Positions 1-39,209 of a stretch of DNA of 39,209 nt are shown piece by piece (position 1 is the stretch's first letter; the number at the start of each line of letters is the position of its first letter). This DNA is from Faecalibacterium sp. Its GTDB lineage: Bacteria; Bacillota; Clostridia; Oscillospirales; Ruminococcaceae. Location: NCBI GenBank assembly GCA_029264955.1, contig JARHYC010000024.1, positions 1-39,209 on the forward strand, read 5' to 3'. The position numbers and the translations under genes are program-made. The notes under the pieces were generated by a model. The model did not search any database. It saw nothing but the letters and a program-made list of their open reading frames with translations, and had not been told where the DNA came from.

Positions 1-1
1 G

Positions 2-193
2 CAATTAACGAAAGCACCCAAGGGATATGAGGAGTATAATGCATATCTAATGGAGCTAATTGATAATTGGGTGAAGCTCTCTACGGCAATTCAGCATCCG
101 AGTGGCAGCTATAATGATTTGAATGAAGAACTCGGCGAATTGTTCCAGAAAGATCGTGGAATCCTGCAAGAACTGGAAATCTACGATAATTAA
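2..193 (+). CDS. C-terminal end of an unknown protein (cut by window edge)
   Basis: The second reading frame is open from base 2 to a TAA at 191-193 and gives the last 63 residues of a protein, beginning QLTKAPKGYEEYN and ending LQELEIYDN. It is hydrophilic and rich in Glu, Leu, Asn and Tyr, with no membrane segment and a likely helical make-up. The upstream part lies outside the window, so the start and the family cannot be given. Base composition is lower in GC than in the genes that follow. I do not recognise it; the tail could belong to a lipoprotein or a small cytoplasmic protein. Confidence 0.5.
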   Translation, partial: QLTKAPKGYEEYNAYLMELIDNWVKLSTAIQHPSGSYNDLNEELGELFQKDRGILQELEIYDN

Positions 194-251
194 ATATAAT
201 GCAATCATGCCGGATTGGGCTGGGCAGTTCCTTTCCGTGACACGATTGCAT

Positions 252-295
252 AAAAAAGAAGCCCGCAGATTGCTCTGCGGGCTTTGTTTTTTGTT
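252..295. terminator. Bidirectional intrinsic terminator between the 5' partial gene and galT
   Basis: A perfect 10-bp stem (260-269 with 274-283, loop TTGC) has an A-run on its left and a T-run on its right. It can therefore end transcripts from both the plus-strand partial gene and the minus-strand galK-galT operon. Confidence 0.85.
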
Positions 296-311
296 TGGAT
301 GCGGCTTTCGC

Positions 312-1811
312 TTACTGGACGCTCTCCATGAAGCGGCGGAATGCAGCGCGGCCTTCTTCGGTCATCTTGTAAACGCCGGCGTCAGCCAGAACCTGTGCGA
401 ACACCAGACCGATTTCGGTCTGCACGATGCCGTGGACGTTCTCAGCATTCAGCGCGGGGTACTTAGCCAGAATCTCCTGTGCCCACGCTGCGTGCTTCTG
501 AGCGGTCTCAGAGTACTCAGCAACGGGGGTGCGGTTGACCAGCAGTGGCTCCAGCTCAGCCATTTCGTTCTTCAGGCGGCTGGGCAGAACGGCCAGACCC
601 ATAACCTCGATCAGGCCGATATTTTCCTTTTTGATGTGGTGCAGCTTTGCATGGGGATGATACACACCCAGCGGATGCTCCTCGGTGGTGATGTTGTTGC
701 GCAGCACCAGATCCAGCTGATACTTGCCGTCACGCATACGAGCAATGGGGGTGATGGTGTTGTGGGGCTCGCCGTCGGTTTCTGCAAAGATGAAGGCAGC
801 TTCGTCGGTGTAGCCGCGCCATGCGGTCAGGATCTTGTCTGCCAGCTCCACCAGACGCTCGTCGTCCTCGCAGGTCAGGCGGATGCAGCTCATGGGCCAC
901 TGGACAATGCCGGAATCCACATCTTCAAAGCCGGGGAAGGTGAACTTCTCCTCAATGGGAGCCTTTGCCATAGCGAACTCGTAGTTGCCGCCCTGGAAGT
1001 GGTCGTGGCTCAAAATAGAGCCGCCAACGATGGGCAGGTCAGCGTTGGAGCCGACAAAGTAGTGGGGGAACTGGCCTACGAAGTCCAGCAGCTTGCGGAA
1101 GGTTGCACGCTCGATCTTCATAGGAGTATGCTGACCGTTGAACACGATGCAGTGCTCGTTGTAGTACACATAGGGGCTGTACTGGAAGCACCAGTCGCTG
1201 TCGTTGATGGTGATAGGGATGATACGATGGTTCTCACGAGCCGGGTGGTTCATGCGGCCTGCATAACCCTCGTTCTCACGGCACAGCTGGCACTTGGGAT
1301 AGCTGGACTGAGGTGCCAGCTTGGCAGCAGCGATTGCCTTGGGGTCCTTTTCGGGCTTGGACAGGTTGATGGTAATATCCAGATCGCCGTACTGGGTGGG
1401 GGTGACCCACTTCAGGTCACGCTTGATACGGTAGCGGCGGATGTAGTCGGTATCCTGACTGAACGCATAGAACCAGTCGGTAGCAGCCTTGGGGCCTTCG
1501 GCTTCATAGCGCTCGTCAAAGTTTGCAATAACGATGCTGGGGCGGGGGGTCAGCACGCCCATCAGCTTGGTATCGAACAAATCACGAGAGGTGATGTCGT
1601 CAGCGCAGACACCGCGTGCAACGGCATCGTTGACCAGCTCGGTCAGGATCTGCTCCAAATCCACATAGGGGCAGTCACCCTCGGGTGCTTCGTAGCTGTC
1701 CAGCTGCATGGTCATCAGCAGCTGGTTGGTGATGTACATAGCGTCTTCCGGCAGAATCAAGCCAGTATCCAGGCCATAGTTGACCAGTTGACGAATTGCG
1801 GTATCAATCAT
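312..1811 (-). CDS. galT: UDP-glucose--hexose-1-phosphate uridylyltransferase, class II GalT
   Basis: 499 residues, full length for the class II GalT family found in Firmicutes. The enzyme moves UMP between UDP-glucose and galactose 1-phosphate, the second step of the Leloir pathway in the cytoplasm. The active-site motif SHDHFQGG lies at residues 268-275, where H271 is expected to be the uridylylated nucleophile. A Cys pair (C174, C177) is seen upstream. The ATG overlaps the last four bases of galK (ATGA), so the two are translationally coupled. A strong hairpin just after the stop ends the operon. No galE is in view, so UDP-galactose epimerisation must be encoded elsewhere. Confidence 0.95.
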   Translation of the reverse strand: MIDTAIRQLVNYGLDTGLILPEDAMYITNQLLMTMQLDSYEAPEGDCPYVDLEQILTELVNDAVARGVCADDITSRDLFDTKLMGVLTPRPSIVIANFDERYEAEGPKAATDWFYAFSQDTDYIRRYRIKRDLKWVTPTQYGDLDITINLSKPEKDPKAIAAAKLAPQSSYPKCQLCRENEGYAGRMNHPARENHRIIPITINDSDWCFQYSPYVYYNEHCIVFNGQHTPMKIERATFRKLLDFVGQFPHYFVGSNADLPIVGGSILSHDHFQGGNYEFAMAKAPIEEKFTFPGFEDVDSGIVQWPMSCIRLTCEDDERLVELADKILTAWRGYTDEAAFIFAETDGEPHNTITPIARMRDGKYQLDLVLRNNITTEEHPLGVYHPHAKLHHIKKENIGLIEVMGLAVLPSRLKNEMAELEPLLVNRTPVAEYSETAQKHAAWAQEILAKYPALNAENVHGIVQTEIGLVFAQVLADAGVYKMTEEGRAAFRRFMESVQ

Positions 1812-3094
1812 AATGCGGTGCCTCCTTCAGGACGAATCGACAATACATGGCACTTACCAGCGCCCAGAACAGCTTCGGTAGCGGCTTTGAACTCCGCCAG
1901 CATATCGACGGGGACAAAAGCCTGAATGGTGCCGGCAAAACCGCCGCCGTGTACACGGACAGCACCCTTGCCATGCAGTGCTTCACGGGCGACAGCCAGT
2001 GCAACAGCAACTTCCTGATGCTCTTTGTAGCCGGCGGGAATCACGTTCTGCAAGAACTCCCAGCTGCTGTTGCCGGATTCGGTCACCAAGCGCAGGAAGG
2101 TATCAAAATCCTCGGCCTGCAAAGCGGCAACCTGCTGGGGAACACGGTCGTTGTCTGCGTAGAAGTGGAAGGCACGCAGAACCGCGCGGTCGCCGTGCAG
2201 GCGGCGTGCTTCGGGGACGTGCTGCAAAAATGTATCAAACGGAACGTCACGCAGCACCTGTTTGCCGCACACGGCAGCCACAGCCTTGCACTCGGCGGGG
2301 ACGGCGGCGTACTCGTCGGTCAAATCGGCGTGGTCTGCGCCGGAATCCAGAATACACAGTGCCAAACCGGCCTTGGCGAAGTCTACGGCAACGGGCTGGA
2401 CCACCGGGTTTGCCGGGTCTGCAAAATCAATGGTGATGATGTTGCCCACGCTGGAAGCCATCTGGTCCATCAGACCGCAGGGCTTGCCGAAGTAGACGTT
2501 TTCTGCCCACTGGCCGATCTGGGCAATCTGGATGGCAGAAACCTTCTTGTCACCCATGAACAGCTCGTTCAGGATGGTGCCGATCAGCACCTCAAAAGCA
2601 GCAGAGGAAGAAACGCCGCTGCCCTTGGGCACGTTGGAAGAAATGTACACATCCAAGCCGGTCAGCTGTGCGCCCATGCCGGCAAATGCCTTGCAGGTGC
2701 CGCGCAGCAGGGACATGGTGGTGTTTTCTTCTTCCTTGCGGGGGGCCAGATCAGCCAGATCGATTACGCATAAATCATAGCCTTCGCTCTGGACACGGAG
2801 CTGTGCCTTATCGTTGGCTGCTACCGCAGCAATCATGTCGATATTGACGCTGCCCGCCAGTACACGGCCATGCTGGTGGTCGGTGTGGTTGCCGCCGATC
2901 TCGGTGCGGCCGGGCGCGCTGAACAGCTTGACTGCGCTGTGCGCGCCAAAGGTGTTTTCCAACCCGTCAATGACAGCCAGATAGCGCTTTGCCTGGTCGG
3001 AGGTTTCTTCGGGGGTGCAGCAGTACAGGCGTGCCAGACGCTGTGCGTAAGCACCGCTTTGCAGTTCTGATTTCAGCAGGGAAATTTCTTTCAT
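1808..3094 (-). CDS. galK: Galactokinase
   Basis: 428 residues from the chosen ATG, which follows the ribosome site GAGGCGG; a longer frame upstream exists but has no such site. GHMP-family kinase that phosphorylates galactose to galactose 1-phosphate with ATP. The galactokinase signature PGRTEIGGNHTDHQ is at residues 61-74, the ATP-binding motif PKGSGVSSSA at 156-165 and the C-terminal glycine motif HGGGFAGT at 382-389. It is the first gene of the galK-galT operon and supplies the substrate of GalT. The leader holds a palindrome and, further up, a cre-like half site, which would suit sugar-responsive and catabolite control. Confidence 0.95.
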   Translation of the reverse strand: MKEISLLKSELQSGAYAQRLARLYCCTPEETSDQAKRYLAVIDGLENTFGAHSAVKLFSAPGRTEIGGNHTDHQHGRVLAGSVNIDMIAAVAANDKAQLRVQSEGYDLCVIDLADLAPRKEEENTTMSLLRGTCKAFAGMGAQLTGLDVYISSNVPKGSGVSSSAAFEVLIGTILNELFMGDKKVSAIQIAQIGQWAENVYFGKPCGLMDQMASSVGNIITIDFADPANPVVQPVAVDFAKAGLALCILDSGADHADLTDEYAAVPAECKAVAAVCGKQVLRDVPFDTFLQHVPEARRLHGDRAVLRAFHFYADNDRVPQQVAALQAEDFDTFLRLVTESGNSSWEFLQNVIPAGYKEHQEVAVALAVAREALHGKGAVRVHGGGFAGTIQAFVPVDMLAEFKAATEAVLGAGKCHVLSIRPEGGTAL

Positions 3095-3120
3095 GATGAA
3101 ATACCGCCTCTCTTTTGTTT

Positions 3121-3142
3121 TGCGAAAAGAGCCCTTTTCGCA
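3121..3142. promoter_or_regulatory. Perfect inverted repeat in the galK leader (candidate operator)
   Basis: TGCGAAAAG (3121-3129) and CTTTTCGCA (3134-3142) form a perfect 9-bp inverted repeat around AGCC, 27 bases upstream of the galK start codon. It could be a repressor operator, for instance of a LacI-type regulator with its central CG, or an RNA hairpin in the leader. No T-run follows on the minus strand, so it is not a terminator. Confidence 0.4.
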
Positions 3143-3214
3143 GCGAACATACTTATTTATTATGATAGAATAAAGCTTTGAAAAAGAACATGTATTTTTG
3201 TTGTAACTGCAAGA

Positions 3215-3229
3215 AAGAATCGTTTGCAA
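3215..3229 (-). promoter_or_regulatory. cre-like (CcpA) site upstream of galKT
   Basis: Read on the minus strand the bases are TTGCAAACGATTCTT. The left half matches the catabolite-responsive consensus WTGNAANCG exactly, while the right half lacks the expected CA. The position, 120 bases upstream of galK, is reasonable for catabolite repression of galactose genes. Only half the motif is good, so this is a weak call. Confidence 0.3.
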
Positions 3230-3330
3230 GGTGAAAAAATAGGAAAATGTGACGATGCACAAATCAAAACAGAATCACCAAAATGAAAATTGATAAGGAA
3301 AAATAATTGTGAAATGCGCATGGAAAGCAA

Positions 3331-3378
3331 AACAATGCCCCTTTTCCAGTTGACAGGCAGGGAAAAGCATTGTTAAAT
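3331..3378 (+). promoter_or_regulatory. nagA promoter with an inverted repeat around the -35 box
   Basis: A consensus -35 TTGACA (3350-3355) is 17 bases from a weaker -10 TTAAAT (3373-3378). The -35 is bracketed by an imperfect inverted repeat: AACAATGC plus CTTTTCC (3331-3347, with a small CC insertion) and GGGAAAAGCATTGTT (3360-3374). A repressor sitting on this repeat would cover the -35 box and spacer. The predicted start near 3385 leaves a leader of about 30 bases. Confidence 0.5.
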
Positions 3379-3415
3379 GGAGAAAAGAAACGTAACACTG
3401 GGAGGATTTAAGACC

Positions 3416-4537
3416 ATGCAGATTAAAAATGCAGATGTGTTCCAAACCGAAGCAGGTTTTGTAAAAAAGGATATTACCATCGGCGCTGACGGCCGGATCG
3501 GTTCCGCAGGCGGCGAAGATACCGTGCTGGACGCTGAGGGCTTGTATGCCATCCCCGGTCTGGTGGATGTACACTTCCACGGCTGTGTAGGCCATGATTT
3601 CTGCGAAGGCACCGAAGAAGCCATCCAGGCAATCGCAGATTACGAGGGCAGCGTGGGTGTTCTGGCAATCTGCCCCGCAACCATGACCTACAACGAGGAG
3701 ATTCTGGGCGGCATCGCCGATGCGGCCGCGGCCCACAAAAACGAGCGCGGCGCGGATTTAGTTGGTATCAACATGGAGGGCCCCTACATCAGCCCCAAGA
3801 AGATCGGCGCACAAAACCCCGACTACTTGCAGGGTACCGATGTGGAGATGTTCCGCCGCTTGCAGAAGCGTGCAAACGGCCTGTTCAAGCTGTGTGACAT
3901 TGCACCCGAAGAGCCGGGCGCAATGGACTTCATCGAGCAGGTCAAGGACGAGGTGAATGTGTCCATCGCACATACCTGCACCGACTACGAAACCGCAGTG
4001 CAGGCATTTCAGAAGGGCGCAAACCATGTGACTCACCTGTACAATGCAATGCCCGGCATCAGCCACCGCCTGCCCGGCCCCATCCCCGCAGCGCAGGAAA
4101 ACGGCGCATATGTGGAGCTGATTACCGATAACGTGCATATCCATCCCGCTGTGGTGCGCATGACCTTCCGCCTGTTCGGTGACGACAAGGTGGTTCTGAT
4201 TGCGGACAGCATGGAGGCTACCGGTCTGCCCGACGGCGAATACAGCCTGGGCGGTCAGGGCGTTATCAAGCAGGGTCGCCGTGCAACCCTGTCCCGTGAC
4301 CCCGGCGTGATTGCCGGCAGTGCAACCAATCTGTATGATTGTATGTGCCATGCGGTGCAGGAAATGGATATCCCGCTGGAAAGCGCAGTCCGTGCTGCAT
4401 CTGTCAACCCGGCACGCAGCATCGGCATTGATGCCGACTATGGCAGCCTGGACGATGGCCGCTGGGGCAATGTGCTGCTGGTGAACAAGGATCTGGAACT
4501 GGTTCACATCATCCAGAAGGGCAAGCTAATCAAGTAA
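3416..4537 (+). CDS. nagA: N-acetylglucosamine-6-phosphate deacetylase
   Basis: 373 residues from the ATG that follows GGAGGA at 3401-3406; an upstream in-frame ATG at 3377 has no such site. Amidohydrolase that removes acetate from GlcNAc-6-phosphate, feeding amino sugars into glycolysis and peptidoglycan recycling. The N-terminal metal motif is DVHFHG (H53, H55). The Glu ligand is in MEGPY (E121), His ligands are H186 (AHT) and H207 (HLYNAM), the substrate motif is DNVHIHP (about 238-244), and the catalytic Asp is D264 in ADSM. It is divergent from galK. No nagB is next to it. A terminator follows directly. Confidence 0.93.
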   Translation: MQIKNADVFQTEAGFVKKDITIGADGRIGSAGGEDTVLDAEGLYAIPGLVDVHFHGCVGHDFCEGTEEAIQAIADYEGSVGVLAICPATMTYNEEILGGIADAAAAHKNERGADLVGINMEGPYISPKKIGAQNPDYLQGTDVEMFRRLQKRANGLFKLCDIAPEEPGAMDFIEQVKDEVNVSIAHTCTDYETAVQAFQKGANHVTHLYNAMPGISHRLPGPIPAAQENGAYVELITDNVHIHPAVVRMTFRLFGDDKVVLIADSMEATGLPDGEYSLGGQGVIKQGRRATLSRDPGVIAGSATNLYDCMCHAVQEMDIPLESAVRAASVNPARSIGIDADYGSLDDGRWGNVLLVNKDLELVHIIQKGKLIK

Positions 4538-4556
4538 AGGAATACCTTTATAATAT

Positions 4557-4590
4557 AAAGAGTCCGGCTTTGGGTCCGGGCTCTTTTTTG
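4557..4590 (+). terminator. Intrinsic terminator of nagA
   Basis: AGAGTCCGG (4559-4567) pairs with CCGGGCTCT (4576-4584) with one G-U pair, followed by a run of T to 4589. Confidence 0.85.
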
Positions 4591-4630
4591 ATTCAGGATG
4601 CGCCCCGGCGGCGCAAGAAAGGAAAAATCC

Positions 4631-5356
4631 ATGGAAAGTTGTAATTACACCCGCAAGTTTTTTGTAAACCGTCACGATGCGGATTTTATGGGCTATCTGA
4701 AACCGGGCACACTGCTGCGCTATGCCCAGCAGGTGGCTACGGACCAATGTACTGCGCTGGGCTTCACCCCGGAATTTTACGAAGCAAACCACTGTGCCTT
4801 CCTGCTGGCAAAGCAGGGACTGGTATTTCACCGCGTACCCCGCATTGACGAAACCCTGACCGTGACCACCATGCCGGAAAAAGCCAAGCGTGCCATCAAT
4901 CGCCGCATCACCTTTGCGTATGACGAATCCGGTGCGCTGGTGGCGGAAGTCCACAGCTGGTGGGTGCTGGTGGATTTGAACACCCGACGCATCATGCGCC
5001 ACTGCCTGCCCGAAGTGGACCAGCACTGGAATGACACCGTCGAAGCCACCATGGAATACCGCTTGCCCAAGACAACTGAGCTGACCGACGGACCCATCGT
5101 TACGGCAAACTACCAGAACTGCGATTTGAACCAGCATTTGAACAACTGTGAGTATGCGGATATGGCGTGTGCCGCCGTGCCGCTGGAACAGGTGCGCGCA
5201 AAGCCCATCAAAAAGCTGATGGTCACATACCACCGGGAAATCCCGCTGGGTGGAACGATGCAGTTAAGGAACGGTGCTGTCGAAACCGGTTGGTACATCT
5301 GTGGTACTCGTTTGGCGGATGATTTGCCTGCTTTTGAAGCCTATTGTGAAGTTTGA
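4631..5356 (+). CDS. Acyl-ACP thioesterase
   Basis: 241 residues from an ATG with AAGAAAGGA upstream. It resembles the bacterial acyl-ACP thioesterase family (FatA/FatB-like, double hot-dog fold), which releases free fatty acids from acyl carrier protein in the cytoplasm. The N-terminal hot dog contains the ADFMGYLKPGTLLRYAQ helix (about 19-35). The second hot dog has the catalytic motif NCDLNQHLNN (about residues 161-170), matching the family N-x-H-x-N-N pattern. The gene sits 40 bases after the nagA terminator and no convincing promoter is visible between them, so it may depend on read-through. The likely role is membrane lipid adjustment or short/medium-chain fatty acid release; chain length cannot be read from the sequence. 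Confidence 0.85.
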   Translation: MESCNYTRKFFVNRHDADFMGYLKPGTLLRYAQQVATDQCTALGFTPEFYEANHCAFLLAKQGLVFHRVPRIDETLTVTTMPEKAKRAINRRITFAYDESGALVAEVHSWWVLVDLNTRRIMRHCLPEVDQHWNDTVEATMEYRLPKTTELTDGPIVTANYQNCDLNQHLNNCEYADMACAAVPLEQVRAKPIKKLMVTYHREIPLGGTMQLRNGAVETGWYICGTRLADDLPAFEAYCEV

Positions 5357-5401
5357 TGGCAGGTGTTTACAAATTGATTACAAAATAATCACAAAAGGGT
5401 A

Positions 5402-5430
5402 TTGCAAAATAGTGTCAAAAGAGTTACAAT
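5402..5430 (+). promoter_or_regulatory. Promoter of the candidate small RNA
   Basis: TTGCAA (5402-5407), a 17-base spacer, and TACAAT (5425-5430). The transcript would start near 5437, far ahead of the separate guaB promoter. Confidence 0.65.
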
Positions 5431-5436
5431 TTAGGT

Positions 5437-5601
5437 GCGGTCAGGAGACGAGAACTGATTGCTATAAAATTCTTTTTCATGAGTGTGCTTAGGACAGTAT
5501 CAGCAGATACTCCTTTCCGGCGGTTCTCCTTCGCCGCCGTTCTGCTGATACAATGTCCACTTCGTGTGCAAAGGGGCCTGCCGGAAACGGTGGGCTTTTT
5601 T
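5437..5601 (+). ncRNA. Candidate structured small RNA ending in an intrinsic terminator
   Basis: About 165 bases between a good promoter and an intrinsic terminator, with no supported reading frame. The core is a long hairpin: GGACA (5492-5496) plus an 11-bp arm 5497-5507 pair with 5541-5551 and 5554-5558. A ten-base one-sided bulge (5508-5517, TACTCCTTTC) separates this from an inner 6-bp stem (5518-5523 with 5534-5539) capped by the loop TTCTCCTTCG. The terminator is an 8-bp stem (5576-5583 with 5588-5595) with a GAAA loop and six T. Bulge and loop both expose CU-rich, anti-Shine-Dalgarno-like bases. The 5' part holds AGGAGA (5443-5448), which could pair with the loop as a pseudoknot. The family is not recognised. 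Confidence 0.6.
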
Positions 5602-5709
5602 GCATTGCATGGCGAATAAGACATACTTTTCAGGCTTTTTGTGTACATAATGACCGTTTTTTCAAAAGGGCGGAAAAGAAAGTTTGTTGTCGGAAAATTC
5701 GGGAAAACT

Positions 5710-5738
5710 TTGTATTCATGATAAAAATGTGATATAGT
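5710..5738 (+). promoter_or_regulatory. guaB promoter
   Basis: TTGTAT (5710-5715), a 17-base spacer and TATAGT (5733-5738). The start near 5745 gives a short leader, so guaB is transcribed independently of the small RNA upstream. Confidence 0.75.
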
Positions 5739-5782
5739 ATATAAAATAATTCGCACAAGTGATAGACAAAGGAGAGTTTCGT

Positions 5783-7297
5783 ATGGCATATTATTTCGAG
5801 CAGCCGTCCCGTACTTTTGGCGAGTACCTGTTGGTCCCCGGTTATTCTTCTTCTGAGCACGTTCCCGCAAACGTCAGCCTGAAGACTCCGTTGGTCAAGT
5901 ACCGCAAGGGTCAGGAAGAATGCCCCCTGGAAATGAACATCCCCATGATCAGCGCAATCATGCAGTCGGTTTCCGGCGATCGTCTGGCAATCGCGCTGGC
6001 TCGTCAGGGCGGTGTTTCCTTTATCTATGGCTCCCAGAGCGTTGAGAACGAAGCAGAGATGGTTCGCCGTGTCAAGACCTACAAAAAGGGCTTTGTCACC
6101 AGCGATTCCAACCTGAGCCCTGAAGCTACGCTGGCCGACGTGCTGGAGCTGAAGGAGCGCACCGGCCACTCCACCATCGCTGTCACTGACGATGGTTCTG
6201 CACACGGCAAGCTGCTGGGCATGATCACCAGCCGCGACTACCGCTTGTCCCGCATGGAGCTGAGCCAGAAGGTCACTGAGTTCATGACCCCCATGGCAAA
6301 GCTGATTACTGCTTCGGCAGACACCTCTCTGCATGACTGCAACGACATCATCTGGGAGAAGAAGCTGAATGCTCTGCCCCTGGTTGACGATAAGGGCAAC
6401 CTGGTTTATATGGTTTTCCGTAAGGACTACGAGAGCCACAAGGAAAACGTAAATGAGCTGCTGGACAACAACAAGAGCTATGTGGTCGGCGCAGGTATCA
6501 ACACCCGTGACTACGAGACCCGTGTTCCCGCCCTGGTCGAGGCTGGCGCAGATGTTCTGTGCATCGACTCCTCTGAGGGCTTCTCCGAGTGGCAGAGCCG
6601 CACCATCGCATGGATTCGTGAGAAGTACGGCGATTCCGTCAAGGTCGGCGCAGGCAACGTGGTTGACCGTGAGGGCTTCCGTTTCCTGGCTGAGGCTGGC
6701 GCTGACTTCGTTAAGATCGGTATCGGCGGCGGCTCCATCTGCATCACTCGTGAGACCAAGGGTATCGGCCGTGGTCAGGCAACCGCAGTGATCGAGGTTG
6801 CGAAGGCTCGTGACGAGTACTTCCAGGAGACCGGTATCTATGTGCCGATCTGCTCTGACGGCGGTATCGTACACGACTACCACATGACCCTGGCGCTGGC
6901 TATGGGCGCTGACTTTGTCATGCTGGGCCGTTACTTTGCTCGTTTCGACGAGAGCCCCACGAACAAGGTCCGTGTGAACGGCCAGTATATGAAAGAGTAC
7001 TGGGGCGAAGGCTCCAACCGTGCTCGTAACTGGCAGCGTTATGACCTGGGCGGCGCAGCAAAGCTGAGCTTCGAGGAAGGCGTCGACAGCTACGTTCCTT
7101 ATGCCGGCCCTCTGGCGGACGGCGTACAGACCACCCTGTACAAGGTCAAGAGCACCATGTGCAACTGCGGTGCGCTGAGCATTCCTGAGCTGCAGGAAAA
7201 GGCTCGCCTGACCGTTGTTTCTTCCACCAGTATCGTCGAGGGCGGCAGCCATGACGTTCTGCTGAAGAACCGCACCCCCAGCTACAACCAGGGCTAA
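5783..7297 (+). CDS. guaB: IMP dehydrogenase (Tritrichomonas-like lineage)
   Basis: 504 residues from the ATG placed after AAAGGAG (5768-5774). It oxidises IMP to XMP with NAD, the committed step to GMP. It is a TIM barrel with a CBS-domain insert at about residues 95-215. The catalytic Cys is C320 in [10 protein letters not shown] and the flap Arg-Tyr pair is in NWQRYDLGG (about 419-420). The CITRE-type loop and GRGQATAV differ from the CTTR type of E. coli. As far as memory allows, the whole sequence follows the Tritrichomonas foetus enzyme closely, including the motifs [27 protein letters not shown] and [14 protein letters not shown] terminator follows. Confidence 0.95.
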
Positions 7298-7314
7298 TCC
7301 TGAAAAAACAATTT

Positions 7315-7350
7315 GGCGGCAGTCTGCTTTTGCGGGCTGCCGCTTTTTTG
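7315..7350 (+). terminator. Intrinsic terminator of guaB
   Basis: GCGGCAG (7316-7322) pairs with CTGCCGC (7337-7343), followed by six T. Confidence 0.85.
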
Positions 7351-7399
7351 TATAGCGTGCGCCCGATTGCTCCATACTTTTTGCAAAGGGGGGAGCGTC

Positions 7400-9073
7400 T
7401 TGCACTGGAAACGCCTGATTGCACTATACAGCTGTTTGATGTTTGGGTTTTGGGCGGTGCTGTGTCGGCTGTATGTGCTGGCAAGCAATACCGACTATGC
7501 GGTGCGTGCCAAGCGGCAGACCGTCACCACGTTGGAGCTGCAACCCGAACGAGGGGATTTTTTTGACCGAAACGGCATACCGCTGACCGGGGCAGAGGCG
7601 TGCTGGTATGCGCTTTGTATTCCGGGCGAAAGCACCTATACCCGTCTGTTTGACTTTGTGGACCCACGGGACCAGAAAACCCTGTACCAGAAGCGCAACG
7701 CAACCAAACCGTTTCTGGTGCGTGTGGATAGGGATTTGTCGGACGAGGGCATTTTTACCGTGTCCCAAAAACAGCGATACACGGAGTTTCCCCTTTGCCC
7801 TCATCTGATTGGCTATCTGGACGGAGAAAGTCAGGGCGTTTCCGGCTTGGAAAGCGCCATGAACGATGTGCTGAGCGCACCGGATGAAAAAGCCACCATT
7901 CAGTGCGTCACCAATGCAAGGGGCGGTTTGATGGAATCCGCGGAGCCTCGGTATTTCCCCGCCGGGAAAACCGCAGCAGACGTACAGCTTACCATCGACA
8001 GCGGTATGCAGGCTTCGGTGGAAGGGATCGGCATGGACATGATGAAAAGCGGCTGCATTGTGGTTCTGGATGTGGAAACCGCACAGGTTCTGGCGTGCGC
8101 CAGCTTTCCGGCATATTCGCAGGATACCGTGGCAAACACCATCCAGACGGGGCAGGGTTCGCTGGTGAATCGTGCGTTTTCTGCCTATGCGGTAGGCTCG
8201 GTATTCAAGCCGTTGCTGGCGGCGGTTGCGCTGGAAGAAGGCTATGCCCGACACACCTACCAGTGCCCCGGCTATATTGATTGGCACCATCACATTTACC
8301 GCTGTGCAGGCGGTGTGCCCCATGGGGATGTGGATTTGCAGACCGCACTGGAAAAAAGCTGCAACGGTTATTTTGTGGAGCTGGGCAGCAAAATCGGCGG
8401 AGAAACGATGCTTTCCTATGCGGAAAAGCTGGGTTTTGGTCAGCCTGTGTATGTGGCAGGCGGCATGAAAGCCGCTGCGGGCAATTTGCCCAGTGCACAG
8501 ACCCTTGCAGATGCAGGCGCACTGGCAAACTTCAGCTTTGGTCAGGGCGAACTTCTGGCAACCCCGGTGCAAATCGGCGCCATGATGAACACCCTTGCCG
8601 CTGACGGCGTGTATCGGGTGCCCTCCTTTTTAATACGCACCTTTGATGCGGACACCGACGGCACGCAGGAGGATTTGCACACTGGCTTTCAGGATGTGCC
8701 GGTCTTTTCCGAAACGACGGTATCCACCCTGCGCACCATGCTGGCGGGCGTTGTTGCAGACGGCCTTGGCAAAGACGCAGCCCCCACTTGGGGCCAAGCA
8801 GGAGGCAAAACAGGAACCGCCCAGACCGGACGCTTTGACAAAGAGGGCAACGAATACAAAAACCTGTGGTTTGCGGGCTTTTACCCGATAGAAAAGCCCA
8901 AGTATACCATAGTCGTGATGCAGGATGACCAGATCCATGCCCAAAACAGCAGCGCCGCTGTGTTTGCACGGGTGTGTGATGCCTTGCATCTGCTGGAACC
9001 CCAGCCCACCCCCCAAAGCGAAACAGAAGAAAATCCAAAAACAAGCACCCAAACCCCGGCGGAAAAAGGTTGA
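7400..9073 (+). CDS. Class B penicillin-binding protein (transpeptidase, FtsI/SpoVD-like)
   Basis: 557 residues from a TTG codon preceded by GGGGGGAG; the frame extends further up but only into the guaB terminator. Membrane-anchored DD-transpeptidase that cross-links peptidoglycan outside the membrane. One N-terminal membrane segment (about 5-25) is followed by a dimerisation domain opening with RGDFFDRNGIPLT. The catalytic domain has SVFK (S267, K270), SCN (S320, N322) and KTG (K470). No PASTA domains are present. The C-terminus is a Pro/Thr/Lys/Glu-rich tail. It is shorter than typical SpoVD or PBP2b, so an elongation, division or spore role cannot be chosen from sequence; no mur or fts genes are adjacent. 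Its stop codon lies within the -35 box of the alaS promoter. Confidence 0.88.
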   Translation: MHWKRLIALYSCLMFGFWAVLCRLYVLASNTDYAVRAKRQTVTTLELQPERGDFFDRNGIPLTGAEACWYALCIPGESTYTRLFDFVDPRDQKTLYQKRNATKPFLVRVDRDLSDEGIFTVSQKQRYTEFPLCPHLIGYLDGESQGVSGLESAMNDVLSAPDEKATIQCVTNARGGLMESAEPRYFPAGKTAADVQLTIDSGMQASVEGIGMDMMKSGCIVVLDVETAQVLACASFPAYSQDTVANTIQTGQGSLVNRAFSAYAVGSVFKPLLAAVALEEGYARHTYQCPGYIDWHHHIYRCAGGVPHGDVDLQTALEKSCNGYFVELGSKIGGETMLSYAEKLGFGQPVYVAGGMKAAAGNLPSAQTLADAGALANFSFGQGELLATPVQIGAMMNTLAADGVYRVPSFLIRTFDADTDGTQEDLHTGFQDVPVFSETTVSTLRTMLAGVVADGLGKDAAPTWGQAGGKTGTAQTGRFDKEGNEYKNLWFAGFYPIEKPKYTIVVMQDDQIHAQNSSAAVFARVCDALHLLEPQPTPQSETEENPKTSTQTPAEKG

Positions 9074-9098
9074 CATTCCCGGCGAAAATGCTTATAAT
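9070..9098 (+). promoter_or_regulatory. Consensus promoter of the alaS leader
   Basis: TTGACA (9070-9075), a 17-base spacer and TATAAT (9093-9098), both perfect consensus boxes. The -35 box overlaps the stop codon of the penicillin-binding protein gene. Confidence 0.9.
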
Positions 9099-9104
9099 TT
9101 GACT

Positions 9105-9350
9105 ATAATAATGCAAAAAAGGCTTTGATAGGGCCAAAGCATAGTTCTTGTTCCCCAGAGAGAAGGTCGCTTGCTGCAAGACCTTTGTGCGAGAGTATGC
9201 TAAGCCACCCTGGAGCTGCTGGCGAGAGCCGGCCGCAGCGCAGCGTTACTGCGTACGAGTGGCAGATGATTTCATCTGCAATTTGGGTGGTACCACGGAT
9301 GCTGAAATAGCTTTCGTCCCTGTTTTGGGGGCGGAAGCTATATTTTTTTG
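9105..9350 (+). promoter_or_regulatory. T-box riboswitch controlling alaS
   Basis: The leader reads the charging state of tRNA-Ala. The T-box sequence TGGGTGGTACCACGG is at 9284-9298, and its TGGT (9288-9291) would pair with the uncharged ACCA end of tRNA-Ala. The stem I hallmark CAGAGAG is at 9156-9162, and GGAGCTGCT (9212-9220) carries a plausible Ala GCU specifier; the exact specifier codon is inferred. The terminator stem runs 9307-9342 (ATAGCTTTCGTCCC with GGGGGCGGAAGCTAT) and is followed by seven T. With uncharged tRNA bound, the antiterminator forms and alaS is read. Confidence 0.92.
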
Positions 9351-9385
9351 CATGGAGTTTTGCAAAGTAAGAGGAGAATAACAAC

Positions 9386-12040
9386 ATGAAATGGACCGGT
9401 TTGAACGAACTGCGTAATGCGTATCTGAGTTTCTTTGAGAGCAAGGGCCACCTGCGTCTGGACAGCTTCCCCCTGGTGCCCAAGAATGACCCCAGCCTGC
9501 TGCTGATCAACAGCGGTATGGCTCCCATGAAAAAGTGGTTCCTGGGTCAGGAAGAGCCCCCTTGTCATCGTGTCACCACCTGCCAGAAGTGCATCCGCAC
9601 CCCTGACATTGAGCGTGTCGGCATCACCGCACGGCATGGCACCTTCTTCGAGATGCTGGGCAACTTCTCTTTCCAGGATTACTTTAAGGAAGAGGTCATT
9701 CCCTGGGCATGGGAGTTTCTGACCAGCGACGAGTGGATGGCTATCCCCAAGGATCGTCTGTATGTTTCCGTCTACGAAGAGGACGACGAGGCTTACGACA
9801 TCTGGACCAAGAAGATCGGCGTTGCGGAGGACCACATGGTTCGTCTGGGCAAAGAGGACAACTTCTGGGAGCATGGCTCCGGTCCGTGCGGTCCCTGCTC
9901 TGAAATTCACTTTGACCGTGGCCCCGAGTACGGCTGCGGCAAGCCCACCTGCGGTGTAGGCTGTGACTGCGACCGCTACATGGAAATCTGGAACCTGGTG
10001 TTCAGCCAGTTCGATTCCGACGGCAAGGGCACCTACACCCGTCTGGAGCGTCCCAACATTGATACCGGTATGGGTCTGGAGCGTCTGGCTTGCGTCATGC
10101 AGAACGTGGGCAACCTGTTCGAGGTTGATACCGTCAAGTCTGTCCTGAACCATGTGGAAAAGATTTCCGGCAAGGAATACAAGAAGGATGCAAAGACCGA
10201 TATTTCCATCCGTGTTATCACCGACCACGTCCGCAGCTGCACCTTCATGGTATCTGATGGCGTGCGCCCCACCAACGAGGGCCGCGGCTATGTGCTGCGC
10301 CGTCTGCTGCGCCGTGCGGCACGTCACGGCCGTATGCTGGGCATCAACCGCCCGTTCCTGGTGGAGCTGGTGGAAACCGTTATCCAGTCCAGCGAGAGCG
10401 CATATCCCGAGCTGCGTGAGCACGCCGACTACATCAAGCGTGTCATCGGCACCGAGGAAGAGAACTTCTACCGTACTATCGACGCCGGTATGAACCTGCT
10501 GAACAACCTGATCGACGAGGTCAAGGCAAACGGCGGCAAGGAGCTGTCCGGTGCAGAGGTGTTCAAGCTGCACGATACCTTTGGTTTCCCCATGGATCTG
10601 ACCAAGGAAATCGCGCTGGAAGCAGGTATTCAGGTGGACGAGGAAGGTTTCCATGCCGAGCTGCAGAAGCAGAAGACCCGTTCTCGTGAAGAGCGCCTGA
10701 AGAAGAACATTTCCGGCTGGAGCGCTGACCTGTTCGGCGAGCTGACCGTTGAGCCTACCGTTTACACCGGCTATGAAAAGCTGGCTGACGAAGCTGCCGT
10801 TGTGGCGCTGGCGGAGGACGAAACCCTGACCGACGGCGTTTCTACCGATGACGGCGCAAAGGAAGGCGTTCTGGTCATTCTGAACAAGACCCCGTTCTAT
10901 GCAGAGATGGGCGGTCAGGTTGCTGACCACGGCACCATCACCACCGACGACGCAACCCTGCGTGTGCTGGACGTGAAAAAGACCCCCAAGGGCTACTTTG
11001 TCCACACCTGCGTTTTGGAAAGCGGCCTGATCAAGGTTGGCGATAAGGTCAACGCACAGGTGGACAAGGCATATCACATGGATATTGCCCGCAACCACAC
11101 CGCAACCCACCTGATGCAGGCTGCGCTGCGTGAGGTTCTGGGCGATCACGTCCATCAGGCAGGCTCCTATCAGGATGCAGGCGTCACCCGTTTCGACTTT
11201 ACCCACTTCAGCGCCGTTACCCCGGAAGAGCTGAAGAAGGTGGAAGATATCGTCAATGAGAAGATTCTGGACGCTATGGATGTTGACATCCGCAATATGC
11301 CCATCGCCGAAGCAAAGGAGCTGGGCGCAATGGCTCTGTTTGGCGAAAAGTACGGCGAAGTCGTCCGTGTTGTCAACGTACAGGGCTGGTCCACTGAGTT
11401 CTGCGGCGGTTCTCATGTTTCCAACACCGCACAGATCGGCTGCTTCAAGATCGTCAGCGAATCTTCTGTTGCAGCAGGCACCCGCCGTATCGAAGCAATC
11501 ACCGGCCGTAACGCTGTGAAGATGATGCAGGACAACGAAGCGACCATCAAGGAAGCCGTTGCTGCTATCAAGGCTACTAGCGCAAAGGATCTGGTTGCCC
11601 GTGCCGAAGCGCTGGTTGCTGAGAACAAGGCTCTGGCCAAGGAGCTGTCCGACAGGAAGGCTGCCGATGCTGCTGCAAAGGCAAACAGCCTGTTCGACAA
11701 CGCTGTGGACGTGGGCGGGGTCCGTGTGATGACGGCTAAGGTTGCTGGCGGTGCAGATGCGCTGCGCAGTATGTGCGATACCGTCCGTGAAAAGGCTGCT
11801 GACGCTGTTGCGGTTCTGGTGAGCGTGGACGGCGAAAAGATGAGCCTGGCGGTTACCGTTGCCAAGGACGCACAGGCACACGGCCTGAAGGCTGGCGCTC
11901 TGGTCAAGGATATTGCTGCAATCGCCGGCGGCAAGGGCGGCGGCAAGCCCGATTTCGCAATGGCTGGCCTGAAGGATGCTTCCAAAATCGACGAAGCTCT
12001 GGCAGCTGCTGCTGAAATCGTAAAGGCAAACCTGAAGTAA
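9386..12040 (+). CDS. alaS: Alanine--tRNA ligase
   Basis: 884 residues, the usual bacterial length. It charges tRNA-Ala in the cytoplasm. The class II catalytic domain is at the N-terminus (motifs such as ARHGTFFEMLGNFSF near 75-90). The editing domain has HTATH at about 571-575 and the C-x3-H pair in FCGGSH near 672-676, which bind zinc and clear Ser and Gly mischarging. The C-terminal DHHA1 domain carries GGKGGGKPDFAMAG. The start is the ATG after AAGAGGAGAA. Expression is under the T-box leader just upstream, and a strong hairpin ends the transcript. Confidence 0.97.
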   Translation: MKWTGLNELRNAYLSFFESKGHLRLDSFPLVPKNDPSLLLINSGMAPMKKWFLGQEEPPCHRVTTCQKCIRTPDIERVGITARHGTFFEMLGNFSFQDYFKEEVIPWAWEFLTSDEWMAIPKDRLYVSVYEEDDEAYDIWTKKIGVAEDHMVRLGKEDNFWEHGSGPCGPCSEIHFDRGPEYGCGKPTCGVGCDCDRYMEIWNLVFSQFDSDGKGTYTRLERPNIDTGMGLERLACVMQNVGNLFEVDTVKSVLNHVEKISGKEYKKDAKTDISIRVITDHVRSCTFMVSDGVRPTNEGRGYVLRRLLRRAARHGRMLGINRPFLVELVETVIQSSESAYPELREHADYIKRVIGTEEENFYRTIDAGMNLLNNLIDEVKANGGKELSGAEVFKLHDTFGFPMDLTKEIALEAGIQVDEEGFHAELQKQKTRSREERLKKNISGWSADLFGELTVEPTVYTGYEKLADEAAVVALAEDETLTDGVSTDDGAKEGVLVILNKTPFYAEMGGQVADHGTITTDDATLRVLDVKKTPKGYFVHTCVLESGLIKVGDKVNAQVDKAYHMDIARNHTATHLMQAALREVLGDHVHQAGSYQDAGVTRFDFTHFSAVTPEELKKVEDIVNEKILDAMDVDIRNMPIAEAKELGAMALFGEKYGEVVRVVNVQGWSTEFCGGSHVSNTAQIGCFKIVSESSVAAGTRRIEAITGRNAVKMMQDNEATIKEAVAAIKATSAKDLVARAEALVAENKALAKELSDRKAADAAAKANSLFDNAVDVGGVRVMTAKVAGGADALRSMCDTVREKAADAVAVLVSVDGEKMSLAVTVAKDAQAHGLKAGALVKDIAAIAGGKGGGKPDFAMAGLKDASKIDEALAAAAEIVKANLK

Positions 12041-12052
12041 TTTTATTTCGGC

Positions 12053-12114
12053 AAAACAGAATCTCAGCACCGCCATGGGGGAAACCTGCGTGGTGGTGCA
12101 GTTCTGTTTTTATT
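12053..12114 (+). terminator. Intrinsic terminator of alaS
   Basis: AAAACAGAA and GCACCGCCAT pair with GTGGTGGTGC and TTCTGTTTTT across a loop near 12077-12089, with an internal bulge on the left arm. A T-run closes it. Confidence 0.75.
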
Positions 12115-12174
12115 TCTGCAAGGCAAACCGGTGCAAAGCGCACCAAGCGATACAGTATGGAGGAGGTTTGTTCT

Positions 12175-12513
12175 ATGGATTGTCTGTTCTGCAAAATCGC
12201 TGCAGGCGAAATCCCCGCAAAAAAGCTGTACGAGGACGACCAGCTGCTGGCCTTTTATGACATCGACCCGCAGGCTCCCGTTCACTTTTTGGTGATTCCC
12301 AAGCAGCATATTGACTCCGCAGCCTGCCTGACCGAAAAGGACGCAGCACTGCTGGGCCATATCTATGCAGTGATTGCCAAGCTGACGGCACAGCTGGGCT
12401 GTGACGGCGGTTACCGTGTCGTGACCAACGTAGGCGAGGACGGCGGCCAAAGCGTGAAGCATCTGCACTTCCATGTGCTGGCAAAGCGCAGTCTGGCATG
12501 GCCTCCGGGCTGA
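12175..12513 (+). CDS. HIT family purine nucleoside phosphoramidase (HinT-like)
   Basis: 112 residues from the ATG after GGAGGAG; typical HinT size. Cytoplasmic hydrolase of AMP-lysine and other phosphoramidates. The histidine triad HLHFH is at residues 96-100, and the N-terminal CLFC (C3, C6) is the Cys pair often seen in bacterial HinT. The C-terminal LAWPPG is the usual HinT end. The gene lies 53 bases before a phosphoribosyltransferase gene and may be co-transcribed with it. The physiological substrate is unknown for most bacteria. Confidence 0.92.
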   Translation: MDCLFCKIAAGEIPAKKLYEDDQLLAFYDIDPQAPVHFLVIPKQHIDSAACLTEKDAALLGHIYAVIAKLTAQLGCDGGYRVVTNVGEDGGQSVKHLHFHVLAKRSLAWPPG

Positions 12514-12566
12514 TTGGTCAGATGTATGACTCTGTTGTGTCTGAATCGGAAAAAGGAGAATATACA

Positions 12567-13106
12567 ATGAAAGATACCTATACTTTGCACGTTGCGGGTT
12601 TGACGCGTGAGCTGCCCATTTGCCCGCTGAACGAGCATTTGAACATTGCTGCCTTCATCATGCTGGGCGACGCAGAGTTGTCTGTGGCTTGCGCTGCTGA
12701 GCTGCTGAAGAAGGTGCCTGAGTTTGACGTCATCCTGACGGCGGAAGCAAAGGGTATCCCGGTGGCACACGAGATGAGCCGCCAGAGCGGCAAGCCGTAT
12801 CTGGTAGCACGCAAGGGCAAAAAACTGTATATGCGTGACCCTGTCGTGGTCGAGGACCAGTCCATCACTACCGCTGCAAAGCAGACTTTGGTCATTGACC
12901 GCCCGGAGCTGGAATCCATGAACGGCAAGCGTCTGCTGATTGTGGACGACGTGATTTCCACAGGCGGCTCTCTGCACGCACTGGAGGCCCTGGCTGCACA
13001 GAGCAGCTGCGAGGTTGTTTGCTGTGCTGCTGTTCTGGCAGAGGGCGATGCAGCCCAGCGCAGCGACATCGTGTATTTGGAGCCGCTGCCCCTGATTGAA
13101 TCCTAA
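12567..13106 (+). CDS. Purine-type phosphoribosyltransferase (Apt-like)
   Basis: 179 residues from the ATG after AAAAGGAGAA. Type I phosphoribosyltransferase fold with the PRPP-binding loop VDDVISTGGS at residues 126-135 (D127, D128), and the AEAKGIPVAHEMS region (about 59-71) that is conserved in the Apt/Xpt group. Salvage of adenine or another purine base with PRPP is the likely reaction. It is similar to Clostridial proteins annotated as adenine phosphoribosyltransferase, but the base specificity is inferred. Its end overlaps the next gene by eleven bases. Confidence 0.75.
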   Translation: MKDTYTLHVAGLTRELPICPLNEHLNIAAFIMLGDAELSVACAAELLKKVPEFDVILTAEAKGIPVAHEMSRQSGKPYLVARKGKKLYMRDPVVVEDQSITTAAKQTLVIDRPELESMNGKRLLIVDDVISTGGSLHALEALAAQSSCEVVCCAAVLAEGDAAQRSDIVYLEPLPLIES

Positions 13107-15195
13107 GGCGTCGCATCGCCCGGCGTGTATCTGCGTAAGCGGGATACTTGCTATTTTGCTGTTACAAGCGTACTTGCCGCGGGCGGTCTTTTGGCTGCCT
13201 GCGGCTTTTTCGCTTTTGGTTGGTCTGGCATTTCTACTGGCAAAACGGAACTGGCTGGGCAGATGCATCTGTGTTTCGGGTATGCTGGCGTTTTTGTTGG
13301 GTATTTCCGGGTGGGGCATGGTGGAACAGGCAAAGCCGCTGTACCGTGCCGGTACAGTGGAGATCTGCGGTCAGGTACGGCAGGTTGCTGCCATCCCAGG
13401 GACCGATCAAGTGCGTGCTGTAATGCTGCTGGACCGGGTGGACGGCAAACCGGTGCGGATGCGGGTCATCTGTGGCAGTATGCCGGAATGTAATGTGGGC
13501 GAGGTTATATCCGGCCAGTATCGGCTTGAGGCACTGCCGAAGGATAAATTTTATCGCCAGCGCTGTGCCGACCATATTTTTACCCATGCACAGTATCGGG
13601 ATGGCTTCGCGGTGAAAGCGCTGCGGCGCAACCGTTTCTGGCGGTTTTACCAGCTTCGTTTGACATGGGGCAAGCGGATTCGGTATGATCTAAAGGATGA
13701 TATCGGCGGAGTGATGGCTGCTATGTCGGTAGGGGATCAAAGCGGCATTTCCCGTGAGTTATATCAAGCCTATCAAACAGCAGGCATCCCACACGTTTTG
13801 GTGGTCAGCGGGCTGCATCTGGCAGTTGTTTGCGGTCTGGTACCGCTGGCGCTGGAAAGAAAAAAATCCCGCGTCCGCCACAGCGTGCTTTCCATCCTGC
13901 TTGCGCTGTTTTATATCTGTCTGACAGGTGCATCGCCGTCGGTGGTGCGTGCCGGTATTGCGGTGATACTTTACAGCGTCGGGCTTTTGCTGGGTCTGGC
14001 AGCGGACCCGTTTACCAGTTTAGCGGTGGCAGGTGTGCTGATGTCGGTGGTCAACCCATATGCGGTGTGCGATATTGGATTCCAGCTTTCCTTCTGTGCA
14101 GCGGCAGGGGTGCTGCTGGGTTCCGCTATGCTGGGCAGGCTGGGGATTTCGGTACAAAACGCCTCCGGCTGGAGAAAAGTGCAGCGCCTTTTCTTACAGC
14201 AGCTTGTGGTTTCCTGTATGGCGGCATTGTTCGTGCTTCCGGTTCAGCTGTCGTGGCAGTTGTCGGTCAGTTGGTTCTCCGTTTTTGCGAATCTGGCCTG
14301 CTTTTTGCTCATTCGCCCGATTGTCTGCTGCGGTTTGGCTGCGGTGGTGCTGGGCGGAATACCGGGGCTGGAAGGGATCACACGCGGTTTGTGTCTGTTG
14401 GGCGGTATGCTGACACGCTGGCTGAATACAATCGTGGGGATGTTTTGTCGGATGTCGCAGAAAAGCGGCTGCGGGCTGGCGTTTTTGCTGATTTCGCTGG
14501 TCGCCATTGGATTTCTGCTGATTTGTATGTACAAGGGGTATACCCTACGAATGATTTTACCCGCAGTCGTCGTGCTTTTGTTGACAGCGACCTTATGGTC
14601 GGATATATTACAGTACGATATGATCAAAATTACAGTAATGGGGCAAAGCAAGGCGCCCGCCGTCGTGGTGACACAAAACCGAAAAGCGATGGTTCTCTTT
14701 CGTGGCGGCGACAGCACCGCCCACCAGATCCAAGCATATCTGTATGAGCAGGGCATCCCGGAAATCGACTATGTTGTAGATTTGCGTTTGGGTACCCCAA
14801 AGCCCTGCCCGCTGAAAGGAAACCACTATAAAACGCTGGCAGAAACAGAGTACGAACTGCCCCAGCCAGAGTTTCCGTTGAAGGATGTGATATTGGTCAT
14901 GACGATGGATGTAGACGGCGGTATGGCTGCTTTGGTGTGTGGGCGGTATGTGATATGGCTGTACAGCGGTTCGCTGGATGTGGAAACAGACGCTGCGGGT
15001 ATGCAGCTGCTTTTGGCGTCCGACGGTGCCCCGGGCAGTCTGGCACACTGCGAAACCATTTTGACCCTGAACCCTAATATCGACTGGCTGCAAACCCAAC
15101 CCAAAGAAAAACTGCGTTACGCCAACGGCAGAGCCACTGTGCGGATTCGTCCGTGCTGGTTCTGTCGGGATTGGTTGGTACGCTTGGATACATGA
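13096..15195 (+). CDS. comEC: ComEC/Rec2 family DNA uptake channel with a decayed beta-lactamase domain
   Basis: 699 residues from a TTG codon; the ribosome site is weak (GGAG, 13 bases up), so the true start may lie a little downstream. ComEC is the inner-membrane channel for single-stranded DNA in natural competence. An N-terminal pair of membrane segments and an OB-fold region (about 75-170) come first. The competence domain follows at about 195-470, with GDQSGISRELYQAYQTAG and HVLVVSGLHLAVV. The C-terminal part (about 495-699) aligns with the metallo-beta-lactamase region, but the THxDxDH metal motif is missing: the corresponding stretch reads IDYVVDLRLGTPKPC. Hydrolase activity is therefore unlikely. 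Confidence 0.88.
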   Translation: MNPKASHRPACICVSGILAILLLQAYLPRAVFWLPAAFSLLVGLAFLLAKRNWLGRCICVSGMLAFLLGISGWGMVEQAKPLYRAGTVEICGQVRQVAAIPGTDQVRAVMLLDRVDGKPVRMRVICGSMPECNVGEVISGQYRLEALPKDKFYRQRCADHIFTHAQYRDGFAVKALRRNRFWRFYQLRLTWGKRIRYDLKDDIGGVMAAMSVGDQSGISRELYQAYQTAGIPHVLVVSGLHLAVVCGLVPLALERKKSRVRHSVLSILLALFYICLTGASPSVVRAGIAVILYSVGLLLGLAADPFTSLAVAGVLMSVVNPYAVCDIGFQLSFCAAAGVLLGSAMLGRLGISVQNASGWRKVQRLFLQQLVVSCMAALFVLPVQLSWQLSVSWFSVFANLACFLLIRPIVCCGLAAVVLGGIPGLEGITRGLCLLGGMLTRWLNTIVGMFCRMSQKSGCGLAFLLISLVAIGFLLICMYKGYTLRMILPAVVVLLLTATLWSDILQYDMIKITVMGQSKAPAVVVTQNRKAMVLFRGGDSTAHQIQAYLYEQGIPEIDYVVDLRLGTPKPCPLKGNHYKTLAETEYELPQPEFPLKDVILVMTMDVDGGMAALVCGRYVIWLYSGSLDVETDAAGMQLLLASDGAPGSLAHCETILTLNPNIDWLQTQPKEKLRYANGRATVRIRPCWFCRDWLVRLDT

Positions 15196-15208
15196 CAGGA
15201 GGAACGCT

Positions 15209-16234
15209 ATGACAGCAAATCCGCAGATTGCCGAACTGGTAAACAAGCAATACCCGGTTTACTATTTTGTTTCGGGCGAAGCCTATCTGGCACACCGTGC
15301 GCTGCATCAGCTCAGCGCCCAGATTCTGGCGGGCGAGGAGGAAAAAACCGTTCTGGATGAGCCAGCCCCGGACATCGAATCTGTCATCATGGCAGCAGGT
15401 ACGATTTCCTTTTTCGGTACCCGCCGTTTGATTGTAATGCCTAATCTGGAGCCGTCGGCATATTCGGAAAAGGATTTTGCGGATTTCTGTGATGCCATTT
15501 CCAGCGCAGAAAACGCTGTGTTCGTGATGAGCAGCGTGTACCCCATCGAATGGAACAAGCCCCGCATTCCCAAGCAGATGAAAAAGCTGATGGATCTTTG
15601 CCAAAAGCTGGGTTATGTACAGGACATTGCAAAGCTGACCGGCCCCCAGCTGCGGGAAAATCTGATGGAGCGCGCATCCAAACAGGGGACGACGCTTTCA
15701 GATGCAGCAGCCCGTGCGCTGGTTGACCGCAGCGGCGAGGACCCGTCTTTGCTGGAAAACGAAGTGGACAAGCTGTGTGCGTTGTCGGGCTATCAGGTCA
15801 TCAGTCCTGCGATGGTGGCGCAGCTGGGTACACCCAATCTGGAAGCAGACGTGTTCGAGATGGCAAAGCTGGTCGCGGCAAAAAATGCCACCGCTGCCTG
15901 CGATAAGCTCCAGCAGCTGATAAAATTGCGATACGAGCCGATTCCCATTGCCGCCGCATTGAACGGCAGTTATATTGATATGTACCGGGTCAAGCTGGGA
16001 CAAAGCAAAAAGCTGGGCTATGAAGCCGTCCACAAGGATTTCGGCTATAAGGGCAGCCCATATCGCCTGAAATATGTGATGGACAGCGCACGGCGGTATA
16101 CACTGCCCCAGCTGAAGCAATGCCTGGAAATTCTGGATACGCTGGACCGTGACCTGAAAGCCAGCCCGGTAGATGGGGAAATTCAGCTGGAAACGGCACT
16201 TTGTTGTTTGTGCCGGGTAGGGGGCAGCCGATGA
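15209..16234 (+). CDS. holA: DNA polymerase III subunit delta
   Basis: 341 residues from the ATG after AGGAGG. Delta opens the beta sliding clamp within the clamp loader. The N-terminal AAA-like fold is seen in PVYYFVSGEAYLAHRAL (about 16-32) and FFGTRRLIVMPNL (about 68-80); there is no P-loop, as expected for delta. The middle and C-terminal helical parts include SGEDPSLLENEVDKL and LEADVFEMAKLVAAKN, typical of the HolA family. It lies 13 bases after comEC, a gene order frequent in Firmicutes, and overlaps the next gene by ATGA. Confidence 0.92.
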   Translation: MTANPQIAELVNKQYPVYYFVSGEAYLAHRALHQLSAQILAGEEEKTVLDEPAPDIESVIMAAGTISFFGTRRLIVMPNLEPSAYSEKDFADFCDAISSAENAVFVMSSVYPIEWNKPRIPKQMKKLMDLCQKLGYVQDIAKLTGPQLRENLMERASKQGTTLSDAAARALVDRSGEDPSLLENEVDKLCALSGYQVISPAMVAQLGTPNLEADVFEMAKLVAAKNATAACDKLQQLIKLRYEPIPIAAALNGSYIDMYRVKLGQSKKLGYEAVHKDFGYKGSPYRLKYVMDSARRYTLPQLKQCLEILDTLDRDLKASPVDGEIQLETALCCLCRVGGSR

Positions 16235-16845
16235 GAGAAAAAATCCATACCTCCCGTGTGATTGTGGTGGAAGGCAAATATGACGCATCCCGCTTGGCGG
16301 GCATCACCGACGCAACGATTTTGTGTACGGATGGCTTTGGCATCTATACCGATCCCGAGCGCCAAAAGATGCTCAAGCAGTTGGCAAAGAAAAACGGCCT
16401 GATTATCCTGACCGATTCGGATGCGGCGGGGTTCCGTATTCGGAACTTTGTGACTAACATCGTAGGCGCTGACAACGTCCTGCAAGCCTATACGCCGGCA
16501 CAGCCGGGCAAAGAAAAGCGCAAAGCCGAACCGGGAAAAGAAGGTTTGCTTGGCGTGGAAGGCATCGACGACGATGTACTGTACCAGATTTTGCAAGAGC
16601 TGGTAGAAAATCAAACTCAGCCAAAAGCCGAAGAAAATCCAGAAACAGCCCCCCGGCGGGAAATCACCTATACGGATTTGTATGCGTGGGGTCTGTCGGG
16701 TACGGCGGGCGCGGCGGCGCGTAAAACCGCTTTGCTGAAAAAGCTGGATTTGCCCCCGCGCCTATCGAAAAAAGCCATGGTGCAGGTACTGAACCGCCTG
16801 CATACCTGGCAGGAAATCGACACTTTGTTGCAAAACGAACTATAA
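16231..16845 (+). CDS. rnmV: Toprim protein, ribonuclease M5 family
   Basis: 204 residues from an ATG that overlaps the holA stop (ATGA). The N-terminal Toprim domain has VVEGKYDA (E14) and TDSDAAGF (D62, D64), which bind magnesium. The C-terminal part, ITYTDLYAWGLSGTAGAAARK and the following KLDLPPRLSKKAMVQVLNRL, matches the small helical domain of RNase M5, which matures 5S rRNA. The family is usually 170-190 residues; here a charged linker at about 87-140, rich in Lys, Glu and Pro, adds length. In many Firmicutes the gene sits near rsmA, not holA. A related Toprim protein of another role remains possible. Confidence 0.75.
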   Translation: MREKIHTSRVIVVEGKYDASRLAGITDATILCTDGFGIYTDPERQKMLKQLAKKNGLIILTDSDAAGFRIRNFVTNIVGADNVLQAYTPAQPGKEKRKAEPGKEGLLGVEGIDDDVLYQILQELVENQTQPKAEENPETAPRREITYTDLYAWGLSGTAGAAARKTALLKKLDLPPRLSKKAMVQVLNRLHTWQEIDTLLQNEL

Positions 16846-16850
16846 ACAGA

Positions 16851-16899
16851 AAAAAAGCCGCACAGCTTTGCGTGAAATACGCAGCTGTGCGGCTTTTTG
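16851..16899. terminator. Bidirectional terminator between rnmV and the RluA gene
   Basis: GCCGCACAGCT (16857-16867) pairs with AGCTGTGCGGC (16883-16893), with an inner GCGT/ACGC stem. Six A precede it and five T follow, so it serves both convergent genes. Confidence 0.9.
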
Positions 16900-16908
16900 C
16901 CGCAAACA

Positions 16909-17859
16909 TTATTTCAGAGTGCCGTCGATGACCTGGCTGTAATACCAAGGCTTCGGCGCACGGAAGGTCTTTCCGCTCAGCGAAGCCAGCTCCGGGTCGG
17001 TAAAGCGGGGCAGCGTCAGTTCCCATGCGCACAAAGCCTGATACTTCAGCTTCAGCTCACGGTTTGCCGCATTGTTGCCGTATTTGCTGTCGCCCAGAAT
17101 GGGGCAGCCGATGCTTGCCATGTGGGCACGAATCTGGTGCGTACGTCCGGTAATCAAATCTACCTTCAGCAGTGCCAGACGACCGGAAACTGCAATGGTT
17201 TCATAGCGGGTTTCCACGCTTTTTGCGCCGGGGCGCTTTTCGGGTACGATTTTGACCATGCCCATATCTGCATCTTTCACCAGCCAGCCGTCCAGCACAG
17301 CGTCCGGCGGGGTGGGGCGACCAAAGGTCACACACAGATAGGTCTTTTTCACTTCCCGCTTGCGGATGGCTTCGGTCAGCACTTCTTCTGCCAAAGGCGT
17401 TTTGGCAATCAGCACCAGACCGCTTGTACCCGTGTCCAAACGATGGCACAGGGCGGGGGTGTAGGGGTCGTTTTCCTTGTACTGACCGTCTTTGTTCAGG
17501 TATAGCAGCACACGGTTGATCAAGGTGTCGTCGTCGGGACCGTCAACCGTCAAGCCTGCCGGCTTATTGACCACCATCATCTGGGGGCAGTCGTAAATCA
17601 CTTCGGCAGGGCAGCGAGCAGATTTCCAAGCCGGACCGCCTACACGGGCCGCATCTTCCAGCTGGTCGTCCAGAATGAACAGCTTGATTACGTCACCAGC
17701 TACCACACGGGTAGACAAAGGCTGCTTGCGGCCGTTCAGCTTGATTTTGTTTTCGCGCAGCGCTTTATTCAGCTTGCCGGGCCCCAGAACAGGGAACTGC
17801 TCCATCAGATATTTATCCAGGCGAGTAGGTGCCAGGCATTTTACTTTTAAGATTTTCAC
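16909..17859 (-). CDS. RluA-family pseudouridine synthase
   Basis: 316 residues from a GTG codon with GGGAGGAA upstream. It converts uridine to pseudouridine in rRNA or tRNA. An N-terminal S4-like RNA-binding domain (about 11-65) is followed by the catalytic domain with HRLDTGTSG (catalytic D142) and the substrate-binding GRTHQIRAHMA (about 243-253). It resembles Firmicute RluA-type proteins annotated as RluC or RluD, but the target base cannot be told from sequence. It has its own promoter and a shared terminator, so it is a single-gene unit. Confidence 0.92.
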   Translation of the reverse strand: MKILKVKCLAPTRLDKYLMEQFPVLGPGKLNKALRENKIKLNGRKQPLSTRVVAGDVIKLFILDDQLEDAARVGGPAWKSARCPAEVIYDCPQMMVVNKPAGLTVDGPDDDTLINRVLLYLNKDGQYKENDPYTPALCHRLDTGTSGLVLIAKTPLAEEVLTEAIRKREVKKTYLCVTFGRPTPPDAVLDGWLVKDADMGMVKIVPEKRPGAKSVETRYETIAVSGRLALLKVDLITGRTHQIRAHMASIGCPILGDSKYGNNAANRELKLKYQALCAWELTLPRFTDPELASLSGKTFRAPKPWYYSQVIDGTLK

Positions 17860-17900
17860 GTTGGTTCCTCCCCAGTGTTCGGATATCAGAAATTTATTTT

Positions 17901-17929
17901 ATTATACGGATATTGCCGGAAAAAGGCAA
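17901..17929 (-). promoter_or_regulatory. Promoter of the RluA-family gene
   Basis: On the minus strand TTGCCT (17924-17929) and TATAAT (17901-17906) are separated by 17 bases. Confidence 0.75.
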
Positions 17930-17945
17930 ATCCAATCAGGAAACC

Positions 17946-17974
17946 TTGACATTTCAGCGGGAGTATTGTATTAT
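17946..17974 (+). promoter_or_regulatory. tRNA-Leu promoter
   Basis: TTGACA (17946-17951), a 17-base spacer and TATTAT (17969-17974), about 20 bases before the mature 5' end. Confidence 0.85.
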
Positions 17975-17994
17975 TTCCCTTGTACGATAAATAA

Positions 17995-18078
17995 GCCGTC
18001 GTGGCGGAACTGGCAGACGCCAGGGACTTAAAATCCCTTGCTGGCAACAGCGTACCGGTTCGATTCCGGTCGGCGGCA
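17995..18078 (+). tRNA. tRNA-Leu (anticodon UAA)
   Basis: 84 bases. The acceptor strand GCCGTCG pairs with CGGCGGC (one G-U pair) and the discriminator is A. The anticodon loop is CTTAAAA with anticodon TAA. A long variable arm is present, as in leucine tRNAs. The T arm is ACCGG-TTCGATT-CCGGT. The 3' CCA is not encoded (ACT follows the acceptor), so it must be added by the nucleotidyltransferase. It reads UUA and UUG codons. Confidence 0.95.
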
Positions 18079-18080
18079 CT

Positions 18081-18119
18081 AAAAAATCCATGCGTGTATG
18101 CGCATGGATTTTTTGTTTT
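18081..18119. terminator. Terminator after tRNA-Leu, also usable by the lipoprotein gene
   Basis: TCCATGCG (18087-18094) pairs with CGCATGGA (18101-18108), extended by flanking A and T runs on both sides, so it can act in either direction. Confidence 0.85.
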
Positions 18120-18127
18120 TCAGCCAC

Positions 18128-18913
18128 TTATGCCAGATGAATTTCGCCCACACGCCACCCTGCTTCGGTGCGAACCAGTACGACAGGCACCGCATGGGTC
18201 GTTTCGGTGGGTGCGCCTTCCGGCGAAAAAGCATCCCGGAAGGTTGCGATTTCCAGAAAACGCACCTGGTTTGTCTCTGAGGAAATCAGAGTGTAGCCTA
18301 TGATTTCCCATTCACCGTTATAGCCGCTGGAAATATCGGCACACAACAATACACCGCTTTCGTCGGGTTTATATAAGGTGTCGTTTGCCCATGTGAAATA
18401 CTCCGGCATAAACACTTTCAACACTTCCTCCTGAAAGGTCTGCCATGTCATGGTGCTGCGATAATAAGTCGCTTCACCGGGTGCGGGGGAGGGAATACAG
18501 TCCCAGCACCAGGCATCCTTGCCGAAATAGTGGGGGAAGCTGATGGGTGGGTCCTGGAAAAAAAGTGTGGCGGCGTCGGTGGCTTTGTTGTACAGCACCA
18601 GCTGTTCTGCTGTCAGAAAGGCTTCGGGGCTTTCTACTGCATTGGCGATTTCTGCTTCCGTGGCCAGCGGTGCATCCTCTGCCCGGAAAAACGTTTTGGG
18701 TAAATCCAACTGTGGGTCTGGTTTTTCATCCGGTGCGGCGGTGTTGGCAGATACAGGCGTGCCAGTATCCTGTGCAGGCGGAGTGTCGGTGTGTTTGCAG
18801 CCGGTCAGTCCGCCACATCCGCACAGCAAAATCAGTACCATTGTTGCAGCAGGTACAGACAGCTTCCGCTGACCCCAAAACAGGACGACGTCATTTGTGT
18901 GAAAAGACCGCAT
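18128..18913 (-). CDS. Putative lipoprotein of unknown function
   Basis: 261 residues from the ATG seven bases after AGGAGGT; a GTG three codons earlier would lie inside the ribosome site. The N-terminus is basic, then a hydrophobic stretch ends in LTGCK, a lipobox, so the mature protein should be lipid-anchored to the outer face of the membrane. A Pro/Thr/Asp-rich spacer (about 40-70) leads to a globular part with WCWDC and a C-terminal domain that ends VLVRTEAGWRVGEIHLA, a form common in extracellular NTF2-like or DUF-type domains. I do not recognise the family. It is flanked by a tRNA and the divergent uracil permease leader and is monocistronic. Confidence 0.75.
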   Translation of the reverse strand: MRSFHTNDVVLFWGQRKLSVPAATMVLILLCGCGGLTGCKHTDTPPAQDTGTPVSANTAAPDEKPDPQLDLPKTFFRAEDAPLATEAEIANAVESPEAFLTAEQLVLYNKATDAATLFFQDPPISFPHYFGKDAWCWDCIPSPAPGEATYYRSTMTWQTFQEEVLKVFMPEYFTWANDTLYKPDESGVLLCADISSGYNGEWEIIGYTLISSETNQVRFLEIATFRDAFSPEGAPTETTHAVPVVLVRTEAGWRVGEIHLA

Positions 18914-18971
18914 AAAAAACACCTCCTAAAGCCACATTTCGCCGTTTGCAAAAGGGGCTGTTGATACCTTC

Positions 18972-19000
18972 ATATTACACGGTCGTTCCGGCGGCTTCAA
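18972..19000 (-). promoter_or_regulatory. Promoter of the lipoprotein gene
   Basis: On the minus strand TTGAAG (18995-19000), a 17-base spacer and TAATAT (18972-18977). The rest of the gap 19001-19163 shows no gene or further strong element. Confidence 0.55.
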
Positions 19001-19163
19001 GTGGGATTCTACCGAAAAAATGACGTTGTCTTTGTGCTTTTTTTCGCCAGCGGCGGTTTGGGTGCGCCGGCACGGCGAAAACTATGCATCAGTTTCATTT
19101 CACAGTTTCTTGCGCAAAAGCAGCGGTGCATTGTATCGAAGTTGCCAAAAATGGCGAAAAGTA

Positions 19164-19192
19164 TTGCAACCCGTCAGCTTTTCTGGTAGAAT
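19164..19192 (+). promoter_or_regulatory. Promoter of the uracil permease leader
   Basis: TTGCAA (19164-19169), a 17-base spacer and TAGAAT (19187-19192). Transcription should begin near 19199, giving a leader of about 145 bases before the permease start. Confidence 0.75.
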
Positions 19193-19228
19193 TCGTGAGA
19201 AAGTTTACAGGAAAAGGGAGGGTTCGTA

Positions 19229-19291
19229 ATGCGATACGGTCGAACGATTACAAAAACGAATGCTTTCCATATTTCCTATCGTCACTTATAA
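19229..19291 (+). CDS. 20-residue leader peptide of the uracil permease gene
   Basis: A short frame starts at ATG 19229 with a strong ribosome site GGGAGGG (19216-19222) six bases before it. It reads MRYGRTITK...SYRHL and stops at TAA 19289-19291. The stop codon directly touches the left arm of the terminator that begins at 19292. The last thirty bases are T-rich (14 of 30). Codons are not dominated by one amino acid, so it does not look like a his/trp-type sensor. The arrangement recalls the pyrBI leader of E. coli, in which a ribosome close behind RNA polymerase blocks a terminator. Function is inferred. Confidence 0.6.
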   Translation: MRYGRTITKTNAFHISYRHL

Positions 19292-19327
19292 AGAGGTGTC
19301 GCTATTTTGGCGATACCTCTTTTTTTG
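19292..19327 (+). terminator. Attenuator hairpin before the uracil permease gene
   Basis: AGAGGTGTCGC (19292-19302) pairs with GCGATACCTCT (19310-19320), one G-U pair, followed by seven T. It lies between the leader peptide stop and the permease ribosome site, so it must be overridden for expression. The bases GCGATAC of the right arm recur at 19231-19237 in the early leader, and this copy could pair with GTGTCGC of the left arm as an antiterminator. Confidence 0.8.
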
Positions 19328-19343
19328 AGAGAAGGAGGATATT

Positions 19344-20699
19344 ATGAGTGAGAAAATCGATTACACCCAGGGGATTTATGATGCAAAATCTCTGGGCACG
19401 CCCAAGCTGCTGGTGCTGGGCGCACAGCATATGTTCGCCATGTTCGGCGCAACGGTGCTGGTTCCGCTGTTGACCGGCTTGAGCGTTTCTACCACGCTGC
19501 TGTGTGCTGGTCTGGGCACGCTGCTGTTTCACCTGATTACCAAGGGCAAGGTTCCCGCATTTTTGGGTTCTTCCTTTGCGTATCTGGGCGGTTTCGGTAT
19601 CGTTGCACCCAAGCTGCTGGATGCAAGCGGTGAGGCTACCATCCCCAACAAGGAAATGCTGCCTTATGCTTGTGCTGCGGTTGCATTCTCCGGTCTGATC
19701 TATGTTCTGGTTTCCTTCCTGATCAAGACCTTTGGCATCCGCCGCATTATGAAGTTCTTCCCGCCGGTGGTCACCGGCCCCATCATCATTTCCATCGGCT
19801 TGATCCTGGCACCTACCGCTGTGTCCAACTGCCAGACCAACTGGCTGCTGGCTATCGTTGCACTGGGTACCGTTGTGGTCTGCAATATCTGGGGCAAGGG
19901 CATGATTAAGATTCTGCCCATCCTGATCGGCGTGCTGACCTCTTATGCCGTTGCTGTGGCTACCCATGCAATCGACTTTACTGCAATCAGCCAGGCTCCG
20001 CTGCTGGGTCTGCCTCTGCACACCTCTGAAATGGGTCTGTTCGCCATCGACGGCAGCGCAAACTTCATCAGCGCACTGTTCACCATCATGCCCATCGCAT
20101 TGGCAACCATGATGGAGCACATCGGCGACATCGCAGCCATCAGCGCAACTACTGGCCACAACTACATCAATGACCCCGGCCTGCACCGCACCCTGCTGGG
20201 CGACGGCGTGGCAACCACCATGGCTGGTCTGCTGGGCGGCCCCGCAAACACCACCTACGGCGAAAACACCGGTGTTCTGGCGCTGACCAAGATTTACGAC
20301 CCGCTTGTCATCCGCATCGCAGCTGTGTTTGCAATCCTGCTGAGCTTCAGCCCCAAGTTTGAGGCAATCATCAACACCATCCCTGCCGGTATCATCGGCG
20401 GTATCAGCTTTGTGCTGTACGGTATGATCTCTGCAATCGGTGTGCGCAACGTGGTCGAAAATCACGTTGACTTCACCAACAGTCGCAACCTGATTATTGC
20501 AGCGGTCATCCTGGTTTCCGCACTGGGCTTCAACTCTGTGGGCGGCATTACCTTCCACATCGGCACCATTGCCATCAATCTGTCCGGTCTGGCGATTGCT
20601 GCGCTGCTGGGTATCCTGCTGAACGCAATCCTGCCCGGCAACGACTACGAATTTGATGTAAATACGGCCGACGGCGAGGGCGCAAGCCTGCGTGTTTGA
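19344..20699 (+). CDS. uraA: Uracil permease (NCS2 family)
   Basis: 451 residues from the ATG after AAGGAGGA. Proton-coupled uptake of uracil across the cytoplasmic membrane; fourteen membrane segments expected for the family. NCS2 marks are GAQHMFAMFGATVLVP near residues 26-41, the proton/substrate Glu in MMEHIGD (about 254-260), and GPANTTYGENTG (about 299-310). These motifs favour uracil (UraA/PyrP) over xanthine or guanine transporters. It is transcribed alone, from a promoter followed by a leader peptide and attenuator. A terminator closes the unit. No pyr genes or PyrR are next to it. Confidence 0.92.
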   Translation: MSEKIDYTQGIYDAKSLGTPKLLVLGAQHMFAMFGATVLVPLLTGLSVSTTLLCAGLGTLLFHLITKGKVPAFLGSSFAYLGGFGIVAPKLLDASGEATIPNKEMLPYACAAVAFSGLIYVLVSFLIKTFGIRRIMKFFPPVVTGPIIISIGLILAPTAVSNCQTNWLLAIVALGTVVVCNIWGKGMIKILPILIGVLTSYAVAVATHAIDFTAISQAPLLGLPLHTSEMGLFAIDGSANFISALFTIMPIALATMMEHIGDIAAISATTGHNYINDPGLHRTLLGDGVATTMAGLLGGPANTTYGENTGVLALTKIYDPLVIRIAAVFAILLSFSPKFEAIINTIPAGIIGGISFVLYGMISAIGVRNVVENHVDFTNSRNLIIAAVILVSALGFNSVGGITFHIGTIAINLSGLAIAALLGILLNAILPGNDYEFDVNTADGEGASLRV

Positions 20700-20719
20700 T
20701 CCGAATTGTAATTTTTGAA

Positions 20720-20749
20720 AAAAGGCTTCGCTTTTGCGGAGCTTTTTTT
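20720..20749 (+). terminator. Intrinsic terminator of uraA
   Basis: GCTTCGC (20725-20731) pairs with GCGGAGC (20736-20742) with one G-U pair, followed by seven T. Confidence 0.8.
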
Positions 20750-20782
20750 CTGCATAAAAAAGTGGGAATCTGCCGCTTTTAC

Positions 20783-20811
20783 TTGTGAAATGTGCCGTTT
20801 TGTACTATAAT
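20783..20811 (+). promoter_or_regulatory. Promoter of the aminotransferase gene
   Basis: TTGTGA (20783-20788), a 17-base spacer and TATAAT (20806-20811). The leader of about 125 bases is long and includes a direct repeat of AGAGAATAATT near 20904-20928 just before the ribosome site GAGAGGGG. Confidence 0.7.
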
Positions 20812-20941
20812 GAAATACTGTGATACCGTATGCGGCGCGGTCTCTGGCAGGGCCGGCCGCCATGGCATAGAATGTCATGACGGTTTGATATAAAGTATAA
20901 AGTAGAGAATAATTAGAGAATAATTAGAGAGGGGATTTATT

Positions 20942-22219
20942 ATGGCAACTGAATATTTTTCTATGGATCAGCAACAGCTTTTGCAGGAGCAGCAACTGCT
21001 GCGTGCAGAGTACCAGAAGTACAAGAACATGGGCCTGGATTTGAATATGTCCCGCGGCAAACCCTGCACCGAACAGCTGGACCTGTCCAAGGAAATGCTG
21101 AAAATGGATAACTACATTGGCGAAAACGGCTTTGATGCCCGCAACTACGGCCTGCTGGAAGGTATGCCCGAGGCACGCCGTTTCTTTGCAGAGCTGTTGG
21201 ATGTGGACAAAGACGAAATCATCGTCGGCGGCAACTCTTCTTTGCAGCTGATGTATTACCTGATCGACCTGGGCTGGCGTCAGGGCTTTGTGGATTCGCC
21301 TCGCCCGTGGCGCCACTACAACAGTCTGAAGTTCCTGTGCCCTGTGCCCGGCTATGACCGCCACTTCCGCATCACGGAGTATTTCGGCTTCCAGATGATC
21401 AACATCCCCATGACCGAGAACGGCCCGGATATGGATCTGGTGGAAGAGCTGGTGGCAAAGGATGACAGCATCAAGGGTATGTGGTGTGTACCTGTTTACT
21501 CCAACCCGGACGGCTATTGCTACTCTGCAGAAACGGTGGAGCGTCTGGCAAAGATGCAGACGGCAGCCCCCGACTTTAAGATCATTTGGGACAACGCCTA
21601 TATCGTACACCATCTGACCGACACCATGTATGGCTGCCCTAACCTGCTGACCGAGTGCCGCAAGGCCGGTAACCCGGACCGCCCGCTGATTTTCTGCTCG
21701 ACCAGCAAAATCACCTATCCGGGTGCAGGCGTTTCTGCGCTGGCTGCCAGCGTACACAATATCCAGAACATCACCAAGAACATGATGCCCATGATCATCA
21801 GTTTCGATAAGATGAACCAGCTGCGTCATGTACAGTTCCTGCATAATAAGGCAGGCGTTCTGGAGCATATGAAGAAACACCGTGCAATTTTGCAGCCCAA
21901 GTTCCAGCTGGTCAAGCGTACCTTTGCAGAGCAGCTGGGCCCCTGCGGCGAGATTGCCCGCTGGACCGACCCCAAGGGCGGTTACTTTATCAGCCTGTAT
22001 GTACAGGAGGGTTGCGCAAAGCGCGTTGCCCAGCTGTGCAAGGATGCAGGCTTGACGTTGACCGGTGCAGGCGCATCCTACCCCTATGGCCTGGACCCTA
22101 AGGATGAGCATCTGCGCATCGCACCTACCTACCCCTCGCTCGATGAGCTGCGTACAGCATCGCATCTGTTGGCAACCTGCGTTCGATTGGCAACAGTGGA
22201 GAAACTGCTGAACAAATAA
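20942..22219 (+). CDS. Aspartate aminotransferase, subgroup Ic (PLP-dependent)
   Basis: 425 residues from the ATG near GAGAGGGG. Fold type I PLP enzyme of the family typed by the N-terminal SRGKPCTEQLDLS (about 37-49), usually called aspartate aminotransferase type Ic or MocR-like aminotransferase without the DNA-binding domain. The PLP lysine is K256 in STSKITYPGAG; the cofactor Asp-Asn-Ala-Tyr stretch IIWDNAYIVHH is near 218-228. It should exchange the amino group of aspartate and 2-oxoglutarate. Other acceptors are possible. Followed by secDF with a small hairpin between; possibly partly co-transcribed, since no terminator separates them. Confidence 0.85.
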   Translation: MATEYFSMDQQQLLQEQQLLRAEYQKYKNMGLDLNMSRGKPCTEQLDLSKEMLKMDNYIGENGFDARNYGLLEGMPEARRFFAELLDVDKDEIIVGGNSSLQLMYYLIDLGWRQGFVDSPRPWRHYNSLKFLCPVPGYDRHFRITEYFGFQMINIPMTENGPDMDLVEELVAKDDSIKGMWCVPVYSNPDGYCYSAETVERLAKMQTAAPDFKIIWDNAYIVHHLTDTMYGCPNLLTECRKAGNPDRPLIFCSTSKITYPGAGVSALAASVHNIQNITKNMMPMIISFDKMNQLRHVQFLHNKAGVLEHMKKHRAILQPKFQLVKRTFAEQLGPCGEIARWTDPKGGYFISLYVQEGCAKRVAQLCKDAGLTLTGAGASYPYGLDPKDEHLRIAPTYPSLDELRTASHLLATCVRLATVEKLLNK

Positions 22220-22233
22220 AAAAGAAAGAAGAC

Positions 22234-22260
22234 GTAATGCCGCATTCCATTGGGCATTAC
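22234..22260 (+). repeat. Stem-loop directly before the secDF ribosome site
   Basis: GTAATGCC (22234-22241) pairs with GGCATTAC (22253-22260), and AGGAGG follows at once (22261-22266). There is no T-run, so it is not a terminator. It may be an mRNA stabiliser, a processing site or a translation control element. Confidence 0.55.
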
Positions 22261-22271
22261 AGGAGGCACAC

Positions 22272-24617
22272 ATGAAGATCAAGGGAAAAGCATGGCATCT
22301 TGTAGTAACGGTAATGCTGATTCTGGTATTTTCCTTTACTGCATTTTTCGGCGTGAGCAGCCAGTATGGCGACACGAAGACAACGTACGTTAAGGGTGCA
22401 TCCGATATCCGCTTTGGTGTTGATATCAAGGGCGGCGTGAATGTAACCTTTAAGGCATCGGAAGGGTATGACGCCACCGACGAGCAGATGGACGCCGCAA
22501 AGAGCGTCATCGAAAATCGTCTGGTTGCTCTGAACATCACCGACTACGAAGTGTATGTGGACAACAACGCACACAACATCATTCTGGAGTTCCCCTGGCA
22601 GTCCGGCGAAGAAAACTTTGACCCGGAAGCAGCCATCGAGGAAATCGGTGCAACCGCATACATGACCTTCCGCAAGGGCGCAACTGCGGATGGTGAACTG
22701 ATTCTGGATGGCTCCATGGTGGAATCTGCACAGCCCGCATATGGCCCTGTGCAGCAGGGCGGTCAGCCGGAATATTATGTCGTGCTAAAGTTCAATAAGG
22801 ACGGCGGCAAGGCATTCGGCGAAGCAACTACCGCACTGGCACCGGAACGTGGTGCAATCAGCATCTGGCTGGATGACCAGAGCATCAGTGTGGCAAGCGT
22901 CAATGCAGCAATCACCAACGGTGAAGCAATCATCACCAACGCTGAGTTTACGCAGGACGAAGTAGTCCAGCTGGCTCGCCAGATCAACTCCGGTGCGCTG
23001 CCCTTCTCCCTGGAAGTGGAAGGCTATGAAACCAAGAGCCCCACGCTGGGCGAAAACAGCTTGGAAGCAATGGTCAAGGCAGGTGTCATCGCCTTTATCC
23101 TGATCTTCCTGTTCATGACGCTGGTGTATCGTCTGCCCGGTTTCCTGGCGGGCATCGCTCTGCTGGGTCAGGTGGCAGCAACGCTGGCATTTGTTTCCGG
23201 TTACTTTACCGTTTTCCCCAGCTTTACCCTGACTTTGCCGGGTATTGCGGGTATTATTCTGGCAATCGGTATGGGCGTTGACGCAAACGTCATTACCGCT
23301 GAGCGTATCCGTGAAGAGCTGGCAAACGGCAAATCTATCGAAGGTGCAGTCAAGGCTGGCTTCAAGCGCGGTCTGGCTCCCATTATCGACGGCAACGTCA
23401 CCATCGTCATCGTCGCTATCGTGCTGATGGGCGCATTTGGCCCCACCGACAGCATTCTGGCTAAGATGATGAGCCCGCTGTTCTTTGCATTTGGTCCTTC
23501 TACCACTGGTACCATCTATGCCTTTGGTTACACCCTGCTGGTTGGCGTTCTGCTGAACTTTGTGTTCGGTGTTGGCGCAACCCGCCTGATGATCCGTGGT
23601 GCAGTTGGCGTGCGCGCTCTGCACAAGCCTTGGCTGTTTGGTGCTAAGACCAACGAAATCGTTCCCGTTCAGGAATCTCAGCCCGAAGCAAAGGTCAACA
23701 TGACCGGTAAGCGCAAGGTATTTATGTCCATTGCAGCTGGCGTGTTGGTTGTGATTTTTGTTTGTGCTGGCGTGTTCGGCGTCAAGCTGGATACTTCCTT
23801 CACCGGTGGTGCCATCATCACCCTGGGCTATGATGGCGAGCTGGATGTGAACGCATTCACCCAGCAGGCACAGCAGATCCTGGGTACCCAGAACCTGACT
23901 GTCCGTACCGGCAACAATGCCGCTACCGGCGAGCAGACCATCACCGTGAATATGCCCGGTACCGAAACCGTCACCATCGAACAGGTGCAGGATCTGACCG
24001 CTAAGATGGACGAAGCATTCAAGGAAAATACCATCGAGCAGCTGTCTCTGAGCAATGTCAGCCCCACTATGGGCGGCAAGTTCCTGCGCAAGAGCCTGGT
24101 GGCTGTTGTGTTCGCACTGGTGCTGATCCTGATTTACGTTGCAATCCGCTTCTCCAAGATCGGCGGCCTGACCGGCGGTGCAATGGCAATCGTCGCTCTG
24201 ATCGTTGACCTGAGCGTGGTGTTCGGCGCATTCGTATTCATGCGCGCACCGCTGGACGGCAACTTTATCGCAGCAATGCTGACCATTCTGGGCTATTCCA
24301 TCAACGATACCGTTGTTGTCTACGACCGTATCCGTGAGGATCGCGCTCTGGTTGGCAAGAAGATGCCCTTCGACCAGTTGGTCAACCTGTCCATCAACCA
24401 GTCTATGCGCCGTACCATTATCACTACCGTGACCACCGTTATGGCGCTGTCCGTGCTGTGCGTCGTGGCAAAGATTTACGGCCTGACCAGCGTGTTCACC
24501 TTTGCATTCCCGCTGATGATGGGTATGATCAGCGGCGTATTTACTTCTCTGTGCATTTCCACCTCCTGCTGGGTCAGCTGGGAGCTGCGCAAGGGCAAAA
24601 AGACCGAGAAAAACTAA
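22272..24617 (+). CDS. secDF: SecDF fusion, protein translocase accessory subunit
   Basis: 781 residues with SecD and SecF joined in one chain, as in many Gram-positives. It uses the proton gradient to assist protein export at SecYEG. The SecD half (about 1-460) has one N-terminal membrane segment, the DIKGGVNVTF region (about 51-60), the extracytoplasmic P1 domain and a membrane bundle with GMGVDANVITAERIREEL (about 335-352). The SecF half (about 470-781) has a second N-terminal segment and the motif GYSINDTVVVYDRIRED near 675-691. Twelve membrane segments in all. The ATG follows AGGAGG. nrdR follows 39 bases on. Confidence 0.96.
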   Translation: MKIKGKAWHLVVTVMLILVFSFTAFFGVSSQYGDTKTTYVKGASDIRFGVDIKGGVNVTFKASEGYDATDEQMDAAKSVIENRLVALNITDYEVYVDNNAHNIILEFPWQSGEENFDPEAAIEEIGATAYMTFRKGATADGELILDGSMVESAQPAYGPVQQGGQPEYYVVLKFNKDGGKAFGEATTALAPERGAISIWLDDQSISVASVNAAITNGEAIITNAEFTQDEVVQLARQINSGALPFSLEVEGYETKSPTLGENSLEAMVKAGVIAFILIFLFMTLVYRLPGFLAGIALLGQVAATLAFVSGYFTVFPSFTLTLPGIAGIILAIGMGVDANVITAERIREELANGKSIEGAVKAGFKRGLAPIIDGNVTIVIVAIVLMGAFGPTDSILAKMMSPLFFAFGPSTTGTIYAFGYTLLVGVLLNFVFGVGATRLMIRGAVGVRALHKPWLFGAKTNEIVPVQESQPEAKVNMTGKRKVFMSIAAGVLVVIFVCAGVFGVKLDTSFTGGAIITLGYDGELDVNAFTQQAQQILGTQNLTVRTGNNAATGEQTITVNMPGTETVTIEQVQDLTAKMDEAFKENTIEQLSLSNVSPTMGGKFLRKSLVAVVFALVLILIYVAIRFSKIGGLTGGAMAIVALIVDLSVVFGAFVFMRAPLDGNFIAAMLTILGYSINDTVVVYDRIREDRALVGKKMPFDQLVNLSINQSMRRTIITTVTTVMALSVLCVVAKIYGLTSVFTFAFPLMMGMISGVFTSLCISTSCWVSWELRKGKKTEKN

Positions 24618-24656
24618 TCAACGGCATCGGCCGTAACAGGAAAAGGAGCGCGGACT

Positions 24657-25130
24657 ATGAGATGTCCCTATTGCGGAGAGAGTGAGTCCAAAGTAATCGA
24701 TTCCCGCCCCACCGAGGACGGCGAAAAGATTCGCAGAAGAAGAGAATGTCTGGGCTGCAAAAAGCGTTTTACTACTTATGAAGTAGTGGAAACCGTTCCT
24801 TTGATGGTTGTAAAAAAGGATGGCTCGCGCCAGACATTCGATCGCCAAAAGCTGCTCAACGGTATGGTGCGCAGCTGCGAAAAACGTCCTGTCAGCTACG
24901 AAATGCTGGAAAACGCAGTGGATGCCATCGAGCAAACTCTGCTCAATTCCTATGACCGTGAGGTCAGCAGCATGTATATCGGTGAACTGGCCATGCAGGA
25001 ACTGAAGAAAATCGACGAAGTGGCATACGTCCGCTTTGCATCGGTGTATCGTCAGTTCAGCGACCTGAACACCTTTATGGATGAGCTGAAGGATATGCTG
25101 GATTCCCGCTCAAAGCGTCCGGAAAAATAA
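24657..25130 (+). CDS. nrdR: Transcriptional repressor NrdR
   Basis: 157 residues, full length. Repressor of ribonucleotide reductase genes that senses ATP/dATP. The zinc ribbon is made by C3, C6, C31 and C34 around RRRRECLGC, and the ATP cone covers about 49-139 ([20 protein letters not shown]). No NrdR box or nrd gene is within view. Its start has the ribosome site AAAAGGAGCG. The last 21 bases overlap the tail of the convergent DUF4363 gene, and its terminator lies inside that gene. Confidence 0.96.
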
Positions 25131-25478
25131 TCGAGAGAGAGCTCGCAGCTGGCTGCGGGCTCTTTCTGTTTCTATCAGTAAATCTTCGGATGCATCCTGC
25201 GCATAGGCTGGCAAAGCACACAGCGTGGTATCCAGCTCGGAGATCTGGGTGTGTGCAATAAAGTACGCAAGCAGGGTCTGCTTTTTGCGCAGCGTGGTTT
25301 TGGCGGCTTCGGCGGCTGTTTTTGCCTGAACCCAGTTTTCATTTTGGGCAGATTGGGTCACCAAATCCAGCTGCTGGGTCAAATCCCGCTCCAGATTACG
25401 CATGAGCATTCCGCTCCATATGGTAACGGCAACGAGTACCACTAAAATCAAGGCTGCGGCAATCCCACGTTTTTTCAT
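25110..25478 (-). CDS. DUF4363-like membrane-anchored protein
   Basis: 122 residues from the ATG with GGAGGG upstream. A single N-terminal membrane segment (about 5-25, [19 protein letters not shown]) is followed by an extracytoplasmic helical part with [35 protein letters not shown], which fits the DUF4363 family of Clostridia. Such proteins are often encoded beside DUF421 proteins and linked to sporulation; molecular function unknown. The start overlaps the DUF421 stop (ATGA). The C-terminus runs 21 bases into nrdR on the other strand. Confidence 0.75.
25137..25168 (+). terminator. nrdR terminator inside the convergent DUF4363 gene
   Basis: GAGCTCGCAGC (25139-25149) pairs with GCTGCGGGCTC (25152-25162), followed by TTTCTGTTTC. 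The hairpin forms part of the coding sequence of the opposite gene. Confidence 0.65.
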
Positions 25479-26179
25479 AAGCTACCCTCCGAGGGGCACC
25501 CATTGCGGTGTCCCTTTTTTTTGATCCATACACAAGCACCGGTTTCGTCCCCTAAAACCGCCAATAGCTCGCTGGGGTCAAGGTGCTTTTTATGGATTTC
25601 TTTTTCCATCCACGCATTGTTTTTCCCGCAGCAGGTAAGGTTCTGCGAGATGCACTGCCCATCCAGCCAAAAGGGAAGTACGGGTGTCTGTTTGTCCTCT
25701 GGCAATGCCAAATCTTCTTTAGTGACGGATTCTTTATTGGGATATTTAGCGGCATGAATGGTGCCGTTTGGCTCAACCACCGCATAGCAGACTTCCCGAA
25801 TATCGAAAATTTCCTGCCCGCGCAGGGCTTCCAGTAAATCCTCCATCCGCAGGCGCAGTTCGGAAAGCACCGATTGATTCACGGTGCCGTCCTGAATGAT
25901 GACTTTCGGTTTGCCCAGCACAAGCCGCCCGTAAGCCGGGAATTTCAGCACCAGAATCGAGTCAATGATTTCTATCACAGTAATCAGAAACAGCGGAACA
26001 AGGCTGGTCCAAAGCGGGGTATCGGCGGATTCGATGGAAAGCGAAGCCAAGTTGGAAATCAAAATGGTAGAAACCAGCTCGGCGGGTTGTAATTCGCCCA
26101 GCTGACGCTTGCCCATCAGGCGCATGGCAATCAAAACGCAAAAGTAGATGATAACGGTGCGCAGCAGCAGTGCATACAT
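25475..26179 (-). CDS. DUF421 (YetF/YrbG-type) membrane protein
   Basis: 234 residues from the ATG with GAGGAGG eight bases upstream; a longer frame exists but lacks a ribosome site. Three N-terminal membrane segments (about 5-85) precede a cytoplasmic YetF domain with LGKPKVIIQDG, LRLRMEDLLEALRGQEIFDIREVCYA and EPNGTIHA. This is the DUF421 family, of which several Bacillus members are made in sporulation. Biochemical role unknown. It is first in a two-gene operon with the DUF4363 gene, divergent from the gerA-like operon; together they look like a sporulation or germination locus. Confidence 0.88.
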   Translation of the reverse strand: MYALLLRTVIIYFCVLIAMRLMGKRQLGELQPAELVSTILISNLASLSIESADTPLWTSLVPLFLITVIEIIDSILVLKFPAYGRLVLGKPKVIIQDGTVNQSVLSELRLRMEDLLEALRGQEIFDIREVCYAVVEPNGTIHAAKYPNKESVTKEDLALPEDKQTPVLPFWLDGQCISQNLTCCGKNNAWMEKEIHKKHLDPSELLAVLGDETGACVWIKKKGHRNGCPSEGSL

Positions 26180-26249
26180 GAAAAATACCTCCTCGACTGC
26201 GGCATGAAATCCACCCGGCACGGGCATAATGAACCCGAGGTGAATCACG

Positions 26250-27716
26250 ATGCCAAAAAAGTTAAGCTCCCATTTAGAGGAGAATCTGGCGGTTCTGAAC
26301 GATATGTTTGGAACCTCAGGGGATTTTTATGCAAAGAGAATTGCAATCGATGGTGTTTCGGCAGCTATTGTGCTGTTTGATAACTTAGCGGGGCTGCAAG
26401 GTTTGTGGACCATTGCGCTGGACCGTATCAGCCATACGCATATGGCCCAGCGGCTGCAGGCGATGGGCGGGGGAGAATCGCTGTATACCTATCTGATGGA
26501 ACAGACCGACATCCCGGCAGAGCAAACCCCGGTGCAAACCGTGGAGGATGCAGTCAAAATGATGACGGCGGGCTTTGCGCTGGTATTTCTGGAGGATGTG
26601 GACAAAGCCCTTGCCTTTTCAGTACAAACACTGAAATACCGCTCGGTGCAGACCCCCTCGGCAGAAGGCAATATGCGTGGCTCCCGCGAGGGCTTCTGTG
26701 AAGTTTTGCGGGTGAATCTCAGCCTTTTGCGCCGCCTTTTGCGCACGCAGGATTTTGTGGCGGAAACGATTCAAAGCGATACCTCGCTGAAAACCGAATA
26801 CGCCCTTTGCTATGACCGAAAAGCTGCTGACCCGGCAAAAGTGAAAGCATTGAAAGACCGTTTGGCGCAGGCAAACCCACCGGTGCTTTTGGATTCCAGC
26901 TATTTTGTGCCGTGGCTGAAAATCCGTGGGATACGGCTGTTTTCCCCCGTTGGCTATACCGAACGCCCCGCAGTGGCGGCAGCTAAAATTCAGGAAGGAA
27001 AAATCTTAGTTATGGTCAACGGCAGCCCGTCTGCTTTGATTGTGCCGTATCTGTTTATTGAAAATTTTACCTGTCTGGATGATTACGCTGGACCGGCATA
27101 TTTTGCAGCGCTGCTGCGGATATTGAAAATCTTTTCCTTCTTTTTGACCATCACCCTGCCGGGTGTTTTTATTTCGGCAGCAGCCTATACGCCGGAGCTG
27201 ATCCCGGCGGAGCTGCTCTATAAAATCGCCGCAGCAGAGCAGGGAACGCCGTTGCCGTTGTTTGCGGAAATGCTGCTGGTGATTCTGGTGTTGGAAATCA
27301 TCCGAGAGGCGGGGTTAAGAATGCCGGATTCGCTGGGCAATTCCGTCAGCTTGGTTGCTGCATTGATCGTGGGTGATGCCGCTATCAGCGCAGGCGTGCT
27401 TTCCACTTATGTGATTTTGGTGGCGGCGGTCACGTCCATTGCTATGTTTGTCACTCCGTCCCTGTACGAGCCGGCGTCAGTATTGCGTGTGCTGTTTTTG
27501 GTGGGGGGCGGTCTGGCTGGTCCGGTTGGTATTGCGGCGGTGAGTATCTTTGCCTTGCTGGCACTTTCCACGCCGGAAATCCTGGATACCTCCTATATGA
27601 CAATGCTGATGCCCATGAAGCATAGCCTTTGGGTGGATGGCTTGTTACGCAAAAAGCTGCCGGATTTGGCACAGCATGAAAAGACCCGCCAGCCCGGAAA
27701 GGGGGAAGAAATCTGA
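26250..27716 (+). CDS. Spore germination protein, GerA family (A subunit)
   Basis: 488 residues from the ATG after GAGGTGA; typical A-subunit length. GerA-family proteins sit in the inner spore membrane and form part of nutrient receptors. The N-terminal cytoplasmic domain opens with LEENLAVLNDMFGTSGDFYAKR (family start). Membrane segments cover about 280-450, with the conserved EIIREAGLRMP (about 348-358) and the C-terminal MKHSLWVDG. It leads a three-gene operon with B- and C-like partners. SpoVAF-type relatives are another option. Divergent from DUF421. Confidence 0.9.
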   Translation: MPKKLSSHLEENLAVLNDMFGTSGDFYAKRIAIDGVSAAIVLFDNLAGLQGLWTIALDRISHTHMAQRLQAMGGGESLYTYLMEQTDIPAEQTPVQTVEDAVKMMTAGFALVFLEDVDKALAFSVQTLKYRSVQTPSAEGNMRGSREGFCEVLRVNLSLLRRLLRTQDFVAETIQSDTSLKTEYALCYDRKAADPAKVKALKDRLAQANPPVLLDSSYFVPWLKIRGIRLFSPVGYTERPAVAAAKIQEGKILVMVNGSPSALIVPYLFIENFTCLDDYAGPAYFAALLRILKIFSFFLTITLPGVFISAAAYTPELIPAELLYKIAAAEQGTPLPLFAEMLLVILVLEIIREAGLRMPDSLGNSVSLVAALIVGDAAISAGVLSTYVILVAAVTSIAMFVTPSLYEPASVLRVLFLVGGGLAGPVGIAAVSIFALLALSTPEILDTSYMTMLMPMKHSLWVDGLLRKKLPDLAQHEKTRQPGKGEEI

Positions 27717-28531
27717 TGCAAAGCTGTACGCCGTTTTATGTGGTAGCACTGTCCCAGCTGATTTATCTGCTGATGCAGAGCCGTACCGCTTACTATACCG
27801 CCAGAGAGGGCTTTTTGGCGGCGCTTTTGCTGGCAGCAAGCTATCTTCCCTTCTTGTGGATGCTGTGCAAAATAGATGCCTGTCCCCGCTGGAAAATCGT
27901 AAAGCCGATTGCGGGCAAAGTACTTGCGGTCGTGCTGTTTTGCTGGGGGTGGGTGCAGATTTTTCAGCTCAGCGATATCTGCCGCCGGGAATATCAGACA
28001 GGCGGCGTGTGGATTTTGCTTTTGGTGATTGGGCTTTTGGCGCTCCGTGCGGATTGGCACGCCCTCAGCCGCATGACCCAGACCATCTGGGCGATTGCGG
28101 TTGTAGCAGTGGTGCTGTTGGTGGGCGTGGTACACCATGTGAGCTGGCAAAATCTTTCCTTTGACCCGATCAACAGTGGGCGCACTGCACAGGCATATTG
28201 GGCACTGTTTTATTTTTGTCCGGAGTTTCTGGCTTTGCCATGGATGGGGGACACCGGAAAAAAATTCTGGTGGAAGCTGCCCGGTGTGGTACTGTTTTTG
28301 CAGGGACTTAGCGTTCTGGCTGCGGAAGCAGTCTTTGGCTGGGAGGCAGAAACCGGGCGTTTCCCCTCGCTGGAGGCGGTGCGCTGCTGCGGTATCGGTG
28401 CATTTTCTCGTTTAGATGATATTTTTGTGGGGCTTTGGCTGTTTTTGAGCCTGTATCGCATTGCGGTGCTTTGGCAGCTCATCAAAATCATAAGCAGAGG
28501 AGGGCGCAACATTGCATTGCAAAAAGAATAA
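27716..28531 (+). CDS. GerAB-like transporter-fold germination protein (divergent, short)
   Basis: 271 residues, against about 365 for usual GerAB proteins. It begins MQSCTPFYVVALSQL and has about eight hydrophobic segments. The SRLDDIFVGLWLFLSLYRI part (about 231-249) fits the conserved C-terminal Asp/Glu-W motif of the APC-type GerAB family, as does the early YYTAREGFL (about 26-34). The ATG overlaps the gerA stop (TGATG), and the end overlaps the next gene by 20 bases. As a B subunit it would make the germinant-binding membrane part. Loss of about 90 residues suggests divergence or partial decay. Confidence 0.72.
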   Translation: MQSCTPFYVVALSQLIYLLMQSRTAYYTAREGFLAALLLAASYLPFLWMLCKIDACPRWKIVKPIAGKVLAVVLFCWGWVQIFQLSDICRREYQTGGVWILLLVIGLLALRADWHALSRMTQTIWAIAVVAVVLLVGVVHHVSWQNLSFDPINSGRTAQAYWALFYFCPEFLALPWMGDTGKKFWWKLPGVVLFLQGLSVLAAEAVFGWEAETGRFPSLEAVRCCGIGAFSRLDDIFVGLWLFLSLYRIAVLWQLIKIISRGGRNIALQKE

Positions 28532-29462
28532 GATGGTAGGGGTGCTGCTGGGATTGCTGGTGGTGTTTGCGCTGGTCAGCGAAAAGCTGCCTACCATGCG
28601 GAAAAAAACCATTGTGCGCGGGGTACAGCTCTGCACCGAAGCCGAAGGCTATGGTGTGACCCTGCTGTACCACGATGTACAGCCCGCTTCAGACGCTGCC
28701 GACGCAAAGGAACAACTGGGCATTGCCATTGGAAACGGCAAATCCCTGCCGCAGGCCTATGCAGATGCTGAACAAAAGCTGCCGGGGCGGGCAGTGTATA
28801 AACTCTGTGACGTGATGCTGCTGTCCGGTCCCGAAATGCTGTCGGATTTACAGCAGGTGGTGGACGTAGTTGCAGAAAATCACAAAGGCTGGCTGGCGGC
28901 AAAGCTGCTGTTTTCAGATGGGGCAATGATTGATGAAGACACCGAGGATGTATCCCAAATCTATACGCGGTTACAGCGTGCCTGCGAGGATGCGCCCTAT
29001 CTGTATCAGGCAAATCAGCCGCTTTTGCTGCTGCCCAACGTAGTACAAGGGGATTCGTTGGTAGAGGGCGCGGCTGTGGTAGAGCAAGGGCAGGGCAGCC
29101 AAATGCTGCCGGAAGGCGAAACCCAGCTGTTTCAAAGTATTTTACAGGGCTATGGTAAATTGGAGCTGGATATTGAAGCGCAGCGGGTGCGGGTGAATAT
29201 GATGGTATCCCGCCGCAACGAAGCGAACCGTCTGGTGCGGGACGTGTATCTTTTCCCGGTGGAAACCGACGAGCCGCTGGAGAAAACCCAGCTTTTGCAG
29301 CGGGTGCAGCAGCTTTGGCAGACCATTCAACCGATTGATCGGCGCAGCTTGCAGCAAGGGCAGGGGGATGCGCGGTATCTCTACCTGCGGGACGGCAAAA
29401 AAGCAAGCTACCCGCTGTCTGCGTGGGCGGATACGGTAAACTTTATCTGGATGGGCGAATGA
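28512..29462 (+). CDS. GerAC-like germination receptor subunit without a lipobox
   Basis: 316 residues from a TTG codon, seven bases after GGAGGG; an ATG seven codons later has no ribosome site. The N-terminal part (about 34-150) resembles the Ger(x)C first domain: the IVRGVQL start strand, the DVMLLSGPEM segment and the AYADAEQ helix. The C-terminal domain (about 190-316) matches loosely. Usual GerAC proteins have about 370-400 residues and a lipobox Cys; here a hydrophobic N-terminus (about 8-24) without such Cys suggests a transmembrane anchor instead. Identification rests on operon position as much as on sequence. Confidence 0.62.
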   Translation: MHCKKNKMVGVLLGLLVVFALVSEKLPTMRKKTIVRGVQLCTEAEGYGVTLLYHDVQPASDAADAKEQLGIAIGNGKSLPQAYADAEQKLPGRAVYKLCDVMLLSGPEMLSDLQQVVDVVAENHKGWLAAKLLFSDGAMIDEDTEDVSQIYTRLQRACEDAPYLYQANQPLLLLPNVVQGDSLVEGAAVVEQGQGSQMLPEGETQLFQSILQGYGKLELDIEAQRVRVNMMVSRRNEANRLVRDVYLFPVETDEPLEKTQLLQRVQQLWQTIQPIDRRSLQQGQGDARYLYLRDGKKASYPLSAWADTVNFIWMGE

Positions 29463-29474
29463 AAGGGCGTATAG

Positions 29475-29503
29475 TTGAATCATTGCAGAAAAGCAGGTAT
29501 AAT
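29475..29503 (+). promoter_or_regulatory. Promoter of the two-gene unit after the ger operon
   Basis: TTGAAT (29475-29480), a 17-base spacer and TATAAT (29498-29503), 31 bases before the start codon. No terminator is seen between gerC and this promoter. Confidence 0.8.
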
Positions 29504-29533
29504 AAGACTGATTCTTTATAGGAGGGATGCTTT

Positions 29534-30388
29534 GTGGAATATCTGTATCCTTGTATCCCAGAGCTGAAGTATAAGGATTATCAGGTATATCTGGCGTACC
29601 GTGCCGGTATTTACAGCCGGTTGAAACAAGAGTACGGCTTGGCGGCGTGGCTTTTATGCCGCAGGGAAACGGTTGTCGTGTTTGCACTTTTATCCGATGG
29701 GCTGGCGGGGCGGCAGGCAACCGTAAAAAAGGTACGGGATTGGAACCACCCGTGGCGTACCCATCAGGAAATGTCCCATACCAGGGGGATTACGCAGGCG
29801 ACACAAATCAGTATTTTTTTGCGCTGGTTTTCCCTGATGGAAACCGCTGCGCAGCCGGGCAACGGAAAATATAAAATCCTTGCGCAGGCCCAGCAGCATC
29901 TGCTGAAAACAGCATACGAGAAAGCTGCCAAAGAATCGCCCATTGTGCATCGGCTGTTTTTGCAGCAATGGGATTATGTTCAGGCGCTGCGCACCACAGG
30001 ATGTGTGGAGTACAGCGAAGCCGCAAAGCCCATGGCGCAGCTGTACAGCATGATGATGGAGGATTGCGCCGATAACGATATGGTGCGCCCTTATCTGGAG
30101 CGTATGGGCGAAGCAGTAGGCAGCATGATTTACTTGATGCGATGTGTAAACAACTATACCAGTGATGAAAAGCTGGGTCGCTATAATATTTATCTGCGCA
30201 GAGGGGTCTCCTTTGCGGCAGCAGTAGAAAATGCGCAGCGGCAGTGCTATCAGGCGTGTGCCGAGCTTGCGCGCGCCTATCATAACTTGATTTTCCTTTT
30301 GCATCGGGACTTGATTGAAAATATCCTGATCCATGGAAGCGAGCAGGCAATTCTTTCAATCGGGGAAACCACAAAGGAGAAACTATGA
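29534..30388 (+). CDS. Uncharacterised protein, DUF5685-like
   Basis: 284 residues from a GTG seven bases after GGAGGG. The start MEYLYPCIPELKYKDYQVYLAYRAGIYSRL is close in pattern to Clostridial DUF5685 proteins, which begin with a similar Tyr-rich block followed by a Cys-x2-Cys pair. Here that pair is absent (Ile-Tyr-Ser replaces it), and a WNHPWRTHQE block stands where a further Cys region is expected. The rest is helical, with a DMVRPYLERMGEAVGSMIYLMRC region. Function unknown for the family. Its stop overlaps the next start (ATGA), so the two products are probably made together. Confidence 0.45.
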   Translation: MEYLYPCIPELKYKDYQVYLAYRAGIYSRLKQEYGLAAWLLCRRETVVVFALLSDGLAGRQATVKKVRDWNHPWRTHQEMSHTRGITQATQISIFLRWFSLMETAAQPGNGKYKILAQAQQHLLKTAYEKAAKESPIVHRLFLQQWDYVQALRTTGCVEYSEAAKPMAQLYSMMMEDCADNDMVRPYLERMGEAVGSMIYLMRCVNNYTSDEKLGRYNIYLRRGVSFAAAVENAQRQCYQACAELARAYHNLIFLLHRDLIENILIHGSEQAILSIGETTKEKL

Positions 30389-30930
30389 AAAAACAATCTT
30401 TTTCCATCGCCTTGTGCGGTGTGTTCGGGGCGCTGTCCATCGTGGTTATGCTGCTGGGTGTTATCATACCCATTGCTATGTACATTGCGCCGGCGTTGGC
30501 TGCGCTGCTGGTCATGATCGCTATGGAGGAATGTGGCAGCAAAATGGCTTGGACGCTGTATGGTGCGGTATCCCTCATCAGCCTTTTGTTCCTTCCGGAT
30601 AAAGAGGTCGCATTCGTATATGTGTTCCTGTTGGGGTACTATCCGCTGATCAAGCCCCGCTTTGATGCGATTCGCCGGGGCTGGGTTCGGGTTTTGGCAA
30701 AGCTGGGCTTTTTCAATCTGGCGCTGGCGGTGGCGTATGGTATGCTGATGCTGTTGCTGTTCCCGGGTGGGCTGTCCATGCAGCGGCAGCCAATCGAAAT
30801 CCTGACCACGGCGGCGGTCTGGCTGATGGGCAATCTGGCGTTTTATCTCTTCGATAAAGCGATGGTGTCGTTTTTGCGGCTGTATCAGCTTGTCTGGAAA
30901 CGCCGACTGCACCGAATGCTGCGCCACTGA
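30385..30930 (+). CDS. Small integral membrane protein (ECF S-component-like)
   Basis: 181 residues. Five or so membrane segments: about 6-28, 30-50, 53-72, 95-120 and 130-155. The arrangement, with GAL and AMY turns early and a positively charged C-terminus (WKRRLHRMLRH), recalls substrate-binding S components of energy-coupling factor transporters, but no ligand motif can be named. Similar proteins are common in Ruminococcaceae as hypothetical proteins. Coupled to the DUF5685-like gene by ATGA overlap, so perhaps the partner aids its placement or function. A terminator follows. Confidence 0.5.
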   Translation: MKKQSFSIALCGVFGALSIVVMLLGVIIPIAMYIAPALAALLVMIAMEECGSKMAWTLYGAVSLISLLFLPDKEVAFVYVFLLGYYPLIKPRFDAIRRGWVRVLAKLGFFNLALAVAYGMLMLLLFPGGLSMQRQPIEILTTAAVWLMGNLAFYLFDKAMVSFLRLYQLVWKRRLHRMLRH

Positions 30931-30948
30931 TGCGATAACATTTCTATC

Positions 30949-30990
30949 AAAGAGGGACTTGCCCTGAAATGGGGCGGGTCCCTCTTTTTT
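30949..30990 (+). terminator. Intrinsic terminator of the DUF5685-like/membrane protein unit
   Basis: AGAGGGAC (30951-30958) pairs with GTCCCTCT (30978-30985), with an inner GCCCT/GGGGC stem, followed by six T. Confidence 0.9.
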
Positions 30991-31189
30991 GTATGCAAAA
31001 ATAGATTTCCCCGGCGGCAGAGATACCATTTCGACACAATACCCCATAAATTTATTAGGCATTTGCTCCTGAATGAATAAATTTTAGGCGGTGCGGCGGA
31101 TGCTGTCTGTATGAAAACGCAGGGCTGTCTTATATAGTTTAACCTGCAGCGAGCCAGATGGAACGGGAAACAGAAAAGGGGTGAAGCAT

Positions 31190-31795
31190 ATGCGTTCTAC
31201 ATTACCGATGCGAACTGCAAAAATCGGCTATATCATTTTTTCCGCCATTTTGTGTGTGCTGGGTATCACGCTGATAGCCTTTCCGGATTTTTCAGCGTCC
31301 ATGCTGGGTACCATCTGCGGGGTCGTGCTGATTGGTTTTGGCTGTATCAAGTTGATTGGATACTTTTCCAGAGATTTGTTTCGGCTTGCCTTTCAATTCG
31401 ATTGGGAGTTCGGCATCCTGAGTTTGGTGCTGGGCATTCTTTTGCTGGTGCGTCCGGGCAGTCTGGTGAATTTCACCTGTGTGGCGCTGGGGATTTCTTT
31501 TCTGGCAGATGCACTGTTTAAAATTCGTATCACGCTGGAAGCCAAACGCTTCGGCATCCACACTTGGTGGGTGGTTCTGGCGCTTGCCATTGCAACAGGT
31601 GCGTTCGGTACGGTGCTGGCGTTCCGCCCTGGTGAGGGCAGTACTTTGCTGATGGTTTTTCTGGGCGTGACGCTTTTGCTGGAAGGCGTTTTGAACATGA
31701 GTACCGCCCTGACCATGGTAAAAATCGTCAGCCACCAGCATCCGGATGTGATAGAAAGTTCTGATTTGATAGAAAGTGAGGAAAATCGCCCATGA
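31190..31795 (+). CDS. DUF308 (HdeD-like) membrane protein
   Basis: 201 residues from ATG 31190, spaced about nine bases from AAAGGGG; an in-frame GTG three codons earlier overlaps that site. Six membrane helices in three hairpin pairs, with GVVLIGFGCIKLIGYF, ILSLVLGILLLVRPGSLV and FRPGEGSTLLMVFLGVTLLLEGV. This is the DUF308 pattern of HdeD-type proteins; their role is unknown apart from acid resistance in E. coli. The C-terminus is acidic. It overlaps the next gene by ATGA, so it is part of the MMPL exporter operon and may be an accessory subunit. Confidence 0.85.
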   Translation: MRSTLPMRTAKIGYIIFSAILCVLGITLIAFPDFSASMLGTICGVVLIGFGCIKLIGYFSRDLFRLAFQFDWEFGILSLVLGILLLVRPGSLVNFTCVALGISFLADALFKIRITLEAKRFGIHTWWVVLALAIATGAFGTVLAFRPGEGSTLLMVFLGVTLLLEGVLNMSTALTMVKIVSHQHPDVIESSDLIESEENRP

Positions 31796-33891
31796 AAGTA
31801 TCGCAAGCGATTGTCAAGAGTCGTGTCTGGATTCTTGTGCTATGTGTTCTGCTGATGATTCCGTCCGTGTTCGGCATGGTGGGAACCCGCATCAACTATG
31901 ATATGCTGGATTACCTGCCTGCGGATATGGATACTGTTACCGGCCAGAACGAACTGTTGGAGGACTTCGGCAAAGGAGGTTTTTCTTTTCTGGTGGTCGA
32001 GGATATGCCGGATGCAGACGTTGCCAAAATGGCAGAAAAAATCCGGCAGATCGACCATGTGGAAACTGTACTCTGGTATGATTCCTTCGCAAACCTGTCG
32101 GTTCCGATGGAGCTTTTGCCCAGTAAGATTTACGACGAGTTCAATACCGAAAACGCTACGCTGGTAGCAGTATTCTTTGACAGTGCCACCTCTGCCGATA
32201 TCACCATGGATGCGATCCGTGAGATCCGCTCGGTAGCAGGCAAGCAGTGCTTTGTTTCCGGTATGTCCGCATTGGTCACCGACCTGAAGGACCTGTGCGA
32301 AAAGGAAGAACCTATCTATGTGGGTCTGGCTGTTCTGTGCGCTTGTGTCGCTATGATTCTGCTGCTGGACAGCTGGGTGGTTCCGTTTGTGTTCCTGGCG
32401 TCCATTGGCATGATGATTCTGCTGAACATGGGCACCAACTGGTTCTTTGGCGAAATTTCCTACATTACCAAAGCCCTTTCCGCTGTGTTGCAGCTGGCAG
32501 TCACTATGGACTATTCCATTTTCCTGTGGCACAGCTACAACGAAGAACGTGCCAAAATCAAGGATAAAGAGCAGGCAATGGCTTCTGCCGTGCATAAAAC
32601 CTTTACCTCTGTGCTGGGAAGCTCCATTACCACGGTGGCAGGCTTTATCGCCCTGTGCTTTATGACCTTTACCCTGGGTAAGGACTTGGGCATCGTGATG
32701 GCAAAGGGCGTTCTGCTGGGCGTTCTGGGCTGTGTAACCGTTCTGCCTGCGATGATTTTGGTGCTGGATAAGCCCTTGCAGAAAACCAAGCATAAGCCGT
32801 TGATTCCCAATGCGGTGCATCTGGCAGAGGGGGTAACGAAGGCGTTCCCGGTTCTGTTGATTTTGTTTGTGGTGATGATTCCGCCGGCATTCTACGGTTA
32901 CAACAAGACCAATGGCGAAGTCTACTACGATATGGGTCAGTGCTTGCCGCCGGATATGGAATATGTGGTGGCAAACGAAAAACTGTCGGATGAATTCCAA
33001 ATCGCATCTACCCACATGGTTTTGGTGGATGCAAACCTGCCCGCCAGCGATGTGCGCGCTATGTTGAAAGAAATGGAAGATGTGGACGGCGTCAAGTATG
33101 CGCTGGGTATGGAGTCGGTTTTGGGCTCTCGTGTACCCGAAGAAATCCTGCCCGATGCGGTGCGGGACGTATTTGAAAGCGACCGGCACGAGTTGATTTT
33201 GATTAACTCGGAATACAAGGTCGCCAGCGAAGAAGTGAACACCCAAATCGACGCCCTGAACGCTATTTTGAAGCGTTACGATGCAAACGGTATGCTCATT
33301 GGTGAAGCCCCCTGCATGAAGGACATGATTGAAACCACCGACCGAGATTTCAAGGTGGTCAACGCTGTTTCGATTCTGGCAATTTTTGTGATCATCGCTA
33401 TCGTGGAAAAGAGCTTCTCGCTGCCGTTCGTGCTGATTTCCGTCATCGAGCTGGCTATCTTTATCAACCTGGGTCTGCCGCACTATCTGGGTCAGTCGCT
33501 GCCTTTCATTGCTCCTATTTGTATCAGTACGATTCAGCTGGGCGCAACGGTGGACTACGCGATCCTGATGACGACCCGTTATAAAACCGAGCGTTTGTCC
33601 GGCAAGGATAAGCGCAGCAGTGTAAAGACGGCTCTGGCGGCTTCGGTGCCTTCGATTATCGTCAGCGGCGCGGGCTTGTTTGCCGCAACCTTTGGTGTAG
33701 CGGTGTATTCGGATTTGGATATCATCAGCTCTATGTGTATGCTGATGGCACGCGGCGCTGTAGTCAGTGTGCTGTGCGTGCTCTTTATCCTGCCTGCTCT
33801 GTTTATGCTGTGTGACTGGCTGATTTGCAAGACCACGGCAGGGATGCGGCGGATTGGTACGAAAACAAAACTGGAAACTGTGGAGGGTTAA
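31792..33891 (+). CDS. MMPL-family RND exporter
   Basis: 699 residues with two repeats, each of one N-terminal helix, an extracytoplasmic domain, and a five-helix bundle. The first bundle has AVTMDYSIFLWHSYNEE (about 239-255), the second has ATVDYAILMTTRYKTE (about 584-599); these Asp-Tyr motifs carry the proton relay of the MMPL group. Such proteins export lipids or other hydrophobic molecules. The start overlaps the DUF308 stop, and the next gene starts three bases after its stop. Substrate unknown. Firmicute MMPL genes paired with YhgE-like proteins are often in cell-envelope or toxic-lipid resistance settings. Confidence 0.9.
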   Translation: MKVSQAIVKSRVWILVLCVLLMIPSVFGMVGTRINYDMLDYLPADMDTVTGQNELLEDFGKGGFSFLVVEDMPDADVAKMAEKIRQIDHVETVLWYDSFANLSVPMELLPSKIYDEFNTENATLVAVFFDSATSADITMDAIREIRSVAGKQCFVSGMSALVTDLKDLCEKEEPIYVGLAVLCACVAMILLLDSWVVPFVFLASIGMMILLNMGTNWFFGEISYITKALSAVLQLAVTMDYSIFLWHSYNEERAKIKDKEQAMASAVHKTFTSVLGSSITTVAGFIALCFMTFTLGKDLGIVMAKGVLLGVLGCVTVLPAMILVLDKPLQKTKHKPLIPNAVHLAEGVTKAFPVLLILFVVMIPPAFYGYNKTNGEVYYDMGQCLPPDMEYVVANEKLSDEFQIASTHMVLVDANLPASDVRAMLKEMEDVDGVKYALGMESVLGSRVPEEILPDAVRDVFESDRHELILINSEYKVASEEVNTQIDALNAILKRYDANGMLIGEAPCMKDMIETTDRDFKVVNAVSILAIFVIIAIVEKSFSLPFVLISVIELAIFINLGLPHYLGQSLPFIAPICISTIQLGATVDYAILMTTRYKTERLSGKDKRSSVKTALAASVPSIIVSGAGLFAATFGVAVYSDLDIISSMCMLMARGAVVSVLCVLFILPALFMLCDWLICKTTAGMRRIGTKTKLETVEG

Positions 33892-33894
33892 GCA

Positions 33895-35934
33895 ATGAAC
33901 CAAAAATGGAAGAAAGTCACGGCGGAAGTCGTGTGCGCTGCCCTGGTTGTGGCGGGCGTAGGTACAACGGTATTTGCCGTCAACAACGATAAAAATGCGG
34001 ATGCCAAGCAGGAAACCGCTGCGGTTTCCGAAACCTCCGGAAAGAAAATCCCCGGCGGTGCGGCATTGGATGAAACCGTATATGTGCTGGCAGATGCAGA
34101 CGGCAGCGTGAAAAAGTGCATCGTCAGCGATTGGGTGGACGGAACCGATAAGGACGATTACACCCAGCAGGAAACCCAGCAGAAGCCCCCTGTGGAAATG
34201 TCGGTCAAGTATCTGCTGGACGGCGTCGAAACCGCACCCGACCAGATGGCGGGCAAGAGCGGCAAGGTGAAGATTCGCTTTGATTACACCAATAATCAGA
34301 CCGAAACCGTGAAAATCAACGGCAAACAGGAAACCATGCATGTGCCTTTCGCAGCGCTGACGGGTATTTTGCTGGACAACACCGTGTTTACCAATGTGCG
34401 TGTGACCAACGGCCGTGTAGTCAATGACGGCGACCGCACCTTGATTGTGGGTGTTGCACTGCCCGGTCTGACCGATAATCTGAAGCTGGAAAACGAAGAT
34501 GTGGAGCTGCCCGAGTACATCGAAGTATCTGCGGACGTGCAGAACTTTGAGATGGCAAATACCATGACGCTGGTGACCAACATGGTGTTCAACGAAATCG
34601 ACACCGACAAGCTGGATTCTGCCGATGGCTTGAAGGACGCAATCGGTAAGATGACCGATGCGATGTCCCAGCTGATGGGCGGCTCTAACCAGTTGTATGA
34701 CGGTCTGAATACCCTGTATGAAAAATCTACCCAGCTGGCGGACGGTACGGGCAAGCTGGCAGCAGGTGCCTCTCAGCTGCAAAACGGTGCGGCCCAGCTG
34801 AACGGCGGTGCACAGCAGTTAGCAGGCGGTTCTACCCAGCTGGTAGAAGGCTTGGATATGCTGGCAGCCAACAATGACGCACTGAATGCGGGCGCAGGTC
34901 AAATTTTCGATGCATTGCTGTCCGTTGCAGATACCCAGCTGGCAGAGGCAGGCTTGTCTATCCCCGCACTGAGCCGTGAAAACTATGCTGAAATCCTGAA
35001 TGGCGTAATTGCTTCTCTGGATGAAACCAATGTGGCAGCCCAAGCACAGGAGCAAGCGCGTGCAGCTGTGACTCAGGCTGTGGAAGCCAAGCGCGGCGAA
35101 GTAGTCGCTGCTGTCACCGATGCTGTAAGGGCACAGGTGGTGCAGGGTGTGACAGAAGCCGTGAAACAGGGCGTTTTTGAAAAGGTTTTGGCTGCTATGG
35201 GCATGACCCCGGAACAGTATCAGCAGGGGGTAGAGGCCGGCGTAATTACCGCGGAACAGCAGGCAGCTGTACAGGCTGCACTGGATGGTCAGATGGCTTC
35301 GGAAGAAGTACAGGGCCTGATTGCCACAAATGTGGATGCAAAGATGCAGACCGAAGACATCCAGGGCTTGATCGCCGCAAAAACCGAAGAACAGATTGCG
35401 GCTTTGATTGAGCAGAACATGAACTCTCCCGAAGTACAGGCGAAGATCACCGCAGCTTTGGAGCAGGCACGCTCCGGCGCAGCAAAGGTCAGCGCATTGA
35501 AAGAGCAGCTGGACAGCGTCAGCACCTTCTACACGGGTCTGACTACCTATACCGCTGGTGTTGCAACAGCAAAATCCGGTGCGCACCAGCTGAACGGCGG
35601 CATTTCTGATTTGAATAAGGGTACTGCCCAGCTGGTATCCGGCGCAAATGCACTGGCAGATGGTGCTAATACCCTGAACGGTAATATGCCTGCATTGCTG
35701 GACGGCGTTTCCAAGCTGCGTGACGGCGATAAAAAGCTGGTGGATGGCTTGCAGGAGTTCAATAAGCAGGGCATTCAGAAGCTGGCAAATCTGGTTGACG
35801 GCGATCTGGATGAGATTGCCCAGCGCTTGAAGACCAGCATTGATGTTTCCAAGCAGTACCGCTCCTTTACTGATGCTAAGGGCGCAGATGACAGTCAGGT
35901 GAAGTTCATTTATCGCACAGACTCCATCGGCTGA
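33895..35934 (+). CDS. Secreted YhgE/Pip-like repeat protein
   Basis: 679 residues. An N-terminal hydrophobic stretch (about 9-29) acts as a signal or anchor; no C-terminal membrane segments are present, unlike YhgE/Pip proteins. A beta-rich domain (about 65-210) is followed by two arrays of a seven-residue repeat of the form QLxxGxx, at about 275-325 (ending QLVEGLDML) and 560-620 (QLNGGISDLNKGTAQL). Between lies an Ala/Gln/Glu-rich helical region (about 370-550) with near repeats such as VQGLIATN and IQGLIAAK. The repeats suggest a long coiled or beta-helical rod outside the membrane. Its ribosome site GGAGGG lies in the end of the MMPL gene. Likely the extracytoplasmic partner of the exporter. 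Confidence 0.75.
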   Translation: MNQKWKKVTAEVVCAALVVAGVGTTVFAVNNDKNADAKQETAAVSETSGKKIPGGAALDETVYVLADADGSVKKCIVSDWVDGTDKDDYTQQETQQKPPVEMSVKYLLDGVETAPDQMAGKSGKVKIRFDYTNNQTETVKINGKQETMHVPFAALTGILLDNTVFTNVRVTNGRVVNDGDRTLIVGVALPGLTDNLKLENEDVELPEYIEVSADVQNFEMANTMTLVTNMVFNEIDTDKLDSADGLKDAIGKMTDAMSQLMGGSNQLYDGLNTLYEKSTQLADGTGKLAAGASQLQNGAAQLNGGAQQLAGGSTQLVEGLDMLAANNDALNAGAGQIFDALLSVADTQLAEAGLSIPALSRENYAEILNGVIASLDETNVAAQAQEQARAAVTQAVEAKRGEVVAAVTDAVRAQVVQGVTEAVKQGVFEKVLAAMGMTPEQYQQGVEAGVITAEQQAAVQAALDGQMASEEVQGLIATNVDAKMQTEDIQGLIAAKTEEQIAALIEQNMNSPEVQAKITAALEQARSGAAKVSALKEQLDSVSTFYTGLTTYTAGVATAKSGAHQLNGGISDLNKGTAQLVSGANALADGANTLNGNMPALLDGVSKLRDGDKKLVDGLQEFNKQGIQKLANLVDGDLDEIAQRLKTSIDVSKQYRSFTDAKGADDSQVKFIYRTDSIG

Positions 35935-35976
35935 ATCGCACCCCTAACATAAACACACGATGTAATCGATACAAAC

Positions 35977-36020
35977 AAAAAGCCCGGAAGCCTCTTTCCT
36001 CAGAGGTTCCGGGCTTTTTG
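35977..36020 (+). terminator. Terminator of the MMPL operon
   Basis: AGCCCGGAA plus CCTC (from 35981, one bulged G) pairs with GAGGTTCCGGGCT (ending 36015), followed by five T. Confidence 0.9.
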
Positions 36021-36043
36021 TTTCGCAGGAGAAAAGGCACAAT

Positions 36044-36097
36044 AAAACCCCAGCCGCTGTATGATCGCGCACATACAGCGGCTGGGGGGCTTTTTAG
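36044..36097. terminator. Second, very strong hairpin terminator, mainly for the minus-strand gene
   Basis: A perfect 16-bp stem (36048-36063 with 36072-36087) around an 8-base loop. An A-rich flank on the left gives TTTTATT on the minus strand; on the right GGCTTTTT follows. Confidence 0.9.
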
Positions 36098-36122
36098 GGC
36101 AAAGCGCAGCGGAAATCAACCA

Positions 36123-36800
36123 TTACAGGTGGTTGATCCATTCCACTTCCATTTCTTCACAGAGCGCCTGTGCATACTTTTTGCTCATGTATTTGGAAGA
36201 ATAGATGCAGATTTTACCGTTGGACGCAGTCACAGTATCAATATCCTGATACGCCTCGGTGTGTTTCATAGCTTCCAACGCCCCGAAAATCTCACCTTCG
36301 GTAAAGAAATAGGGGCTGTCCATCATGGCAGTGAACTTTACGGGGCGGGGATAGATCTTGCAGTCGTGGCGTGCCGCAGAGGCGATGGATGCAAGAATAT
36401 CCTGGTCCTGTAGGATGGACTGAATCTTTGCGAAATGGTCCGTCATGTTTGCGGAGTCGTAGTAGTACACATCTTTTTTGCCGTGGATACACCGGATGGT
36501 TTCAAAAAAGGGGCTTTCTTCCGGGTGTGCCAAAATTTCCGTCAACCGCTCCGGAGCAACGCCCTCCGGCGGAGCAGCTTTCAGGTCTGCCAGTGCTACC
36601 AACTCTTCAGCAAGGGTCACATCCTTGATGTAGTGGGCGAGCAGCTCCTCATCGGATTTCTCCCGGTTGGCTTCGGCTTCCACTTCTGCCAAGGCTTCTT
36701 CCATGGCACGCAGCGTTTCTTCATCCAAGCTGTCCTCGATTGCCTGCAATTCTTCGTCGTTCAGGCAATCGTCCAGCGTTTGCAATTCTTCCTCGTCCAT
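36123..36800 (-). CDS. Uncharacterised acidic protein, YdhW-like by position
   Basis: 225 residues from the ATG after AAAGGAGAA. The first 60 residues are very acidic and probably coiled coil (MDEEELQTLDDCLNDEELQ). The remainder is a mixed alpha/beta domain with DVYYYDSANMTDHFAKIQ (about 109-126) and SILQDQDILASIASAARHDCK. It lies downstream of a ferredoxin and an AOR-family oxidoreductase gene, the same order as ydhY-ydhV-ydhW in enterobacteria, where YdhW is of unknown function. Homology to YdhW is an inference from context, not checked by alignment. It is separated from the AOR gene by a terminator and probably has its own promoter. Confidence 0.55.
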   Translation of the reverse strand: MDEEELQTLDDCLNDEELQAIEDSLDEETLRAMEEALAEVEAEANREKSDEELLAHYIKDVTLAEELVALADLKAAPPEGVAPERLTEILAHPEESPFFETIRCIHGKKDVYYYDSANMTDHFAKIQSILQDQDILASIASAARHDCKIYPRPVKFTAMMDSPYFFTEGEIFGALEAMKHTEAYQDIDTVTASNGKICIYSSKYMSKKYAQALCEEMEVEWINHL

Positions 36801-36829
36801 ACAAGGTTCTCCTTTATGCGTTTTTGATG

Positions 36830-36835
36830 ATTATA
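36830..36835 (-). promoter_or_regulatory. Extended -10 promoter of the YdhW-like gene
   Basis: On the minus strand TGGTATAAT, an extended -10 element with TATAAT at 36830-36835. No clear -35 box is seen. It lies 30 bases before the start codon. Confidence 0.5.
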
Positions 36836-36866
36836 CCATACGGCGCGGCACGGTGGGCGCTGCACC

Positions 36867-36909
36867 ATAAAACAAAATCGTTAGGCAGGCTTTTACCTGC
36901 CTAACGATT
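36867..36909 (-). terminator. Terminator after the AOR-family gene
   Basis: A 14-bp perfect stem, AATCGTTAGGCAGG (36876-36889) with CCTGCCTAACGATT (36896-36909). On the minus strand TTGTTTTATGG follows, so it ends the ferredoxin-AOR transcript at least in part. Confidence 0.85.
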
Positions 36910-36941
36910 CACATTAAATCAAACTGCGTTTGCAACCAAAC

Positions 36942-39041
36942 TTACGGCAGCAGGTTCATGCTTGCCAGCTTGTCAGCAACGTCGTTCAGACCGAACTTCT
37001 CCAAGGTTTCACGAGTGGGGCAGCCCAGCTTTTCGTCCCAGCCCATTTCCTTGTACAGCATGGTGTAAGCCAGCTGCATATCGTCGCGGTCCATCTTGAT
37101 GGTGCCTTCCTCAAATGCCTTAAAGTCGGGTTCCATATCAAACGGCCAATCGGTGACACAGTCATGCTCCTTGCGCATATCCTTGGTGCCCATCCACATC
37201 ACAGACATTGCACGCTGCAGCTGCAGAACGCGCTCTGCTGCAAAGTCCAGGCTCTCCTCGGTCCACTCCTCGCCGGTGATAGCGGTCATGTACTGTGCTT
37301 CCACAGACAAATCGCCCTTATAGTTGCGGTCCTTGCGGGGGGAGAAGGTCATGGGCCATACCCAGTTGCACAGAGTAAAGGAGTCGTGCAGGGTCTGGCG
37401 AACAACGCCGAACTTGGCAAACTTAGCCTTTGCCTCGTTCATCGGGGTGTAGTTCTTGGGCTGATCCAGGCAGCCCTCGCCAAAGCGCTCTTCCAGAATG
37501 CTCTTCTTGATATCGTAAGGCAGGCCGGAACCCCATGCGTTCACGATGGTGTGGCACATACAGTCACGGTTGAAGAAGATGTTGGTCAGTGCACCAACCT
37601 GTGCATTGCACTCATTGCCATGGTGCTTAGACCAGCCCAGAGGAGACCAGATGGACATTTCCACTGCGTTCAGGTACTTACCGCCCAACAGATCCTTGTA
37701 ACGCTCATTGACGTAGTAAGCGCCGTCGCCCAGGTGAGACAGTTCGCCCTGTTTGGTAGCGATACGGGTCATGATGTCCTTGATGAAAGCCGGGTCGCCA
37801 GCTTCGTACTTATCCCAGAGCAGGGAGTCGTACTCTTCCTTGGGCAGGATTTCCTTCAGCAGGTCATTCTTCATGAAGTAAGCGACAGTGTTGGGCAGTT
37901 CGCCGTAGTTATCCCACAGGCCCAAGTCGTCAGCGGTGGACAGAGCTGCAACGTTGCAATAGAACTTGCCGTCGCCTTCGTCCACATAGTCCTTATAGCT
38001 CTTCATGATCTTTGCCCACATGAAGTTCGGCATACAGGTGTTAGAAACAGCTGCAACGTAGCCTTCCTTCTCCAGCTCGGGCAGGTAAACCGTAGCAGAG
38101 CAGCGGATGGGGCAGGAGGTGCAGCCGGTCATCTTGACGGTGTACTTCTCGCTTTCAGGTCCGAAGTCCTTGAATGCCTTCTGGCAGCGGTAGCCGAACT
38201 TGTTGATTTCGCCGGGCTCAGAATCGCCGGTGTCAACAGGGCCACCCTCAGCAGCACCCCAAGTCAGGCCGGGGCGACCGGTCCAACGGGAATCGGGATC
38301 ATAGTACTCAGCCCAGGGGCGCTCGGTGGAAGGAACAACGTGGTTGTTGTTAGAGCCCATCAGGTCGCTCATAACATAGTTGTTCAGCTTCATGATTTCC
38401 TTGGGGTCAGCAACGTGCACAGCACCGGTGCCGTAAACAGCGATAGCCTTCAGATTCTTGGAGCCGAAGATTGCGCCGATACCTGCACCAGCAGAGTGGT
38501 TAGCAGCGTTGATAATGCAGGACAGATTGACCAGGTTTTCACCTGCAGGACCACAAGCAACGACAGTAAAGCCGCGGCCGTCCTTCTCCTGAATCTTAAC
38601 AGCGGTCTCACGGGTAGACTTGCCCCACAGATCGGCAGCGCTCTCGATTGAAACTTCGTCGTCCTTGATTTTGATGTAAACGGGAGCTTCAGCCTTGCCC
38701 TCAACGATGACAGCATCGTAGCCGGCATACTTCAGCATAACAGCCAGCTCGCCGCCCATGTGAGAGTTAACAACCATGTTACCCTTAGTAAAGGTAGACA
38801 GAGAAGTAAAGGTTGTACGACCGGAGCAGGGTGCGCTGGAACCGGTATTGGGGCCAACAGCAGCGATGATCTTGTTGGCTTCGTCAAAGGGCTTTGTTCC
38901 GACAGGAACTTCCTCGTACATGATTCTGTCGCCAAAACCAGTACCGCCGATGTAATCGTAATATTTGCTGGAATCTTCCACGCTGCTTGTACCTGCGGTC
39001 AAGTTCACGCGAAGAATCTTGCCACTCCAACCATTGGTCAT
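36942..39041 (-). CDS. Aldehyde ferredoxin oxidoreductase family protein (YdhV-like)
   Basis: 699 residues from the ATG nine bases after GGGAGG. Cytoplasmic tungsten- or molybdenum-pterin enzyme with one [4Fe-4S] cluster. The N-terminal AOR domain starts GWSGKILRVNLT. Cluster ligands are C307, C310 and C314 (CTSCPIRC) and probably C558 in DSFTLCNW. The pterin-binding region includes ACGPAGENL and NHSAGAGIGAIFGSKNLKAI. It follows a ferredoxin gene, its likely electron partner. Length and gene order match YdhV better than the classical 600-residue AOR. Substrate unknown; aldehydes or carboxylic acids are typical of the family. Confidence 0.92.
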   Translation of the reverse strand: MTNGWSGKILRVNLTAGTSSVEDSSKYYDYIGGTGFGDRIMYEEVPVGTKPFDEANKIIAAVGPNTGSSAPCSGRTTFTSLSTFTKGNMVVNSHMGGELAVMLKYAGYDAVIVEGKAEAPVYIKIKDDEVSIESAADLWGKSTRETAVKIQEKDGRGFTVVACGPAGENLVNLSCIINAANHSAGAGIGAIFGSKNLKAIAVYGTGAVHVADPKEIMKLNNYVMSDLMGSNNNHVVPSTERPWAEYYDPDSRWTGRPGLTWGAAEGGPVDTGDSEPGEINKFGYRCQKAFKDFGPESEKYTVKMTGCTSCPIRCSATVYLPELEKEGYVAAVSNTCMPNFMWAKIMKSYKDYVDEGDGKFYCNVAALSTADDLGLWDNYGELPNTVAYFMKNDLLKEILPKEEYDSLLWDKYEAGDPAFIKDIMTRIATKQGELSHLGDGAYYVNERYKDLLGGKYLNAVEMSIWSPLGWSKHHGNECNAQVGALTNIFFNRDCMCHTIVNAWGSGLPYDIKKSILEERFGEGCLDQPKNYTPMNEAKAKFAKFGVVRQTLHDSFTLCNWVWPMTFSPRKDRNYKGDLSVEAQYMTAITGEEWTEESLDFAAERVLQLQRAMSVMWMGTKDMRKEHDCVTDWPFDMEPDFKAFEEGTIKMDRDDMQLAYTMLYKEMGWDEKLGCPTRETLEKFGLNDVADKLASMNLLP

Positions 39042-39056
39042 TGATGAGATCCTCCC

Positions 39057-39209
39057 TTACATTTCTTTAGCGATGTCTTTCCAGTCAACGATGGAAAGCG
39101 CGCCAGTCGGACAGCCGGCGACACAAGCACCACAAGTGATGCACTTAGTGGATTTCTTGGTCTCGGGGTCAACGGTGGGCAGGTGCCAGGGGCAGGCAGC
39201 GGTACATGC
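39057..39209 (-). CDS. 4Fe-4S ferredoxin, C-terminal part (cut by window edge), YdhY-like
   Basis: The last 50 residues of a ferredoxin-type protein; the N-terminus lies outside the window. The visible part has the cluster motif CITCGACVAGCP, that is C-x2-C-x2-C-x3-C-P, preceded by ACTAACPWHLP, which is the last Cys of an earlier cluster. This is a multi-cluster ferredoxin. Stop codon 39057-39059 is 15 bases before the AOR gene start. The position fits an electron carrier for the AOR-family enzyme, as YdhY does for YdhV. Confidence 0.88.
   Translation of the reverse strand, partial: ACTAACPWHLPTVDPETKKSTKCITCGACVAGCPTGALSIVDWKDIAKEM

Follow-up and report, generated by a model that had tools for sequence, protein, structure and literature searches.

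The stretch of DNA analyzed here (39,209 nucleotides from Faecalibacterium sp., hereafter the window) contains a permease gene, uraA, directly behind a short open reading frame that ends on an intrinsic terminator, and the question raised by this locus is what allows transcription to pass that terminator. The initial annotation, made from the sequence alone, had interpreted the arrangement as a leader-peptide attenuator, in which low UTP opens uraA through coupled translation. The parts that it had listed (promoter, leader ribosome site, 20-codon frame, terminator and uraA ribosome site) were all confirmed by the sequence, a promoter scan and folding (Table 1). The terminator, missed by a simple consensus scan, was picked up by folding of positions 19199-19330, which gave a 15-bp stem (z = -5.1; none of 200 shuffles as stable). 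The stop codon had been described as touching the left arm, and the fold bears this out with an overlap of two bases: the arm starts inside TAA, whose final two bases sit in the stem. The count of 14 T among the last thirty coding bases had to be corrected to 13. The GCGATAC repeat was indeed present at 19231-19237 and 19310-19316, but the antiterminator role assigned to it was not conserved: of 12 genus leaders compared, two (those of the window species and one relative) contained a 7-base repeat of the right arm. Nor was the longest exact upstream complement of the left arm longer than in shuffled sequences in 36 of 37 uraA leaders (shuffle share >0.05), a test in which the arm of one leader (L030) was misplaced.

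Table 1. Features of the uraA locus in the window (positions on the 39,209-nt stretch).
Feature	Positions	Strand	Basis
Promoter: -35 TTGCAA (19164-19169), 17-nt spacer, -10 TAGAAT (19187-19192) with TG before	19164-19192	+	Promoter scan
Leader-frame ribosome site GGAGG	19217-19221	+	Sequence, scored
Leader frame: ATG at 19229, 20 codons, TAA at 19289-19291; peptide MRYGRTITKTNAFHISYRHL	19229-19291	+	Sequence
Proposed UTP-sensitive pause region: 45 nt preceding the left arm, 16 T, also 14 A	19245-19289	+	Base counts
Intrinsic terminator: arms 19290-19304 and 19308-19322, T-run 19320-19326	19290-19326	+	Fold and terminator finder
uraA ribosome site AAGGAGG	19332-19338	+	Sequence
uraA, NCS2 permease, most similar to uracil permeases	19344-20699	+	TIGR00801 over cut-off; structure matches

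The genome to which the window belongs (G000; 1.88 Mb) is listed as 99.6% complete. Solved structures nearest to the uraA product were those of uracil permeases (E 8e-64), and the uracil permease model NF007995 was the best by E-value, yet below its own cut-off. A divergent frame of 264 amino acids (18128-18922, minus strand) faces uraA; it matched nothing in Pfam or NCBIfam at E 0.001, and its start resembles a lipoprotein signal by eye. Elsewhere in the window, a T-box leader over the Rfam gathering score (9116-9324, plus strand) and a tRNA gene (17995-18078, plus strand; RF00005) were also present.

The comparison with relatives was based on 31 Faecalibacterium genomes, some of them incomplete, and in 19 of these an orthologue of uraA was found (at least 81% identity). 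A leader frame with a terminator was found upstream of uraA in all 19. Each frame ended behind a U-rich stretch, either no more than 5 nt short of the arm, within the hairpin or beyond it. Outside the genus, the leader was present at 6 of 11 further uraA-like loci (L021-L031), and one of 20 distant permeases (L180) showed the same design; near that leader, a purine riboswitch lies on the opposite strand (L180 122-223, minus strand). Among 80 loci from named records, several of which duplicate the genomes above, a strict script recovered 18 with a leader, and one more (L109) was added by eye. At some loci outside the genus, e.g. L028 and L100, the leader terminator was not found by script.

The combined set comprised 37 uraA leaders, chosen for having the layout and in several cases by eye. 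The leader ATG lay 42-92 nt upstream of the arm in this set, and a promoter-like pair was found about 30 nt upstream of the ATG in most leaders and 70-85 nt upstream in some. The position of the stop codon varied: in 33 of the 37 the frame ended somewhere from 9 nt short of the arm's first base to 23 nt past it, and in the remaining four it read through the terminator, ending 66-78 nt past that base. These four frames (L005, L007, L014 and L095), which read through like E. coli pyrL, end near the start of uraA. The stop position was not quite as fixed as predicted; frame and hairpin were kept at all 19 genus loci. Relatives that keep the hairpin but lack the frame, which the initial annotation had regarded as evidence against its reading, were absent from the 19 genus loci and were found at four loci outside the genus (L022, L096, L102 and L112; at L022 the hairpin was recognised by eye alone). 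Three of these (L096, L102 and L112) are Gemmiger records, and in all four the hairpin and T-run lie close behind a promoter-like stretch. Against dinucleotide shuffles, the frame-over-arm layout occurred in 30 of 30 non-redundant uraA leaders, a set picked for that layout, where 2.5 were expected (the arm of L030 was misplaced in this test as well). With the ATG taken as fixed, chance alone would leave the frame open as far as the arm in 16.4 of the 30, so the openness of the uraA frames is on its own weak evidence.

The uraA leaders were rich in U. Over the 45 nt that precede the arm, the 30 non-redundant leaders contained on average 18.4 T, whereas windows taken from the uraA genes behind them averaged 10.4; the count exceeded the own-gene mean in every leader and fell in the top 5% in 23. 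Neither C, A nor G was raised, and the excess of U was seen at all three codon positions. Terminators at gene ends in the genus, used as controls, gave a mean of 10.1 T (95 of 97 terminators, some of which follow spurious frames and a few of which are leader terminators themselves), and the 12 genus leaders alone differed from them in T content (Mann-Whitney p = 8e-8). The leader of the window is itself only mildly U-rich and among the weaker ones, its T count being matched by 9% of the coding windows of its own gene.

No coding signal was detected in the uraA leaders from substitutions among close relatives, which were spread evenly over codon positions 1, 2 and 3 (95, 82 and 95, respectively; summed pairs, not independent). 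No conserved residue or codon run was visible across the peptides, in which Phe, Leu, Ser and Arg were the commonest residues. Moreover, insertions or deletions of one or two bases shift the frame between relatives (L013 vs. L015; L005 vs. L008), and the shifted frame is still open over the arm with a different stop codon. Tolerated frameshifts and an unconserved peptide would suit a mechanism in which the ribosome serves to block the arm and neither peptide nor codon does the sensing.

The feature proved larger than first noted, extending beyond uraA to the pyrC cluster of the same genome and recurring throughout the genus. The pyrC-pyrF-pyrK-pyrD cluster of G000 (Pfam) sits behind a leader, MGRFNVYFAFYNSCTAFPFLYWTT, whose stop codon touches a terminator. 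Genus pyrC loci were chosen independently of layout in 30 of the 31 genomes (G018 had no match at the threshold), and a leader frame with a ribosome site, ending on the same type of terminator, was found in all 30. Frame, hairpin and U-richness recur in 19 of 19 uraA and 30 of 30 pyrC loci of the genus, and the comparison with relatives proposed in the initial annotation speaks for its reading. In 29 pyrC leaders the stop codon ended on the first base of the arm (position 0) or on +1, and in one on +14; the U content was 18.9 T per 45 nt in 20 non-redundant leaders. Here a coding signal was present: over the last 20 codons, 114 synonymous single changes were counted in the called frame, where 59.7 were expected, and the other two frames showed none in excess (49 vs. 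57.8 and 42 vs. 50.1; 22 thinned sequences, pairs not independent). The end of the pyrC leader peptide was partly conserved, e.g. QFAAVFAVGSVFPFF and CFAAGFFAAGLFP. Outside the genus, the same design precedes pyrC in G050 and G055. G038 has it only if a TTG start is accepted, and in G042, where the ribosome site is weak, it was recognised by eye alone and not by the script. In G048 and G054, where pyrB leads, a leader of this design precedes pyrB, identified by the STRTR motif in G048 and by likeness to that copy in G054.

Other pyrimidine genes were arranged differently. On the same strand, about 130 nt downstream of pyrC-pyrF-pyrK-pyrD, lie pyrE (below its family cut-off) and carA. As this gap holds a promoter-like stretch in G000, pyrE-carA may or may not share the pyrC transcript, and may have a promoter of their own, separate from that of the cluster; by eye, no leader was seen directly before pyrE at 12 loci. 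The best-scoring pyrB copy in G000 is located behind a GntR-UTRA regulator (Pfam; L086, G000:C11, 5072-6888, minus strand), a placement that rests on likeness of upstream sequence in the other genus loci shown, and no leader was found directly before this GntR-linked pyrB in G000 or in those loci. The regulator is a possible second layer of pyrimidine control. Most of the loci examined for a second pyrB copy had coding sequence directly upstream of it (the start is ambiguous in L085, and L089 is the GntR-linked copy). The leader layout was absent at upp (6 genomes) and pyrG (5 genomes). The CTP synthase gene pyrG had no match in G000 and was present in the four genus relatives searched and in G050.

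Pyrimidine genes of Firmicutes are normally controlled by PyrR, and the distribution of this regulator was compared with that of the leaders. The initial annotation had seen no PyrR loop at uraA, in agreement with the absence of Rfam PyrR matches in the window (none at E up to 5 in 18900-19500), and had regarded the recovery of such a loop by covariance search as evidence against its reading; that search gave no PyrR element in the window or in any of the 31 genus genomes. A search of 100 genomes with the protein model likewise placed PyrR over the cut-off in none of these 31 and in 32 of 69 relatives outside the genus. The PyrR RNA search, run under stricter filters and with at most 32 candidates scored per genome, gave matches in none of the 31 and in 24 of the 69, six of them over the gathering score. 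Leaders at uraA or pyrimidine genes were found in 11 non-genus genomes (G038, G042 by eye, G047, G048, G050, G054, G055, G059, G066, G073 and G090), all without PyrR over the cut-off. Conversely, no leader with an ATG start was found in ten genomes with PyrR, where the region upstream of the permease was examined (G043, G053, G063, G077, G078, G080, G082, G087, G088 and G098); in G053, the script gave one GTG match, apparently at the end of the preceding gene. Sixteen relatives with no PyrR over the cut-off had no such leader at the regions examined, which were both loci in six (G041, G044, G076, G083, G095 and G097), pyrC only in five (G045, G058, G070, G089 and G093) and the permease only in five (G039, G062, G069, G086 and G099), indicating that loss of PyrR is not always accompanied by a leader. 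In G091, the PyrR RNA, pyrR and pyrC follow in a row, in the place taken by the leader at pyrC of the genus.

Quite probably, then, uraA and pyrC-pyrF-pyrK-pyrD (with pyrE-carA downstream) are each controlled by a pyrBI-like attenuator in which termination of transcription depends on translation of the leader, in a lineage without PyrR. The leader architecture at the two loci is well supported by the sequence comparisons. That UTP is the signal and pausing in U-rich sequence the sensor is suggested by U-richness together with the function of the genes, and the leader frames are presumably translated, a coding signal being seen at pyrC only. When UTP is ample, the polymerase would outrun the first ribosome, the hairpin would form and transcription would stop. 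When it is scarce, the polymerase would pause within the U-rich stretch of the leader, and the ribosome would catch up with it and cover the left arm on reaching the stop codon or its vicinity; with the arm covered, no hairpin would form and uraA or the pyr genes would be transcribed. In E. coli, control of pyrBI is tied to pausing that couples the ribosome with the polymerase; when a stop codon 28 bp ahead of a terminator was shifted to a distance of 5 bp, termination fell from about 90% to less than 10%, and a spacing of more than 27 nt was needed to free the terminator (PMC4824070). The layout in the window would fit this effect of stop distance, as a ribosome at the stop codon would cover the left arm if it arrived in time. 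Pausing in U-rich sequence would most naturally make that timing follow UTP, and uraA and the pyr genes would be the obvious genes to control in this way. Transcription and translation in B. subtilis are reportedly uncoupled (as Johnson is said to have described in 2020), so that coupling in Faecalibacterium, also a Firmicute, is not to be assumed. With somewhat less assurance we also consider it likely that PyrR was lost in the lineage of Faecalibacterium and its relatives, that a UTP-sensing regulon of leader frames arose independently at the pyr cluster and uraA, with UTP-dependent pausing coupling transcription and translation, and that what the uraA leaders conserve is U content and a frame that stays open and stops on the arm, and not the peptide.

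The same leaders could instead sense translation itself, through amino-acid charging or general capacity, with UTP uninvolved. Closely following ribosomes would suppress the terminator by way of a frame ending at the arm, and the prevalence of Phe, Leu, Ser and Arg in the uraA peptides could be read in this sense; we nevertheless find this explanation improbable, as the uraA peptides show no visible conservation of any residue or codon run, frameshifts are tolerated, U is raised at every codon position and the genes concerned serve uracil import and pyrimidine synthesis. An amino-acid attenuator of the leader-peptide kind was rejected, there being no conserved codon run in the uraA and pyrC peptides and no conserved antiterminator pairing. 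It is a little less probable still that an RNA-binding protein or small RNA attaches to the U-rich leader and so prevents termination, in which case the frame would be incidental or would only provide a link to translation. The U-rich stretch is, besides the terminator, a constant element, four non-genus loci carry a hairpin without a frame, and the openness of the uraA frames says little by itself; against this, the frames stay open over the arm despite frameshifts, and at pyrC the stop falls at the start of the arm in nearly all leaders and the coding signal is confined to the called frame.

That coding signal and the partly conserved end of the pyrC peptide would also be expected if the nascent peptide stalled the ribosome on uracil, UMP or another ligand, an explanation that appears very unlikely in view of the uraA peptides, which share no residue by eye despite serving the same pathway and show even substitutions over codon positions. 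An overlooked attenuator of the PyrR type or a riboswitch is the least credible of the alternatives and would be most surprising: the PyrR protein does occur over its cut-off in nearly half of the non-genus relatives, but neither it nor its RNA was found in the genus, and no Rfam match coincided with the leaders at 12 representative loci, where a tRNA and an opposite-strand purine riboswitch lie elsewhere. None of these rivals explains U-richness together with an unconserved uraA peptide as simply as the attenuator coupled to UTP-dependent pausing.

Among known systems, PyrR attenuation in Bacillus and many Firmicutes controls the same genes and, as in G091, from the same place, and the difference is that neither PyrR protein over the cut-off nor PyrR RNA was found in the genus. 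The E. coli pyrE attenuator behind rph resembles the present leaders in that translation stops only a few bases short of the terminator, and differs in that its leader frame is a full gene (rph) rather than a dedicated short frame. The histidine leader peptides of hisS and hisZ in Bacilli are also transcription attenuators of Firmicutes, but have a stretch of His codons, unlike the uraA and pyrC leaders, in which no codon is visibly conserved; a 2010 survey presented histidine leader-peptide attenuation in Firmicutes as the first of its kind beyond Proteobacteria and Actinobacteria, with the exception of ermC (PMC2965389). The closest parallel is E. coli pyrBI with pyrL, where a leader frame likewise extends over a terminator, a U-rich stretch lies just before the arm and pyrimidine genes are controlled. 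In pyrL, the same script placed the arm 88 nt after the ATG, within the range seen for the uraA leaders, with 14 T in 45 nt; the pyrL frame reads through and ends 47 nt past the start of the arm, whereas most uraA frames (33 of 37) end at the arm or in the hairpin. Faecalibacterium, a Firmicute, further differs in having two such loci, for biosynthesis and for uracil import, and the likeness proposed is one of working principle. Leader attenuation at two loci in Firmicutes without PyrR had no report among the open-licence matches listed, a coverage from which subscription papers were mostly absent. The working principle is thus known from pyrBI, and its independent two-locus version in PyrR-less Firmicutes is undescribed among those matches; if the reading is true, gut Firmicutes have separately evolved a mechanism for which enterobacteria are the textbook case, and it stands in the place that PyrR occupies in their relatives.
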